A stretch of 64,000 bases of DNA from Candidatus Omnitrophota bacterium (GTDB lineage Bacteria > Ratteibacteria > UBA8468 > B48-G9 > JAFGKM01): positions 303,853-367,852 of the forward strand of contig JAMWDI010000001.1 in NCBI GenBank assembly GCA_023819375.1, read 5' to 3'. The notes beneath the pieces are model-generated. The model was not told the DNA's origin, searched no databases, and saw nothing but the letters and a program-made list of their open reading frames with translations. The position numbers and the translations under genes were made by a program. Within the stretch, counting starts at the first letter, position 1. Every line of letters starts with the position of its first letter. Positions 1 through 64,000 of this stretch are shown here, piece after piece.

Positions 1-66
1 CTCACTTATTTCAATAAGTTCTTTCTCATCTGCATTTAAAATATATATTTCTCTTGCATATTTCAT
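1..66 (-). CDS. 5' end of a gene running off the window, possibly PurL
   Basis: An ATG on the minus strand opens a frame that stays open to the window edge (22 codons, MKYAREIYIL...). It lies 4 bp downstream of the purS stop on the same strand. The acidic run ending in LIEIS resembles the start of the large FGAR amidotransferase subunit PurL, and PurS-PurL adjacency is common. Only 22 residues are visible, so the identity rests mainly on context. Confidence 0.45.
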   Translation of the reverse strand, partial: MKYAREIYILNADEKELIEISE

Positions 67-70
67 AATT

Positions 71-544
71 TCAACCCTTGGGATAAATAAAGTAATTTTG
101 AATTAATGTATTTGCCAGCAACTTTTCACATATCTCTTTTACTTCTTTTTCTTTCAAATTTCCTTTTATATAATATTTTTTACCTGTTTTCACTTCAAGT
201 TTCTTCAAAATACCACTTTCAATTATGGTTTTTTTTGCAGTTTCACCAACAGAATCCGTAACACCTTCTTTAAAAAAGACTTCTACAATCCAAAAATTTT
301 TTATTTTCTTAAATTTTCTGTAAACTTTAAAATCCTCTGAAATATTGTCAACAAGTAAATCCCTTGCAATTTTAACAATATTTTTTTTCCCTGCATCTGT
401 TATAATTTTATAAAGATTTGAAACACGAACTTTTTCAACATTTAGAATACCAAGTTCTTTTATATTTTTTTTTATTTCTTTACCAAAAACATCAAATGCT
501 TCCTTTTTTTTAAAAATTTCAACAATCCAGAATTTCTCATTCAT
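71..544 (-). CDS. purS: Tandem-duplicated PurS (FGAM synthase small subunit)
   Basis: PurS is the small structural subunit of phosphoribosylformylglycinamidine synthase, which with PurQ and PurL performs the fourth step of purine synthesis in the cytoplasm. The usual protein is about 80 residues. This one holds two copies in one chain, each opening with a FWIVEV/FWIVEI strand. The second copy is the better match, with the G-V-x-D-x-x-G turn and CEKLLANTLIQNY near its end. In the first copy that turn is changed (EAFDVFG). An ATG at 568 gives eight more residues and a deeper overlap with queD; 544 is preferred because it begins just before the first strand and overlaps the queD stop by only 8 bp. 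Confidence 0.83.
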   Translation of the reverse strand: MNEKFWIVEIFKKKEAFDVFGKEIKKNIKELGILNVEKVRVSNLYKIITDAGKKNIVKIARDLLVDNISEDFKVYRKFKKIKNFWIVEVFFKEGVTDSVGETAKKTIIESGILKKLEVKTGKKYYIKGNLKEKEVKEICEKLLANTLIQNYFIYPKG

Positions 545-905
545 AATAACTTGCACATTGTTTTTCATTTTCCCAGACAGTAACTTTTGAAATTTTTACA
601 GGATAATTTTTAAGCAGTTGTTCCATTTTTTTATAAATAAAAAAAGCAATATTTTCAGAGCTTGGATTTTTTTCTTTAAAAAAGGGTATAAGATTTAAGT
701 TTTTATGATCAAGATAACTAAGTACAATATTAAGTTTATTCTTTAAAATATTAAAATCTATAAGCAATCCTATTCTATCAAGAAATTCTCCACAAACAAC
801 AACTTCTACTTTCCAATTATGCCCATGCAAACTTTCACATTTTCCTTTATAATTCTTTAATTTATGAGCAGAGGAAAACTCACCATAAACTTTTATTTCA
901 TACAT
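537..905 (-). CDS. queD: 6-pyruvoyl-tetrahydropterin synthase family / QueD
   Basis: QueD makes 6-carboxy-tetrahydropterin from dihydroneopterin triphosphate, the first dedicated step to queuosine and other 7-deazaguanines. The 122 residues match the family's single T-fold domain. Zinc-binding histidines are visible in FSSAHKL near the N-terminus and in LHGHNW around residues 27-32. The catalytic cysteine is in GKCESLHG, and ENPSSENIA-like and VWEN motifs follow. The stop overlaps the purS start. No other queuosine gene is in view, so a pterin role is possible. Confidence 0.85.
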   Translation of the reverse strand: MYEIKVYGEFSSAHKLKNYKGKCESLHGHNWKVEVVVCGEFLDRIGLLIDFNILKNKLNIVLSYLDHKNLNLIPFFKEKNPSSENIAFFIYKKMEQLLKNYPVKISKVTVWENEKQCASYYE

Positions 906-908
906 TTT

Positions 909-1997
909 TTAATCTACAAAATTTCTTTTTTTCAAATATTCCACAATTGCTTTACCGAGTGTCTCTGCAATCGCCTGTCTTACTTCAACATCTTTTAAAT
1001 TTATTTCAATAACAGGATTACATATAAAACCAATTTCTGTCAAAACCGAAATCATTGGAGTATATTTCAAAACATAAAAATTACCTCTCTTTGCACCTCT
1101 ATCAGGAGTTATAAGTCTTTCTGCAAGTTTTTCTTGAACTATTTCTGCAAGTATTCTGCTTTCATCAATGACATCTGTTTCATTTAAATTATTAACTATT
1201 TGAGAAAGTATAGGGTCTGGATTATTTTCTTCAATTATTTCACCCTCTCCATTTATTGATTTTGGAAGATAATTTACTTCTGCTTTACTGTATGGATAAA
1301 ATGTTTCAAAACCTGTTGCATTTTCCCTATTTAATCTTGAAGAATTTGTATGAACGGAAAAGAAAATATTGGCGTTTAACGCCTTTGCCATATTTACTCT
1401 ATCTTCAAGTGAAATAAAAATATCCTCTCTTCTTGTTAGATATATTTCAATATTAGAATATTTCTCAAGTTGTTTTTTTAAATATTTTTCAAGACGCAAA
1501 GCAACATCAAGATTTACGTCCTTTTCTTTCAACCCATAGTTCCCAATCGCTCCTGCGTCATGACCCCCATGTCCTGGATCTATAACAATAATAAATTTAT
1601 TATTTTTATTTTCACTATTTAACTTGACTTCTTCAAAAATTTTTTTCGTAGATGGAGTATAACCTGAAAAAATTTGAGAAAAATCAGAAAGTGGGATAAG
1701 GACGTCTCCCTCAATTTCCTTTGCTGGATTTTTCAGTTCAAAACTTCTTCCTCCATAAATTAAATTATTATCATCAATTCTAAATTTTATTTGAGTATCA
1801 TCGATAAAAACAAAAACTCTATCTTCAATTTTTGCCCAATTTTCAGCATTTATTATCTTGAGAAATGTTTTTATAGAGATGTATGGCGTATTTTTTATAT
1901 AATAAATTGGAAACTTTCGCGATTTTACTTCTTCTTCAAGATTTAAAGAAAACAGATTTAAAGTTAAAAATAAAAAAATAAAAAATTTAGATTTCAT
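909..1997 (-). CDS. N-acetylmuramoyl-L-alanine amidase (Amidase_3)
   Basis: Zinc-dependent amidase cleaving the lactyl-peptide bond in peptidoglycan, acting in the periplasm. A hydrophobic signal segment covers residues 1-18. Residues 25-115 resemble the copper-amine-oxidase N-terminal-like domain often fused to such amidases. The catalytic domain starts at FIIVIDPGHGGHDAGAIG; zinc and catalytic residues are visible there, in SVHTNSS, and in the glutamate of LTEIGFICNP. The insertion around residues 230-275 is family-typical. An AGGTGG Shine-Dalgarno precedes the ATG. The gene lies directly downstream of ssrA on the same strand. Confidence 0.9.
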   Translation of the reverse strand: MKSKFFIFLFLTLNLFSLNLEEEVKSRKFPIYYIKNTPYISIKTFLKIINAENWAKIEDRVFVFIDDTQIKFRIDDNNLIYGGRSFELKNPAKEIEGDVLIPLSDFSQIFSGYTPSTKKIFEEVKLNSENKNNKFIIVIDPGHGGHDAGAIGNYGLKEKDVNLDVALRLEKYLKKQLEKYSNIEIYLTRREDIFISLEDRVNMAKALNANIFFSVHTNSSRLNRENATGFETFYPYSKAEVNYLPKSINGEGEIIEENNPDPILSQIVNNLNETDVIDESRILAEIVQEKLAERLITPDRGAKRGNFYVLKYTPMISVLTEIGFICNPVIEINLKDVEVRQAIAETLGKAIVEYLKKRNFVD

Positions 1998-2022
1998 TAA
2001 AAAACCACCTTTAAATAATTAG

Positions 2023-2379
2023 TGGAGGCGGCGGGTACTGCCCCCGCGTCCAGAGAGAATTAAGATAGAGTTTCTACCTGCGTAGTCAGAAGTTTATTCT
2101 TTGGGTAAAAAGGCACTTCTGACAAGCCTTTTTACCCGCATCCTTTTTTAAATAATTTCCTTTGAAGGAAAAAGGATAACCTTCAAAGGAAATACCCCTT
2201 TACCCGACCTGTTTTACAGAGTCAGGGGCAAACTCTGTAAACAGGTGGCTGCATTCTTATGCAGCCAAAACATTTGCAGGTGCGGCAGTTATTTTTTGTC
2301 AGGTTTTTTTACGAGAACCTGACAAACTCGGCAGGCAACTCTATCCCAATTTCTCCCTGTCGAAACCTATTTCGCCCCC
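2023..2379 (-). ncRNA. ssrA: Transfer-messenger RNA (one-piece tmRNA)
   Basis: tmRNA rescues ribosomes stalled on broken mRNAs. The 5' end reads GGGGGCGAAATAGG followed by TTTCGAC, the conserved D-loop-like start. The 3' end CGCCTCC pairs with GGGGGCG as a 7-bp acceptor stem, with discriminator A at 2023. CCA is not encoded (CTA follows) and must be added. Resume codon GCC at 2286 begins a tag reading AAPANVLAA and ending at TAA (2259-2257). Large GC-rich pseudoknot helices surround the tag. Its first 13 nt overlap the end of smpB. Confidence 0.94.
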
Positions 2380-2813
2380 ATTTCTTTCAATTTTCTTTCT
2401 ATCTGCCGCTTAATTTCTCTTTCTTTTAATTCCCTTCTTTTGTCAAAGATCTTTTTTCCTTTCACAAGACCTAATTCAATTTTTGCCAGTCCCTTATTAT
2501 TAAAATATACTGAAATAGGGACAAGTGTCAAGCCTTTTTCTGCAACTTTCCTTTCAAGATGTCTTATCTCATTTTTTTTCAAAAGTAATTTTCTTTTTCT
2601 CAAAGGATCCAATTTTTCTAAAGAGCAAGGATATGGCCCTATATAAAAATTATGAAGAAAAACTTCTCCATTTTCTATTTTTGCATAGGCATCTTTAAAA
2701 GCAATCTTACCTTCTCTTATTGATTTTACTTCACTTCCTTTTAAAACAATTCCCGCTTCTATTCTATCCAAAATTTCATAATCATGATAAACTTTTTTAT
2801 TTTCTATTCTCAT
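2367..2813 (-). CDS. smpB: SsrA-binding protein SmpB
   Basis: SmpB binds the tRNA-like end of tmRNA and brings it to stalled ribosomes. The 148-residue length is standard. Diagnostic motifs are NKKVYHDYEILDRIEAGIVL, GSEVKSIREGK and a basic C-terminal tail ending RKLKEMGAK. The last codons (third base of ATG, then GGG GCG AAA TAG) are also the first 13 nt of mature tmRNA. smpB lies 3 bp after the upstream kinase gene, so the kinase, smpB and ssrA are probably co-transcribed. Confidence 0.97.
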   Translation of the reverse strand: MRIENKKVYHDYEILDRIEAGIVLKGSEVKSIREGKIAFKDAYAKIENGEVFLHNFYIGPYPCSLEKLDPLRKRKLLLKKNEIRHLERKVAEKGLTLVPISVYFNNKGLAKIELGLVKGKKIFDKRRELKEREIKRQIERKLKEMGAK

Positions 2814-2816
2814 TTT

Positions 2817-4427
2817 TTATTCTCTCAATATAAGCAAAAAAAGAATGCCGAGAAGAATAAAAGTTATAATAAAACCTGTAATTCCAGAATAAAAATAATT
2901 TGAAAGAAAAAGAATAATTGAAGATAACAAAACTGCAAATATAATTAAAGAAATAGAAAGTTTTATTCCAGTTTTTCTTATCGCACCTGTCAATTCTTCA
3001 ATTTTTTCTTCTATAATCTCTTTTCTTTCATTTTTTTCTTTAATTGTATTAAGAAAATTTTCAAAACTTTCAGGTATTTCTTTAATTAGATGTTGAAATC
3101 TATCAAAAGATTCCCAAACTTCTTTTAAATAGTAATTAAATTTTATTTTCTTTTCAAGAAATTCAAGGAAAATTGGTTCAATTGAATCAATAAGTCTAAA
3201 CTCTGGAGCAATAAAATGGCATATACCTTCAAGTGTAATCATTGATTTCCCTATTAAAGAAAAACTTACAGGTATTTTAACTTTATGTTTCCTCATTACA
3301 TCAAAACCAGTTTCTATTATTTCTCCAATTTTTATATTTTTTAAAGGAACATTTTTATAAGTATCTATCACATCTTCAATTTCATTTTTCAATTCTTCAA
3401 TATCTGTTTTTCTATCAATAGAACCCATTGCTTTTAAAGTTGAAATTATTTTATCACTCCTACCTTTAATAATACCTGTGATAAGATTCAAAAGATAGTA
3501 TTTTTTCTCATCATCAAGTTTTCCAACAATTCCAAAATCTATTAAAGCAATCCTTCCATCCTTTAAAATAAAAATATTTCCAGGATGTGGATCTCCATGA
3601 AAAAATCCAACTTCAAAAATTTGCTTTAAAATAATATCAATACCATTTTTAAGAACTTTCATCTTATCAACATATTTGCTCCATTCGTCAACTTTACTTA
3701 TTTTAATCCCATCTATATATTCAAGTATAAGTAATTTCTCTGTGCATAATTCTTTATAAACATAAGGAATCAACAATCTTTCATCTTTAATCTTTTCCCT
3801 CATTGCTTCTATATTTTTGCATTCAATAAGAAAATTTAATTCTTTTTTTATACTCTTTTCAAACTCCTGGACTATTTTTAAAGGTTGATAAAGTTCACTG
3901 CCTTCAATAAATTTTTCTATTAATTCTGCTATGTCATATAAAATTTGAATATCTGTATATATCTGTTCTTTTATGTTTGGTCTTTGAACTTTTACTGCAA
4001 CATATTCTCCTTTATATTTTGCCTTATAAACACAGGATAGAGAAGCAGAAGCAATTGGAACTGGTTCAAATTCTTCAAAAATATTTTCTATTTTATTTCC
4101 AATTTCATTTTCTATAGTTTTTTTCATCACTTCAAAATCTTCTTCTTTCACTTCATCCTGAAGTTTTTCAAGTTCTTTAATATATTCAAGTGGTACCAAA
4201 TCAGGTCTTGTGCTTAAAATCTGTCCCATTTTGATATAAGTAGGTCCAAGTTCTTCAAGAATTTTTTTTATCCTCACAGGAATTGAATATTCAATTTTTT
4301 TCTTTTTTCTGAAAGGAATTTTTAAAAGATGTAATTTTTCAATAATAATTCCAAAACCGTACTTAATAAGAATATTTATAAGTTCACGATATCTTCTGAA
4401 TTTCCTTATAGATGGATATTTTCTCAT
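2817..4427 (-). CDS. AarF/UbiB/ABC1 family atypical kinase
   Basis: Membrane-associated atypical kinase/ATPase of the UbiB family, linked in other bacteria to isoprenoid quinone synthesis or lipid metabolism. Characteristic KxGQ-type motif appears as YIKMGQILSTRPD (residues 75-87). A-rich loop ASASLSCVYKA, VAVKVQRP, catalytic FHGDPHPGNIF and DFG (IALIDFGIVGK) follow. Two hydrophobic helices at residues 490-535 would anchor the C-terminus. Length 536 is typical. The ATG abuts the stop of the upstream radical SAM gene. No quinone genes are in view, so the substrate is unknown. Confidence 0.88.
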   Translation of the reverse strand: MRKYPSIRKFRRYRELINILIKYGFGIIIEKLHLLKIPFRKKKKIEYSIPVRIKKILEELGPTYIKMGQILSTRPDLVPLEYIKELEKLQDEVKEEDFEVMKKTIENEIGNKIENIFEEFEPVPIASASLSCVYKAKYKGEYVAVKVQRPNIKEQIYTDIQILYDIAELIEKFIEGSELYQPLKIVQEFEKSIKKELNFLIECKNIEAMREKIKDERLLIPYVYKELCTEKLLILEYIDGIKISKVDEWSKYVDKMKVLKNGIDIILKQIFEVGFFHGDPHPGNIFILKDGRIALIDFGIVGKLDDEKKYYLLNLITGIIKGRSDKIISTLKAMGSIDRKTDIEELKNEIEDVIDTYKNVPLKNIKIGEIIETGFDVMRKHKVKIPVSFSLIGKSMITLEGICHFIAPEFRLIDSIEPIFLEFLEKKIKFNYYLKEVWESFDRFQHLIKEIPESFENFLNTIKEKNERKEIIEEKIEELTGAIRKTGIKLSISLIIFAVLLSSIILFLSNYFYSGITGFIITFILLGILFLLILRE

Positions 4428-5885
4428 TTATTCTTTTAAATATTCCTCTTGCCAAACTGGATCCACAAGTTCCCTATATTTCCTGTTATATTCAGGCATT
4501 TTGCCTTCTTCAATAAATTTCAAGTATTCTACTGCCCCCTCATCAATAGGTTGTGCGTCTGTTTCTTTTACGATTTTGTAAAAATCAAGAGAATTGTCTC
4601 TTATTATACAAGGAGTGAGTAAATTTCCACATTCATTTTTATTTCTTTTTATCCAATAATTATTTTGCCATTCTCTTATTTTTTCAAATAAAGGAGATTT
4701 TATTGCATCTGTTATAGTTTTGCCTTCTTGATAAATTTTATAAATATTTCCCAGATTTTTGTCTTTGAATGGAATAAAAACGCAAGGTGTTATTGTTCCA
4801 TCCCATAAAATATAAAAATAACCTCCTCCCCTTGCACCTGCCATACACCCATCAGAAGCAGTTCCAGAATTCCAGAAATCAGCAATAAAAATTTTTTTCT
4901 CAATAACAAGTTGCCATATTCTTTTTAACATTTTATATCTCTGTTCAGGTGTCACCATTAATTCTACAGAAGGATTTCTACCTATCGGCATATACTGAAA
5001 ATACCATCCATAGAAAGCACCTTTCTTTTCAAAATAAAAATCAATAAATTCATCTGATAAAAGTAAATCAGCATTATATTTTGTTGGAGTAACAGAAATA
5101 CCAAAAGGCACTCCTTCTTCTCTAAGATCATCCATCACTTCCATTATTCTTCTGAAAACACCATTTCCTCTTCTCTCATCTGTATCACTCTCAAACCCTT
5201 CAACCGAGATTGCAGGAGTAAAATTTCCAAGTTCAGCAAGTTTTTTTGCAACATCTTTTTTAATCATAGTTCCATTTGTATAAGCCATAAAATATGCATC
5301 ATTATGCTTTTCAAGAATGTCAAATAATGTTTTTCCATTATCTTTATACATAAATGGTTCTCCACCAGAAATTACAAAAAAGTATGCACCGAATTCTTCC
5401 TTTATTTCCTTTATAATCCTATCAAAAATTTCAAATTTTAAAGTATGTTTTTCATAAATTTCTCCTGCATAACAACCTTTACATCTCAAATTACAAATAT
5501 TAGTTGGAGAAATAGTAACAAAACAAGGGGGTCTGAATCCATGTTTTTCTTCAAATGTTCTTCTTATATATATTCCTTGTATAAATACTTTTCCAAGAAA
5601 AATATTTGTAAGTGCTTTAACACAATTAGGTGAAATACTATCTGTTTCAAACAATCTTTCAATTGAATGTAAAAGTGCTCTTCCCATATAATACCTTTCT
5701 TCAAGTACTTTTTTTGGTCTTTCATAAGTTTTTAGTGACATTTTGTATGTTGCTTTTTCTATTGCATTTATAAGTGCTCTCCTTGCAATTGTATTTCTTA
5801 AGGATGTATTCAAAATCTTAGAAATAACTCTCTGTGAAGAGCCCTTTTCCATAATTGAGAGTATTTTATCTTCAAGTTTAAGCAT
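4428..5885 (-). CDS. Radical SAM protein with SPASM-like C-terminal region
   Basis: The radical SAM [4Fe-4S] site is CNLRCKGC (CX3CX2C) at about residues 131-138, with the GGEP motif in FFVISGGEPFMY. Downstream cysteines in GCMAGARGGG, ITPCVFIPF and ECGNLLTPC suggest an auxiliary cluster as in SPASM proteins. An N-terminal helical stretch of about 110 residues precedes the barrel. AAGGAGG stands just before the ATG. Operon with the UbiB-like kinase and smpB. Reaction unknown; similar proteins modify peptides or lipids. Confidence 0.87.
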   Translation of the reverse strand: MLKLEDKILSIMEKGSSQRVISKILNTSLRNTIARRALINAIEKATYKMSLKTYERPKKVLEERYYMGRALLHSIERLFETDSISPNCVKALTNIFLGKVFIQGIYIRRTFEEKHGFRPPCFVTISPTNICNLRCKGCYAGEIYEKHTLKFEIFDRIIKEIKEEFGAYFFVISGGEPFMYKDNGKTLFDILEKHNDAYFMAYTNGTMIKKDVAKKLAELGNFTPAISVEGFESDTDERRGNGVFRRIMEVMDDLREEGVPFGISVTPTKYNADLLLSDEFIDFYFEKKGAFYGWYFQYMPIGRNPSVELMVTPEQRYKMLKRIWQLVIEKKIFIADFWNSGTASDGCMAGARGGGYFYILWDGTITPCVFIPFKDKNLGNIYKIYQEGKTITDAIKSPLFEKIREWQNNYWIKRNKNECGNLLTPCIIRDNSLDFYKIVKETDAQPIDEGAVEYLKFIEEGKMPEYNRKYRELVDPVWQEEYLKE

Positions 5886-5939
5886 ATAACCTCCTTTTTA
5901 CTAGATTTTAGAAAAATTATATCATAATAAAGGAAGATT

Positions 5940-5969
5940 TTGAAAAAAAATTTGAAATAATGCTAAAAT
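5940..5969 (+). promoter_or_regulatory. Promoter of the hexuloisomerase-like gene
   Basis: TTGAAA (5940-5945), an 18-bp spacer and an extended -10 TGCTAAAAT ending at 5969. The ATG follows after only 7 nt with no Shine-Dalgarno, so transcription should start at or next to the start codon. Confidence 0.5.
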
Positions 5970-5976
5970 TTAAAAA

Positions 5977-6498
5977 ATGGGTAATTCATCAAAAGTTATA
6001 GATGAAATTTTAAATGTTTTTTCAAAAATAAAAGATGAAGACTTTGACATCTTAGAAAATGCTATTTTAAAAAGTAGGAAGATTTTTATTTTTGGAACTG
6101 GAAGAAGTGGCTTTATTGGAAGATGCTTTTGTATGAGATTATTTCATCTCGGTTTTAATTCATTCTTTATTGGAGAAACCATAACTCCTAAGTTTACAGA
6201 AGAGGATCTTTTAATTTTAATTTCTGGCTCGGGTGAAAAATCGTTAGTTTTAAACTTTGCTAAAATATGCAAAAGAGAAAAAGGAAAGATTTTAACGATA
6301 ACTTCAAGTAAAAATAATAAACTTGCTAAAATATCTGATTTAGTGATTGTTATTCCTGTTTCAAAATCTATTCAATTTGGAAATTCCCTTTTTGAACAAG
6401 TAACTTTTCTTTTTTTTGAAGAATTTATTCAGAAATTTATTGAGAAAAATAAAATCAAAAAGGATTTTATGAAAGAGAGACATACAAATTTAGAGTAA
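5977..6498 (+). CDS. SIS-domain isomerase, 6-phospho-3-hexuloisomerase-like
   Basis: Single SIS domain of 173 residues. FGTGRSGFIGRCFCMRL matches the phosphosugar-binding loop of phosphohexuloisomerases (HxlB/PHI), and the LILISGSGEK and LTITSSKNNKLAK loops follow. FGNSLFEQ carries the glutamate typical of this family. PHI converts 3-hexulose-6-phosphate to fructose-6-phosphate in the ribulose monophosphate route. No hexulose-phosphate synthase is nearby, so here it may isomerise another ketose phosphate. First gene of a four-gene sugar cluster; its stop abuts the next ATG. Confidence 0.75.
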   Translation: MGNSSKVIDEILNVFSKIKDEDFDILENAILKSRKIFIFGTGRSGFIGRCFCMRLFHLGFNSFFIGETITPKFTEEDLLILISGSGEKSLVLNFAKICKREKGKILTITSSKNNKLAKISDLVIVIPVSKSIQFGNSLFEQVTFLFFEEFIQKFIEKNKIKKDFMKERHTNLE

Positions 6499-8199
6499 AT
6501 GGTAACAAAAGTTCTTATAGATTCTCTTAAATTAGTTCATTATTCAAGGTGTGAAAAAGGCATATTATCTGCAATTGAACATTTTGGATTTTATTATAAA
6601 ATTGTTGATCTTGCTTTTGAAAGATTTTTTGAAAGAGAAATAGAAAATACAAATTTATTAATAATTGGGCAAGAAGGAACTGGTTTTTCACTCGGAAAAA
6701 CAGAAATTGAACTAATAATAAAAAATGTCTACTCTCAAGGTATGGGACTTGTTATTTTTGATGGTTATATTATTTCCTATCCTGAAGATTTTTTTAAAAA
6801 CCTTAAAATAAGTGGTTTTATCTCAAGAAAAACAAAAAAACTTAAACTTGAAAAATCTGCATGGTTATGTCAAGGAACTTATCTTAACGAAATTGAACTC
6901 AAAAAAGATTTAATATTTTATTCTGTCCAATTTGAAAAAAAGTTCTGGAAACCATTTTTATATTCAGATGAAAATGAAATTTGTGGCTTATATGGCATTT
7001 TCGGGAAAGGAAGAATTGTCTTATTTTTAACATCTGCAGGTTTATGGCAAGATGAAACTCTTGGACATGCAGAAGGTCTTGATGACGTTTTTTTCAGAGC
7101 ACTTATATGGGCAAGCAAAAAACCAATTGTAACAAAAACAATGCCTCCTTTTATAACCGCCAGAATTGACGATGCTTCTGCCTCGGGTAGTAAAATTGCA
7201 AAATATAAGGAAACTGTTGAAAAGTTTAGATATGTTGATATTCTTAACAAATATTATATAATTCCTAACATAGGGCTTTTTATTGATGACATTAAAGAAG
7301 AAGATATCCCATCAATAAGAGAAAAATATTTTGAAAAATATGCAGAATTTTCTCCACATGCTTTTTCGGATCCGAGAAATCTAAACGAATTTCCCATATA
7401 TATGAAACATAATGGTGAGGAATTTTCAGAGGCAGAACTTGAAGAAAATTTCAAAAGAGTTGATATAAAATTTGAAAATTTTGGTATAAAACCATCAAAA
7501 ACTGTAAATGTTCATTTTGGAGAACTTGGCATTAAGGCATTGAAATATTTAAAAGAAAGAAATCAAACATTTTTAATGAATATAATAAAACCTGGAAAAG
7601 CATTCTCTGATCCAAAGGCCCACATATGGGATTTGAAGCCTTATGGTAAAATATACTTTTCCTTAAGTGAAATACCTGAAGATAAGGATTTCTTTAATGT
7701 ATTATCTATACCTTTTAGAATTGAAAGTAAAATCTCAGATGAAAAAAAACCGGATTTTGATTTTCTTTTTGGTTGTACACAGTTCTGGAATGAAAATAAT
7801 TTTGTTGATATTAAAAAAGCGATTAGAAGAGGTGTTTTTCAAATTAAAAGAGGTCTTGAGAATAAATTTTTTGGCTGCTTTATGTGTCATGAGCAAAGAA
7901 TCTCATTTTTAAAATTAGAAGAATGGGAAGAAATAATAAAAGGAATAATTGATGAAATTGGGAAAAAGGATATAATTTTTAGAAGTTATGACTATATAAG
8001 TGAATATGCTAAAAATCTGAAGTCTGTATCAATTGAAAAAATTGAATATGACAAAAATTTGAGGATTACAATGAAAGGAAAAACAAAAATACCTTTATTA
8101 TTAACAGTTTTTCAGGATAAGGATGAAAAGGAAGTTATTTTTAATTTTCTTGAAATCCCACCTTTTGAAAACTATACTATATTAAGTTTCAAGATTTAA
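6499..8199 (+). CDS. Uncharacterised protein, possible two-domain polysaccharide deacetylase-like
   Basis: No confident family match. Residues 1-210 look like an alpha/beta Rossmann or glutamine-amidotransferase-like domain (LLIIGQEGTGFSLGKTE, MGLVIFDGY). Residues 215-500 begin ITARIDDASASG, similar to the Asp-Asp start of NodB-type deacetylase barrels, with a later FSPHAFSD histidine loop and VNVHFGELG. Residues 515-566 look like a small C-terminal beta domain. No signal peptide is seen, so it is probably cytoplasmic. Translation appears coupled to the isomerase gene, whose TAA abuts this ATG. The deacetylase idea is inference. Confidence 0.6.
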   Translation: MVTKVLIDSLKLVHYSRCEKGILSAIEHFGFYYKIVDLAFERFFEREIENTNLLIIGQEGTGFSLGKTEIELIIKNVYSQGMGLVIFDGYIISYPEDFFKNLKISGFISRKTKKLKLEKSAWLCQGTYLNEIELKKDLIFYSVQFEKKFWKPFLYSDENEICGLYGIFGKGRIVLFLTSAGLWQDETLGHAEGLDDVFFRALIWASKKPIVTKTMPPFITARIDDASASGSKIAKYKETVEKFRYVDILNKYYIIPNIGLFIDDIKEEDIPSIREKYFEKYAEFSPHAFSDPRNLNEFPIYMKHNGEEFSEAELEENFKRVDIKFENFGIKPSKTVNVHFGELGIKALKYLKERNQTFLMNIIKPGKAFSDPKAHIWDLKPYGKIYFSLSEIPEDKDFFNVLSIPFRIESKISDEKKPDFDFLFGCTQFWNENNFVDIKKAIRRGVFQIKRGLENKFFGCFMCHEQRISFLKLEEWEEIIKGIIDEIGKKDIIFRSYDYISEYAKNLKSVSIEKIEYDKNLRITMKGKTKIPLLLTVFQDKDEKEVIFNFLEIPPFENYTILSFKI

Positions 8200-8210
8200 A
8201 AAGGAAAAAA

Positions 8211-9077
8211 ATGGAATTTAAAAATCCATTTACTAAAGCAGGATTTTGGTTTAAAGGCAATATTCATACTCATACAAAAAATTCAGATGGTCGTTTATCT
8301 CCTGAAGAAATTGTGAGAATGTATAAGGAAAACAAATATGATTTTTTATTTCTTACAGACCATAATAAAATAACTGAATGTAAAATTTCATTTAAAGACT
8401 TTATTGTTATTGAAGGAGTAGAATTTAATAAAAACAATTTCCATATACTTGGCCTTAATTTAAACAAAATTTTCAGCATAGAAAATTTAACCCTTCAAGA
8501 AATCATTAATAAAATAAATTCTTCTGGTGGTTTTACAGTTATATGTCATCCATACTGGTCAGCAATTAAAAGTCAGGAAATATTAAATCTTTCCAATTTT
8601 TTAGGAATTGAAATTTATAATAATACTTGTGAACAATCAAAAGGGAAAGGATATTCACTTGTCCACTGGGATGAAATTTTACAAGAAAATAGAAAAATCT
8701 GGGGTTTTGCAGTTGATGATACCCATTTTCTCTCTGGTGAAAATCAAGAAAATGATATTTTTGGTGGATTTATTATGGTAAAAGCCCCTTTATTAAATAA
8801 AAAAGAGATTTGTAACTCCATAAAAGAAGGATTTTTTTATTCTTCAACAGGTGTATTTATAGAAAACTTAGAAATTGCAAATAATAAAATTAAGATTCAA
8901 TTTTCTCCATCTGTTTTAGTTGACTTTATTGGATATGGAGCAACTGGTGTTAGATTTTCAAAGAAAGAAGAAATTACTTATGCTGAATATGAAATAAAAG
9001 GCAATGAAAAATATATAAGAATTGAAATAACTGACAAAAACAATAAAAAAGCATGGACAAATCCTATTTTTTTATAA
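8211..9077 (+). CDS. PHP-domain metal-dependent phosphoesterase-like protein
   Basis: PHP domains use histidine/aspartate-bound metals to hydrolyse phosphoesters. Motifs in order: NIHTHTKNSDGRLSPEE (about residues 19-35), FLTDHNKI, a glutamate in VIEGVEF, and TVICHPYWS. FAVDDTHF supplies late metal ligands. A beta-rich tail of about 70 residues follows. It resembles a second PHP protein at 17.7 kb that is exported. Eleven bp separate it from the upstream gene. Substrate unknown; the sugar-cluster context suggests a phosphorylated sugar. Confidence 0.82.
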   Translation: MEFKNPFTKAGFWFKGNIHTHTKNSDGRLSPEEIVRMYKENKYDFLFLTDHNKITECKISFKDFIVIEGVEFNKNNFHILGLNLNKIFSIENLTLQEIINKINSSGGFTVICHPYWSAIKSQEILNLSNFLGIEIYNNTCEQSKGKGYSLVHWDEILQENRKIWGFAVDDTHFLSGENQENDIFGGFIMVKAPLLNKKEICNSIKEGFFYSSTGVFIENLEIANNKIKIQFSPSVLVDFIGYGATGVRFSKKEEITYAEYEIKGNEKYIRIEITDKNNKKAWTNPIFL

Positions 9078-9092
9078 ATAAAGGAGGGAAAA

Positions 9093-10088
9093 ATGATTAA
9101 GATAGGCTTTATAGGATGTGGGAATATATCTTACAGACATTTAAATCATTTGAAAGAAATAAAAGATGTAAAAATTGTTTCTGCTATTGAACCAGATGAA
9201 GAAAATTTTAAAAAATTTCAGGAAAGTTATGGAGATAAAATAAAAAAATATGAAAATGAAGAAGAAATGATAGAAAAAGAAAAACTTGATGGTGTTGTTA
9301 TATGTTCTCCCCATACATTTCATTTCAACCAAATAAAGATTGCTCTTGAAAATGGTTGTGATGTTCTTGTTGAAAAACCTGCTGTTGTAAGTTATAAAGA
9401 AAGTATTGAAATAAGAAAGATTATGGAAAAAACTGGAAAAAAAATTGTTGTTGCCTACCAGAGACATTATATGCCTGTTTTCAATGAAGCAAAAAATATA
9501 ATAAAAGAAAAATTTGGGAAGGTTATTTTTCTTTCAGGATTTCTTTCTCAATACTGGCTTGAGTTATTTAGAACTAAAGATGGAAAAAGAGCGTGGAGAC
9601 TATTGCCAGAATATTCTGGGAAAGGACAACTTACAGATTCAGGAAGCCATTTTGTTGCTTCTATATTTTTCCTGACAGGACTGACACCTGAAAAAGTTGC
9701 TTCCTTTCTTGATTTCAGAGGTGAAAGAGTTGATATAAATTCTGCCTTTATTGTAAAATTTAAGGAAGAGGCAATTGGAAACTTTGGAATTCTTGGATAT
9801 GACCCTTTTTGGAGAGAAAATCTATTAATATGGGATGAATATAATAATCTTATAAGTGTTTCTCTTTCTGAGGAATCTTATGTTCATTTTAAAGGAGAAA
9901 AGGAAAGAAAGAAGATAGAAGGAATAGAAATAGAAGTTAAAAATCCAAGTGATGATTTTGTAAAATGTATAAAAGGGGAAAGAAACCCTCACACAGATTG
10001 GGGAATAATAGAAAAAGTTTGTCTTTTAAGTGATATGGTTTACAAATCATTTTTTGAGGAAAGAATAGTTAAAAATGGAGAGATTTGA
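9093..10088 (+). CDS. Gfo/Idh/MocA family sugar dehydrogenase
   Basis: NAD(P)-dependent oxidoreductase acting on sugars, inositols or related polyols. The N-terminal Rossmann fold shows IGFIGCGNISYRHL, and the catalytic motif is DVLVEKPAV (lysine about residue 96). LTDSGSHFV in the C-terminal domain carries the usual histidine region. Length 331 is standard. AAAGGAGGG before the ATG gives an unambiguous start. Last gene of the sugar cluster, with a new promoter after it for etfB. Confidence 0.88.
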   Translation: MIKIGFIGCGNISYRHLNHLKEIKDVKIVSAIEPDEENFKKFQESYGDKIKKYENEEEMIEKEKLDGVVICSPHTFHFNQIKIALENGCDVLVEKPAVVSYKESIEIRKIMEKTGKKIVVAYQRHYMPVFNEAKNIIKEKFGKVIFLSGFLSQYWLELFRTKDGKRAWRLLPEYSGKGQLTDSGSHFVASIFFLTGLTPEKVASFLDFRGERVDINSAFIVKFKEEAIGNFGILGYDPFWRENLLIWDEYNNLISVSLSEESYVHFKGEKERKKIEGIEIEVKNPSDDFVKCIKGERNPHTDWGIIEKVCLLSDMVYKSFFEERIVKNGEI

Positions 10089-10127
10089 ATTTTTATGTTA
10101 AAATGAATTTTTTAAGGAGAAAATAAA

Positions 10128-10913
10128 ATGAAAATAATTGTATGTATTAAACAAGTTCCTGAAGGATTAGATGTAAAGGTAGATCCTGAAACAAAAAGAA
10201 TTGTAAGAGAAGGAGTTAAAAGTATTATTAATCCCTATGATCTTTACGCTATTGAAGAAGGAATAAGATTGAAAGAAAGATTTGGAGGAGAAACTTGGGT
10301 AATTTCTATGGGGCCCCTACAAGCAGAAAGTGCAATAAGGGAAGCAATTGGGATGGGTATTGATTATGGAGTTCTTTTAAGTGACAAAAAATTTGCAGGT
10401 AGTGATACTCTTGCAACTTCATATACTCTTTCTCTTGGAATTAAAAAAATAGGAAATTTTGATATTATAATATGTGGGAGAGAAACATTGGATGGAAGTA
10501 CAGGGCAGGTTGGTCCAGGTATTGCAGAACATCTTGGAATTCCTTATATATCTTATGTGAGCAAAATTATTGATATTAAGGATGGAATAATTGAATGTAA
10601 AAGATTGATGGAAGACCACTATGAAATTGTAAAAACTAAAATTCCTGTTTTAATTACTGTAATAAAGGAAATTAATGAACCAAGAATACCTTCCTTAAAG
10701 AATATGCTAAGGGCTAAAAAAATTGATATTCCTATTTGGAATGCTGAATCTCTTCAAGGAAATGAAACGTTTTTCGGACAAGATGGTTCTCCAACTCGTG
10801 TTATAGATGTATGGACACATACTATTAAAAAAGAGGGAAGAAAAATTGAAGGAGATCCTGAAAAACTTGCTGATGAAATAATTTCTGAACTAAAAAAAAT
10901 AGGAGTGGTTTAG
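10128..10913 (+). CDS. etfB: Electron transfer flavoprotein, beta subunit
   Basis: EtfB pairs with EtfA in FAD-containing electron transfer between dehydrogenases and an acceptor. The start MKIIVCIKQVPE, then INPYDLYAIEEGIRLKE, and GRETLDGSTGQVGPGIAE are family hallmarks. Length 261 is typical. An extended -10 (TGTTAAAAT, 10096-10104) and AAGGAG lie upstream, so the etf genes probably have their own promoter. The TAG stop is followed immediately by etfA. No acyl-CoA dehydrogenase or lactate dehydrogenase partner is adjacent. Confidence 0.93.
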   Translation: MKIIVCIKQVPEGLDVKVDPETKRIVREGVKSIINPYDLYAIEEGIRLKERFGGETWVISMGPLQAESAIREAIGMGIDYGVLLSDKKFAGSDTLATSYTLSLGIKKIGNFDIIICGRETLDGSTGQVGPGIAEHLGIPYISYVSKIIDIKDGIIECKRLMEDHYEIVKTKIPVLITVIKEINEPRIPSLKNMLRAKKIDIPIWNAESLQGNETFFGQDGSPTRVIDVWTHTIKKEGRKIEGDPEKLADEIISELKKIGVV

Positions 10914-12098
10914 ATGAAAATAAAAATAATTTATGAAAATTGTGATTTATGTAAATTATGTATAGAAAATTGTCCTTTTGGGGCAATTGTGATAAAAGGA
11001 AATAAAATAGAAATAAATGAAAATTGCTCTTTATGTGGATTATGTATTAAAGTCTGCCCCAAAAATGTTTTAATTAAAGAAGAAGAAAAGGAAGAAAAAA
11101 GGGATTTGAGCGAATATAAAGGGATATGGTTTTTTGCTGAAACAAAAGAAGGAAATATTGCTTCTGTTTCTTATGAAATGCTTTCTGCTTCAAAAAAATT
11201 GAAAAAGAAATTAAATCAGGAAATATGTGCTGTTCTTTTTGGCAAAAATATAAAGGAAAAAGCAGAAGAATTAATAAAAAGAGGAACTGAAAAGGTTTAT
11301 GTTATTGACGATGAAATATTTTGTAATTTTTCAGAAGAGGTATATTCTACTGCCCTTGCCTATTTGATAAAAAAATATAAGCCAAACATACTTATCGCAG
11401 GTGCTACAATGATTGGAAGAAGTTTCATCCCATCTGTTGCTGTAAAAGTAAAAACAGGACTTACTGCAGATTGTACAGATGTTGATATAGATGATGAAAC
11501 TGGTCTTTTAGTCCAAACAAGACCCACTTTTGGTGGAAACTTGATGGCAAAAATTATATGTGAAAAACATAGGCCACAGATGGCCACTATAAGACCTAAA
11601 ATTTTCAATATCGCAGAAGAAGAAAATAATATAAATGGTGAAATAATAGAAGAAAAAATTGAATTTGAAATAGACAAAAGAATTGAAATATGTGGAAGAG
11701 AAAGAATTGAAAATGTTGTTGATCTTCAAGAAGCAGAAATAATTGTTTCAGGAGGGAGAGGATTAAAAGAAGGGAAAAATTTTGAAATTATAAGGGAACT
11801 GGCTGAATTACTCGGTGGTGCAGTCGGTGCTTCCCGTGCTGCTGTAGATTCTGGTTGGATTGGATATCCCCATCAAGTTGGTCAAACAGGAAAAACAGTA
11901 AAACCAAAAGTTTATATTGCGTGTGGGATATCAGGAGCAATTCAACACCTTGCTGGGATGCAGACATCCGATTATATAATTGCTATTAATAAGGATCCAG
12001 AGGCTCCTATTTTTAAAGTAGCAAATCTTGGAGTTGTTGGAGACTTATTTGAAATTTTACCTGTTTTAATTAAAAAATTGAAAGAAATTAGGAGGTAA
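10914..12098 (+). CDS. etfA: Electron transfer flavoprotein alpha subunit with ferredoxin domain
   Basis: Residues 1-60 are a two-cluster ferredoxin domain: CDLCKLCIENCP and CSLCGLCIKVCP, each the CX2CX2CX3CP of a [4Fe-4S] site. Residues 65-260 are the EtfA N-terminal domain. Residues 265-394 form the FAD-binding domain with SGGRGLKEGKNF, GAVGASRAAVDSGW and QVGQTGKTVKP, where the flavin adenine and phosphates sit. Ferredoxin-fused EtfA is known from electron-bifurcating complexes (CarE, LctC). Translationally coupled to etfB; the V-ATPase proteolipid gene follows 2 bp later. Confidence 0.93.
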   Translation: MKIKIIYENCDLCKLCIENCPFGAIVIKGNKIEINENCSLCGLCIKVCPKNVLIKEEEKEEKRDLSEYKGIWFFAETKEGNIASVSYEMLSASKKLKKKLNQEICAVLFGKNIKEKAEELIKRGTEKVYVIDDEIFCNFSEEVYSTALAYLIKKYKPNILIAGATMIGRSFIPSVAVKVKTGLTADCTDVDIDDETGLLVQTRPTFGGNLMAKIICEKHRPQMATIRPKIFNIAEEENNINGEIIEEKIEFEIDKRIEICGRERIENVVDLQEAEIIVSGGRGLKEGKNFEIIRELAELLGGAVGASRAAVDSGWIGYPHQVGQTGKTVKPKVYIACGISGAIQHLAGMQTSDYIIAINKDPEAPIFKVANLGVVGDLFEILPVLIKKLKEIRR

Positions 12099-12100
12099 AA

Positions 12101-12574
12101 ATGGAAATTGGACTTATTTATTCATTACTAGGTGCAGCAATAGCAATTTTTTTCTGTGGAGCAGGTTCAAGTATAGGAATAGGTTATGTTGGTAAAGAAG
12201 CCAATGGAGTTTTATCAGAAGAACCAGAAAAATTTGGAACAATGCTTTTACTTGTTGCTCTACCCGGAACTCAGGGAATTTATGGATTTTTAACAGGATT
12301 CCTTGTTATGATGAAAATTGGTATTTTGGGAGGACAGATACCTTCAATTTCACCATCTCAGGGACTTGAAATATTGATTGCCTGTTTACCAATAGCAATA
12401 TCTGGTTTAGTTTCAGCAATCCATCAAGGAAAAGTTTGTGCTTCTGGAATTTCTGTTGCCTCAAAACATCCAGAAGCAAGTATGAGAGCTCTTGTATATG
12501 GCGCCCTTGTAGAAACATATGCAGTGTTAGGTCTTGTTGCTTCAATATTTTTACTTATGGGAGTTAAGATATAA
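12101..12574 (+). CDS. ntpK: V-type ATPase proteolipid subunit K (c-ring), Na+ type
   Basis: Forms the membrane rotor ring of the V/A-type ATPase. Length 157 with four transmembrane helices, i.e. two fused hairpins. The ion-site residues of Enterococcus hirae NtpK are all present: Thr57-Gln58 in ALPGTQGIYGF, Gln109 in GLVSAIHQGK and Glu138 in ALVETYAVLG. The first hairpin lacks a carboxylate, as in NtpK. This predicts Na+ rather than H+ coupling. AGGAGG precedes the ATG. It follows etfA by 2 bp and its stop overlaps the ntpE start. Confidence 0.95.
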   Translation: MEIGLIYSLLGAAIAIFFCGAGSSIGIGYVGKEANGVLSEEPEKFGTMLLLVALPGTQGIYGFLTGFLVMMKIGILGGQIPSISPSQGLEILIACLPIAISGLVSAIHQGKVCASGISVASKHPEASMRALVYGALVETYAVLGLVASIFLLMGVKI

Positions 12575-13131
12575 TGGTGGAAAAACTTATTAAAAAACTG
12601 ATTGAAGAAAGTAAATTGAAAGCAGAAAAAATTATTGAAGAAGGTAAAAAAGAATATGAAAAAAAATTAAAAGAAGAAAAAGAAAAAGTATTGTTTGAAA
12701 TTGAAAAAGAATTAAAAAGAGAGAAGGAAAAAATAGATAAAGAAATTGAAAAAGAAATTGTAATTTTTAATCTGGAAAAAGAAAAAGAAATCCTTGAATT
12801 AAAGAATGAACTTATTAAAAAAATTGAGGAAAAAATTGAAGAAAAATTCAATGAATTTTTAAATGAAAATATGGAAAAAATTATAAAAAATATCATTGAA
12901 AATTCAAATGAAAAAAATTTAGAAATTTTTGTGCCTTTAGGGAAAAAAATAATGATAGATTTACCAGTAGAAAATGACAAAAATTTAAAAAATTCTTTCA
13001 GAATAAAAAGTACTAACTGGGAAATAGAATTTTCTTGGGCAACTGTAAAAAATATTTTTGAGAGTAAAATTAAAGAATTGGCAAATAAGTTAATTTTCCA
13101 TGAGGAAAAATTTACTAATAAGAAAACTTAA
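12574..13131 (+). CDS. ntpE: V-type ATPase subunit E (peripheral stalk)
   Basis: Subunit E builds the peripheral stalk that holds the catalytic head against rotation. The 185 residues are almost wholly charged, with a long Lys/Glu helix to about residue 110 and a short globular C-terminus, as in NtpE. Sequence identity alone would be weak because such low-complexity coiled coils look alike; its position between K and C supports the call. Its 3' end overlaps the DNA glycosylase gene by 32 bp. Confidence 0.82.
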   Translation: MVEKLIKKLIEESKLKAEKIIEEGKKEYEKKLKEEKEKVLFEIEKELKREKEKIDKEIEKEIVIFNLEKEKEILELKNELIKKIEEKIEEKFNEFLNENMEKIIKNIIENSNEKNLEIFVPLGKKIMIDLPVENDKNLKNSFRIKSTNWEIEFSWATVKNIFESKIKELANKLIFHEEKFTNKKT

Positions 13132-13684
13132 AGAAGAAGTAGAAAATTGTCATAATTGCAACCTACATAAAGGAAGGAAAAATGTTGTTTTTGGCTCAGG
13201 AAATATTTATTCAAAAATATTGTTCATTGGAGAAGCACCTGGAAAAAATGAAGATGAAAAAGGAATTCCATTCTGTGGAAAAGCAGGAAAGATTCTGGAC
13301 AATCTTTTGGATTTAATAAATTTGAAAAGGGAAAATATATTTATAACAAATGTTGTAAAATGTAGGCCTCCTAAAAACAGAAAACCAAAAGAAGAAGAAA
13401 TAGAAAAATGCAAAAAGTACCTTGAAAAACAAATTGAAATAATAAATCCCAAGATAATATGCTGTCTTGGAGAGATTGCTTTAAAATTTATTTTTGAAAA
13501 ATTTAAAATAAAGAAAAAAGCCAAGATAAATGAAATTCATGGGAAGGTTATAGATGTTAGTGAAAAGAAAATTATCCCATTATTTCATCCTGCTTATGCG
13601 GTTTATAATCCTAAAAAATTTGAAATTATGAAAAAAGACTTTATTAATTTGAAGGATTTGCTATGTTTGATATTTATTTTTTGA
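13100..13684 (+). CDS. Family 4 uracil-DNA glycosylase
   Basis: Removes uracil from DNA. CHNCNLHKGR supplies the first cysteines of the [4Fe-4S] site, and later cysteines are in VKCRPPKNRKP and KIICCLGE. GEAPGKNEDEKGIPFCG is the catalytic GEAPG motif with the uracil-stacking loop, and LFHPAYAVYNPKK is the C-terminal HP motif. Length 194 fits family 4. It overlaps ntpE by 32 bp and ntpC by 22 bp, so it is embedded in the ATPase operon. The start at 13100 leaves a short lead before the first cysteine; later starts are possible. Confidence 0.9.
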   Translation: MRKNLLIRKLKEEVENCHNCNLHKGRKNVVFGSGNIYSKILFIGEAPGKNEDEKGIPFCGKAGKILDNLLDLINLKRENIFITNVVKCRPPKNRKPKEEEIEKCKKYLEKQIEIINPKIICCLGEIALKFIFEKFKIKKKAKINEIHGKVIDVSEKKIIPLFHPAYAVYNPKKFEIMKKDFINLKDLLCLIFIF

Positions 13685-14583
13685 GTGGAAAAATTTCTTC
13701 ACTTGAAAAAAAATTTATTGATTATGAGAAATTAAAAAAATTAATTGAAAGTAAAACAATTGAAGAATTTCTGGATTTACTTGAAGGTACATTTTTTAAA
13801 ATTCCAAAATCTATTTCACATCCAGATGAAATAATAAACTATTTTGAAGAAGAAAGAAAAAAATTGATTGAGGAAATTGATAATCTATTTGAAGAATATT
13901 TGAAAATATTTTTTCTTTTAAAATATGACTATTTTAATCTTGCCTGTCTAATTGAAAACAGAGAATTTTTTTCTCACTATGGAACAGTTAATTTTTACAT
14001 ATTAAAGGAAGCGATAGAAAAAAGAGATTTTTCAAAGATACCATCATATCTCATAAATGCTTTTGAAGTTTTAAAACTAAAAAAAGAAATTGGAGAAAAA
14101 CTTCTATTGTTAAAAATTGATTATTATAAAAATTTTTATAAAATTTCAGAAAATATCTCCCCTTTAATTAGAGATTATGCGAAAATTGAAATTGATTTTG
14201 CAAATATTTATACATATTTTAATAAAAAAATCTCTGGTGAAGCGGTCAAAATTGAGGACTTAATTGAAAATGGAAATATTAAAAAAGAGTTCTTTCTTGA
14301 AGAAAGTAATCTTTTTAAAAATTTAACTTCTATTTACAAAAAAATCTCTCTACCATTAAGTGAAGAAAATATTGAAATAGAAAAACACAAAATTATTGTT
14401 GACTTTATTAAAATTGGCAGAATTAAACCTGATTCAATAGAGAAAATATTATTCTTTTACATTGCAAGAGAAATTGAAATTGAGAATGTTCAACGATTAT
14501 GCCTTTCTAAATTTTATAAACTTGATTATGAAATTTTGAAAAAAATATCAATAATACCTTACCAGTACAAATGGAAAGTTTAA
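13663..14583 (+). CDS. ntpC: V-type ATPase subunit C/d (rotor cap)
   Basis: Funnel-shaped subunit that links the central stalk to the c-ring. All-helical with 306 residues, slightly shorter than the usual 320-350. Features include LSGKISSLEKKFI near the start, an FLLKYDYFNLACLIE helix and a C-terminal helix bundle. Divergent, so the call depends partly on the operon (K-E-[udg]-C). Subunits I, B and D do not follow; F and A lie at 29.5-31.6 kb on the other strand. A 120-bp gap separates it from the next gene. Confidence 0.78.
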   Translation: MFDIYFLSGKISSLEKKFIDYEKLKKLIESKTIEEFLDLLEGTFFKIPKSISHPDEIINYFEEERKKLIEEIDNLFEEYLKIFFLLKYDYFNLACLIENREFFSHYGTVNFYILKEAIEKRDFSKIPSYLINAFEVLKLKKEIGEKLLLLKIDYYKNFYKISENISPLIRDYAKIEIDFANIYTYFNKKISGEAVKIEDLIENGNIKKEFFLEESNLFKNLTSIYKKISLPLSEENIEIEKHKIIVDFIKIGRIKPDSIEKILFFYIAREIEIENVQRLCLSKFYKLDYEILKKISIIPYQYKWKV

Positions 14584-14706
14584 AATGAAAACCAATGAAA
14601 ATTGTAATAAAAGCACAAACCGCTTAGACAAATTTGTATTTTACATCCCAAATTGATAAACTCATTTATAGAATATAGAGAGGAATTTTATAAAAAGGGG
14701 GGCAAA

Positions 14707-15870
14707 ATGAAAAATATATTATTTGATCTGTGTAAGATAAAAAAAGCAAAAACAAAAAGAATATCAAGTTATGATATTGAAGGGAGAAATAAAGATTACT
14801 GGATAATAGAACCAGAAGAAACAAAATTGATTGCTGAAATAGAAGGACCTGGATGTATAACTCATATATGGATGACACAGTCTGGTTCTCCTTTTATGTA
14901 TAGAGAAGTAATTTTAAAATTTTATTGGGATGACGAAGAAAATCCAAGTATACTTGTTCCTCTTGGTGATTTTTTCTGTCTTGGCCATTCTCTCGTCAAC
15001 TCTTTCTGTTCTCTACCCTTTTCAGCCTCAACTTCTACTCCTTATAAATTTGGTGGTCTGTGTGCTTTAAACTGTTATTTACCTATGCCTTTTAGAAAAA
15101 AAGCAAGAATTGAAATTAAAAATGAAGGAAAAGAACTTTACAAACAATACTTTTATATTGACTATGAAATTTATGAAGATGATTTAGAAGAAAATGTAGC
15201 ATATTTACATTCTTGCTGGAGAAGAGAAAACCCAACTCCTGGCTGGGGTCCTGAAATTCCTGTAAACTCATCAGAATCAGATATAGTTAACAAAGAAGAA
15301 ATTGCATACAAAAATAATTATGAAATTCTCTATGCAGAAGGTATTGGTCATTATATTGGATGCAATATTTCAGTAACAAATTTTCATGGAACATGGTGGG
15401 GAGAAGGAGATGACATGATATGGGTTGATGGATATAAATGGCCCCCTGATTTACATGGTACAGGAAGTGAAGATTATTTCAACCAGGCCTATGGAATGCA
15501 AAATAATGCCTTTTTATTTAATGGTTCTTCTATATTTGAAGGTTTTTCTATTTTTGGAAACAACCTCTATGATGGCAATTTTCGGGGTGGATATCAAACA
15601 TCCTATGTTTTTCATATTACAAATCCAATCCATTTTAAAAAATCAATAAAGGTAACAATTGAAGCAGGTCATGGAAATCACACACAAAATGATTACTCTT
15701 CAACTGCTTATTGGTATCAATTAGAACCACATATAAAATTTGATATTTTGCCAGTTGAAAAGAGATACCCTGTCTTACTTTCTTTTATAAATCCAGATTC
15801 ATTAAAAACAGAAAAAAGAAAATTGATTATAACCTCTGAAATGGAAGAAATGAAAAGAAAGAAAAAATGA
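14707..15870 (+). CDS. GH172 (DUF2961) glycoside hydrolase
   Basis: GH172 enzymes act on fructofuranosides and arabinofuranosides. The N-terminal IEGPGCITHIWMT and the GTGSEDYFNQAYG block (Glu255, a likely catalytic residue) are family hallmarks, as is GGYQTSYVFHITNPIHF. The ATG at 14707 is chosen because a run of six G (AAGGGGGGC) precedes it; an in-frame ATG at 14653 lacks a Shine-Dalgarno. No signal peptide, so it probably acts on imported sugars. Its stop overlaps the amidohydrolase start by 4 bp. Confidence 0.85.
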   Translation: MKNILFDLCKIKKAKTKRISSYDIEGRNKDYWIIEPEETKLIAEIEGPGCITHIWMTQSGSPFMYREVILKFYWDDEENPSILVPLGDFFCLGHSLVNSFCSLPFSASTSTPYKFGGLCALNCYLPMPFRKKARIEIKNEGKELYKQYFYIDYEIYEDDLEENVAYLHSCWRRENPTPGWGPEIPVNSSESDIVNKEEIAYKNNYEILYAEGIGHYIGCNISVTNFHGTWWGEGDDMIWVDGYKWPPDLHGTGSEDYFNQAYGMQNNAFLFNGSSIFEGFSIFGNNLYDGNFRGGYQTSYVFHITNPIHFKKSIKVTIEAGHGNHTQNDYSSTAYWYQLEPHIKFDILPVEKRYPVLLSFINPDSLKTEKRKLIITSEMEEMKRKKK

Positions 15871-16658
15871 AAATTATAGATATACATACTCATGCTTTTC
15901 CTGATAATTTAGCAGAAAAGGCAATACCATTACTTGAAGAAGAAGGCAAAATCAAGGCAAAACTTGATGGAAAAATATCTTCCTTAATTTCTTCTATGAA
16001 TAAAAATGGTATAGAAAAAAGTGTAATATGCTCAATTGCAACAAAAGTATCCCAGTATGGTTCAATACTAAAATGGTCAAAAGAAATAAAATCAAATAGA
16101 ATAATTCCTTTTCCCTCATTTCATCCAGACGATCCTTTCTATACTGAAAGAATTGAAGAAATAAAAAGAGAAGGTTTTAAGGGAATAAAACTTCATCCAT
16201 ATTACCAGAATTTTATTATTGACGAAGAAAAAATGATGAAAATTTACGATAAAATATATAAAGAGAATTTAATTTTAGTTTTACACACAGGTTTTGATTT
16301 TGCTTTTGAAAGAATAAGAATTGCAGATCCTGAAAAAATAATCAATATTAAAAAGACTTTTCCAAAATTGAAATTGATCACAACTCATCTTGGTGCTTGG
16401 GAAGATTGGGACAATGTAGAAAAATATATGATTGGAAAAGAAATTTATATGGAAATATCTTTCTCACTTGAATTTCTCAACAAAGAAAAAGCAAAGAAAA
16501 TGATTATGTCTCATCCATCAGATTATATTTTATTTGGCTCTGATTCTCCCTGGACAGATCAGGGAGAAACATTAAAACTCTTAAAAGATTTAAAATTGCC
16601 TTGTGAAATTGAAGAAAAAATATTATACTTTAATGCAAAAAAATTATTAGGTGAGTAA
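15867..16658 (+). CDS. Amidohydrolase-2 family metal-dependent hydrolase
   Basis: TIM-barrel hydrolase of 263 residues. IDIHTHAFPD carries the first metal ligands, KLHPYYQNF and LHTGFD the middle ones, ITTHLGAWED the next histidine, and LFGSDSPWTD the late catalytic aspartate. Substrates in this family range from decarboxylated aromatics to lactones. Overlap with GH172 and a 2-bp gap to the UroD-like gene suggest one transcript. A sugar-lactone role would fit but is inference. Confidence 0.82.
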   Translation: MKIIDIHTHAFPDNLAEKAIPLLEEEGKIKAKLDGKISSLISSMNKNGIEKSVICSIATKVSQYGSILKWSKEIKSNRIIPFPSFHPDDPFYTERIEEIKREGFKGIKLHPYYQNFIIDEEKMMKIYDKIYKENLILVLHTGFDFAFERIRIADPEKIINIKKTFPKLKLITTHLGAWEDWDNVEKYMIGKEIYMEISFSLEFLNKEKAKKMIMSHPSDYILFGSDSPWTDQGETLKLLKDLKLPCEIEEKILYFNAKKLLGE

Positions 16659-16660
16659 AA

Positions 16661-17716
16661 ATGACGCAACTTGAAATTTTTAAGATGACAGTTAATCATA
16701 AACCCCATGATAAATTCCTTTATTATGCAAAATTTACTCCTTATTTAAAAGAAAAATTATGTGAAAAATATGGAATAAAAGAATCGGAAATTTATGATTT
16801 TTTTGGATTTTTCAATCCTGTTTATGTTCAACCAGAAATTAAAAAGAGAGAAATTGATTTTTCAAAGTATTACACAGACATTGAAATACCTGAAGGTGCC
16901 TTCATAAATTCTCTTGGTGTTCTTGAAATTCCTGCAAAATATTACCATTTTACAGGTTATATAAGTCCCTTAAGAAATGCAAAATCTTTAAAAGAAATAG
17001 AAGAATTCCCTTTTCCTGAACCAGATGATTTTAGTTTAGGGGATATGAAAAATTTAGTTGAGGAGGCACATAAAAATGGCAAAGTTGCTGTTTGTGTTGT
17101 TGGACATATTTACGAAGATTCATGGCAGGTAAGAGGTTATGAAGAATTTTTAATTGATATGATTGAAAAACCTTCTTTTTGTGAATATATACTTGATAAA
17201 TTTACAGAGAGAAATGTGAAAATAGCCCAACTTTCAGCAGAAAGTGGAGTTGACTATATCATTACTGGTGATGATGTTGCAAACCAAAGGTCCCTTATGT
17301 TTTCCAAAGAAATGTGGAAAAAATTTATGATGTCAAGATGGAAGAAAGTTTATGACAAAGCCAAAAGTATAAAACCAGATATACAGATTTGGTATCATAG
17401 TGATGGGAATATAGAGAACATAATTCCAGAATTAATTGAAATTGGAGTTACTATTTTAAACCCACTCCAACCAGAATGTATGGATATATACAAACTTAAA
17501 AAAGAATATGGCAAATATCTCGTATTTGACGGAACTATAGGCACACAATCCACTATGCCTTTTGGAAAACCAGAAGAGATAAAAAAATTAATAAAAGAAA
17601 GAAAAGAAAAACTTGGATATGATGGTGCTTTAATTTTGTCACCAACCCATATTCTTGAACCTGAAGTTCCTATTGAAAATATTGAAGCGTTTATAGAGGC
17701 ATCCAGAACTATCTGA
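16661..17716 (+). CDS. Uroporphyrinogen decarboxylase-family protein
   Basis: A 351-residue barrel of the UroD/MtaA superfamily. VGHIYEDSWQVRGYEEF, the YIITGDDVANQRS region, IWYHSDGNIENIIPELIEIG and ILNPLQPECMD match the uncharacterised branch common in glycan-degrading and anaerobic bacteria, not heme HemE. Related enzymes transfer methyl groups to corrinoid proteins, but no corrinoid protein is nearby. Last gene of the plus-strand run; its TGA abuts the stop of the convergent PHP gene. Confidence 0.8.
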   Translation: MTQLEIFKMTVNHKPHDKFLYYAKFTPYLKEKLCEKYGIKESEIYDFFGFFNPVYVQPEIKKREIDFSKYYTDIEIPEGAFINSLGVLEIPAKYYHFTGYISPLRNAKSLKEIEEFPFPEPDDFSLGDMKNLVEEAHKNGKVAVCVVGHIYEDSWQVRGYEEFLIDMIEKPSFCEYILDKFTERNVKIAQLSAESGVDYIITGDDVANQRSLMFSKEMWKKFMMSRWKKVYDKAKSIKPDIQIWYHSDGNIENIIPELIEIGVTILNPLQPECMDIYKLKKEYGKYLVFDGTIGTQSTMPFGKPEEIKKLIKERKEKLGYDGALILSPTHILEPEVPIENIEAFIEASRTI

Positions 17717-18715
17717 TTATTGTAAAGAGTTTCTTGTCCTTTTTATTCCAAATGGATTTAAATAAATAAAACCCTTTTTACCAAAAATTTCAACTCTTAA
17801 ATATTTTTCTATTTTAGGATTTTCTTTATAATTTAATTTATTCCCCTCCCCTATTATTTTTCCATTTGAAATCCATTTTATTTTCTTATAATTCTTTGCT
17901 AATATCTTAATTTCTCCTTTTGTTTCATCAACAATTATTTTTTCTAAATAAGGCATATCATACCCAAAAATTGCTGAACATATATAAAATCTACCTTCTT
18001 TCATCGCTTCTTTTATTTCATTTTCATCCAATTCATTAAGTAAAAATATATTCCAGTTTACAGAAAGGTGGGTTATTTTATGAAAATCATCATTTCCAAA
18101 CCCCCAGACAGGTCTTTCTGGCATCGTCCTTGAAAGAATTTCATCCCAAATATCAGTATCTCCATAAACTTTATCCTTTTGAGCAGATGTATTTAAAACT
18201 TCTACACCTATAAGATTTTTATATTTTTTAAAAAAATTCACATACCAATCTATTTCCTTATTATATCTTCCAGGATGGGCAAAAATAGAAATCCCCTCTT
18301 TTTGAGATATAAGATTTAAAATTTCATTTTCATCTAAGTTTTCTATATTTTCAGAAATAACAAATGAAAAATATCCAAGGATATGATGTTGATTTTTACC
18401 AAATTCAATACCTTTTATCAAAAAAATATCTTTTTCATTTTCAGGATATGTTAGTTTGTTATGGTCTGTAATTGAAAGAATTGAATAGCCCTTCTTTTTA
18501 TATAAAAAGATAACCCTTTCAATCGGTTCCTTTCCATCACTTTCCTTTGTATGTGTGTGAAGATTTGTCTTATATCTATTTACTTTTTCCCAGTTTACAT
18601 TCTTATATGGATTTGTAAGAAGAATATTTTCAGAAGGGACATATTTGATTTCTGCACAATTATTGAAAAATAAAAAAATCAGAATCAATATGTAATATTT
18701 TTTCATAAGTTTCAT
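17717..18715 (-). CDS. Exported PHP-domain protein, probable lipoprotein
   Basis: After a basic start, MKLMKKYYILILIFLFFNNC forms a signal sequence with a cysteine at its end; the lipobox is atypical (FNNC), so lipidation is likely but not certain. PHP motifs are NLHTHTKESDGKEPIE, SITDHNK, IKGIEFG and FAHPGRYN, with FGNDDFHK late. Upstream in-frame codons reach a TTG at 18772, but the ATG at 18715 fits the signal peptide. It parallels the cytoplasmic PHP protein at 8.2 kb. Convergent with the UroD-like gene. Confidence 0.8.
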   Translation of the reverse strand: MKLMKKYYILILIFLFFNNCAEIKYVPSENILLTNPYKNVNWEKVNRYKTNLHTHTKESDGKEPIERVIFLYKKKGYSILSITDHNKLTYPENEKDIFLIKGIEFGKNQHHILGYFSFVISENIENLDENEILNLISQKEGISIFAHPGRYNKEIDWYVNFFKKYKNLIGVEVLNTSAQKDKVYGDTDIWDEILSRTMPERPVWGFGNDDFHKITHLSVNWNIFLLNELDENEIKEAMKEGRFYICSAIFGYDMPYLEKIIVDETKGEIKILAKNYKKIKWISNGKIIGEGNKLNYKENPKIEKYLRVEIFGKKGFIYLNPFGIKRTRNSLQ

Positions 18716-18864
18716 AATTTTATACTTTTTAAATTTTAAAGGCAATTTTAATTTTTGCTTCAAATTTGGCAATAATTCCAGATATAAAACAAAAGATTTA
18801 CTTGAAAATTAGAAAATTGAAGTTGTTATGATTTATTCAAAAAGGGTATAAGAAAACTAAAAAT

Positions 18865-18976
18865 ATGGAAATTGAAGAAAAATTGACATTACAGAACAAT
18901 ATCTCCTTTCACATTTAAAAGCACTTATAAATATAACAAAATTGCTTAATAACAGTGAAGAACTTATTTTAAAATG
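18865..18976 (+). pseudogene. Possible remnant of a small gene before tilS
   Basis: The 278-bp gap between the divergent PHP gene and tilS holds ATG-initiated MEIEEKLTLQNN, and one frame over an open stretch reading DITEQYLLSHLKALIN and ending in TGA at 18976. A one-base shift would join them into about 40 residues of protein-like sequence. It may be a decayed small gene or chance; no family is recognised. Confidence 0.22.
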
Positions 18977-18983
18977 ATATAAT
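18975..18983 (+). promoter_or_regulatory. Extended -10 of tilS
   Basis: TGATATAAT is a perfect extended -10 ending 10 nt before the tilS ATG. No clear -35 is seen and there is no Shine-Dalgarno, so the mRNA should have a leader of about 3 nt. Confidence 0.45.
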
Positions 18984-18993
18984 AAAAATTAAA

Positions 18994-20358
18994 ATGGACA
19001 ATATTTTTAAAAAAATTGAAGACTTTATTCAGGAAAATAAACTTATTTGTGAAAATGACAAGATTTTACTTGCAGTTTCTGGAGGGCCCGATTCTGTTTT
19101 TCTTTTTCACTTTTTTCTCTATCTTTTAAAAATTAAAAAAATTGAAATTAAAGTTGCTTATATTCATCATCATTTAAGAGAAGAAGCAGATAAGGAAGTA
19201 GAATTTGTGAAAAATCTCACAAATAAATACAGTATTGAATTTTTCAAAGAAGATATTGAAATTTTAGAAAAAAAGAATATAGAAAAAATATTAAGAGAAA
19301 AGAGATATGAAAAATTATATGAAATTGCTGAAAAAATAAAATTTAATAAAATAGCAACTGGCCATACTCTTGATGACAATGTTGAGACAATTATTATGAA
19401 TTTTTTACGAGGATGTGGAATTTCTGGACTATGTGGTATATGGCCTTCAAATAAAATAATTCCTGACTCACAAATAACGGTAATAAGACCTCTTTTATGT
19501 GTTGAAAAAAAAGAAATAATAGAGTATCTTAAAAAGAATGGAATAGAATATTTAATTGATACTTCAAATCTTTCTCTCTCTTTTTTTAGGAATAGGGTTA
19601 GATATGAAATAATTCCTTTTCTTCTTAAATACAACCCATCTTTTAAAAAACAAATCTTTAAAATGAGTTTCATCATTCGGGATGAAGAATTATTTCTCAA
19701 AAAATGTGTTGAAAAAATTTACAATGATCTTGTTTGTATAAAAAATGGGAAATTTATTGTTAATATAGAAAAATTTAATGAACTTGATATTTGTTTGAAA
19801 AGAAGAGTTGCGGGGCAGATATATAAAAATATCAAAAAAACTTTCTATGTCAATTTCAGAATTGTTGAAAAAATTTTAAACCATATTGAAAAGGGAATTA
19901 ATGTTTTTGACGAGGAAGTAATTGATAGAATTTTAAAAGATGTAAGGATTGAAGAAAAAAATTTTCTTTACAAAGTTAACATTCCTGGAATTACTGAATT
20001 TGATAATATAGTGATAGAAACAGAATATGTCAATTTTTCAGAAAAGATTTTTGAAAATACTGATAAATTTACTGCTTTTTTTGATTTTTCAAAGATAAAA
20101 GGCGAAATTTTTGTGAGAAATAGAAAAATTGGAGATAGGTTTAAACCACTTGGATTTAGAAATGAAAAAAGATTATCAAGATTTATGATTGATAAAAAAA
20201 TACCAGTTTACGAAAGGGACAAAATTCTTATCTTTGAAAATAATGGAAAGATCATGTGGGTATGTGGATATGAAATATCTGAAGAATTCAAAGTTGAAGA
20301 AAATACAGAAAAAATTTTGAAGATTACTGTAATAAAAAAGGAAAATGATTTATGTTAA
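18994..20358 (+). CDS. tilS: tRNA(Ile)-lysidine synthetase
   Basis: TilS attaches lysine to C34 of the CAU-anticodon tRNA-Ile using ATP, so that it reads AUA. The PP-loop is LLAVSGGPDSVFLF near residues 27-40. AYIHHHLREEADKE and ATGHTLDDNVETIIMNFLRG are the next conserved blocks, and SFFRNRVRYEIIPFL follows. The C-terminal domain with RNRKIGDRFKPLG is present, so the 454 residues are full length. The AT-rich genome probably makes heavy use of AUA codons. It overlaps the pseudopilin gene by 7 bp. Confidence 0.95.
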   Translation: MDNIFKKIEDFIQENKLICENDKILLAVSGGPDSVFLFHFFLYLLKIKKIEIKVAYIHHHLREEADKEVEFVKNLTNKYSIEFFKEDIEILEKKNIEKILREKRYEKLYEIAEKIKFNKIATGHTLDDNVETIIMNFLRGCGISGLCGIWPSNKIIPDSQITVIRPLLCVEKKEIIEYLKKNGIEYLIDTSNLSLSFFRNRVRYEIIPFLLKYNPSFKKQIFKMSFIIRDEELFLKKCVEKIYNDLVCIKNGKFIVNIEKFNELDICLKRRVAGQIYKNIKKTFYVNFRIVEKILNHIEKGINVFDEEVIDRILKDVRIEEKNFLYKVNIPGITEFDNIVIETEYVNFSEKIFENTDKFTAFFDFSKIKGEIFVRNRKIGDRFKPLGFRNEKRLSRFMIDKKIPVYERDKILIFENNGKIMWVCGYEISEEFKVEENTEKILKITVIKKENDLC

Positions 20359-20816
20359 AATATAAAAATGGGTTGAAAGGAAAATTGGGAATAACTCTTA
20401 TAGAAATAATTGTGGGTATTCTTATAATTCTTTCAATTGCTTCTGCTTCTCTTCCTGTTTTACACAAAACAAGAAATAAAGCATTAATCACAAAAACAAA
20501 AAGTATTATAGATTCTATTGAGGTAGCCCTTTCAGTTTATGAAACAGATTTTGGAGATTATCCAGAATGGGATGGAAATGGAAGCAAAATCCTTGTTGAA
20601 GTTCTTCAAGGGCCCTGTAATAGTGATAGATGGAATGGACCTTATATTAGATTCAAAAAGAAAGAGATAGATAGAAATGGAAATATTATTGATTCATGGG
20701 GAAATCCTATTATTTACAAATATCCTCAAAATGAATATAATAATGTCCCTTTTATTCTTATTTCACCTGGGAAAGATGGTAAAATTGGAACAGAGGATGA
20801 TATAGGGAACTGGTAA
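20352..20816 (+). CDS. Type II secretion major pseudopilin-like protein (GspG-like)
   Basis: A short leader ends in G, followed by ITLIEIIVGILIILSIASAS, the class III signal and N-terminal helix with the conserved Glu5. The rest is a GspG-like core with YETDFGDYPEWDG, GPYIRFK, DSWGNPIIYKYP and SPGKDGKIGTEDDIGNW, the usual calcium-site ending. Length 154 fits. It would be processed by prepilin peptidase and form the secretion pseudopilus. No other gsp genes are nearby. Confidence 0.85.
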   Translation: MLKYKNGLKGKLGITLIEIIVGILIILSIASASLPVLHKTRNKALITKTKSIIDSIEVALSVYETDFGDYPEWDGNGSKILVEVLQGPCNSDRWNGPYIRFKKKEIDRNGNIIDSWGNPIIYKYPQNEYNNVPFILISPGKDGKIGTEDDIGNW

Positions 20817-20817
20817 A

Positions 20818-21546
20818 ATGAAAAGATTTGAAGTTGGACTTAAAATTATTAAAAAAACAGGAGAATATTTAAAAAAAGAAATTGATAAGGTTCGGAAAAT
20901 AAAAGAATTGAAATATGATGTCAAACTTTTGCAGGACCTTAAAAGTGAAAAATTTATTATTGAAAATATAAAAAATTTTTATCCAGATGATAGTTTTTTA
21001 TGTGAAGAAGAGGGTTTACTGGGAAAAGATAAAGAAAATTTATGGATAATAGACCCCTTAGATGGAAGTTTAAATTTTTCAAGGGGAATTCCTCATTATT
21101 GTATCTCAATTGCTTTTATTGGAAAAAATGAAAATTTTGGAATTGTTTATGATTTTTTAAGAAAAGAAATTTTTACTGGAATTAAAGGAAAAGGTGCATT
21201 TTTAAATGGGAAGAAGATCTGTGTTAGTAATTTGAATAAAATAGAGGAAGCAATTTTAAGTGTGGGTTTTATGAGGAGTATTAAAGATATAAATTACGGA
21301 ATTAAGTTTTTATCAGATACTATAAGAAAGGTTAAAAGAATAAGAATAATGGGTTCTGCGTGTTTAGATATCTGTTATGTTGCCTGTGGAAGAATTGATT
21401 TTGCAGTTTATTTAGAACTTAAAAGATGGGATTATGAAGGAGCAAAAATTATTTTAGAGGAGGCAGGTGGAAATTTTGAAGAAAAAAAAGTAAATGGCAT
21501 TAAAGTTTTTATTGCCTCAAATGGAAAATTGAAATTGGAGTTTTAA
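20818..21546 (+). CDS. Inositol monophosphatase family protein
   Basis: Mg2+-dependent phosphatase of the IMPase/SuhB fold, 242 residues. The metal sites are CEEEG (Glu near residue 63), DPLDGSLNFSRGIPHYC and KRWDYEGAKIILEEAGG. GSACLDICYVACGRIDF is the third conserved block. Substrate could be inositol-1-phosphate, a sugar phosphate or PAP. It starts 2 bp after the pseudopilin stop and its TAA shares bases with the next ATG, so it is in one transcript with tilS and the histidine kinase. Confidence 0.88.
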   Translation: MKRFEVGLKIIKKTGEYLKKEIDKVRKIKELKYDVKLLQDLKSEKFIIENIKNFYPDDSFLCEEEGLLGKDKENLWIIDPLDGSLNFSRGIPHYCISIAFIGKNENFGIVYDFLRKEIFTGIKGKGAFLNGKKICVSNLNKIEEAILSVGFMRSIKDINYGIKFLSDTIRKVKRIRIMGSACLDICYVACGRIDFAVYLELKRWDYEGAKIILEEAGGNFEEKKVNGIKVFIASNGKLKLEF

Positions 21547-22847
21547 TGGAAAAGAAAAAATTTTTAAAACTTGATAGTTTAATGTTAAAACCGGTTTCCA
21601 TTCTGATAGATAAATTCAATTTACTTATAAGAAAACTTGAATCAAGAGAAAAAACAACAGAGGTTAATGGCTTTGTTTCTGATTTAATTGAAGAATTAAA
21701 AGATGTTGAAAAGGGTATTCTTGGCTTTTTTGCAGAAATACTTTTTATGTATCATCTTTCTGAAAGGATGGTAAGTATTGAAAATGAAATATCACTTATT
21801 GAAATTCTTGGCGAAAGAACAAAAGAATTTATCAAGCCAGATTTTATAAAAATTTATTTAAAAACACCTGATGAAAAATTATCTCCTGCTTACAGTTTCC
21901 CATTGGATTTTGATGATACTTCTTTAATTGAAATAATAAATGAAAATTTTGAAAAAGGAGAAAGTTTGCTTTATGAAAAAAGGATTAATAATAAGTTTTA
22001 CTCAATCCTGATGATACCTCTAAGGACGACAAAGGAAAAATATGGATTATTTGTTGTAGGAAAAGAAAAAAGGAATTCTTTTAAATCAGAAGAGATTACT
22101 CTTTTAATTGCTGGTAGTTCTGTAATAAGTTTTTCAATTACTAATATAAAATTGATGCAAAAAATGATATTGAACGAACGCCTTGTAATGATAGGACAAT
22201 TAATTTCTGGTCTTTCCCATGATTTAAGAAATATATTAACTAAACTGGAAAATGGAATATATTTTATTGAGACAGGAATGGAAGAAAAAGATATGGAGGA
22301 TATTAAAATTGGAAAGGAAATAATTAAAAAAAATTATATAAAACTGAAGGAATTTGTTCTTTCAATGATTGATTATTCAAGAGAAAGAGAAATTCTCCTT
22401 GAAGAGATAAATCTTGATTCTCTTATTGATGATGTAATTTTTTATTTTGATGGGATTCTTAAAGAAAAAAATATTAAGATTGTAAAGGAATTTGACGAAA
22501 ATTTGAAAATAGTTAAAGTAGATAGACATAGAATTGAAAGGATGCTCTCAAATTTAATTCAAAATTCCATTGATGCTGTTGAAGAAAATAAAGGAGTGAT
22601 TAAAATAAAAACAAAAAATCTTGAAAATTCTTTTCAAATTATAGTAGAAGATAATGGTTGCGGGATACCTGAAAAAAATTTAAATAAAATTTTTGATATC
22701 TTTTTCACAACAAAAGGTTCAAGAGGAACAGGGTTTGGACTTGCAATTGTTCAAAAAATAGTTAAAGAGCATAATGGAAAAATAGAAGTAAATTCAAAAG
22801 TTGGGGAGGGGACAATCTTTACAATTACTTTACCAAAACTTTTATAA
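21546..22847 (+). CDS. Sensor histidine kinase with GAF-like domain
   Basis: Cytoplasmic two-component kinase, 433 residues and no transmembrane helix. Residues 80-200 look like a GAF sensor (LIPLRTTKEKYGLFVVG-type strand). The H-box IGQLISGLSHDLRNILTK gives the phospho-accepting histidine. N-box LSNLIQNSIDAVEENKG, G1 DNGCGIPEKN, F-box IFDIFFTTKGSRGTG and G2 GFGLAIVQKIV form the ATPase domain. No response regulator is adjacent, so its partner is elsewhere. Last plus-strand gene before a convergent pair 7 bp apart. Confidence 0.92.
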   Translation: MEKKKFLKLDSLMLKPVSILIDKFNLLIRKLESREKTTEVNGFVSDLIEELKDVEKGILGFFAEILFMYHLSERMVSIENEISLIEILGERTKEFIKPDFIKIYLKTPDEKLSPAYSFPLDFDDTSLIEIINENFEKGESLLYEKRINNKFYSILMIPLRTTKEKYGLFVVGKEKRNSFKSEEITLLIAGSSVISFSITNIKLMQKMILNERLVMIGQLISGLSHDLRNILTKLENGIYFIETGMEEKDMEDIKIGKEIIKKNYIKLKEFVLSMIDYSREREILLEEINLDSLIDDVIFYFDGILKEKNIKIVKEFDENLKIVKVDRHRIERMLSNLIQNSIDAVEENKGVIKIKTKNLENSFQIIVEDNGCGIPEKNLNKIFDIFFTTKGSRGTGFGLAIVQKIVKEHNGKIEVNSKVGEGTIFTITLPKLL

Positions 22848-22854
22848 TTCAACT

Positions 22855-24003
22855 TTATCTTATCGGATACTTACCAAATTCTATACCTGCCTGAATAAAT
22901 TCTATATAGTTCTGTTCTTCTTCAAATGGAATTGGTGCTGATTCAGGTATATCAGATGGAATCAAAATAAATCTTCCTTTCCTTGCTCCTTGTAAAATAC
23001 ATTCTTTTACAAGTTCCCTTATTTCTCCCTTTGTTCTGAATTGAAGGTCTTCTACTAAAATCCCACCCATTATGGTAATTGAATCTCCTACAATTTTTCT
23101 CACCTTTAATATTTTGTTTGGTATTTCATAACTATTACAAATAGGTTCAAGTATATCAACCGGCATTTTTAAAACAAGAGGCAAAAGTTCTTCTATCCCA
23201 TCATGCCAGTGATAACAAACATAGTTAAAATTGCCTCTTTTTAAAATTTCAATTAAATTTTTATCAAATCGTAAAACAAATTCTGAAAAGATCTTTTTAA
23301 TATCATGAAAATATTCAATAGGTAAAGAAGGAGGAGTAGCATATTCAGCACCTCTAATTCTTATAATCGTATTTGAAATAGAAAATGAGATAAATTTATA
23401 AAGGTCAATCAATCTTTCATATATTTTTTCAAGGAGTTGAATTATTAATTTTGTATAGTCAAGGGCAAATTTAGCAAAATCACCAGGTGCAAATAAAAAT
23501 CCTACAACTCCAAGTGGATCAGGAAGACACATTACCATTACACCTTTATCTCCAAGTTTTTTTTCCATTTCATGAAAATCTGAAAGATCAGGTTGATAAG
23601 GAATATAAGGTAAAGATAAAAATTTATAAATATCCTTTTCTCTTTCAATCCAAGGTTTTTGAACCCATTGATGAACACTCATTTCTGTTGTTCTTGCAAT
23701 CCTAACAAGAGGCCCATAATCTGTTTCAACTGTCAATTTAACAATTTTTGATATTGGACTATCATGTTCTTCTTCAACTTTTACATCTATTGATTCAGGC
23801 GCAGAAAAAAAGAAGCCAGTTTTTGGTTTGTAAAATTGAAATGTATCCTGAAGTTCCTTTGCAATTTTTAATAAATTTTCAAAACTTTTATGCTTTTTCC
23901 AGAAACTGTCTTCGTCAAATGGATTTATTTTATATAATGAAACTGGAACTCTGTCAGGAATACCACCTCTCAAAACTGTTTGTATCCTTTCTTTACTTGT
24001 CAT
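22855..24003 (-). CDS. Uroporphyrinogen decarboxylase-family protein
   Basis: Begins MTSKERIQTVLRGGIPDRVP, the classic opening of the UroD superfamily branch related to corrinoid methyltransferases. YVCYHWHDGIEELLPLVLKM and ILEPICNSYEIPNKILKVRK cover the barrel's ligand histidine region, and IMGGILVEDLQF follows. Length 382. The gene begins immediately after the stop of the epimerase gene upstream. Like the 16.7-kb relative it lacks a corrinoid protein partner here; the two are distant paralogues. Confidence 0.82.
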   Translation of the reverse strand: MTSKERIQTVLRGGIPDRVPVSLYKINPFDEDSFWKKHKSFENLLKIAKELQDTFQFYKPKTGFFFSAPESIDVKVEEEHDSPISKIVKLTVETDYGPLVRIARTTEMSVHQWVQKPWIEREKDIYKFLSLPYIPYQPDLSDFHEMEKKLGDKGVMVMCLPDPLGVVGFLFAPGDFAKFALDYTKLIIQLLEKIYERLIDLYKFISFSISNTIIRIRGAEYATPPSLPIEYFHDIKKIFSEFVLRFDKNLIEILKRGNFNYVCYHWHDGIEELLPLVLKMPVDILEPICNSYEIPNKILKVRKIVGDSITIMGGILVEDLQFRTKGEIRELVKECILQGARKGRFILIPSDIPESAPIPFEEEQNYIEFIQAGIEFGKYPIR

Positions 24004-24843
24004 TTATTTTCTCCCAAGTATTTTATCTATCGCAAGTGAAGTATTATATATTTTTGTTTCAGGATAATGTCTATATGGCCCAACTTCAGCGGTTAGATAA
24101 CTGTCATACCCAATTTCTTTCAATGCTTTTATAACTTCAGGCCAGTTAACATCACCTTCAAGTAAATCACAGAAACCATTTATATTTCCAATAGAGAGTT
24201 TAAAATCTTTAAGATGTATTCTCTTAATTAATTTCCCAAGTATCCTGATCCACATCTCAGGGAAACCAATTATTAAAATGTTACCAACATCAAAATAAAC
24301 TTTTACATATTCAGAACCAATTTCTTCAACAAAATTTTTCATTTCAAGAGGGCTTAAAAGAAACTTATTCCATACATTTTCAACACAGATATATACTTTC
24401 AATTTTTCTGCAAGTTCAACATATTTCTTTATTGATTCTTGACTTCTTTTATAACATAAATCATAACTTACTATTTCACCTTCCCCTGACAGTGGCGCAA
24501 CAACACCAGGAACTACAAGAAGAGCATCTGTTCCGAGATAATTAGCAAATTTAAGTCCCTTTTCAAGCAATTCCTCTCCCTTTTTTCTTATTTCTGAATT
24601 TGAACTTGAAAGTGGATATTGCCAAAACTGTCCAACAAGTAAACTTGCTATTTCAAGTCCATTTTTTCTAACAATTTCTCCAACTTTTTTAACTTCATCT
24701 TCTGAAGAATTTAAATTTAAAATTCCTCCTTCTTCAGATGTATTCAACTCTACTGCTTCAAATCCAGCATCTTTTATTATTTTTAATCCATCTTCAAATT
24801 TTAAATTTGAAGGCAAAACCCAAACATTTATACTTTTTTTCAT
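24004..24843 (-). CDS. Sugar phosphate isomerase/epimerase (xylose isomerase-like TIM barrel)
   Basis: AP-endonuclease-2-type TIM barrel, 279 residues. Metal-ligand positions include ENVWNKFLLSPLEM (Glu), YFDVGNILIIG (Asp), RIHLKDFKL (His) and LTAEVGPY (Glu). Substrate unknown. AGGAGGT before the ATG. Transcribed after the GNAT gene and before the UroD-like gene, forming a three-gene minus-strand unit. Confidence 0.85.
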   Translation of the reverse strand: MKKSINVWVLPSNLKFEDGLKIIKDAGFEAVELNTSEEGGILNLNSSEDEVKKVGEIVRKNGLEIASLLVGQFWQYPLSSSNSEIRKKGEELLEKGLKFANYLGTDALLVVPGVVAPLSGEGEIVSYDLCYKRSQESIKKYVELAEKLKVYICVENVWNKFLLSPLEMKNFVEEIGSEYVKVYFDVGNILIIGFPEMWIRILGKLIKRIHLKDFKLSIGNINGFCDLLEGDVNWPEVIKALKEIGYDSYLTAEVGPYRHYPETKIYNTSLAIDKILGRK

Positions 24844-24856
24844 TTAATACCTCCTT

Positions 24857-25987
24857 TTAAATATGGTCAATTAAAGGAAAAAATAAATCAAAAGGTAAAA
24901 ACTTTTCTACCAATTTTCCTGCCTTCCCATCAATTTTAATTCCTTTACCTGAAAAATCAAAAAATAATCTTACCATTTCTTCTTCATTTAATTTTACAAT
25001 ATTTTCACTTTCTTCAATAAATTTTAATTTTCCTTTTTCTTTTCTTATTCCAACTCTACTTTTTCCTTCTATTTCAAATAATACTTCATCTTCTTCTGAT
25101 AGTTTATCCTCAATTACTGACTTATATGTTTCAATTGTTTTTTTTAAATCTATTATTTTTATCATACCACAAGGTTCAATCCTCCAATAAGAACTGCAAT
25201 CTACAATAATATCTGGTATATCTTCAAAACTTCCATATTCAAGAATGAATGAATTTTTACCAAATCTATCACATAAATATTTTAAAATACCAACTATTAA
25301 ATACTCATCACCACCAACTTCATAAACTCTTATTTCCAAACCAGAACTTTCTGTACTTCCAGCAACAACATAACCAAATTTACCATTATCTTCTGAATAA
25401 TATAAGGATGTCCCAAATTTAGTATAAATTAGTTGAAAATAATCATAATCTCTCTCTATTCTGTATCTTTTTTCATTGTAAACTTCAATAATCTTATTTA
25501 AAATTTCTTTTTCTCCGAGATATCTTTTTGCTTCAACACTCTTTACTTTTTTCTTTTCAAGTCCTCTTTTTGTTATATTTAGAAGAACTAATTTACCCCC
25601 TATTTCATAACCAAAGTTTTTATATCTATGTCTATCTCCCCACAAAATTGAAAGAGGATAACCCTCATCTTCCATTTTTTTTATAGCATAATTCATTAAA
25701 GTGCTCATATATCCTTTTCCTCTTTCTTCATATTTCGTTGAAACAGCACCTATTCCTCCAAGTTTTATCTTTAAATCCTTTTGAATTAATGTCAAAGGGA
25801 AAATTCTTACAAGAGAAAGAATATTTTCATTTTCTTCAATTACCAAAATATTCTGATAATCTAACTTTTCTTTTTTCCAGACGTGAGGATATCTTATACA
25901 AAAAGAATTAAAAGAATGGCCATAAACATCTTCTAAAAACCTCATAATTTTTTCAAAATCTTTTTCTCCAAGATTTTTAATTTCCAT
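24857..25987 (-). CDS. GNAT acetyltransferase, Eis-like architecture
   Basis: Residues 1-140 are a GNAT domain: GGIGAVSTKYEERGKGYMS is the acetyl-CoA pyrophosphate-binding loop. Residues 150-290 look like a second, degenerate GNAT fold and the last about 100 residues like a sterol-carrier-like domain, as in Eis-type enhanced-survival acetyltransferases; length 376 fits. Substrate unknown. Divergent from lpxB across a 48-bp gap. Confidence 0.78.
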   Translation of the reverse strand: MEIKNLGEKDFEKIMRFLEDVYGHSFNSFCIRYPHVWKKEKLDYQNILVIEENENILSLVRIFPLTLIQKDLKIKLGGIGAVSTKYEERGKGYMSTLMNYAIKKMEDEGYPLSILWGDRHRYKNFGYEIGGKLVLLNITKRGLEKKKVKSVEAKRYLGEKEILNKIIEVYNEKRYRIERDYDYFQLIYTKFGTSLYYSEDNGKFGYVVAGSTESSGLEIRVYEVGGDEYLIVGILKYLCDRFGKNSFILEYGSFEDIPDIIVDCSSYWRIEPCGMIKIIDLKKTIETYKSVIEDKLSEEDEVLFEIEGKSRVGIRKEKGKLKFIEESENIVKLNEEEMVRLFFDFSGKGIKIDGKAGKLVEKFLPFDLFFPLIDHI

Positions 25988-26035
25988 TTTTTTCTTATTC
26001 TTTTGTGTAATATAATATCATAAAAAATTAAAAAG

Positions 26036-27139
26036 ATGAAAATATTTATTCTTGCTGGTGAAAAGTCTGGTGATAATTATGGTGCCTTATTATGTAAAAA
26101 TTTAAAAAAATTAAAAAGGGATATAATCATTCTGGGAACTGGTGGAAAAGAAATGGAAAAAGAAGGAGTTGAGATTATAAAGAGCAATCTTTTTGGAATT
26201 ATGGGTTTTTCTGGTGTTATTAAAAGAATTGTTCCTTATTATATTTTTTTAAAAAAAGTTCTAAAAAGGATAAAAGAGGAAAATCCAGATTTAATTATTT
26301 TCATAGATAACCCTGCATTTAACTTAAGAATTGCTGAAAGACTAAGAAAAAGATATAGAACCTGTTATTATATTCCACCAAAAATTTGGGCTTATCATAA
26401 ATATAATATAAAAATTTTAAGAAAATATATTGATTTTGTTATTCCTATTTTTCCATTTGAAAAAGATATTTACGAAAAAGAAAATATTCCAAATTTTTAT
26501 TTTGGACACCCATTTATTGACCTTATAAAAAATGAAAGTGAAATTTTATCTGAAAAAGAGCAAGATGAATATTTGATAGGAATTTTACCTGGAAGCAGAA
26601 AAGAAGAAGTAAAATATAATTTACCAGTAATGATGAAAGTTGCTGAAATTTTGAATAAAGAGAAAAAAACAAGAATTTTAATATCTGCAAGTGAAAGTAA
26701 AATAGAAAAAATTATAAAAAATATTACTAAAAATTTCAAACTGGAATACTCTATAATTGATGACTTATACAAAATTATTAAAAGTTCGGATGTTGTCCTT
26801 GCTGTCTCAGGAACAGTAAACCTTGAAGTTGCATACTTTGAAAAACCAATGATTGTTTTCTATAAAACTTCAATACTCAACTATTTATTAGCAAAGTGGA
26901 AAGTAAAATTGAAAATGATAAGCCCTGTTAATATAGTTGTTGGAAGAAAAATTGTTCCTGAATATGTTCAGAATTTTAAAATAGTTGAGGTTGTTGAAAG
27001 TTTAAAAGAATTACTCAATAAAGGACTTTTATATATAAAAGAAATAAATGGTTTTAAAAAATTGAAAGAAACTTTTAAAGAAAAAAATGTCAGTGAAAAG
27101 ATTGCAAAATTTATAATTGAAGGAATTTTGAAATGCTAA
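26036..27139 (+). CDS. lpxB: Lipid-A-disaccharide synthase
   Basis: Joins UDP-2,3-diacylglucosamine and lipid X to make the lipid A disaccharide at the inner membrane. The GT19 opening is FILAGEKSGDNYGALL. FIDNPAFNLRIAERLRK, YYIPPKIWAYHKYN, GILPGSRKEEVKYNLPVM and AVSGTVNLEVAYFEKPM are the conserved blocks. Length 367 is normal. A TATAAT lies 19 nt upstream and there is no Shine-Dalgarno. It is the clearest evidence here for an LPS-bearing outer membrane. Overlaps the exporter gene by 7 bp. Confidence 0.96.
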   Translation: MKIFILAGEKSGDNYGALLCKNLKKLKRDIIILGTGGKEMEKEGVEIIKSNLFGIMGFSGVIKRIVPYYIFLKKVLKRIKEENPDLIIFIDNPAFNLRIAERLRKRYRTCYYIPPKIWAYHKYNIKILRKYIDFVIPIFPFEKDIYEKENIPNFYFGHPFIDLIKNESEILSEKEQDEYLIGILPGSRKEEVKYNLPVMMKVAEILNKEKKTRILISASESKIEKIIKNITKNFKLEYSIIDDLYKIIKSSDVVLAVSGTVNLEVAYFEKPMIVFYKTSILNYLLAKWKVKLKMISPVNIVVGRKIVPEYVQNFKIVEVVESLKELLNKGLLYIKEINGFKKLKETFKEKNVSEKIAKFIIEGILKC

Positions 27140-28926
27140 AGGAATATTTTAAACTAAAAAAATATGTAAAAATAAGATTTAAGTTTATTTTGGCGGGTTT
27201 ATTTTTCTTATTTTTAGGCATAATAACAAATAGTATTTCCTTTACAGCAATAATACCTTTAATGGATATAGTTTTGTCTGGGAAGAAAATAAAATTACCT
27301 GAAAATTTACCAGTTTCCATTGGGAACAAAATTGAACCAGTGATATCAAAATTAAATACATATCCTCCTTTATTGGTTTTAAAATATTTGATTTTATTTG
27401 TAATCCTAACATTCTTCCTAAAAGGTCTTTTTTATTATCTCAATAATTATTTCTTCAAGTTTTTTTCTGCAAGAACTCTGGCTGATATAAGGAATAAACT
27501 TTATAAAAAGATTTTAAATCTTCCATTAGATTTTTATTCCTCAACCCAAACAGGAGAAATTACTACAAGAATTATATATGATGTGGGTATTTTAAGTAGT
27601 GCAATTGAATCTTTTTTCCCTAACTTTCTTTTTCCTATTTTTCTTGCTTTTAATTATTTTCTAATAGCATTCATTATTGACTGGAAACTCTCTTTAATTT
27701 CAATTATTATTTTCCCTTTAATTTTCATTCCTATTTCTCAATTAAGTAAAAAATTAAGACAACTTGGGAAAGCAATTCAAGAAACATATGGGAAAGTTGC
27801 AAATTTTATAAATGAAACTGCTTTTGGACAAAAAATTATAAAGGCATATAATCTTGAAGAAAAAATGATAAAAAGATTTGAGAAAAGTAATGAAGAGATT
27901 TTTAGAACAGTTATATCAACAAATGCAAGAGTTTTACTTATTTCCCCTTTTATTGATTTTTCTATTGCAATTGGTTCTTGTTTTATTGTATATTATGCAG
28001 GTAATAAAATAATAACAGGTTCTATAAGCCCTGGATTTTTATCTCTCTTTTTATTTTCTTTATTTTCAACAGTAAGTCCTTTAAAGGAAGCAATGCAAAC
28101 ATATGCAATTTTAAAACATTCAAGTTCTGCATTGCCACGTATTTTTTCTATTTTTGATCTTGAAGCAAAAATTAAAGATGAAGGAGAAGAAATTTTTACA
28201 GGTTTAAAAGAAAAAATTGAATTTAAAAATGTCAGTTTTGCCTATAATAATTCAACCCTTATTCTTAAAAACATAAACATAACTGTAAAAAAAGGGGAAA
28301 AAATAGGGATTGTTGGGAAAATAGGATCAGGAAAAAGCACTCTGGTTGGACTTCTTTTAAGATTCTATGATACAAATTCAGGAAAGATAGAAATTGATGG
28401 AAAAAATATAAAAGTTTTTAAAATTGAAACCCTAAGGAATCATATCGGCTATGTTCCTCAGGAACCAATTATTTTCTATGGCACGATAAAGGAAAATATA
28501 ACTCTGGGAGATGAAAATGATGAGAGATTTAGAGAAATAATAAAATTGGTTGGATTGGATAATTTTATAGAAGAATTGCCAGAGAAGGAAAATACAATTA
28601 TAGGGGAAAGAGGGGTAAATCTATCTGGAGGGCAAAAACAATTAATCTCCATAGCAAGAGCAATTTATAAAGATCCTGAAATTTTAATTTTTGATGAAGC
28701 AACTGCATCTCTTGATGGTGAATCAGAAAGAATTGTTCAATCAGCAATTGAAAAAATCATGGAAGGAAGGACTGTTTTTATAGTGGCTCATAGATTATCA
28801 ACAATCAAAAACGCCACAAAAATTGTAGTTCTTGAGAATGGTGAAATCGTCGAAGAAGGTACACATGAAGAACTTTATGAAAAAAAAGGCATTTACTATA
28901 AATTTTTCTGTATGCAAAAAATTTAA
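27133..28926 (+). CDS. MsbA-like ABC exporter (permease fused to ATPase)
   Basis: Half-transporter with six transmembrane helices (residues 1-320) and a nucleotide-binding domain (about 355-597). Walker A is GKIGSGKST, the Q-loop is YVPQEP, the signature is LSGGQKQ, Walker B with catalytic Glu is ILIFDEATASLD, and the H-loop is VAHRLST. Coupling to lpxB suggests lipid A-core flipping across the inner membrane, as MsbA does. Its TAA overlaps the marC stop within a TTAA. Confidence 0.9.
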   Translation: MLKEYFKLKKYVKIRFKFILAGLFFLFLGIITNSISFTAIIPLMDIVLSGKKIKLPENLPVSIGNKIEPVISKLNTYPPLLVLKYLILFVILTFFLKGLFYYLNNYFFKFFSARTLADIRNKLYKKILNLPLDFYSSTQTGEITTRIIYDVGILSSAIESFFPNFLFPIFLAFNYFLIAFIIDWKLSLISIIIFPLIFIPISQLSKKLRQLGKAIQETYGKVANFINETAFGQKIIKAYNLEEKMIKRFEKSNEEIFRTVISTNARVLLISPFIDFSIAIGSCFIVYYAGNKIITGSISPGFLSLFLFSLFSTVSPLKEAMQTYAILKHSSSALPRIFSIFDLEAKIKDEGEEIFTGLKEKIEFKNVSFAYNNSTLILKNINITVKKGEKIGIVGKIGSGKSTLVGLLLRFYDTNSGKIEIDGKNIKVFKIETLRNHIGYVPQEPIIFYGTIKENITLGDENDERFREIIKLVGLDNFIEELPEKENTIIGERGVNLSGGQKQLISIARAIYKDPEILIFDEATASLDGESERIVQSAIEKIMEGRTVFIVAHRLSTIKNATKIVVLENGEIVEEGTHEELYEKKGIYYKFFCMQKI

Positions 28927-29498
28927 TATTTTATAATTTGTCCTATCCCTTCTCTTATATATTTTATTCCCAAAGATGCAAGAAAAAGTGAAAGAATTTT
29001 TATAATTCCCTTTATTCCAGTTTTACCAATAGCATGTGTGATTTTTTGAGAAAAAAATAGAATTATATAAGCAAAAATAATATTTAAAAACAAACATATT
29101 AAAGTTATCCCAGTCCCATAAAAATTTTTTGAAATTAAGATTGTTGTCAAAAATGCAGGTCCTGCAAGAAGTGGAATTGCAAGAGGAACAATACATAGTT
29201 CTTCGTCTTCAACTTTAAATTGACTTGTGCCTATAAATTCAGTAATTGAAAAAATTAAAAGAATTATTCCACTTGCTATTAAGAAATCAGAAAAGGAAAT
29301 TTTTAGATATTTAAATAGAAATTCTCCAAAATAAAGAAATAATACACCAATAAAAAAACAAACAGAGATTGATATGAAAAGAATTTTATTTCTTTTTTCA
29401 TCTGGAAATGAATGAGTATAACCAATATAAAAAGGAATTGTTCCGATAGGATCAAGAGTAATAAAAAGAGAAAACAATGAAGCAATAAATTTTCCCAT
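28923..29498 (-). CDS. MarC family integral membrane protein
   Basis: Six hydrophobic helices in 191 residues. SLFITLDPIGTIPFYIGYT near the N-terminus and IVPLAIPLLAGPAFLTTILI in the middle are MarC family hallmarks. Function unresolved; MarC is not a proven drug-resistance determinant. It lies downstream of ntpA with a 36-bp gap and may be co-transcribed with it. Confidence 0.88.
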   Translation of the reverse strand: MGKFIASLFSLFITLDPIGTIPFYIGYTHSFPDEKRNKILFISISVCFFIGVLFLYFGEFLFKYLKISFSDFLIASGIILLIFSITEFIGTSQFKVEDEELCIVPLAIPLLAGPAFLTTILISKNFYGTGITLICLFLNIIFAYIILFFSQKITHAIGKTGIKGIIKILSLFLASLGIKYIREGIGQIIKY

Positions 29499-29534
29499 TT
29501 TTTCAATTTGTAAATCTTAAAAAATGTTTATTTT

Positions 29535-31268
29535 TTAAAATAAGTTCAAGATTTTCTCATGTAATTTCAGAAATTCTTCATAATTTTTTTCTGGTATATA
29601 TCTCATTCTCGCAATTTCTTCTCTTACAGGATTTTTCAATATCTCTTCAAGTGTTTTCCCCTTTTCAAGAGCACTTGATGAAACTCTATAAAATAAAATT
29701 ATTGTTTTTAACATATAATATTGCTTCTTCAATGTTGTATATGCATCCATTTCATCAAAAGCACTTTGATGTAAGAAATCTTCTCTTATAGAACGAGCAA
29801 TTTCAAGAATTAATCTATCCTTTAAAGAAAGAGTCTCCATACCAACAAGACGAACAATTTCAAGTAGTTCTGCCTCTCTTTCAAGTAATGCCATTGCTTC
29901 ATTTCTTATTTCCATAAAATCTTCTGCAATATTTTCTTTAAGATACTTTTCAATATTTCTTTCATATAAAGAATAACTTGTAAGCCAGTTGATAGCAGGA
30001 AAATGTCTCTGATAAGCAAGTCTATCATCAAGTCCCCAAAAGACTTTAACAACTCTTAAGGTCATCTGTACAACTGGATCTGTTAAATCTCCACCAGGCG
30101 GACTTACAGCACCTAAAAGGGATAAAGAACCAATTTTATTCTCTTTACCAAAACATATTACTTTCCCTGCTCTTTCATAAAAAGAAGCAACTCTTGTTCC
30201 AAGATATGCAGGATAACCTTCTTCTCCTGGCATTTCTTCCATTCTTCCAGAAATTTCTCTTAAAGCCTCAGCCCATCTACTTGTTGAATCAGCCATCAAT
30301 GCAACTGAATAACCCATATCTCTAAAGTACTCTCCAATTGTAACTCCTGTATAAATACTTGCTTCTCTTGCAGCAACTGGCATATTTGAAGTATTTGCAA
30401 TTAAACATGTTCTTTCCATTAAAGGTCTTCCTGAATTTGGATCCTTCAGTTTTGGAAATTCAATCAAAACATCTGCCATTTCATTACCTCTTTCACCACA
30501 ACCTATATAAACAACTATTTCACTATCAGCCCATTTTGCAATTTGATGAAGAACTACAGTCTTACCTGACCCAAATGGGCCTGGAATACAGGCAGTTCCA
30601 CCTTTAAGAATTGGAAATAAGGTATCTATTACTCTCTGGCCTGTAACAAGAGGAGTATCTGGCTCAAGTTTTTTCTTAAATGGTCTTGGTCTTCTTACAG
30701 GCCATTTTTGCATTAAATATAAAGGAATTTCTCCATTCTCTGTTTTAACTTTCCCTATTTCTTCTTCCACTGTAAAGTTTCCTTCTTTTATTTCTACAAT
30801 TTGACCTTTAATACCATATGGAACTATAATTTTATGTTCTATAAGTGGGGTCTCCTGAACAACTCCAATTACATCACCAGTTTCTACGTAATCTCCCTTT
30901 TTTACAATAGGTTTAAAATCCCATTTTATACTTCTGTCAAGTGCTGGAATATCAATTCCTCTTATTATAAAATCACTCTTTTTTTCTATTTGACTTAAAG
31001 GCCTCTGAATACCATCAAAAATATTTTTAAGCAATCCTGGACCAAGTTCTACCATTAAAGGCATTCCAGTCCCAAAAACAGGATCTCCAACTTTAAGTCC
31101 TTCTGTCTCTTCATAAACCTGTATTGAAGCAATATCTCCCTCAAGTCGTATAATTTCACCTATAAGCCTTTCTTCTCCAACTCTAACAACATCAAACATT
31201 TTACTTTTTTTCATCCCCTCTGCTTGAACAAGTGGTCCTGAAACTTTTACTATTTTTCCTATATCCAT
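29535..31268 (-). CDS. ntpA: V-type ATPase catalytic subunit A
   Basis: Catalytic ATP-hydrolysing subunit. Length 577 includes the A-specific non-homologous insert around residues 110-190. Walker A is [13 protein letters not shown], followed by [11 protein letters not shown] (catalytic Glu), [20 protein letters not shown] (Walker B region) and [20 protein letters not shown]. It follows ntpF by 1 bp. The order here is F-A; subunits B and D, which normally follow, are replaced by marC. Confidence 0.97.
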
Positions 31269-31269
31269 T

Positions 31270-31566
31270 TTATTCCCTCATTCCTGTTGCTTTTTTAATT
31301 AACTCTTTTATAATTTTGGACCCCTTTTTTTCCTTACTTTTTAAACTTGGAATAACAACCATTTTTTTTAAATTCACATATTTCATAAACTTATTTTCAT
31401 CAAAAACTTCTTCAGTTATAAAAATACAACCAACTTTATCCATGTCAATCTCTTTCAATATTTTTTCAGTTTCTTCAACAGAATTTGAAAAAATTGTCTC
31501 AATATTAAAAATGGAAAAAAATTCTATACTTGTCCTATCCCCTATAAAAATTATTTTTTTCTCCAT
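31270..31566 (-). CDS. ntpF: V-type ATPase subunit F
   Basis: Small Rossmann-like subunit of the central stalk, 98 residues. [20 protein letters not shown] resembles the family's opening strand-loop, followed by [14 protein letters not shown] and [14 protein letters not shown]. The gene sits 14 nt downstream of tRNA-Pro with no Shine-Dalgarno. It abuts ntpA, which confirms the assignment. Some naming schemes call this subunit G (NtpG). Confidence 0.85.
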
Positions 31567-31580
31567 ATAATTTTAAAAAA

Positions 31581-31656
31581 TCGGGGCGCTCGGATTTGAA
31601 CCGAGGACCTCTTGGTCCCAAACCAAGCGCGCTTAACCAGACTGCGCTACGCCCCG
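31581..31656 (-). tRNA. tRNA-Pro (anticodon UGG)
   Basis: A 76-nt cloverleaf on the minus strand. The acceptor stem CGGGGCG/CGCCCCG has seven pairs with discriminator A at 31581. The anticodon stem CTTGG/CCAAG frames the loop TTTGGGA, giving TGG at positions 34-36. The T-loop is TTCAAAT (GGTTCAAATCC). CCA is not encoded. Confidence 0.96.
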
Positions 31657-31665
31657 ATTTTAAAA

Positions 31666-31694
31666 ATTATACTTTCTTTTTTGCAATTTTTCAA
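31666..31694 (-). promoter_or_regulatory. Promoter of tRNA-Pro and probably ntpF-ntpA
   Basis: On the minus strand TTGAAA (31694-31689), a 17-bp spacer and TATAAT (31671-31666). The -10 ends 9 nt before the tRNA 5' end. No other promoter is visible before ntpF. Confidence 0.6.
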
Positions 31695-31705
31695 CAAAAA
31701 TTATA

Positions 31706-31735
31706 TTGTAAAAGCACAATCAAAAAGGGTAAAAT
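31706..31735 (+). promoter_or_regulatory. Promoter of the ABC importer operon
   Basis: TTGTAA (31706-31711), an 18-bp spacer and TAAAAT (31730-31735). The ATG at 31744 is 8 nt beyond the -10, implying a leaderless message. Confidence 0.45.
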
Positions 31736-31743
31736 AGAATTCT

Positions 31744-33045
31744 ATGAAAAAAAACATTTTTTTATTATTTTTATTATACAAAACTTTATTCTGTGAAAAA
31801 AATTTGGTTATTATTTCTCCTCACTGGGAAGGGGTAAAAATTGAAATAACGAGATCTTTCTGTAAATGGTATGAGAAAAATTACAAAGAAAAAGTAAAAG
31901 TAGAATGGATTGACCAAGGAGGAACAAATGACAATTTAAAGTATGTTGAATCACTTTTCAAAAAAAGACCAAATGGAATAGGAATTGATATTTTTTTTGG
32001 AGGTGGTTTAAGTCCATATTTGAAGTTAAAAGAGAATGGATATCTAGAAAAATATAAATTACCACAAAGTGTCTTAAAAAATATACCTAAATTATGTGGT
32101 GGAATTCCAAATTATGATAATGACTTTTTCTGGTATGGAGTTGTTCTTTCAAGTTTTGGAATTCTATATAATAAAAAGGTTCTCAATTATCTAAAATTAC
32201 CTATTCCATCAAGTTGGAAAGATTTAGGCAAGGGTTGTTATTTTTCTTGGATAGGTGCTGCTGATCCAAGACATAGCGGAAGTATGCATATGATGTATGA
32301 AATAATACTTCAAGCATATGGATGGGAAGAAGGATGGAATACTATTTTTTCAATTGCTGGTAATACAAAAAATTTTTCAATAAGTGCCTCAGAAGTTGCA
32401 AGACAGACTTCAACAGGTGAAGTAGCAATTTCATTATGTATTGATTCATATGCTCTTGCTCAAATAGAAATAAATGGAATTGAAAATATGGGATTTATTT
32501 TGCCTGAAAATGAAACAGTTATAAATCCTGATTGTATTGGAATTCTTAAAGGTGCTCCTAACATTGAAATTGCCCAAAAGTTTATTGATTTCTTATTCAC
32601 AGAGGAAGGACAAATAATTTGGATACAAGAAAAAGGAAAATGGAATGGGCCAAAAGAGTATTCTTTAAATAGATTCCCAATTATGCCTTCAGTATATTAT
32701 CATCCAGAAATAAAAATCAGTATAAATCCATACAGTATCCAAAACGCAATTAAATATGATTTCCAACTTGCATCAAATAGATGGTCTATTCTTGACGATA
32801 TGATTGGAAGTTTTATAATTGACTGTCATGGATCTCTTAAAAAAGCATGGGAACTAATTTTAAAAACCCAAAATAATAACTTAAAAGAAAAATTTTGTGA
32901 ATTGCCTTTTGATAAAAAAATTCAAAGATTTTTATGGGAAAATTGGAGAGATCCTATTTTTAGAAATAAACATATAAATGATTGGGTTGAATTTTCAATA
33001 AAAAAATTTAAAAATATAATTTTAGAAGGTAAATATCTTCTTTAA
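31744..33045 (+). CDS. ABC transporter extracellular solute-binding protein
   Basis: Periplasmic binding protein of 433 residues with a short hydrophobic signal (MKKNIFLLFLLYKTLFC). Type II periplasmic fold of the iron/spermidine class: LVIISPHWEGVKIEI, WIDQGGTNDNLKYVES, GIDIFFGGGLSPYLKL and a late EGQIIWIQEKGKWNG strand-helix. Most like the Fe3+/phosphate-ester type that pairs with fused permeases. Ligand cannot be read from sequence. First gene of a three-gene import operon. Confidence 0.86.
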   Translation: MKKNIFLLFLLYKTLFCEKNLVIISPHWEGVKIEITRSFCKWYEKNYKEKVKVEWIDQGGTNDNLKYVESLFKKRPNGIGIDIFFGGGLSPYLKLKENGYLEKYKLPQSVLKNIPKLCGGIPNYDNDFFWYGVVLSSFGILYNKKVLNYLKLPIPSSWKDLGKGCYFSWIGAADPRHSGSMHMMYEIILQAYGWEEGWNTIFSIAGNTKNFSISASEVARQTSTGEVAISLCIDSYALAQIEINGIENMGFILPENETVINPDCIGILKGAPNIEIAQKFIDFLFTEEGQIIWIQEKGKWNGPKEYSLNRFPIMPSVYYHPEIKISINPYSIQNAIKYDFQLASNRWSILDDMIGSFIIDCHGSLKKAWELILKTQNNNLKEKFCELPFDKKIQRFLWENWRDPIFRNKHINDWVEFSIKKFKNIILEGKYLL

Positions 33046-33046
33046 A

Positions 33047-34102
33047 ATGAAAAAAGAAATTCTTGCTGTTGAGAATATTGAAAAGAGTTTTGATGGAAAA
33101 GAGGTTTTAAAGAATATTAGTTTTACTGTTTATGAAAATGAATTTTTTTTCATCCTTGGACCTTCTGGTTGTGGGAAAACTACACTTTTAAGAATTATTG
33201 CTGGCTTTACACAACCTGACAGGGGAAGAGTTATCCTTAATAAAAAAGATATTACAAATCTTCCACCAAATAAAAGGAATATTGGCTTTGTTTTTCAAAA
33301 TTTTGCTTTATGGCCGCATATGAAAGTTAAGGAAAATATTGCTTTTGGACTGGAAATAAGAAAATATCCAGGTGATTTTATAGAAAAAAAAGTAAAAGAG
33401 ATCTTAGAATTAACCAAACTTAAAGATGTAGAAAATTTATACCCATCACAAATTTCAGGTGGACAGCAACAAAGAGTTTCTCTGGCAAGAGCTTTAATTA
33501 CAAATCCACAAATCCTTTTACTTGATGAACCACTAAGTAATCTTGACGCAAAATTAAGAGATGAAATGAGAAGTGAATTAAAAAGAATATTCAAAGAAAC
33601 AGGAAAAACTATGATATATGTTACACACGACCAAAAAGAGGCAATGACTCTTGGAACTACAATCGCAGTAATGAAAGAAAAAGAAATCGTACAAATTGGT
33701 TCCCCGTATGAAATTTATACTTATCCCAGAAATTTTTTTGTCGCTTCATTTGTTGGAGATATAAATTTTTTAAAGGGAAAAATTATTGAAAAAATTGGAG
33801 AAATTTTAAAAATTGAAACAGAAGAAGGATTATTTTATGCAAAATATAAAAGACCTTTAAATTCTGAAAATATTCTATTTTGTTTTAGACCAGAAAGCAT
33901 AACAAACAAAGGGGAAAATTTAATAAAAGGGAAAATGAGGGATTTTGAATTTTTGGGCAATCTTCTTAGGTTGAATATTATAACTGAAAGAGGAAATCTT
34001 TTTAAAATAGAAATTTTACCAAAAGACTTTGAAAATTATAGAAATGGAGAAGATATTGTTTTTTCTATTAAAAAAGAAGATGTAATACTTCTTGAAGAAT
34101 AA
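33047..34102 (+). CDS. ABC transporter ATP-binding protein (PotA/FbpC type)
   Basis: Walker A GPSGCGKTTLL (about residue 38), Q-loop FVFQNFALWPHM, signature ISGGQQQR, Walker B ILLLDEPLSNLDAKLRDEMR and switch YVTHDQKEAM. Residues 240-351 form a TOBE-like regulatory domain. The sequence around ALWPHMKV resembles iron and spermidine/putrescine importers. It begins 1 bp after the binding-protein stop, and the permease gene overlaps its last base. Confidence 0.93.
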   Translation: MKKEILAVENIEKSFDGKEVLKNISFTVYENEFFFILGPSGCGKTTLLRIIAGFTQPDRGRVILNKKDITNLPPNKRNIGFVFQNFALWPHMKVKENIAFGLEIRKYPGDFIEKKVKEILELTKLKDVENLYPSQISGGQQQRVSLARALITNPQILLLDEPLSNLDAKLRDEMRSELKRIFKETGKTMIYVTHDQKEAMTLGTTIAVMKEKEIVQIGSPYEIYTYPRNFFVASFVGDINFLKGKIIEKIGEILKIETEEGLFYAKYKRPLNSENILFCFRPESITNKGENLIKGKMRDFEFLGNLLRLNIITERGNLFKIEILPKDFENYRNGEDIVFSIKKEDVILLEE

Positions 34103-35766
34103 TGATGAGAAAAAAAATTTTATTTTTTTCAATTCTTTTCTTTCTGATATACTTTTTCATTTATCCCATTTTTTTCATTGTTTATCAATCCTTTTTTCAC
34201 CAGAATAAATTTACCTTAGAATTATTCAAAATTGCATTAACAAATTATTCTATTAGAAAATCCATACTAAATAGCATTTTACTTGGAATAATCGTTGTTA
34301 TTACTACAAGCATCATAGGTATACCACTCGCCTTTATTTTTGATAGGATTAATTTTAAAGGTAAAAGTCTTTTTAGAATTTTATTTTTGCTTCCTATGAT
34401 TTCAAGTCCTTTTGTAGGTGCTATTGGAATAAAACAGGTTCTTTCAAGATTTGGCAGTTTAAATATTTTACTAATTAAACTTAATCTTATAAAAAATCCA
34501 ATTTCTTTTTTTGGTTCTGGTTTTTCTGGAATAGTTATTCTTCAAACTTTACATCTTTTTCCAATAATGTTTTTAAATATTTCATCTGCCCTTAATAATT
34601 ATGATATTTCTGTAGAGGAAGCGTCATATAATCTTGGAGCATCAAAAATTCAAACATTCTTAAGAATTACTTTTCCTCTCATTTTACCTGGTTATTTTAC
34701 AGCATCTTCAATAATTTTCATATGGTCAATAACAGATCTTGGAACACCACTTGTTTTTGAATTCAATCAACTTATTTCTGTTAAAATATTTCATATGTTA
34801 AAGGACATAAATACAAATCCTGTTGGCTATTGTCTCGTTTTTATGATATTGATTTTAACTCTTCCACTTTTTATTTTTATAAAAAGATATATTGAAAAAA
34901 TCCCCTATACAACAGATAGAACAGTTTTAAGAATAGTTGAAAAAAATTTGAAGGGTAAAAGTTTATTTTTACTTTATTTTTTCTTTTCTTTAATACTTTT
35001 TTTCAGTTTACTTCCACACTTTTCTATGATTTTATATTCCTTTTCAAAAAAATGGTTTTTCTCTATTTTACCAGAAAAATATACTCTTGAATATTACAAA
35101 ATTGTCTTTTCACATAGATTAACAAAAACAGGAATATTAAACAGTTTAATATATAGTTCCTTAAGCACTACTTTTGATATATTTTTAGGCTTCTTGATAG
35201 GCTATATACTTGCAAGGTGGAAAATTAGAGGCAAAAATATCCTTGATATAATTTCAATGATGCCCCTTGTAATTCCAGGGATTGTTTTGGCCTTTGGATA
35301 TGTAGTAACCTTCTCAAATACAATTTTGGACCCAAAAAACAATCCAGTATTTTTTATAATTTTGAGTTATAGTTTAAGAAGATTACCTTACATTATAAGA
35401 ACAACTTATTCTTCATTTTTACAGATTTCTGAAAATTTAGAAGAAGCATCATATTCTCTTGGTGCAGACAATCTAATAACTTTTAAAAAAATAGTTTTCC
35501 CACTTGTAAGTCCTGGAATTTTCGCAGGTGGTATTCTCGCTTTTGCTTTTTCTTTAATGGAAGTAAGTTGTAGTTTGATTCTTGCAATAAGAGAAAAATT
35601 TTATCCGATATCAAAAGTTATTTATACTCTTGCCGGAAGAGTAACTGATGGTCCTAATACTGCCTGTAGTTTAGGTGTTTTAGGAATGATAATAACAGCA
35701 ATATGTCTTTTTATCTCAACAAAAATTATTATGAAAAAAATAGGAGAATTTTTCAGGATAGGTTGA
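34102..35766 (+). CDS. ABC transporter permease with two fused membrane domains (FbpB-like)
   Basis: 554 residues with about 12 transmembrane helices in two repeats. Each half has the EAA coupling loop: VEEASYNLGASKIQTFLRI and LEEASYSLGADNLITFKKI. Fused permeases of this form belong to the iron/phosphonate-type importers. The downstream TGA abuts the stop of the convergent FAD oxidoreductase. Confidence 0.92.
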   Translation: MMRKKILFFSILFFLIYFFIYPIFFIVYQSFFHQNKFTLELFKIALTNYSIRKSILNSILLGIIVVITTSIIGIPLAFIFDRINFKGKSLFRILFLLPMISSPFVGAIGIKQVLSRFGSLNILLIKLNLIKNPISFFGSGFSGIVILQTLHLFPIMFLNISSALNNYDISVEEASYNLGASKIQTFLRITFPLILPGYFTASSIIFIWSITDLGTPLVFEFNQLISVKIFHMLKDINTNPVGYCLVFMILILTLPLFIFIKRYIEKIPYTTDRTVLRIVEKNLKGKSLFLLYFFFSLILFFSLLPHFSMILYSFSKKWFFSILPEKYTLEYYKIVFSHRLTKTGILNSLIYSSLSTTFDIFLGFLIGYILARWKIRGKNILDIISMMPLVIPGIVLAFGYVVTFSNTILDPKNNPVFFIILSYSLRRLPYIIRTTYSSFLQISENLEEASYSLGADNLITFKKIVFPLVSPGIFAGGILAFAFSLMEVSCSLILAIREKFYPISKVIYTLAGRVTDGPNTACSLGVLGMIITAICLFISTKIIMKKIGEFFRIG

Positions 35767-36864
35767 TTAAGTCAAAAGGGTTCCAATAAATCTGGCAATT
35801 GAAAGGCAACAAGTTAAACCTGGGGAATCAATACCAATCAAATTTATAAAACCATCTATTTCTTTCTTTATTACAAAATCTTTAAATTCTTCACCCTTTT
35901 TCTGTAATTTAGGTCTTATCCCATAACTTTCAGGAACCAAATCTTCAATATCTATTTTTGGCAAAAGTTTTTTTATGCTTTCATAGAAAAAAAATTTTTT
36001 ATTTTCATCAGGTTTAAATATAGAATTTTCTTTCTCATTTGGATATGGTGGATAATTTTTCTTAACATACTCAACATCAGGACCAGCCCTTAAAACCCCA
36101 TCAAATCTTGGTGTTAAATGTATTCCAAGCCCTTCTTTCATTGGGACAGGATAAACCAGTAAAGGAATATTAAATCTTTTTGAAATTGTGAAATAATCAC
36201 CTTTGGCCCAAAAAACATTATAATTAAAACCTAATTTTCTTGATATTTCTTCTGCATATAAACCTGCACAATTTATAACAACCTCAGAATAATATTTTCC
36301 TTTTTCTGTCTCAACAAGATAAAGAGCGTTTTTCCTCTCAATATTTATAACTTTTTCATCAAATCCAGCAATCCCACCATTATTTAAAAATTTTTCATAA
36401 AGACAATCCATTAAATAATGAACATTTAAAATTCCTGTTGAACCAGTGTATAAAGCACAAATTCCGTCAATATCTGGACAAATTTTTTTTATTTCATTTC
36501 TTTCAATTATCCTCATCTCAGGAACTCCATTTTGCATTCCCTGTTTATATAACCGCTCTATTTCTTTTACTTCTTCTTTTTCAACTGCAACCGTCAATTT
36601 TCCTGTTTTTTTATGTATAATATTATTTTCCTTTAAAAACTCATAAAGCAATTCATTCCCTTCAACGCATAATTTCGCTTTTAAGGATTTTGGTGGATAA
36701 TGAATTCCTGAATGTATAACTTCACTATTTCTTGAACTTGTCTCAAGTCCATATTTTCTATTTTTTTCAATTAAACCAACTGAATATTTTTTAGAGAGTT
36801 CATAAGAAACTGAAAGTCCAATAATTCCAGCACCAATAACTATAACATCAAAATCTTTTTCCAT
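35767..36864 (-). CDS. FAD-dependent oxidoreductase, L-2-hydroxyglutarate oxidase-like
   Basis: DAO-fold flavoprotein of 365 residues. DVIVIGAGIIGLSVSYELSK is the dinucleotide-binding motif. HSGIHYPPKSLKAKLCVEG matches LhgO and its relatives, as do VINCAGLYAEEISRKLG, GIHLTPRFDG and LIGIDSPGLTCCLSIA. LhgO oxidises L-2-hydroxyglutarate to 2-oxoglutarate; related family members use glycerol-3-phosphate. With two GDPD genes upstream, a role in glycerol-phosphate oxidation is possible but inferred. Confidence 0.85.
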   Translation of the reverse strand: MEKDFDVIVIGAGIIGLSVSYELSKKYSVGLIEKNRKYGLETSSRNSEVIHSGIHYPPKSLKAKLCVEGNELLYEFLKENNIIHKKTGKLTVAVEKEEVKEIERLYKQGMQNGVPEMRIIERNEIKKICPDIDGICALYTGSTGILNVHYLMDCLYEKFLNNGGIAGFDEKVINIERKNALYLVETEKGKYYSEVVINCAGLYAEEISRKLGFNYNVFWAKGDYFTISKRFNIPLLVYPVPMKEGLGIHLTPRFDGVLRAGPDVEYVKKNYPPYPNEKENSIFKPDENKKFFFYESIKKLLPKIDIEDLVPESYGIRPKLQKKGEEFKDFVIKKEIDGFINLIGIDSPGLTCCLSIARFIGTLLT

Positions 36865-36869
36865 TTTTA

Positions 36870-37571
36870 TTATTCCTTTATTAATGATAAACAGATATCT
36901 GGTCTATCTGTTGTTACAAATTGAACTCCATAAGAAATAACTTTTCCAATATCTTCTTTTGTATTAGGAGTCCAAGTATTAACTAAAAATCCTAAACTTA
37001 TCATTTTTTTTACTATCTCATTATTCAAATAATGAAATTCTATATCAAGTTTTCTTATCCCAAGTTTTATACATTCTTTTAAATAATCATAAGGAATAGG
37101 TCCACTTATTAAAGCAGTTGCAACAATAGGTAGTTTTTTTCTAACCTTTTTTAAATACTCAAAATTAAATGAGCCAACAAAAACATTCTCTTCCATTTTA
37201 TATTTTTCTATTAGATTAACAAGTTTATTTATTTCACACTCCTTAATTTCTATCAAAATTTTAACTTTATCACCTATCTCTTCAAAAACATCACTTAATA
37301 AAGGTATTTTTTCTCCTCTATATCCAAATTTAATTCCAGCATCGTATTTTTCTATTTCTTTATAACTCATTTCTTTAACAAATCCTGTTCCATCAGTAGT
37401 TCTGTCAATTTTTTCATCATGTATAACAATAAGTTTTCCATCTTTTGTCTCCCTAACATCAAGTTCAATAAAATCAACTCCAATTTCAACTGCTTTTTTA
37501 AAAGATAAAATTGTATTTTCAGGATACTTACCTGCAAAGCCCCTATGTCCTACCACAATTATATTTTTCAT
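36870..37571 (-). CDS. Glycerophosphodiester phosphodiesterase (copy 2)
   Basis: Cleaves glycerophosphodiesters to glycerol-3-phosphate and an alcohol. GHRGFAGKYPENTILSFKKA carries the first catalytic histidine and the Glu ligand; FIELDVRETKDGKLIVIHDE the metal-site Glu/Asp and second histidine; RTTDGTG follows, and LVNTWTPN is the late tryptophan motif. 233 residues, no signal peptide. Its start overlaps copy 1 by 29 bp. Confidence 0.93.
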   Translation of the reverse strand: MKNIIVVGHRGFAGKYPENTILSFKKAVEIGVDFIELDVRETKDGKLIVIHDEKIDRTTDGTGFVKEMSYKEIEKYDAGIKFGYRGEKIPLLSDVFEEIGDKVKILIEIKECEINKLVNLIEKYKMEENVFVGSFNFEYLKKVRKKLPIVATALISGPIPYDYLKECIKLGIRKLDIEFHYLNNEIVKKMISLGFLVNTWTPNTKEDIGKVISYGVQFVTTDRPDICLSLIKE

Positions 37572-38295
37572 CTTTCTCCTTTCTTAAATTCAACAGTAAA
37601 TCAGGTCTATCTGTTAAAATTACATCTACTCCCATTTTTATATATTTCTCTGCCATATTTTCATCATTTGCATAAAAAACGTTAACAATTATACCATAAG
37701 AATGTGCTTTTTCAACCAAATTTTCTGTAATTTCATAAGAAGGTGTAAAAAATTGCAATCTTTCTGCTTTCCATTTTACTGTCTCTTCAATATATTCTTC
37801 TGGATTACTAAACTGCCTACTCATATTACAGATTCTTATTTCAGGATATAATTTTCTCGCCAATTTTATTAAAGAAGATGAAATAGCAAGATATGTATTT
37901 TTAATTTTGTCTTTTTCAATTAAAATCTTTATAACTTCTTCAACCAGTTTTTCATCTGTCCATGTGTGTAAATTTATGTCAGTATTTACCGGTATTACTT
38001 CAATTGCTTCTTCCAATGTCGGTATTTTCACTCCCCTAAATACTTTCTTTTTCTCTTTTCCTGCATTAAGTTTTTTTATTTCTTTAAGTGTTAAATCCCA
38101 TATATAACCAGTTCCATCAGTGGTTCTGTCAACTCTCTCATCATGTAAAATAACAGGCACTTTATCCTTTGAAAATTTAACATCCATCTCTATTTCATCA
38201 ACACCAAGTTCAACTGCTTTCTGGAAAGACAAAACAGTATTTTCAGGATATTCCCAACTAAAACCCCTGTGTGCACATATCTTAAATTTTTTCAT
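37543..38295 (-). CDS. Glycerophosphodiester phosphodiesterase (copy 1)
   Basis: 250 residues. AHRGFSWEYPENTVLSFQKA, EIEMDVKFSKDKVPVILHDE and RTTDGTG match the catalytic set of the adjacent copy. It differs from copy 2 mainly in the middle (DINLHTWTDEKLVEEV) and in a late NVFYANDE in place of NTWTPN, so the two may differ in substrate. Tandem orientation suggests an old duplication. Confidence 0.92.
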   Translation of the reverse strand: MKKFKICAHRGFSWEYPENTVLSFQKAVELGVDEIEMDVKFSKDKVPVILHDERVDRTTDGTGYIWDLTLKEIKKLNAGKEKKKVFRGVKIPTLEEAIEVIPVNTDINLHTWTDEKLVEEVIKILIEKDKIKNTYLAISSSLIKLARKLYPEIRICNMSRQFSNPEEYIEETVKWKAERLQFFTPSYEITENLVEKAHSYGIIVNVFYANDENMAEKYIKMGVDVILTDRPDLLLNLRKEKDEKYNCGRT

Positions 38296-38299
38296 TTTT

Positions 38300-39379
38300 T
38301 TATTTTATATAGTTGACTCCTTTTAATTTATCATTGTAGGACCTTATAATTTCAAAATAAGAAGGGTATATTACATCGTGATGCCATAGCAGAACTAATT
38401 TTCCTCCCATATTCAGTACATAATCAAGTTGTTCCTTTAAAGGAGCATAACCGCCTGTATAAGATCCCATGGGTCCTTCAAATCCAATCATTTCTACTTT
38501 TTCTTTAAATCCTTTCATCAATATATTAAGTTTATGGTATGGATTAGAAATAATCCCTTTATGCCCCATAAATAGTCCCATTGGTATTATTTTAACATTA
38601 TTTTCTTTCCCTTTTTCAATAGCATAATTTACAATTTCTTCTGATTCCCTATAACTTCTTCTATGTTTCCCATCGGGTTCCACACCGTAATAGTCAGTGA
38701 AAGCAATACATAAGGGAATATCTGAAAATTCTTTTATGAAAATGTTAATTACTCTTTTACAATATTTTATATATAAATCCTCTGCTTCCACATCCCATTT
38801 TAACTTCTTGAATTCTTCATAATTTGATAGTCCTACTGAAAGTTCAAGTCCATTCCCAAATGGCCATCCAGTTATGAATATAAACGCAATTCTATCTCTT
38901 TCTGGTTGTGAATGGATAACTCTGGAGAACTCTTTAACTGTATTAGCCCATATTTCCAACATTTCATTATTTAACATTCTTTCTCCATTTACCTCTTTCC
39001 AGGGCAAATAACTTCTAACTTTCCTCCCATCAGGATAAGAGTAATAATAAGGTTCTATTTTTTCAAATACCCATGAAGGAACGTGAATTCCTGTAAGGAT
39101 ACTGTAAGCCAATTTTTTATCTGCCTTTTTTGCTTCTTCAAGCATCCTTGTCAGTCCTATAAATGTATATACCCCTTTTTCTTTCTCCACATCCTTCTAT
39201 CCAACATAATTATTCACTCCTTCTACTGGATATTCAAAAAGGTCTTTCCTTTTACCTTCAACCGATACCCAATTACAGGTATTTGTTGTAACAAAAATCC
39301 CTTTTGGTATTTTGACTTCTGTTTCTCCAAATAATAATCCACTACTAATAACTATATAAACTAACATTTTTAATTTCAT
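38300..39379 (-). pseudogene. Secreted glycosidase-like gene split by an in-frame TAG
   Basis: Starting at the ATG at 39379 (AAGGAGGG upstream), a signal peptide and N-terminus read to GVNNYVG and then meet TAG at 39199-39197. The same frame continues KDVEKEKGVYTF to 38300. In GH-A clan enzymes this spot normally reads W-x-x-x-E-P-x-x-G-x-Y, so a TGG-to-TAG change is likely. Later motifs FIFITGWPFGN, FTDYYGVEPDG and LVLLWHHDVIY suggest a barrel hydrolase near GH42/GH5, not assignable to a family. A GTG at 39190 could restart translation of a truncated, unexported product. Confidence 0.75.
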
Positions 39380-39414
39380 TCAACCCTCCTTTTTAAACAA
39401 ATTCTTTAATTGCG

Positions 39415-40081
39415 TTATTCTCCCTCTGGTAACCAGTATTTTCTCCAGGGCCCTGTTGTAATATTTCCATCATAGGAAATATCTGATTTATTATTGTACC
39501 ATTCTACATGTCCATCCCAGAAAAGAAAGTTTGCACCATTATTATGCCTGTCCTGGATTCCTTTTCCTGTAGTATCTACTGCAGGATCTGAAGCCCATCT
39601 AAGTCTGTTATAGGATATATCATAGTCAAAAACATATGTCCTCATTAAAGCTGCTTCTGCTAAAACTATAAAATATGTTGGTTTTTTAACCCTTTGCATT
39701 CTCCCTCTTAGACGAGATGTGATACTCGCAAAATTCGTTGCATAAGAAAAATTACCACTCTGTCTGTGAGATGGACATTTAAAAATATTTTCTTTTGGGT
39801 CTTTAATATAACGTAATGCTACAATTCGTCTTATTCCATCATTATATTTGGAAATACATATTATGACTTATCGGAAAAAACCCCCAATCTTCTACATACA
39901 TAAAAAGCGCCAGTCCTATTTGTTTTAGATTATTCATACAGGTTGCCTGTCTTGCTCTTTCTCTTGCTTTACTTAAGGCAGGTAGCAACATCGCAGCAAG
40001 GATGGCAATGATTGCCACCACTACAAGCAATTCTATTAAAGTGAACCCAAATTTTTTAATTCTTTTTTTATTTTTATTTAC
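39415..40081 (-). pseudogene. Broken H-X9-DG prepilin-like gene
   Basis: [20 protein letters not shown] and [18 protein letters not shown] give the prepilin N-terminus. One base out of frame after MYFQI, the protein continues [17 protein letters not shown], then FKCPSHRQSGNFSYATN, to the C-terminal HNNGANFLFWDGHVEW (the H-X9-DG motif) and stop at 39415. An AGGAGG lies at 40086-40081, but no start codon follows in frame; the sequence looks like ATG with its G deleted (TAAAT-AAAAAT). So there are two lesions, a lost start and one frameshift. It directly precedes the broken glycosidase gene. Confidence 0.78.
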
Positions 40082-40090
40082 CTCCTTTCT

Positions 40091-40876
40091 TTATTTTTTC
40101 TTTTCCACATTTTTTAACTCTCCTTCATATTCCATCACCTCCTTTAAAATTTTTTTTATATATTCAAAGTCATCAATTGTCCCTTCTTCTACATCTTTTG
40201 GCTCCTCATATTCAAGTCCTATATACCCATTATAAGAAGGAAGAAGTTTTTCAAATATTTTTTTGTAATCAATTACTCCTTCAGATAATCTACAGTATTT
40301 CGGTTTTCCATTTTCATATTTTACATTCTTAAAATGTGTAAAACCTATGTATGGTAAAATATAATCAAGTGCTATTAAAGGGTCTTCTCCATAATACAAA
40401 AAGTTTGCAGGATCATAATTTATTTTTACATTTTCCCTACCTACTTCCTCTATCAATTTTTTACATTTTCTCCCTTCTTTCATTAAACCGCCATGATTTT
40501 CTACAATAAGTATAAGATTATAATCATTAGCAATTTGACCAATCTCTTTTAATAAATTAACAACCCTTTTAAACGATTCTTCACTATCTTCCCATATATC
40601 ACATAATCTTACGTATTTCGCACCAAGATAAGTAATAAAAGGGATTTCTTCTTTATAATTGTATGTAATAGATGCTTCCAAAAATTTGACACCGTTATTC
40701 TCTGCTATTTTTTTATTTTTTTCTATTAAATTTTTATCTGTAGAAAAAGCAAGTGGAAATTTATTTGAGTCTCCAAAGTGAATACATATATCATTGATGC
40801 CAATTTTCTTCATAAATTTACAATATCTTTCAAAATCCCAAAATCTAAATCCCCAAGGAGAACTTGTAAATTTCAT
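40091..40876 (-). CDS. Sugar phosphate isomerase/epimerase
   Basis: Xylose-isomerase-like TIM barrel of 261 residues. LIVENHGGLM supplies the first metal glutamate, NYDPANFLYYGEDP the aspartate, YIGFTHFKNVKY the histidine and IGLEYEEP the last glutamate. Directly behind the dehydrogenase gene (1-bp spacing), it likely acts on the ketone produced by that enzyme. No close match to a named epimerase is claimed. Confidence 0.86.
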   Translation of the reverse strand: MKFTSSPWGFRFWDFERYCKFMKKIGINDICIHFGDSNKFPLAFSTDKNLIEKNKKIAENNGVKFLEASITYNYKEEIPFITYLGAKYVRLCDIWEDSEESFKRVVNLLKEIGQIANDYNLILIVENHGGLMKEGRKCKKLIEEVGRENVKINYDPANFLYYGEDPLIALDYILPYIGFTHFKNVKYENGKPKYCRLSEGVIDYKKIFEKLLPSYNGYIGLEYEEPKDVEEGTIDDFEYIKKILKEVMEYEGELKNVEKKK

Positions 40877-40877
40877 T

Positions 40878-41912
40878 TTATTCCTCCCATTTAAATAGAA
40901 TTTTCAAAATATCATATTTATTATCTTCTAACTCTTTATATGCTTTATATGCATCATCTATAAAATACTCTTTTGTATATAATGACTTTGCATCAAACTT
41001 ACCTTCTGATATCAGTTTTAATATTTCTTCTTTATCGCCTGGATTTAAAGCAATTGAAGCACTTACAACTAAATCACTACAATTCCATCTTGAATATCTT
41101 GTTATAACTATTGGTTGTCTATATTGTCCCTGTAAATGTATCCTTCCACCAGGTCTCACATAATCAAAAATTTCATCTATTACTTTTGGATTACCACTTG
41201 CTTCAAAAACAACATCTACTTTTTTACCATCATTCATGTCCATAATTTCTTTCAAAGGATTTTTGCATCTTAAATCAACAACAAAATCAGTATATTTTTT
41301 TGCAATCTTTAATCTTGTATCATTTATATCTCCTGCAATTACTTTTCCTGTTTTATATATCTTTTTTAATAGTTGAACCGCAGAAAGCCCAATAACTCCC
41401 ATACCTATTACCAAAAAACTTTCTCCTTCATTTACTTTCACCATATCTATGCCCTTTTTAGCAACACTTGCAAGATAAGCAATAACCGCTTCCTGATAAC
41501 TTACATTTTCGGGAATTTTTGCTGGCCTATCCATTAAATAAGGAGAAGTTTTTTGATTTTTTATTGCATATTCACATTGTCCACCCCATGCTGCCATATA
41601 ATCAGGATAATACCTTACTTCATTTGCCATTACTCTATCTCCAACTTTCAATGTTTCTCCTTTGTTCGTTTTAAAAGCATTTTTTCCTACATAAACCACT
41701 TCCCCAACTTCTTCATAACCTGGTACACATGGATACCATACACCTTCCCAACTTGCTTCACCTCTATAAACAGCCATTTCTGTTCCTGTTGATATACCAC
41801 TATACTTTGTCTTTACTACTATTGTTCCATCATCTACTTCTGCCAATCTTATTTCTCTTATTTCAACTTCTTTAGGTTTTTTAAATATTACCGCTTTTCC
41901 TTTCTTATACAT
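40878..41912 (-). CDS. Zinc-type MDR alcohol/polyol dehydrogenase
   Basis: Medium-chain dehydrogenase, 344 residues. YSGISTGTEMAVYRG and PCVPGYEEVGEVVYVG form the GroES-like catalytic domain. The Rossmann motif is VIGMGVIGLSAVQLLKK, then VIAGDINDTRLKIAKK. The usual catalytic-zinc cysteine position is replaced by Ser/Thr (GISTGTE) and the structural four-cysteine lobe is absent, so metal content is uncertain. It resembles bacterial sugar or bacteriochlorophyllide-type dehydrogenases. Downstream of lacI by 9 bp. Confidence 0.85.
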   Translation of the reverse strand: MYKKGKAVIFKKPKEVEIREIRLAEVDDGTIVVKTKYSGISTGTEMAVYRGEASWEGVWYPCVPGYEEVGEVVYVGKNAFKTNKGETLKVGDRVMANEVRYYPDYMAAWGGQCEYAIKNQKTSPYLMDRPAKIPENVSYQEAVIAYLASVAKKGIDMVKVNEGESFLVIGMGVIGLSAVQLLKKIYKTGKVIAGDINDTRLKIAKKYTDFVVDLRCKNPLKEIMDMNDGKKVDVVFEASGNPKVIDEIFDYVRPGGRIHLQGQYRQPIVITRYSRWNCSDLVVSASIALNPGDKEEILKLISEGKFDAKSLYTKEYFIDDAYKAYKELEDNKYDILKILFKWEE

Positions 41913-41921
41913 TTTTCTCTC

Positions 41922-42944
41922 CTATTTAAAATTTTTAAGTTCTGGTTTTATAAAAACTTTCCAAATTTTTTTATTTTTATTCTTTATTTTCTTTAAAATT
42001 ATCTCTGCTGCTTTCTTTCCAATATCTTCTCCTCTCTGTTCAATAAAAGGAATTAAACCTTTAACAACTAAATTAAAGTGAACTTCTGCAATCTCAGACA
42101 AATTTAAATCAACAGGATCAAATCCTGTTAAGAATATATCATCGGGGATTTTTATGCCATTTTCATAAAAAAACTTAAATCCATATTTAAAATAGAGTAA
42201 ACTTTCTACAAATATTGCATCTGGTTTTACTTTTTTAAATATATCTTCAAGCCCTTCATACATATCTTCTTGTTTTTCAATTTTTTTATAAATCAATCTT
42301 TCATCTATCTTAAATCCATATTTTTTTAAACACTCACAATATCCATCAAATCTTTCATTTAAAGCACTCAAATTTTTTTCACTTCCTATATATGCAATCT
42401 TTCTTTTCCCTTTTTTGATTAAATATTCAGTTGCCTTAAAACTACCCCATTTATTATCGCTTACAACAAAATCAATATTTTTATCCGATAAATAATTGTC
42501 CACAAAAACAACTGGTATTTTAGATTTTTCAAAAATTTTCACTAATTTTTCATAATTTTCAGATTTTTGTGGAGAAATTATTAAGCCCTCAATCTTTCTT
42601 TCCAAAAAAGTTTCTATATGTTGAATTTCTTTTTCCCCAAGATTGGAACTTGATATAAGAGCAAAATAATTGTTTTCAGCAAGTTTTTTTTCAATTCCTG
42701 ATAATATATTTAAATTAAAACTTCTTGTTAAGTCACCAAGAATTATTCCAATAGTTTGTGTTTTGCCTGTTTTTAATTGTAGGCCTAAAGGATTGGGCTT
42801 ATAATTACTTTCTTTTATTTTTTTCTTTATTTTTTGAACAAGTTTTTCATTTATTCTTTTTTCTTTCCACTTATTATTATAAACATATGATACTGTCGCT
42901 ACACTTACTCCAAGTTCTTGAGCAATATCTTTTAATCTTTTCAT
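41922..42944 (-). CDS. LacI family transcriptional regulator
   Basis: Helix-turn-helix and hinge at residues 3-55 (LKDIAQELGVSVATVSYVYN) followed by a periplasmic-binding-like sensor: TIGIILGDLTRSFN, GLIISPQKSENYEKL, PVVFVDNYL, RKIAYIGSE and DIFLTGFDPVDL. It heads the minus-strand operon for the dehydrogenase, epimerase, glycosidase, GDPDs and oxidoreductase. Two copies of AATCGTTTAA flank its promoter, pointing to autoregulation and control of the operon. The sugar ligand is unknown. Confidence 0.93.
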   Translation of the reverse strand: MKRLKDIAQELGVSVATVSYVYNNKWKEKRINEKLVQKIKKKIKESNYKPNPLGLQLKTGKTQTIGIILGDLTRSFNLNILSGIEKKLAENNYFALISSSNLGEKEIQHIETFLERKIEGLIISPQKSENYEKLVKIFEKSKIPVVFVDNYLSDKNIDFVVSDNKWGSFKATEYLIKKGKRKIAYIGSEKNLSALNERFDGYCECLKKYGFKIDERLIYKKIEKQEDMYEGLEDIFKKVKPDAIFVESLLYFKYGFKFFYENGIKIPDDIFLTGFDPVDLNLSEIAEVHFNLVVKGLIPFIEQRGEDIGKKAAEIILKKIKNKNKKIWKVFIKPELKNFK

Positions 42945-42955
42945 TTTATTTGCTC

Positions 42956-43012
42956 AATCGTTTAAATAAATTATACCTATAAAATTTTTTTTGTCAAGAG
43001 ATAATCGTTTAA
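42956..43012 (-). promoter_or_regulatory. lacI operon promoter flanked by two operator-like boxes
   Basis: Minus-strand TTGACA (42997-42992), a 16-bp spacer and TATAAT (42975-42970). The box TTAAACGATT occurs at 43012-43003, upstream of the -35, and again at 42965-42956, downstream of the -10. The central ACG/CGT core fits LacI-family operators. Centre-to-centre spacing is 47 bp, between four and five helical turns. Confidence 0.65.
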
Positions 43013-43069
43013 GCAAATTAAAATCTTGAAAAATTGATGTGAACTTATAATTTTATTTCTTGGGAAAAT

Positions 43070-43346
43070 AATTTTTCTTTATTTTTTAGATTTTGACTAT
43101 TTTGCCATCATAAGCAACTTCTATTTTTTCTTTTCTAAAAATCTCTTGAAGTTCTGAATATAACAGCCCTCCATTATGGGAAAAATGTGTTACTATGAAT
43201 TTAAAATTTTCTTTTAGCAAATTTTCCTCCATAAGTTTTTTCTTAACTTTAAAAACACCTTCTATTCCGAGATGTCCTTTCTCATAAGGTAGTTTACCAT
43301 TTGTGCAGTCCATTATAATAATATCAAACTTGAAATTTTTTAAATA
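43070..43346. repeat. Left 277-bp direct repeat bounding the island
   Basis: Identical to 51856-52132 except A at 43185 versus G at 51971. It carries the last 87 codons or so of the MBL-fold gene plus its 3' flank. Same orientation as the right copy. Confidence 0.95.
43086..43346 (-). pseudogene. 3' fragment of the MBL-fold gene
   Basis: Codes for the C-terminal part of the intact protein at 51872-52702 (MDCTNGKLPYEKGHLG to DGKIVKI) and keeps THFSH. The upstream two-thirds, including the metal-binding HSHRDH motif, is missing; the match ends at 43346 and araM-like sequence begins. The single base difference from the intact copy is synonymous (CAT/CAC for His). Confidence 0.9.
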
Positions 43347-43355
43347 AGGAATAAA

Positions 43356-43979
43356 GAAAATATTCTATCACTTATGAAAGGGCTAAACCTCGCAGGAATA
43401 TCAAATGCTTATAGCAGGGATATCCTCTCCTGCCTCAGGCGGGGAACATCTTATATCTCACTTTCTTGATATGTAGACTCATCAAAACCAAAAAGAACCA
43501 TTTGGCTATCATGAACTTCAGGTAGGCACACGGGTTTATATATCTGCCGTTATCTATGAATACTTAGGAAATCTCTCTTCTTATGATGTAAAAAAGATGG
43601 CAGAGCATAGTAAAATTGAGTAATGCAGCTAAACTCAATCAATTAAAAATAACTTTTCCTTTAAGTGCTGATATTATTGAAGAGAAGTTTAAGAAAAAGA
43701 TGATGATAGACAGAAAAATAAGGGAGCACTTCTAAAAAGGTGGGATGAAATAAAAAGAGATGTCTTTCCAATAATATATAAACCAGATGAAGTAAAAATT
43801 TTTAGCCAGTGCAGAGTGTCCTTTCAGATTATCAGATTAAAAGATATAGGGGGTGGATAGGAAACTTGTGATAGAAACTATTCTACTCTCACGGTTCATA
43901 AGAGAACGCCTTGTTATTCTTGATATTGCAGACAATCGCGGTATTCTTGAAGATATAGCAGAAGGATATGCTGGATAAA
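43356..43979 (+). pseudogene. araM: Decayed sn-glycerol-1-phosphate dehydrogenase / AraM-like gene (3' part)
   Basis: In three frames with stops one can follow LMKGLNLAGISNA, then SSPASGGEHLISHFLDM, PFGYHELQVGTRVYISA, VIYEYLGNLSSYDVKKMAEH, LKITFPLSADIIEEKF and finally RFIRERLVILDIADNRGIL. The GGEHLISHFLDM and GYHELQVG blocks contain the metal-binding histidines of glycerol-1-phosphate dehydrogenase (AraM/EgsA). The N-terminal half, with the NAD-binding region, is cut off at the left repeat. AraM is often encoded with arabinose genes, which fits the neighbouring glycosidases. Confidence 0.7.
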
Positions 43980-46130
43980 GAAACCTAAAACTCCAGTTCC
44001 AGCAGACCAGACGAAGATAATCTTCCAGAAAGAATCCAGTTGTTTTTCCCTTCAGTATCTGTAGTTCCCACTGCTCATTATTAAATCTCACCCTTATCCG
44101 ACTTCTGGCTCAGTACAAGTTCTAGATCTCCTTTATGTGCAATTCAATATATAACCTTGATTACTCTGATGGACAGAGTTAACCTTTATATTTGCATCAA
44201 GAATCTGTGGTGCTCCATCAATAAGATTGATACTGAAAAGTTTGCAATCGTGAGTAAGGATATTAATATCTGTAAGTTCTCCAAGAAGTGATGTTTCTCC
44301 TGACCATCTCTTTGTAGCAAGATAGTGTGCTTTCGGGAGAAAGAGTTTCTCTGCATTTAGATTATATACAGATGGAACCTCTCCAAGGTTAAATATAACC
44401 ACTGTGCAAAAAGGTAATGACAGGCATTCTTTAAGCAAAGAAAAATGAAGCATACATATAAACCATACAGGAGGACCATATATCTGAGTTTCATCCCTGT
44501 AGTTATAGTCAGTAAAAAACACCTCATCTCTATTATTGGGGCAGCAGAGTGCTTTTTTAAGCCACTTCATACGGGGATTTTTCAGAATAAAGATGAAGCC
44601 AGACAGTAACCTTCACCATAGTTCTGAAAATGAGACAGAATGTAATAAGGGTTTTTACTTCATTATCACTTAACTTCGGAAATGTTCCCACAGAATCCTG
44701 TTAGGAATAAAAGGCCTCTTAGATGTAATGAGATATATGTAGTTGCCCACCGAAAGTTTGTGAGAAAATTTTCCCAGTTGCCATCTCCCATATCAATTCC
44801 ATACCTGTAGTTATTGAAATATTCTGCAAGAAACGGATTAGCCATACCAATATCACAACATGCCTCAAGATATCCATCAGAAGGTAATCTCTTTCTTATC
44901 TCTCTGAGAAACTAATCCCTCCACTGATATCCTGATTGTTTCTTTTCTTTCCGAAGTAAGAGACAATCTTCAAATGCATAACTCCAGAAGTCAAGTTTTA
45001 TTCCTTCCAATCCACTTTCTTTGATAAAAAAATCAATTGCTTCTTCAATATATTTTCTAACTTCAAGTAAACTGATATCCAAGGAGAATTTATCCTTAAA
45101 GCGACAAGAATAATCAAAACCATTCAGGATGTTCTTTGAAAAGGCGGGCTTTGTGCGGAATAAGAACACCTATCCATATAGCAGGTCTCAATCCACGTTG
45201 TTTGATACCATCTGTAAATACCTTAAACTCCTCAGGAAACATTTTCTTATGAATCCTTTTTCTCCTTCATAAGCAACACCAAACCATGCAGATCTATGAC
45301 CGCATATCCGTCATCAATTTGAATCCACTCAACCGTAGGGAAATTTTCCTTTATAAACTCAGCCACAGCAAAAAGCCGTTGCTGGTCTATATCTCTGTAT
45401 ACACTATATCATTCCAGAAACCCCAGATAACTGTATTTCGGTTGGTAGACTTTGCTCCATAAAGAGGAGGAAGATATCTCCTTAATACCTTTATATAACC
45501 AGCAAAATGCCTTTTCAATATTGTCCGCATCCTCTGTTATATACCAAGATACCACATATCTTCAAGATATCTATCTGGTTGAAACTCAAAATATTCAATT
45601 GACTTAAAGGAAGAGAAAATATCCCATTGCAAACCTTTTTCTATATGTTTCACAATATAATTATAGAAAAATGCATGTTGTGAGAGTGAACCATGAACAA
45701 GATCATTTTTACTCTGGAGATTGGAAAGAAGTACAGCAGGAAATGGTTGATAGGAAAAAAATACCTATACGTTTGTCTGTTCCTGTTGGTGAATACTGTC
45801 CATTCTTATAACTCTCTTTCCATAAATACGTGGATTTTCAGGATGATAAAAATAATCATTCCTCATCCGGACCTTCAAGTTTTATATCTTTCAGTTACAG
45901 TCCAATTTCTTTAAGAAAAATTACACTGTTAAAATTGTTATACAGTCGGCGTGAAATAATAATCTCTTTTTGTCTTCTTCTTTTAAATAAATATCTTCTT
46001 TTATCCCGTTTTTATATTCAAGTAAAAGGTGGGCTGTGCTTGTTTTTTCACTGCTGCCAGTTTCCTTTAAATGGCTCAAGCCGATCTGATGTTACTATTA
46101 TATAAGGAATGGCAACAAGTTTTCCTGATC
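43980..46130 (-). pseudogene. Decayed GH36-like alpha-galactosidase gene
   Basis: Many frameshifts and stops, but the minus strand reads in order: YIVKHIEKGLQWDIFSSF, YFEFQPDRYLEDMWYLGI, VEWIQIDDGYAV (the conserved barrel IDDGY), FTDGIKQRGLRPAIWIG, FDYSCRFKDKFSLDISLLEV, GLEGIKLDFWSYAFED (K-x-D nucleophile motif), YGPPVWFICMLHF and a beta-sandwich C-terminus ending near 43980. Family motifs match the GH36/melibiase clan, as in the intact gene at 57.1 kb but clearly a different subfamily. Confidence 0.7.
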
Positions 46131-46273
46131 TATTCTCTTTCCTATCCACTTACTTAAAGAGCTTAAAAAATCCATTTTTTCTTAAACATATCACATTTTT
46201 TTATTTCCCTGCAAGGATGTTTAATAAGTAATACTTTAAAACAAAGAATTCTATCTTTAAAAATAAAATATCC

Positions 46274-46315
46274 TTGACAAAATTTAAAAATAGTAATATA
46301 ATGTAAACGTTTACA
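46274..46315 (+). promoter_or_regulatory. Upstream promoter/operator copy
   Basis: TTGACA 46274-46279, TATAAT 46297-46302, palindrome TGTAAACGTTTACA 46302-46315 sharing one base with the -10. Confidence 0.7.
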
Positions 46316-46340
46316 ATGGATATAAAAAAATAAAATATCC

Positions 46341-46382
46341 TTGACAAAATTTAAAAATAGTAATATAATGTAAACGTTTACA
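46341..46382 (+). promoter_or_regulatory. Proximal promoter/operator of the island lacI
   Basis: TTGACA 46341-46346, 17-bp spacer, TATAAT 46364-46369, perfect 14-bp palindrome TGTAAACGTTTACA 46369-46382, then the ATG. The expected transcription start falls inside the operator, leaving a leader of about 6 nt and no Shine-Dalgarno. A repressor bound here would block RNA polymerase directly. Confidence 0.78.
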
Positions 46383-47414
46383 ATGGATATAAAAAAGATA
46401 GCAAAAGAATGTGGAGTCTCAATAGCAACCGTTTCAAGGGTATTGAATAACAAGCCCAATGTTGCTGAAGAAACACGTAAAAAAATTATAGAAGTAATAA
46501 AAAGTTATGATTTTGTCCCTAACAGAATAGCAAAAAGTTTTGTTCAAAAGCATACCTTCACCATTGGAATTACTCCCCCTGATATACACCCTCATTCATC
46601 ACCGGATGTATTTTTCTTCCCTGTTTTAATAGATGGGATGGAAGAAATTCTATGGAAAGAGAAATATAATCTTTTGCTTCTCTATGCCAAGTCTCCTGAA
46701 ATACAAAAGCGTTCATATTTTGTCAATTTATATAGAAGTAAACAGGTAGAAGGATTAATCCTGTTGAATATAAAAAAGGATAATCAGGCATTTATCTGTT
46801 TAGAAGAATCCGGTTATCCCTGTGTCACTATAGGTAGAGTAAGTGAGAATCAAAAGAGCAGTTATGTAGATACAAACAATATAAAGAGAACATATATGGC
46901 AGTTGAGCATTTTATTACAGTGCATAACTTCAGAAAAGTAGCATATATAGGTATAAAGCCAATTTATTCTGTATATGCGGATGCTTTAGAAGGATATAAA
47001 CTGTGTATGAAAAGATATGGCATACCAGTAGAAAAAGATATAGTTTATCTGGCAAAAGATGAAGATGAAGAAGAAGGATACAGGGGTATAAAAAAGATAT
47101 TATCTGAATCTCCGGAATGTCTTGTAATAATGGGAAACCTTATCTTCAATGGAATTTTAAAATATTTCGGAGAAAAAGGAATAAAGATTCCAGAAGATAT
47201 GCCCATTATCCACTGTTCAGAACTGCCGATGGTTATTCCATACGAGATAAAAATTACCCAGGTCAAACAACCTGTCTTTGAGTTAGGTAGATATGCAATA
47301 GAGATACTTTTAAGACAAATAAAGGGAAACAAAAAAAGGGAACAGGTTATTTTAAATCCAGAATTTTGTCCGGGTAATTCCTGTGGATGTTCTATTATAG
47401 AGGGGAAAAGATGA
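46383..47414 (+). CDS. LacI family transcriptional regulator (island)
   Basis: Residues 1-55 hold the helix-turn-helix and hinge: IKKIAKECGVSIATVSRVLN. The sensor domain reads TIGITPPDIHPHSS, VEGLILLNIKKDN, CVTIGRVSENQ, RKVAYIGIK and PIIHCSELPM, ending with cysteine-rich CPGNSCGC. A perfect LacI-type palindrome overlaps its own promoter, so it is probably autorepressed and controls the downstream prepilin and glycosidase genes. It is intact, unlike most island genes. Confidence 0.93.
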   Translation: MDIKKIAKECGVSIATVSRVLNNKPNVAEETRKKIIEVIKSYDFVPNRIAKSFVQKHTFTIGITPPDIHPHSSPDVFFFPVLIDGMEEILWKEKYNLLLLYAKSPEIQKRSYFVNLYRSKQVEGLILLNIKKDNQAFICLEESGYPCVTIGRVSENQKSSYVDTNNIKRTYMAVEHFITVHNFRKVAYIGIKPIYSVYADALEGYKLCMKRYGIPVEKDIVYLAKDEDEEEGYRGIKKILSESPECLVIMGNLIFNGILKYFGEKGIKIPEDMPIIHCSELPMVIPYEIKITQVKQPVFELGRYAIEILLRQIKGNKKREQVILNPEFCPGNSCGCSIIEGKR

Positions 47415-47524
47415 AAAAGATGGATAGAAGAGTTATTTTTGTTAGCCATCCGGTTATACCGGATGATTATATACATTCCTTTTTTCCCATTCACTGGGAA
47501 GACCAGTGGATATTATATAGATAA
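47411..47524 (+). CDS. Small ORF between lacI and the prepilin gene
   Basis: ATG overlaps the lacI TGA (ATGA) and opens 37 codons beginning [14 protein letters not shown]. No family is recognised. It contains CATCCGGT-TAT-ACCGGATG (47447-47465), a perfect 8-bp inverted repeat, so the stretch may matter as DNA or RNA rather than protein. It could also be the start of a deleted gene. Confidence 0.3.
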
Positions 47525-47544
47525 AAAACATATGGAGGTGTAAG

Positions 47545-48270
47545 ATGAGAAAGATAGTAAAAGCAATAAAGACAGGGGGATTTACTTTGATAGAGCTTCT
47601 GGTAGTTGTGGCAATCATTGCTATTTTAGCAGCAATGTTATTACCTGCACTTTCCAGAGCAAGGGAAAAGGCAAGAATGGCAGTATGTATGAATAATCTT
47701 AAACAGATTCATCTCGGCGCTATGATGTATGCACAGGACTATGAGGAGTGGCTACCTACAATAGAAAATGGTGGTTATCAACGTTTTTTAAACTCTTTTC
47801 TCTTCCATTCAGAAAGTGACAATAGGTGGTATGGTTATGCAAAGTTATATACGTTAAAATATGTTCCGAAAGGAACTACATTTGTATGCCCTTCTGACCT
47901 ATGGGAGAAAGCGTATGGTAATGAAATCTCTAACCGTATAGAGTCAAACTGGGTAAACTGTGGATGGAAGACACTTAGAAGCACATATATATATGCTCCA
48001 TATAGTAATGCTACTTTAGTATCTAGTACTACTACTTCTCCATATTATAAACTCAGTAAGATTCCACAAACAAATGTTCTGGCATTGGCACGGATATATT
48101 TCTATACTCCAAGCCGATGTGAAATCAACCATAATGGTATGGTTAATGTCCTTTTTGTCGGTGGAGATGTAAGACCTATTAAAGAGAAATCCATAATAAA
48201 TTTGAAACCTACTTGGCCTGATGACTGGAACTGGAAAGGTTTTCTCCAGAATCTTTATAAGTATCAATAA
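47545..48270 (+). CDS. H-X9-DG-type prepilin-like protein (intact)
   Basis: The leader ends KTGG, then [20 protein letters not shown] forms the N-terminal helix with Glu5; [20 protein letters not shown] is the next conserved piece. Residues near the C-terminus read [16 protein letters not shown], a variant of the H-X9-DG motif (GG in place of DG). It would be cut by prepilin peptidase and inserted in the inner membrane. GGAGGTG precedes the ATG and the glycosidase gene follows 23 bp later. Function in this lineage is not established. Confidence 0.88.
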
Positions 48271-48293
48271 TTAGTATCTAAAAAAGGGGGGCT

Positions 48294-50231
48294 ATGGACA
48301 GAATAATAAAAAAGGGGATATTATGTGGCTTGAGTTTATTGTTATTGGTCAGTATAAACTCATTTGCCAATTTTAATCTTCCTTCCGGGACTATAATTTA
48401 CGAAGCGGAGGACTTTGTAGAACATACTGTAGGCAAAATAAAAGAAGACACAAGTTGTAGTGGAGGAAAGTATATCTCCTGGCCCAAAGAAAACAATTAC
48501 CTGCACATTTTGAGATTTCCAGCTCCTGAAAAAAAGGATATAAAATATGCAATATGGATAAGACACAAGGGATGCAGTATATGCCTGAAGGACCATGAAG
48601 CAAAAGAAATTACTTGGATATGGTATAGAGACCCTGTCTGGAAATGGAATAAGTTTGGAGATTTCAGTTTTTCTCAACTCGGAGAAAGTTTTGTGATTAT
48701 GACATCCCCTCATTTTGGAGAAGGGGCATTAGAAGGAGGGATTGACTGTGTAATAGTTTCTCCTTCTTTAGCCTTTACTCCTGAAGGCATATATACAAAA
48801 CAATCAACGAGTGAGCAGGAAAAAGAAGAAGAGGTGTTAAAGAAAAACAATATCATAAAACTTGAAATTGACTTTTCTGCTAAAAAAGGAAAGATAAGTC
48901 CGTATCTTGCAAGTGCTAATATTAATGGTATTACTCAACATCTTATAGATAATAAGGATTGGGATAAAATGATGCAAGAGTTTTTCAAAGACGGATTATT
49001 AAGAGCACAAGTTGTAATGTTTAATAAACCTGATGGAGATGGAAACTGGTGGAATTTCAAAGAGATAGACAGGTTTATAAAAACAGCGAGAGAAAGATGG
49101 GGGGTAAAAAAGATTTTGATTGGGCCATCGTTGAAAATCCCTGGATGGGATTATAAAAGTAAAATCACAGAAAACCAAATATTAAAATCAAAAGAGGCAC
49201 TTCAGCAACTTGTCAGAAGATATGGCAGCCCTGGAAATGTATCTGTAGAATACTGGGAAGCAGCAAATGAATGGTGGGGTGGCTACTGGGAGAAAAATCC
49301 AAAGGAGTTTGTGCAGGTATATACATATTTATGCAAGGCGATAAAAGAGATAAATCCTGATTTAAAAGTAGGTGGTCCTGTGGATGCCTGGCCTACACTT
49401 GGAAGGATTGAAGCACTTTTAAAAAGTTTCCCTGAACTGGATTTTATTAGCTGGCATTTTTATCCCACAGGATCTGCCGGTCCTAATGAGGGTGTATTTA
49501 CAGACCTTGCCAGATTACAGGAAAAGATGGAAACCGGAACTTCATACAGAGACAATGTACTATCCAGAGCATCACAACTTGCTTCCAATGTGATTGCCTG
49601 TCAGAAGATAAGTGAAAAAATACTCGGTAAAAAAATACCTGTAATTGTCTCGGAATATCATCTTAACTACCATGCATGGGACCCTGTTGACCCTATGATG
49701 TGTTCTCCTTTTGCAGGAGTATGGAATGCACTTGCACTTACCTATCTATGTCAATCTGACTGTTTTTCAGGTATGATACATGATGTTAAGACAGCTGTCT
49801 ATGGACTGTTTGGTCCGGCAGATGGGTTAAGTGTACATTTCAGAGTAATCCCTGCTCCTTCAAAAGAGGATGAAAACAAAATATATATAAGACCTATAGG
49901 TCATATCCATCATTTCTTTATAAAACATATCGCAGGGAAAGAAAGGGTATCTGTCTCAAAGAAAGGAGCAAGTTCTAATTTTGAAGTTATAGCAGCAACA
50001 GATGGCAATGAGAGGTCAATTGTAATGGTAAATTATTCATCTGCTCCAAAAGAAGTAAGAATCAAAATGTCAGATTATCTGCCAAAATTTACATATGAAT
50101 TTAATTTCCCTGTTAAGTATCTCCACTGTACCTCTGACAACATATCAAAAGGAGAAGGACTATTTTTTAATACTGATGGTGAAGGAGTTATTATGATGCA
50201 ACCTTATTCTGTTATGTGTTTATATTTTTAA
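48294..50231 (+). CDS. Secreted GH-A clan glycosidase (GH39-like) with N-terminal beta domain
   Basis: Residues 1-26 are a signal peptide. Residues 30-165 form a carbohydrate-binding-like beta domain starting TIIYEAEDFVEH. Residues 190-560 are a TIM barrel: YWEAANEWWGG places the acid/base Glu at 326 (N-E pair) and IPVIVSEYHLNYH the nucleophile at 454. FISWHFYPTG is typical of beta-xylosidase and arabinofuranosidase relatives. A C-terminal beta sandwich ends the protein. GGGGGG precedes the ATG. Same operon as lacI and the prepilin-like gene. Substrate could be xylan or arabinan; family assignment is provisional. Confidence 0.85.
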   Translation: MDRIIKKGILCGLSLLLLVSINSFANFNLPSGTIIYEAEDFVEHTVGKIKEDTSCSGGKYISWPKENNYLHILRFPAPEKKDIKYAIWIRHKGCSICLKDHEAKEITWIWYRDPVWKWNKFGDFSFSQLGESFVIMTSPHFGEGALEGGIDCVIVSPSLAFTPEGIYTKQSTSEQEKEEEVLKKNNIIKLEIDFSAKKGKISPYLASANINGITQHLIDNKDWDKMMQEFFKDGLLRAQVVMFNKPDGDGNWWNFKEIDRFIKTARERWGVKKILIGPSLKIPGWDYKSKITENQILKSKEALQQLVRRYGSPGNVSVEYWEAANEWWGGYWEKNPKEFVQVYTYLCKAIKEINPDLKVGGPVDAWPTLGRIEALLKSFPELDFISWHFYPTGSAGPNEGVFTDLARLQEKMETGTSYRDNVLSRASQLASNVIACQKISEKILGKKIPVIVSEYHLNYHAWDPVDPMMCSPFAGVWNALALTYLCQSDCFSGMIHDVKTAVYGLFGPADGLSVHFRVIPAPSKEDENKIYIRPIGHIHHFFIKHIAGKERVSVSKKGASSNFEVIAATDGNERSIVMVNYSSAPKEVRIKMSDYLPKFTYEFNFPVKYLHCTSDNISKGEGLFFNTDGEGVIMMQPYSVMCLYF

Positions 50232-50307
50232 CAGGGAAAATGATACCTTTTCTTTTTGATAAACAAATAGATTTTTGTTTACAGGATATAAAGTGATAAA
50301 ATAAGCG

Positions 50308-50830
50308 ATGAATAGGGTTTTTCAGAAAAAAGGTACAATAATATGGTTATGGATACAGAGACTATTTACAGGACCGGTTGCTGGTTTTATATGTGGTCTT
50401 TTCGGTATGGGTGGTGGCTCTTTGATGGTCCCTGCCATTGTTTATGTCTTTAACCTTCCGATGAAATAGGCAATAGGAACAAGTTTTTATTTGTAATTAT
50501 CTTTTCTGACATATCCGCACTTATCAATTATATAAAAACATAACAAGATCAGCACAAAAATTTCGTTTTTTATTGTCCCTGCAGGTATTTCAGGCGCACA
50601 GGCAAGAGTATTTCTTACAAGCAGCTTTCAGATGTTCTATTGCAATATATATTTGTGATAGTTATCGCAGGACTTGGCATTAGAATGTTTTTTTAGAAAG
50701 AGAACAGCGATGATACCTGTAAAGAAAATAACTTCAATAAAATAAAAACGATTATCATAGGATTTCTCGCTGGTTTCGTATCAGGGTTGTGCGGAGTGGA
50801 TGGTGCTGTGCTTATTATCTCTCTTCTTTA
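50308..50830 (+). pseudogene. Decayed TauE/SafE-type membrane exporter
   Basis: The first half reads FTGPVAGFICGLFGMGGGSL and MVPAIVYVFNLPMK, then stops at TAG. Further fragments are FIVPAGISGAQARVFL and, near the end, GFLAGFVSGLCGVDGAVL, the second copy of the internal repeat. TauE/SafE proteins move sulfite or other anions. At least three lesions; the 3' end is joined to transposase sequence. Confidence 0.65.
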
Positions 50831-51475
50831 CCTTTCTCAAATTTATCACAACTTATCAATATCCTTTTTAAATTATCTTTAAATTTCCTGTAATCTTTTT
50901 TCCATATTCTTTCTCGCATTCCTTATCAAATGAATATGACATAACTGATACTCTGCTTTTGGAAATAAACTCCCTACAAAACCAGTCCTCCTTTAATTGC
51001 CTCGCCTTAAAATCTTCTACTTTCTCAATTACCCTTTCTTTTATCCCCTCTATCTCTGTATCTGTATAAGAATAATTTAATCTCTTTAATGCCCGGCTTA
51101 TTTGATTTGAAACTTATCCACACTTATTAATAAAAATAAAAATTCGTCAAAGTCATCTGAAGACCTTTTATATTTTTCTGGAAGTAAACTTGGACTAAAA
51201 TTGCCATTTCTTGTCCTTGGAACTTCTAATTCTAAAAGTCTAACTTTGTAAGTAAATTCCTAAAATAATAACTATTCCCTTTATCCCTCTTCTATTTTCT
51301 TTAAAAAATCCTCTCTTTCTCTCTCCATTAAATAATTTATTAACTCCTCACAAAAATACTTTAATCCTATCTTGTCTTTCTGGCTTATCTTTGGGAAATG
51401 TCTTATTTATCACTTTCTCTATTGCTTCTTTCTTTATCTACTCAAACCTTTCTTCTGTCACTTCTCTTTTCCCAT
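50830..51475 (-). pseudogene. IS256/Mutator-type transposase remnant
   Basis: An ATG at 51475 behind AGGAGG reads MGKEK and then TGA. Across several frames one finds LEVPRTRNGNFSPSLLPEKY, DDFDEFLFLL, ISRALKRLNYSYTDTEIEG and PKAEYQLCHIHLIRNARKN, which match the middle of IS256-type transposases (the last is the C-x2-H region). The C-terminal third is missing where it meets the TauE remnant. Confidence 0.68.
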
Positions 51476-51543
51476 TTTTTCCTCCTTAATTATAAATCTT
51501 ACTCTTTTATACACAATATTTTTAATACTTACCACTACATTAT

Positions 51544-51760
51544 TGGATAAGAGTAAAAACACCAAAAGATAATGCAGAAGTAGAAAGATTTATAAGAACG
51601 ATAGAGGAAGAATTTTTAGAATTATGGAATTATACAGATGATGTTTAGTTGTTTAATAAAAATTTGGTAGAATACCTGATAGAATATAATTTTAACAGGC
51701 ACATCAATCACTTGGATACGATACACTAATAAATTTTTTAATGAAAAATTTGAAGGAAAA
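51544..51760 (+). pseudogene. IS481/IS3-type integrase C-terminal remnant
   Basis: RVKTPKDNAEVERFIRTIEE followed by EFLELWNYTDDV, stop, then NKNLVEYLIEYNFNRHINHL. This is the last part of an rve integrase core with its conserved E in NAEVERFIRT. Everything upstream, including the DD residues, is absent. It lies just inside the right repeat. Confidence 0.7.
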
Positions 51761-51855
51761 GTGTTATCCATGTACCTGAATTATACAGAATATTAGTTTC
51801 TTTCATCATAGTTTTTTGATAGAGACATAACTATTATTGGTTAATATAATAAAGG

Positions 51856-52132
51856 AATTTTTCTTTATTTTTTAGATTTTGACTATTTTGCCATCATAAG
51901 CAACTTCTATTTTTTCTTTTCTAAAAATCTCTTGAAGTTCTGAATATAACAGCCCTCCATTATGGGAAAAGTGTGTTACTATGAATTTAAAATTTTCTTT
52001 TAGCAAATTTTCCTCCATAAGTTTTTTCTTAACTTTAAAAACACCTTCTATTCCGAGATGTCCTTTCTCATAAGGTAGTTTACCATTTGTGCAGTCCATT
52101 ATAATAATATCAAACTTGAAATTTTTTAAATA
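51856..52132. repeat. Right 277-bp direct repeat
   Basis: Matches 43070-43346 with one base change (51971). Here it is the 3' end of the complete MBL-fold gene, so this copy is probably the parent sequence. Confidence 0.95.
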
Positions 52133-52702
52133 TTGCCAAGTCTCTTCTGGATACCAACCAGTATCACATCCAAATAAAATAAACTTATTTTTATAATTAA
52201 AAATAAAATTGAAACATTCCTCATCTTCAATTTCAGTTTTATGATCTGCCAGTATTGGAAATACTACCATTTCGCCTGCTTTAAATTCATTAAAAACTTT
52301 AACTTGGTGAAGTTTTATTAAAGTATTATAGTTGGTTTTTTTTAAAATTAAATCGCTTATTATCTCACATATAGTTTTACTTCCATAAATATTTAAAACT
52401 CTTCCTTCTTTCATATGAGCAAATGGCTTAGATCTAAAAATAAGTTCTGTCGGTGAAAAATGGTCCCTATGAGAATGAGTAATAAAAAGATGCTCAACTT
52501 CTGCAAGATTTATTCCATATTTTAAAACATGAAGATATGTATCTGGTGGAAAATCAACTTTATATTTTTTATCTATTAATATTGAACTTCTTGTCCTTAT
52601 ATTTTTACCTTTTAATTTTCTTGCTTTTTTACAATATTCACATTCACAAAAAATCCCTGGCCAACCTTCCGCTGCACATGTTCCTAAAAAAAGAATTTCC
52701 AT
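51872..52702 (-). CDS. Metallo-beta-lactamase-fold hydrolase (PhnP-like)
   Basis: Residues 1-25 LFLGTCAAEGWPGIFCECEYC match the PhnP/RNase Z-like opening. The dinuclear metal motif is FITHSHRDHFSP; LADHKTEIED, FGCDTGWYP, IIMDCTNGK and the late THFSHNGG complete the set. CECEYCKKARK may bind a structural zinc. PhnP cleaves cyclic phosphodiesters; no phosphonate genes are here. 276 residues, complete. Its 3' end is duplicated at the other side of the island. Confidence 0.87.
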   Translation of the reverse strand: MEILFLGTCAAEGWPGIFCECEYCKKARKLKGKNIRTRSSILIDKKYKVDFPPDTYLHVLKYGINLAEVEHLFITHSHRDHFSPTELIFRSKPFAHMKEGRVLNIYGSKTICEIISDLILKKTNYNTLIKLHQVKVFNEFKAGEMVVFPILADHKTEIEDEECFNFIFNYKNKFILFGCDTGWYPEETWQYLKNFKFDIIIMDCTNGKLPYEKGHLGIEGVFKVKKKLMEENLLKENFKFIVTHFSHNGGLLYSELQEIFRKEKIEVAYDGKIVKI

Positions 52703-52705
52703 TTT

Positions 52706-54370
52706 TTAAAAATTAATAATTTTTGCAAACTCCTTTAAAAAATCATATTTCTTTTGCCAAGTTGTATACATAAAGCCAATAACATTATTATATTTTTTTG
52801 AAAGTTCATACCATTCTTTAACTTTTCCAATATCTGCATCGTAATAACACGCTATAACTACTTTAAAATTTTCTTTCAAAAAGAACTCCAAACTCTTCTC
52901 TCTTGGCTCACTTCCCCAAACAACCATAATTAAATCTTTAGATATATAATTCCAAGAACCTGTAAGATCCCCTCTCACAAGATAATAGTTATTTTTAGCA
53001 TTATGATTTGGATCAAACATATCAGACCAGATATAAATTTCAGTCTCAGGATTAAACTTGCGTATAATTCTAACTTCTCTCGTAACACATTCTCCAAGAA
53101 GTTCTGCAATATCTTTTCCTTTACATGCTTCACAAGTCCCTCCCATTCTCACTTCATCCATACTTAATAAAACTTTCTTATATCTTAATGTTTCCCATAA
53201 TAATTTGGCTTCATGCTCAAAAATTTCATAAACCTCCTCTTCTCCCATACAAACAACAACTTGACTATCGTAAATCAACATAGGATGATACCAACTAACT
53301 TTTAACCTCTCTCCATCTTTTATTTTAGTTTCTTTTTTTAATCTTATTTTTAAATATGGCCTATCAAAATTTGTCCATAAGTTAAAATTGGGATCAATTA
53401 AAGGTTCATAATCAATCCCTTCTTCATAAATTTTCCCAGTATCTTCACTTTTTACAATAATTGGTGTTCCTTTCCTCCTTAAAACATTTATAGGACCTAT
53501 CTCTTCAATACTCCAATCGTCTAACCAAAATTTTCCTCCTTTTGCTTCCCAGACACCTGCATAAAGACGTATTTTTTCATATTCCATACTATTAAAAATC
53601 ATCGTCAATTTTCTCCAATCAGTTGTTTGTGGAATATTAAAAGTTCTTGGTGATAATTCTTTATTACCAGGTACTCCAAGAACAACAATTCTAAAAGAAC
53701 TTGCAGGTGTTAAATTTTCAGTTTTAATCCATAAATTTACACGATAACATCTATATGGCTTCACTAAAATTTCTTGCATTATTCTTCCATGTCCATAGGG
53801 ATTTAAATTAAAATTTTCAAATCTTATAGAACTCCTTCCACTTTTCTTAATTTCTGTATCTACAAAACTAATTTTTCCTGGTTCATCATGAAATACAAAA
53901 TTTTTAAATTTATTTCCTTCAAATTCCTCAAAATCTCCATTTTTAACTTTGACATCTAAATCTGGAGTAAAAATTGCTTCCTTATCTTTAACAATAAAAA
54001 GAGCATCCTTTACTGGAAGACCTTCAGCAAGATATTTATTATGAGCAAGAATCCCTCCTCCATAGCCAATTGAAAAAATAGAAGGTATGATTTCTATATT
54101 TAAATTATCACAGAATTCCTTGATTTTTTTAAGATTGCTAAAATATTTTTCATCCTTTTTACATAAACTATCAAGACCTGCAGAAAGAATTATCCCATTA
54201 TAATTATTTTGATAAGCAGTTTCTACAATTTCTAATATTTTTTGAAAATCAACATCTTTTCTTAAATCAAACCCAAATACCCAAACAAATTTATACTTCA
54301 AATTTTTTCCATAACAAAAAATTATTAGAAAAAATAAAAAACATAAAATTTTGTCAATATATGTTTTCAT
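52706..54370 (-). CDS. Secreted TIM-barrel protein with internal carbohydrate-binding-like domain
   Basis: ATG at 54370 gives MKTYIDKILCFLFFLIIFCYG, a signal peptide; the in-frame TTG at 54382 is less likely. Residues 25-130 begin a barrel (FDLRKDVDFQKILEIV, GIILSAGLDSL). Residues 145-270 look like a jelly-roll insert (YGHGRIMQEILVKPYR, KFWLDDWSIEEIGP). The barrel resumes with LLSMDEVRMGGTCEACKGKD and EIYIWSDMFDPNHN, reminiscent of GH20-like enzymes but not assignable. Three bp separate it from the MBL gene. Confidence 0.7.
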   Translation of the reverse strand: MKTYIDKILCFLFFLIIFCYGKNLKYKFVWVFGFDLRKDVDFQKILEIVETAYQNNYNGIILSAGLDSLCKKDEKYFSNLKKIKEFCDNLNIEIIPSIFSIGYGGGILAHNKYLAEGLPVKDALFIVKDKEAIFTPDLDVKVKNGDFEEFEGNKFKNFVFHDEPGKISFVDTEIKKSGRSSIRFENFNLNPYGHGRIMQEILVKPYRCYRVNLWIKTENLTPASSFRIVVLGVPGNKELSPRTFNIPQTTDWRKLTMIFNSMEYEKIRLYAGVWEAKGGKFWLDDWSIEEIGPINVLRRKGTPIIVKSEDTGKIYEEGIDYEPLIDPNFNLWTNFDRPYLKIRLKKETKIKDGERLKVSWYHPMLIYDSQVVVCMGEEEVYEIFEHEAKLLWETLRYKKVLLSMDEVRMGGTCEACKGKDIAELLGECVTREVRIIRKFNPETEIYIWSDMFDPNHNAKNNYYLVRGDLTGSWNYISKDLIMVVWGSEPREKSLEFFLKENFKVVIACYYDADIGKVKEWYELSKKYNNVIGFMYTTWQKKYDFLKEFAKIINF

Positions 54371-54374
54371 TTTA

Positions 54375-56996
54375 TTACTCAATTATACATATCTCATTCC
54401 AATCATTTAATTTTACGTCTATTTCCCAGATTTTTTCTTTTTTCTCAACTCTAAAATTATGCTCTTTTTCTCTGCCTTTTAAATCAAATAAATATACCTT
54501 TGGCTCTTTATTAAATTTGAAAACTTTTGAAACACAACTTATTATCCTTTCTTTCCCTATTATATATCCTTCATTTATTTCTTCTATTGTTATTGGAAAC
54601 ATATGATTTATCGGCCCATATTCTCCTGCTCCTTCTCCTTCTTTTGGAATAACTGAAGCATAATAATAGTAAAGTAGCCCATTCCTTAAAGCAGTTATCA
54701 CTGATTTCATTATTACTTCTGCAAATCTTTTTTTTCCTTCCTCTCCTAATCTTGTTGGTCTTATTCCAAGTATAATCGGTGTTGATAGATGTCCTTTCGC
54801 ACAATAAATCAAAGTTGGTGGTTTTTTATCTATAAAAGTTAAAGGATTTACAGGATCGTTTTCAAATTCTGCAAACCTGAATATATTTGGAAACACTTGT
54901 TCTTCTTTAATCCCTGGAAAACTATTTATTACTGCTATTTTTCCTTTTTTTATTATATACTCAAGTATCTCTTTTCTCGCTTCTTTCCCTACTAACCCAC
55001 AATCAGTGTACTTCCTTTTTATCTTCCCTGTCTTCTCATCTATATCAACTGTATACCCATCCCATTTCTCATAAGTATGTCTATCTGGTCTTCCTATGCT
55101 CCCCCAAGTTAATGTAAACTGATCTATATATACACCATCCAGTCCTACTTCATCTGTAAGAAAATCTATCTGTTTTAAAAAATGTTTATATCTATAATTC
55201 CCTTTTTCAAGATATACAAGTAAATTTAAAAAATTGGGATTTTCTGAATAATATGTGTCAACTATCACTCTCCCATCCTCTGTCTGTAAAACTGAATCAA
55301 CCCATTCACCAATCCCTTCTTTTAACACCTCACTTTCTTTTTTATTGAGAATATAACCATATGTTCCTTTCCTTTGGGAAGAACCACCTGGTAAAATTTC
55401 TCCATTTTTAATATCTCTTTTATCTATTGCAATTAAATTTGTTTCTATTTTTCCAAGTATTTTCGCAGATGGATCTTTCTTCCTTATTTCTTCTATAATT
55501 GGCTTCATTACCTCTTTATATTCCTCTCTTGTATAAATCTTCCCTGTTTTTGGATTTATAGAATAATAATCAAGCCATGGACCAGGAACATATATTTTTA
55601 TTTTTCTTCCAGGTATTATTTCACCAGAAAAAGCAAATGGCCCTTCTATTTTTGTATTAACCTTCCAGTCATTTCTTACTTTGTTTATAAATGTAAAATA
55701 ATTTTTCTCTTTTGAGGGATATATAGAAAATTCAAATTTATAACTTTTATTTTTATCAAGCCCAAAATGTTTTATTGTATAATTCAATGTATTTGCCTTT
55801 TTGGTTATTTCCCCTTGAACTCTTAAAATGTCATCTTCTGCGACAAACCCAATTGATGTATCCTTATATGAAACAAATATTGTTGGATTTTCTGCAACTC
55901 CAGTAATACCTGACGTTTCTATTCCTTCAACTCCACTTATTCTATAATAAGAGGGTAAATCTTCACATAAAATTTTGTGATTTATTATTATTCCTATTTC
56001 CTCATCTTTTTTATTTTTTATCTCCTCCACTACTTCTACTTTCTCTTCTTTTGCTTCTATCGTTCTAATTAAAACATAATAATCTCCTTCCCCATTTACC
56101 TCTATTTTGTCTCTTCCAATCCTTCTTATTTTTATATTCCAGTTGCCTTTATTTTGTGTATCAAAATGATTGTATCCTATCTTTTCTCCTGGATAAGAGT
56201 AACTACTGGCAATTTTATATTTTTCTTTGTTTATTTTCAATTCCATTTCTCCATTCTCTCCTATTCCCAGTTCATATCCTTTTTTCCTGACTTTTTCTTT
56301 TATATTTATTCCTAAATATTTCTCTAATTCTGGCTGTGAGTATTTATTTATTATTTCTTCAGGCATATATCCTATTTCTAAATCTTCTATAATCATATCT
56401 ATTTTTGAACCTGGTACATATCTGTTGAGATAAGTATTTATTATTGTAATTTTGTTTGACTCTGCCTTTTCTATTCTTTCATCCGCTCCAAATTCAATAT
56501 AATTTACAACATCTGATATATTCAGCAAATACCAGTATCCTTCTTCTCTATAACTTATTACTCTTGGATCAATTTCCTTACCATCTCCAAAATAAATTAA
56601 AATTGTAGGATAATTTGATCTTTTTCCCCACCAATCCCTTTCATATACTGAACTTTTAAAAACATCTTTCCTATTTACAAGACGATAATAACCAAAATCT
56701 GTATATTTATCTAAAACTTTCCCATTTATTTCTATAGCAAGATAATCATTCCAACCACCTGGTTTTTCTGTATGTAACCTTGCTTTAAATTTCATAACAA
56801 CAACTTTATTTTTTTCTTTTTTTATTGCAGGTATTTCAAAAGAATATTTTGTTGGGATATTTTCTTCTGAGATTATTTTTATAAATTTTTCTGCCTTATA
56901 TATTGGAATAAAATTTCCATCTTCACAAATTGAACTTGAAAAACAATACTCAGAAAGAAAAATTAAAAAAATAAAAATTAAGAAAATTTTTTTCAT
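54375..56996 (-). CDS. Large secreted protein of unknown family, probable glycoside hydrolase
   Basis: About 873 residues. Start at 56996 is chosen because GGGGGC precedes it; an in-frame TTG lies six codons upstream. A signal peptide (MKKIFLIFIFLIFLSEYCFS) leads to a beta-rich N-terminal half. Residues about 460-800 look like a barrel: IKIYVPGPWLDYYS, VGLDGVYIDQFTLTWGS, IAVINSFPGIKEEQ and FRFAEFEND, a pattern seen in alpha-galactosidase-like enzymes. A short beta domain ends it. Divergent from the GH36 gene. Confidence 0.72.
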   Translation of the reverse strand: MKKIFLIFIFLIFLSEYCFSSSICEDGNFIPIYKAEKFIKIISEENIPTKYSFEIPAIKKEKNKVVVMKFKARLHTEKPGGWNDYLAIEINGKVLDKYTDFGYYRLVNRKDVFKSSVYERDWWGKRSNYPTILIYFGDGKEIDPRVISYREEGYWYLLNISDVVNYIEFGADERIEKAESNKITIINTYLNRYVPGSKIDMIIEDLEIGYMPEEIINKYSQPELEKYLGINIKEKVRKKGYELGIGENGEMELKINKEKYKIASSYSYPGEKIGYNHFDTQNKGNWNIKIRRIGRDKIEVNGEGDYYVLIRTIEAKEEKVEVVEEIKNKKDEEIGIIINHKILCEDLPSYYRISGVEGIETSGITGVAENPTIFVSYKDTSIGFVAEDDILRVQGEITKKANTLNYTIKHFGLDKNKSYKFEFSIYPSKEKNYFTFINKVRNDWKVNTKIEGPFAFSGEIIPGRKIKIYVPGPWLDYYSINPKTGKIYTREEYKEVMKPIIEEIRKKDPSAKILGKIETNLIAIDKRDIKNGEILPGGSSQRKGTYGYILNKKESEVLKEGIGEWVDSVLQTEDGRVIVDTYYSENPNFLNLLVYLEKGNYRYKHFLKQIDFLTDEVGLDGVYIDQFTLTWGSIGRPDRHTYEKWDGYTVDIDEKTGKIKRKYTDCGLVGKEARKEILEYIIKKGKIAVINSFPGIKEEQVFPNIFRFAEFENDPVNPLTFIDKKPPTLIYCAKGHLSTPIILGIRPTRLGEEGKKRFAEVIMKSVITALRNGLLYYYYASVIPKEGEGAGEYGPINHMFPITIEEINEGYIIGKERIISCVSKVFKFNKEPKVYLFDLKGREKEHNFRVEKKEKIWEIDVKLNDWNEICIIE

Positions 56997-57079
56997 TTTT
57001 GCCCCCTTTTTCAAAATTTAATTTTAAATTTGGAATTGAATTTTTGTCAAATTTGGAAATTTTAAATAAAATTAAAATT

Positions 57080-58741
57080 ATGATAAAAATTGAGATTTTC
57101 AGTAAAAACGGAAAACTTTTGAAAAAAGATTTCTTAAACTTAAAGAAGAAGGAATTTAAAATAATAAAAATTAACAAAAGGAAAATTGAAGCCTCAGAAG
57201 AAATATTAAATTTAAAATTCAAAATTCCTATAATTGATATTCACGGATATTGGACACCAGATATATTTTTACCTGATATGGAATTGAAATGGGAAATAAA
57301 ATTACTTTCAGCCTCAAATATAAATTTTCCTTTTATATGTTTCGTTAATCAATCTCTGAAAAACAGGTTTGCTTTTGGTTCAACAAATTTAATAGATGAT
57401 TCAATTTTAGTTGCAAAAATAAATCAGAAGGATGGAACATATGATATTGATTTCAATATCGCAATATGTAAAGAAACAGAAGAATTTGAATTAGTTTTTG
57501 ATTTACGAGATAAAATTTGGACAGAAATAATAAATGATTTTAGAAAAAAAATTGTGCCATCAGATTTATATTATCCAAAAGAAGCATACTTGCCTGTCTA
57601 TTGCTCCTGGTATGCATTCCACGCAGATTTAAATCAGGAAAAAATTGAAAAACAAATTAAAATTGCAAATGCTCTTGGATTTAAAACAATTATCATTGAT
57701 GATGGATGGTGTTTTGATGAAAAAAAGAGAGTATCGCCTGAAACAATAGAAAACTGGTATGAAAATATAGGGGACTGGGAAATATCAAAGTCAAAATTCC
57801 CTAATTTTAAACAACATATTGAAAAAGTGAAAAAATTTTTTGGAATGAAATATATGCTCTGGATTGCTCCCTTTTTAATAGGAGAAAAGAGCAAAATTTA
57901 TAAAGAAAATAAAATTAAATTTGTTTCCAGCGAAAAGCATGAAGGATATAGATTGATAGATCCTGAAGATATAAAAAATATAAAAACAATATTTGAAAAT
58001 ATTCTAAAAATTTTTAAAGAGTATAAACTTGATGGTCTTAAAATTGATTTCATTGATATAATAAAGCCATCTCTTGAAAAACCAAAAGGAAGAATAATTT
58101 ACGAAATTGTAAAAAATTTTATAGAGGAATTAAAAGAGATAAATTCTTCTTGCTTAATAGAATTTAGACAAAAATATGCAACACCTATAAATCTTAATCT
58201 TGCAACTCAATTTAGAGCAAGTGATGTTCCTTTTGATTTTTTAGGAAATCTAAATAGAATTGCCCATATAAGATTGTGCCTCGGAGATAAAGTTCCTGTT
58301 CATTCAGATCCTGTATTTTGGCGTTTTGAAGAATCACCATTAAATGTTGCAAAACATATGATTGTCTCTTTAACTGGTGTTCCAATGATTTCAATGGATT
58401 TAAACAAACTATCTCAGAAACATAGAAAAATTATCAGAACTTACATAAATTTTTATCTGAAAAATCTTGAAATATTTAAAAATGGGAAATGGCAAATAAA
58501 TTATGGAACTGGGTTTATAAAATCAATTTCAGTTTGTTATGGTTCAAAAATGATAAATTTTTTATTAAATGAAGAATGCGGAGAGAAATTAAAAAAAGGG
58601 TTTGAAAAAGAAATTTGGTTTTTAAATTTAGGAGATAAACCCATTTTTATTGAAAATTCTATAACCTTTGATTTTTATGGCAACCACTATAAAAAGAACA
58701 TAATTCCACCTGGAGGTTTTGGATATCTATCTCATAAATAA
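57080..58741 (+). CDS. GH36-family alpha-galactosidase-like glycosidase
   Basis: Starts at the ATG 57080 (MIKIEIFSKNGKLL); codons upstream reach only a TTG inside the divergent promoter region. Residues 1-165 are a beta-sandwich. The barrel begins PVYCSWYAFHADLN, with IIIDDGWCFD; the nucleophile is Asp323 in LDGLKIDFIDI; IEFRQKYATPINLNLATQFRASDVPFD carries the acid/base region. A C-terminal beta domain follows. 553 residues from this start, no signal peptide: cytoplasmic. It shares the divergent intergenic region with the 873-residue secreted protein. Confidence 0.85.
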   Translation: MIKIEIFSKNGKLLKKDFLNLKKKEFKIIKINKRKIEASEEILNLKFKIPIIDIHGYWTPDIFLPDMELKWEIKLLSASNINFPFICFVNQSLKNRFAFGSTNLIDDSILVAKINQKDGTYDIDFNIAICKETEEFELVFDLRDKIWTEIINDFRKKIVPSDLYYPKEAYLPVYCSWYAFHADLNQEKIEKQIKIANALGFKTIIIDDGWCFDEKKRVSPETIENWYENIGDWEISKSKFPNFKQHIEKVKKFFGMKYMLWIAPFLIGEKSKIYKENKIKFVSSEKHEGYRLIDPEDIKNIKTIFENILKIFKEYKLDGLKIDFIDIIKPSLEKPKGRIIYEIVKNFIEELKEINSSCLIEFRQKYATPINLNLATQFRASDVPFDFLGNLNRIAHIRLCLGDKVPVHSDPVFWRFEESPLNVAKHMIVSLTGVPMISMDLNKLSQKHRKIIRTYINFYLKNLEIFKNGKWQINYGTGFIKSISVCYGSKMINFLLNEECGEKLKKGFEKEIWFLNLGDKPIFIENSITFDFYGNHYKKNIIPPGGFGYLSHK

Positions 58742-59761
58742 TTAAATAAGGGACATTTCAATCATTTTTTCTGCTATTTGAATTGCATTAAGTGCAGCAC
58801 CTTTCCTAATATTATCAGCAACAACCCATAGATCAAGTGAATTTTCAAGACATGGATTTTTTCTTATTCTACCTACAAACACTTCATCTTTTCCAGAAAC
58901 AAGCAAGGGCACAGGATATAAACTTTTATCAGGTTCATCAATTACCTTTATACCTGGAAAACTTTCAAGAATTTTTCTCGCTTTCTCAACACTAACTTCT
59001 TTTTCAAACTGTGCAGTTATACTTTCAGAATGTCCATTAAAAACAGGAACCCTTACTGTTGTGGCAGAAATTTTCAAATCTGGTAAATTCATAATCTTCC
59101 TTGTTTCCCTTATCATCTTAACTTCTTCTGTATAATAACCTTCAAATTCTTCACTTAAAGAACCAATTTCAGGGATAACATTTCCAAATATTTGATAAGG
59201 GTAAACTTCATTTTTTATTTCTTCTCCTTTTACATAACTTTCAACCTGTCTTTGAAGTTCCTCTACCGCTTTCTTCCCAGTTCCTGAAACTGCTTGATAG
59301 GTTGATACAATTATTCTTTTTAATCCAAACTCAAGATGTAAAGGATAAAGTGCAACAACCATCTGAATTGTTGAACAATTTGGATTTGCAATAAAACCTT
59401 TATGGTTTCTTAAGGCATCAGGATTAACTTCAGGGACAACAAGAGGAACTCTCTCATCCATTCGGAAATCTGCTCCATTATCTATTACAATACATCCCAT
59501 TTCAACTGCAGGCCATCCAAACAATTTACTTGCTCCTTTTTCCCCTTCAGTACCTGCAAAGAAAGCAATATCAATTCCCTTAAATTTTTCAATAGTTGTT
59601 TCCTCTATTTTAAATAATCTTCCACATATTTCTTCTTCTCTCTCTCTTGTAGCAAAAATTTTCAATTCCTCAAAAGGAAATTTTCTTTCTATTAAAATTT
59701 CTACCATTTTCCTACCAACCATCCCTGCACCAACAACACACACATTATACTTTTTCATCAA
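58742..59761 (-). CDS. asd: Aspartate-semialdehyde dehydrogenase
   Basis: Reduces aspartyl phosphate with NADPH to aspartate semialdehyde, the branch point to lysine, diaminopimelate, threonine and methionine. VVGAGMVGRKMVEIL is the Rossmann motif. The catalytic cysteine is in IANPNCSTIQM near residue 128, with STYQAVSGTGKKAVEEL and VPVFNGHSESI (substrate-binding His) after it. 339 residues, standard. Its 5' end overlaps the bioY 3' end by 17 bp; the convergent alpha-galactosidase stop abuts its own. Confidence 0.96.
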   Translation of the reverse strand: MMKKYNVCVVGAGMVGRKMVEILIERKFPFEELKIFATREREEEICGRLFKIEETTIEKFKGIDIAFFAGTEGEKGASKLFGWPAVEMGCIVIDNGADFRMDERVPLVVPEVNPDALRNHKGFIANPNCSTIQMVVALYPLHLEFGLKRIIVSTYQAVSGTGKKAVEELQRQVESYVKGEEIKNEVYPYQIFGNVIPEIGSLSEEFEGYYTEEVKMIRETRKIMNLPDLKISATTVRVPVFNGHSESITAQFEKEVSVEKARKILESFPGIKVIDEPDKSLYPVPLLVSGKDEVFVGRIRKNPCLENSLDLWVVADNIRKGAALNAIQIAEKMIEMSLI

Positions 59762-60320
59762 TCCTCCCTCTTATACTCATTGCAAAAAAACCTGCAATTA
59801 TTGCCTTTAAAATATCAAATGGTATAAAAGGAAGAACTCCAATTATTAATAAATCTTTAAACCCTTTATAAGGGAAAAACAACTTAAGAAATAAAACTCC
59901 AAAAAAGTATATTATCAAACTTGCAAAAATCATCCCTAAAATTTTATTTCTTTTTTCTGAAAAATATCCCGCAATATAAGATGCAAAAATAAATCCAATT
60001 AAATATCCTATGGTTGGTCTGAATATCCCAGTTTCTCTTCCATAAAACCAGCCAATCCCAGAAATTCCACCAATGAAATAAAAAGTTTGAGAAATCAAAC
60101 CAAAAATTTTACCAAGCAGAATACCAGAAAGCAAAACTACAAATGTTTGTAATGTCACAGGAACAGGGGTAAAAGGCAATTTTATATATATTTGTGCTGA
60201 TATTCCTGTAAGGATAGAAAAAATAATTGAAAGTAATATTCTTTCAAAAATACTCATAACTTTGTAAATTTCAAAATATCTTAACCAATTTTTCTCCCAC
60301 AATTCTTTTATTTTGTTCAT
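59745..60320 (-). CDS. bioY: BioY family biotin transporter S-component
   Basis: Substrate-binding membrane component of an ECF-type biotin importer. Six hydrophobic segments in 191 residues. The BioY signature KLPFTPVPVTLQTFVVLLSG and GGISGIGWFYGRETGIFRPT with GYLIGFIFASYIAGY are clear. No bioM/bioN partners are adjacent. In an operon with an M16 protease (upstream, 2 bp) and asd. Confidence 0.93.
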   Translation of the reverse strand: MNKIKELWEKNWLRYFEIYKVMSIFERILLSIIFSILTGISAQIYIKLPFTPVPVTLQTFVVLLSGILLGKIFGLISQTFYFIGGISGIGWFYGRETGIFRPTIGYLIGFIFASYIAGYFSEKRNKILGMIFASLIIYFFGVLFLKLFFPYKGFKDLLIIGVLPFIPFDILKAIIAGFFAMSIRGRIDEKV

Positions 60321-60322
60321 TT

Positions 60323-61600
60323 TTATATCTCCCCGATAATTTCTTTAAGTTTTCCTTCATCTCCTTTAGGAGAAATAACAGCAAGATAAAAATTTTCATT
60401 ATTAAAAATTTCTTTTGCGATTTCATTTACATCTTCTCTTTTAACTTTTTCAATTTTTCCAACTATATCCTTTATTTTCTCCATTCTGTCTCTTAACAGT
60501 TTTTGCTCACCTATAAAAAACATATATTCCAAATTATCTTCAAGACCCATTAAAAACTGAGAAATAAGAAATTTTTTGCTTCTTTCAACTTCATCCTCTT
60601 TCACTCCATTTGTTTTTATCTCTCTTAATTCCTTAATTATCTCTATCATTACTTTCTCTAAATTATCAGGAGATACACCGGCTGAAATATTAAATATTCC
60701 AGTATCTTTATATCCTTTTACATAACTTCTTATTTCATATGCAAGTCCCAGTTCCTCTCTAATTCTATTAAATAATCTACTGCTCATATTCCCACCAATT
60801 ATTACATTCAAAACAGAGAGAGGGTACTTCCTGTCATCTTCAAAAGAGTAAGCAAACCCTCCAAAAGAAATATGTGTCTGTTCTGTTTCTTTTGTCATAA
60901 GAGTCACTTTAGGTCCTTCTTTTTTCCCTTCCCATTTTTCAAATTCATTTTCTCTTCTTTTTTGAATATCTGAAAAATATTTCTCAAAAAATTTCTTTAA
61001 ATTTTTACTTTCAAAGTTTCCAGCAACACTGACGACTATGTTTTCTGCTGAATATTTCGTATTTATATAATTGAAAAGATCTTCCCTCTTTATTCTTAAA
61101 AGTGTTTCAGGAGTCCCAGAAATTGGCATTCCAAGTGGGTGATCCTTAAAAATTAAATTATCAAACAATTCATGAACATATTTTGCCGGAATATCTCTAT
61201 ACATATTAATTTCTTCAATAATAACATTCCTTTCCTTTTCTATATCTTCTTCTTTAAGAAGTGGATTTTTTATCATATCAGAAAGAATATCAAAACTTAA
61301 TTCAAGATATTCATCAAGTATCTTTATCCAATAACATGTCCCTTCAGTTGCAGTAAAACCATTAAAAGATCCCCCTACTCCCTCAATTGCTATTTTTATC
61401 TCATTACAAGATCTGTTTTTAGTCCCCTTAAATAAAAGATGTTCAATAAAATGAGAAATACCCGCAAATTCACGTTCTTCAAATCTACTCCCAGTTTTTA
61501 CAAATACACCAACAGCAACAGAATGAAATCCAGAAAGTTTTTTGTATATCAACTTCGTACCATTTTCTAATTCATATTCATGCCAGTCCATTTTTGACAT
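60323..61600 (-). CDS. M16 family zinc peptidase (insulinase/processing-protease type)
   Basis: 425 residues. The inverted zinc motif is HFIEHLLFKGT (HXXEH), with the distal Glu in ERNVIIEEINMYRD. FARTIEELGGSFNGFTA-like region appears as GVGGSFNGFTATEG. The C-terminal domain has MSSRLFNRIREELGLAYEI, the R/Y substrate-binding motif. No signal peptide; such proteins often sit near polynucleotide phosphorylase genes, not here. First gene of the minus-strand unit with bioY and asd. Confidence 0.93.
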   Translation of the reverse strand: MSKMDWHEYELENGTKLIYKKLSGFHSVAVGVFVKTGSRFEEREFAGISHFIEHLLFKGTKNRSCNEIKIAIEGVGGSFNGFTATEGTCYWIKILDEYLELSFDILSDMIKNPLLKEEDIEKERNVIIEEINMYRDIPAKYVHELFDNLIFKDHPLGMPISGTPETLLRIKREDLFNYINTKYSAENIVVSVAGNFESKNLKKFFEKYFSDIQKRRENEFEKWEGKKEGPKVTLMTKETEQTHISFGGFAYSFEDDRKYPLSVLNVIIGGNMSSRLFNRIREELGLAYEIRSYVKGYKDTGIFNISAGVSPDNLEKVMIEIIKELREIKTNGVKEDEVERSKKFLISQFLMGLEDNLEYMFFIGEQKLLRDRMEKIKDIVGKIEKVKREDVNEIAKEIFNNENFYLAVISPKGDEGKLKEIIGEI

Positions 61601-61657
61601 ATTTTTTTTATGTTTTATAATACCATAAAAATATGAAAATTAAAAGGAGGAAAAAAA

Positions 61658-62533
61658 ATGAGGATAGGCTTTATGATGGCATTTGATAAAGAAAGAATTG
61701 AATTTGCAAAAAAAATTGGATTTGGTAGTTGTGAGTTAATGGTAAATCCACAATGTGAGTTTTTTCCAGGAAAGGACGGATGGGAAACAAAAGCAAAAGA
61801 AATTTCAGAATATTATAAAGAAAATAATATTAGAATTTCCTGTCTTGCAGGTTTTTATGTAAATCATATGGATCCAGAAAAAGAGGAAGAATATAAAAAA
61901 CTTGTAAGGAATGTGATAATACTTGCAGAAAAAATGGGAGTTGATGTCGTTGCTGGATTTGCTGGAAGAATTATTGGAAGGCCTCTTGAGGACAGTATAG
62001 AAAAATTTAAAGAAATATGGAGTGAACATGCAAAATTTGCAGAAGACCATGGAGTAAAAATTGCTTTTGAAAATTGTCCTATGGGTAATTTTCATACACC
62101 ATGCAATGGGACAAATTTTATGTGTACTCCAAAAATGTGGGAAATCGCCTTTTCTGAAATAAAATCTGAATATATTGGACTTGAATGGGACCCAAGCCAT
62201 CTTATATGTCAATTTATTGATCCTGTCATTACAATAAAAGAATTCGGGAAAAGAATCTTTCATATCCATGCAAAAGATGCTCATATTAACTGGGATATAG
62301 TTAAAAAATATGGAATTTGGTATCCAAATGCTATTGAACATTGTTTCCCTGGTCTTGGTGATACTGATTGGAGATTATGCATAAAGGAACTCCATAGAAT
62401 TGGTTACAAAGGGGATTTGAATATTGAAGGATGGCATGACCTTGTTTATAATGATAGAGTTCAAAAAGGGAAAGAAGATGAAGGTTTAATAATTGCCTTC
62501 AAATATTTAAGTCAATTTGTGGTTCAGGATTAA
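61658..62533 (+). CDS. Sugar phosphate isomerase/epimerase
   Basis: TIM barrel of 291 residues. AFENCPMGNFHTPC (metal Glu), GLEWDPSHLICQ (Asp), IFHIHAKDAHIN (His) and LNIEGWHD (Glu) give the metal set. The FCM-rich loop and PNAIEHCFPGLGDTDW resemble the IolE/Ino-epimerase-like branch seen in PVC-type genomes. AAAGGAGG precedes the ATG. Divergent from the M16 gene. Confidence 0.87.
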   Translation: MRIGFMMAFDKERIEFAKKIGFGSCELMVNPQCEFFPGKDGWETKAKEISEYYKENNIRISCLAGFYVNHMDPEKEEEYKKLVRNVIILAEKMGVDVVAGFAGRIIGRPLEDSIEKFKEIWSEHAKFAEDHGVKIAFENCPMGNFHTPCNGTNFMCTPKMWEIAFSEIKSEYIGLEWDPSHLICQFIDPVITIKEFGKRIFHIHAKDAHINWDIVKKYGIWYPNAIEHCFPGLGDTDWRLCIKELHRIGYKGDLNIEGWHDLVYNDRVQKGKEDEGLIIAFKYLSQFVVQD

Positions 62534-62549
62534 AAAAAGGTAAAATTAA

Positions 62550-63875
62550 ATGAATATGAAAAAAATCAAAACTCCTTCACTAATTAATATTATGAGTGAA
62601 AAAGAAATAAATGAAGAATTTTTACCACAACTCGAGAATGCCACAAAAAATCTTTTCAAAATACTCTATCAACTAAACTCTTCTTTAACGTTACCACCGA
62701 GAGAATTAAGTTTTGCCCTTATGAAAGAAGCAGATGAAGTTGAGTCCTTTCTTGATGAATTTGGAGCAAATCAAAATAGAAAATTCTTCTTTTTTAGAGA
62801 ATTAGTTGCAACTATAAGATGGTTTAATTTTTATCTTTTCCAAGGATTACACCTCTATGCAAGATTGAAACATTACAAATTGCAGATACATACGAAAGAA
62901 TTTAAACAGTTCAAAACTGAACTTAAAAATCACTTAATGTTTGCCTATAAAGTGATAAAAAAAATTTCAAACAAAATATTTGAAGAAGGAAAAAATCTTG
63001 GTTTAAAAAGCATAAAAAAAAGTACAACCCCAGAAAAACTTTTCCCTCAATTGCAGAGAAAAATATTACCTCCTGATCTTGTTATTGAAAAAACTGAAGA
63101 AAAAGAAGAAACAATCTTTAAAATACTTATTAAATATCTCAATGTCTGTGAAGAATTCAACCTTTTTTATTGCAGAAAAAGGGAATTTTTAAAAGAAGAA
63201 CCTGTTGAAAAATATAGATCACTTTTCCATCAACTTGAATCTCTTTATGATACATATGTAAAGAACACAAACTATGAAATTGAAATTCCAGATTTCCAAA
63301 AAATAAGAGGGCATATCGCTGTCTCATGGCATTTACTTGAAATGGCAAAATCTATTGCACATTTTTATGAAAGACATATTGAAAAACTACAAAATTCAGA
63401 CATATATTATAAAATTATGGATTGTATAGGAGATGAAAAAAAATTATTTGAAATTACAGAAAAATTTCTTTTTTCATTTGTTTTAAAATTTTCAATGAAA
63501 GGCAAAGAAATATGTGAAACAATTTTTAACAAAATGGGGAAAAAACCAGAAGAGTTTTTAATAGAAACAAAAATCTTAACAATCCCTTCTTATAGAATAG
63601 AGGATTTTCATATAAGACCTATTATGCCTGTCACTCAAATAGCAAATCAATATTCTCTTGATCTTTTCCTCTATTTTAAAAGAAAAAAATATAATCTGAA
63701 AAGTCCAATAGAAATGGCAATAGCAATTCCAGATATAAGAGAGGATTTATCAAAAGAAAATGTCCAGATAATAATTCAAGGGCCAAGAGCAGGAGTTTTG
63801 AAAATAGTAGAATTTTTTAAAGAAAAAGTAGGAGCATTTGAACAAGAATTAAAATGTGAAATTTTAATGTCTTGA
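62550..63875 (+). CDS. Helical protein with C-terminal HPr-like phosphocarrier domain
   Basis: Residues 1-340 are predominantly helical with no recognised family (KNLFKILYQLNSSL, ATIRWFNFYLFQGLHL). Residues 348-441 match HPr: FHIRPIMPVTQIANQYSLDL aligns with the HARP-type active site, then KSPIEMAIAI with the regulatory serine, and IIIQGPRAGVLKIVEFFKE. His354 and Ser385 are 31 residues apart, exactly the His15-Ser46 spacing of HPr. No PTS enzyme I or EII is nearby. Whether it is phosphorylated cannot be read from sequence. Confidence 0.72.
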   Translation: MNMKKIKTPSLINIMSEKEINEEFLPQLENATKNLFKILYQLNSSLTLPPRELSFALMKEADEVESFLDEFGANQNRKFFFFRELVATIRWFNFYLFQGLHLYARLKHYKLQIHTKEFKQFKTELKNHLMFAYKVIKKISNKIFEEGKNLGLKSIKKSTTPEKLFPQLQRKILPPDLVIEKTEEKEETIFKILIKYLNVCEEFNLFYCRKREFLKEEPVEKYRSLFHQLESLYDTYVKNTNYEIEIPDFQKIRGHIAVSWHLLEMAKSIAHFYERHIEKLQNSDIYYKIMDCIGDEKKLFEITEKFLFSFVLKFSMKGKEICETIFNKMGKKPEEFLIETKILTIPSYRIEDFHIRPIMPVTQIANQYSLDLFLYFKRKKYNLKSPIEMAIAIPDIREDLSKENVQIIIQGPRAGVLKIVEFFKEKVGAFEQELKCEILMS

Positions 63876-63896
63876 GAATTTGAGGAAGATAGGTAA

Positions 63897-63956
63897 CACC
63901 TCCTATATTGAAAAAGAAAGGGAAAAAAGTAAAATAAAAGAAAAAAATAGGAGGTG
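63897..63956 (+). promoter_or_regulatory. Inverted repeat that can sequester the next gene's Shine-Dalgarno
   Basis: CACCTCCTAT (63897-63906) is the exact complement of ATAGGAGGTG (63947-63956). The right arm is the Shine-Dalgarno of the gene starting at 63961. The 40-nt loop is almost pure purine, hence unlikely to fold by itself. It starts 22 nt after the upstream stop. Confidence 0.6.
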
Positions 63957-63960
63957 AGAT

Positions 63961-64000
63961 ATGAGTCAAGTATCAGGTGTGTTTGTAGGGAAATTTATAC
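63961..64000 (+). CDS. 5' end of an unidentified gene
   Basis: ATG behind AGGAGGTGAGAT opens MSQVSGVFVGKFI and runs off the window edge. Thirteen residues are too few to name it. Its Shine-Dalgarno is strong but complementary to a segment 40 nt upstream. Confidence 0.6.
   Translation, partial: MSQVSGVFVGKFI

Follow-up and report, generated by a model that had tools for sequence, protein, structure and literature searches.

An smpB gene that ends inside the tmRNA gene: a 13-nucleotide overlap conserved in two bacterial lineages, with a putative ssrA promoter in the SmpB reading frame

What becomes of the message for the ribosome-rescue protein SmpB when its stop codon lies within the partner tmRNA encoded directly downstream? 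The question is raised by a 64,000-nucleotide stretch of DNA, here called the window, from a Candidatus Omnitrophota bacterium (genome of 1.73 Mb in 13 contigs), a member of an uncultured group. No gene adjoins smpB more often than ssrA does (PMC4131195); the gene order is the same here, but in the ordinary arrangement a spacer normally separates the two genes. In the window, the minus-strand smpB frame closes with ...AAA GAA ATG GGG GCG AAA TAG, and the third base of ATG, at position 2379, is G1 of tmRNA (Table 1). The first-pass annotation had placed the smpB stop codon inside the mature tmRNA, and the sequence together with the RF00023 match bears this out in coordinates, codons, and tag alike. 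Three layers of information are thus superposed in one stretch of smpB, namely protein, a putative promoter, and the acceptor-stem 5′ strand of tmRNA.

Table 1. Features of the smpB–ssrA locus and of loci used for comparison; positions are those of the window unless a genome or locus label is given.
Feature	Position	Strand	Basis or remark
N-acetylmuramoyl-L-alanine amidase	909..1997	-	starts 22 nt after tmRNA
tmRNA gene (ssrA)	2020..2379	-	RF00023, full length
tmRNA tag frame GCC...TAA, AAPANVLAA	2257..2286	-	sequence and tag scan
smpB stop codon TAG	2367..2369	-	tmRNA nt 11-13
smpB/ssrA overlap	2367..2379	-	13 nt; tmRNA nt 1-13 = last base of ATG plus GGG GCG AAA TAG
smpB	2367..2813	-	148 aa, C-terminal end ...KLKEMGAK-TAG; ORF and TIGR00086
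Predicted RNase P cut	2379..2380 (between 2380 and 2379)	-	5′ end of RF00023 match; cleavage inferred
-10-like TATATT	2504..2509	-	16-nt spacer, 124 nt before tmRNA
-35-like TTGACA, smpB codons Leu95 (TTG) and Thr96 (ACA)	2526..2531	-	promoter scan and conservation
UbiB/ABC1-like kinase	2817..4427	-	ORF; TIGR01982 417.8 bits, below its cut-off
Radical SAM/SPASM protein	4428..5885	-	ORF and profile match; first gene of probable operon
Outside-phylum overlap loci	L137 (G072); L138/L159/L160 (G080, G293, G292); L141 (G180); L140 (G266)
rpoB-rpoC fused frame	G000:C8:228864-232349 and rpoB loci L107-L136

Both gene calls are well founded. The Rfam covariance model RF00023 matches the tmRNA gene with 186.1 bits (E = 2.7e-75; gathering score 47) over model positions 1–374, and the 5′ end used here is the one predicted by this model. 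The acceptor stem is of the alanine type, GGGGGCG pairing with CGCCTCC including a G3–U wobble, and is followed by the discriminator A; CCA is not encoded (ACTA). SmpB reaches 185.2 bits against TIGR00086 (cut-off 119.1), and its C-terminal tail is present in the alignment. A miscalled tmRNA 5′ end or smpB end could be suspected, as ARAGORN reports no tmRNA at window positions 2020–2379 despite the 186 bits obtained with Rfam. Against such an artefact stand the full-length match, the acceptor stem, which is intact in all members checked, and related tag frames found in every one of them, AAPANVLAA having an ending of the hydrophobic degron type. Moreover, the 13 nt ending in ..GAK-TAG are the same at every letter in 16 genomes, although identity of their SmpB proteins to that of the window falls as low as 51%, and the overlap is therefore not due to chance. 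An artefact is exceedingly improbable, and we regard this explanation as nearly refuted.

Within the phylum, 35 genomes were compared. All six genomes of the window's genus and all ten of the sister family f2 share the identical overlap and its frame, so that it is not unique to the window. In these genomes, of 0.9–2.2 Mb, SmpB ends in xGAK-TAG, and tmRNA G1 is the last base of the x codon. Named records that share this tmRNA start are metagenome-assembled genomes labelled Candidatus Omnitrophota, candidate division TA06, Vermiphilus, or simply 'bacterium'. The 16 overlap species represent two clades rather than 16 independent cases. Elsewhere in the phylum, other genera and families have smpB–ssrA spacers of 1–191 nt: 15 nt in g3, 32–191 nt in g4 to g6, 44–48 nt in f3, and, in those f4 and f5 genomes that were measured, at least 1 nt. 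In the rpoB+SmpB tree, the earliest branch of the order is f2, followed by f3 and then by the window's genus versus the spaced members of its family; this topology allows either two gains of the overlap, or a single gain with two or more losses. The first-pass annotation had held that relatives with a spacer would speak against its reading. Such relatives are found in the same family as well as in other genera and families, but the overlap has been kept throughout the genus and the sister family f2. As a separate observation, the 3′ CCA is unencoded in the overlap lineages (ACTA, ACTT, and others) and encoded in f3 and g6 genomes.

Overlaps also occur outside the phylum, measuring 8 nt (TGA) in G072, 10 nt (TAA) in G080, 11 nt (TAG) in G180, and 36 nt (TAA) in G266; the arrangement is thus not confined to this phylum and Carsonella. 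By hand count, smpB lies within 300 nt upstream of tmRNA in about 44 of the roughly 150 outside-phylum genomes in which both genes were located, and 4 overlap, a count that is not a frequency estimate, as the underlying listing favoured high-scoring tmRNAs. The overlap of G080 is kept in all three genomes of its genus (G080, G293, and G292), while G072, G180, and G266 have relatives with spacers in the same orders. The four overlaps are independent and lie in unrelated genomes.

How much of this conservation has to be ascribed to selection? TAG at tmRNA nucleotides 11–13 is also present in most spaced members of the order. Thus, a stop codon was available there without special selection, and it is needless to regard it as a special adaptation. 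Furthermore, SmpB C-termini align to within a few residues of one another, spaced relatives included; consequently, a conserved overlap need not mean selection, and the argument from conservation is weakened. Both points fit neutral compaction, in which a deletion took the spacer together with smpB's own stop codon and the frame now runs to the first stop in tmRNA, SmpB being made co-transcriptionally before processing and the overlap having no functional effect. Intergenic distances in the operon are short in any case (3 nt between the UbiB/ABC1-like kinase gene and smpB), and the overlaps of G072, G180, and G266 are sporadic among same-order relatives with spacers, as compaction would have it. 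It fits less well that the 16 species sampled from the two lineages have all retained the overlap without change, as have 3/3 genomes of an unrelated genus, that it persists even though the final residues seem dispensable and earlier stops could be reached by one-step changes, and that any processed long transcript is physically non-stop. Neutral compaction is a possibility to be taken seriously, although we hold it to be somewhat unlikely.

The source of the tmRNA transcript bears directly on the question. The best promoter-like minus-strand site in a scan of 4.3 kb is TTGACA-16-TATATT at 2531–2504, inside smpB; an 18-nt spacing to TATTTT fits too and is the optimum in most overlap species. 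With its −35 and −10 hexamers, a spacing of 16–18 nt, and conservation beyond coding need, smpB codons 95–104 hold a conserved sigma-70-like putative promoter. A TTGACA with a −10-like hexamer recurs 122–124 nt before tmRNA, where 12 of the 15 scored overlap genomes have their best match in 300 nt and where TTGACA itself is present in all 16 overlap species. Including G007, a near-overlap whose 15-nt spacer leaves no room for a promoter, TTG ACA encodes Leu95-Thr96 in 17/17 species. On a tree of 14 overlap species, these two codons have not changed once, compared with 1–8 changes (mean 4.5) at 15 other four- or sixfold degenerate codons whose amino acids never change. The only other unchanging codons are Gly146 and Ala147, and both lie inside tmRNA. 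TTG is the rarer choice for leucine (0.23 of Leu codons), and most spaced relatives use CTG, CTT, or TTA and ACG, ACC, or ACT at positions 95 and 96. In the spaced genera g4 and g6, which show the ordinary arrangement, a TTGACA promoter-like site for ssrA straddles or follows the smpB stop codon and is carried by the spacer.

The smpB site is of the same kind as the near-consensus TTGAC-TATAAT promoters of stable-RNA genes in the window's genome: tRNA-Ala (twice), tRNA-Asp, and tRNA-Pro score 15.3–17.1, the smpB site 15.0, and the 99th percentile of the background 14.8. In single genomes, scores are modestly above those of synonymous recoding, with p of about 0.007–0.07 at the strongest and several genomes not significant, and three overlap genomes have a different site that slightly outscores this one. 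Promoter strength alone is insufficient as proof in single genomes, so the case rests on conservation across species. The modest p values would also suit a different reason for keeping TTGACA at codons 95–96, such as codon pausing, RNA structure, or shared codon bias, with tmRNA coming from the operon promoter, and the protein motif GLT(L/I)VP is conserved anyway. This explanation is hard to reconcile with the rarer TTG and ACA in 17/17 species where most spaced relatives have other codons. It is also hard to reconcile with f2 genus g7, in which all eight members have replaced SmpB Phe104 by Thr (TAT ACT), creating a −10-like TATACT, possibly a case of a promoter reshaping a protein. We consider it improbable that the hexamer was kept for such other reasons.

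The internal promoter probably supplies much of the tmRNA, which is very likely independent of the full-length smpB transcript. The first-pass annotation had envisaged that an ssrA promoter inside smpB supplying all tmRNA would overturn its proposal; a conserved candidate is indeed found there, probably responsible for much of the tmRNA, so that this objection probably holds by half.

A second route to tmRNA would lead through the genes upstream. The UbiB/ABC1-like kinase gene and smpB probably form one operon, and its first gene, encoding the radical SAM/SPASM protein, carries, 30 nt ahead of its ATG, a TTCAAA-17-TATAAT element with TG. When a terminator separating smpB from ssrA was sought, none turned up; together with the overlap, this means that any transcript encoding full SmpB also contains tmRNA. 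RNase P is known to process the 5′ ends of tmRNA (PMC3985003), and the RNase P RNA gene (rnpB) is present in the window's genome (308.8 bits). Given the overlap, a processed full-length smpB mRNA is thus left without a stop codon. Downstream, no terminator was found between tmRNA and the amidase gene either, and the amidase message may owe its 5′ end to tmRNA 3′ processing.

We consider it fairly probable that smpB and ssrA, joined end to start over 13 nt, are read from two promoters, with a non-stop product arising after the RNase P cut. The overlap, its conservation in two lineages, the lack of a terminator between the genes, and the conserved promoter-like site can be read from the DNA; the steps that follow we infer from the anatomy of the locus and known biochemistry. 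Transcription from the internal promoter would give short precursors without the smpB start codon, from which RNase P would free most tmRNA, while the upstream operon promoter would give long transcripts with both the SmpB coding sequence and tmRNA. As the acceptor stem requires both tmRNA ends, about 345 nt apart, cleavage would have to wait for tmRNA to be transcribed. In the meantime, the first ribosomes could terminate normally at the UAG inside tmRNA, holding the tmRNA 5′ end open. After the cut, the smpB part would end in ...AAA GAA AT, with no stop. Later ribosomes would stall at this ...GAA AT end, which is of the type that tmRNA–SmpB acts upon, and rescue by tmRNA–SmpB would add Ala-AAPANVLAA to SmpB(1–144). 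The predicted net effect is that each smpB message would allow a limited number of productive rounds, with the limit tightening as trans-translation becomes abundant. Without the tag, SmpB(1–144) would, by alignment, end close to the natural SmpB ends of spaced relatives. RNase P may usually act too late, after the smpB message has decayed or been translated in full, in which case the non-stop product would be negligible.

This two-promoter arrangement modifies the switch originally proposed in the first-pass annotation. The conserved overlap, the missing terminator, and the presence of RNase P RNA are consistent with that proposal, but the internal promoter probably feeds tmRNA, and tmRNA need therefore not come at the expense of smpB. 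Its statement that one transcript gives SmpB or tmRNA, never both, is too strong, as ribosomes can finish SmpB before cleavage. The internal promoter leaves the non-stop consequence for the long transcript in place. In its strict form, in which both products come mainly from one shared transcript and the decision point of an adaptive autoregulatory loop is RNase P cleavage, the switch could draw on the overlap, the shared operon without a terminator, the same loop proposed for Carsonella, and E. coli arfA as a proven precedent of regulation through a non-stop message (PMC8012679). A conserved promoter inside smpB that would supply tmRNA without smpB, and same-family relatives without the overlap, make this form distinctly improbable.

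That the overlap is adaptive, i.e. regulatory, rather than a tolerated side effect, appears rather unlikely to us. Still more doubtful is the full self-limiting circuit, in which RNase P maturation would turn smpB mRNA into a trans-translation substrate, so that SmpB would fall when tmRNA–SmpB is plentiful and rise, as untagged active SmpB(1–144), when rescue is overwhelmed, the internal ssrA promoter keeping the tmRNA supply independent and the circuit having originated several times in bacteria.

Non-stop feedback has been suggested before: Hudson, Lau and Williams (2014) put it forward for Carsonella ruddii, where smpB runs into ssrA, and reported the overlap nowhere else among about 2,000 complete genomes (PMC4131195); the Carsonella overlap had been noted by Mao et al. 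(2009), as cited in PMC4131195. Both systems share an smpB coding sequence that extends into the mature tmRNA, by 13 nt in the window, and in both, tmRNA maturation should leave smpB mRNA non-stop. Carsonella differs in having a symbiont genome of 157–174 kb and an SmpB that lacks the central loop and tail. There, the overlap is found in half the strains, the extension is of random sequence, and one ssrA is degraded. The lineages described here, in contrast, combine genomes of 0.9–2.2 Mb (1.73 Mb for the window's) and an SmpB with its tail with a frame-locked 13-nt overlap in 16/16 species and a promoter-like site inside smpB. A tiny genome and a tailless SmpB describe Carsonella; they are unneeded for the mechanism.

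The closest proven logic is that of E. coli arfA, where the message of a rescue factor loses its stop codon and the product is controlled by trans-translation (PMC8012679), as is predicted here. The arfA non-stop mRNA arises by RNase III cleavage or premature termination (PMC8012679), and the gene contains a stem-loop of its own and has a tested regulatory role. Here, the predicted cut is instead the tRNA-type maturation of the partner RNA. In tRNA genes that overlap upstream coding genes, e.g. the Helicobacter FtsW family gene and tRNA-Ile (Table 4 of PMC4131195), RNase P maturation would likewise strip the stop from the upstream message, but the protein is unrelated to rescue, whereas the message in the present case encodes the partner of tmRNA.

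Our literature search returned no paper on the overlap beyond the Carsonella work, and a term search of the 2025 tmRNA database paper retrieved no passage on smpB–ssrA overlap. New here are a deeply conserved overlap with an intact SmpB in genomes of 0.9–2.2 Mb, the embedded candidate promoter, and four further overlaps in unrelated genomes. Being conserved and intact, with a putative ssrA promoter written into smpB, the present case is clearly better than that of Carsonella, the sole published one, which had been dismissed as rare and comes from a decaying symbiont genome. A conserved, intact case and four independent overlaps turn the matter into a testable question: does making tmRNA limit making its partner?

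Two further observations concern other genes. A 165-aa protein encoded at window positions 71–568 (minus strand) contains two stretches that match PurS, and may be a tandem PurS. Finally, nearly all genomes of the phylum have rpoB and rpoC joined in a single open frame of about 2,500 aa, in which the RpoB C-terminus EMEVWALEGYGA continues into the RpoC N-terminus GEVKKAETLNYRT..ERDGLFCEKIFGP.
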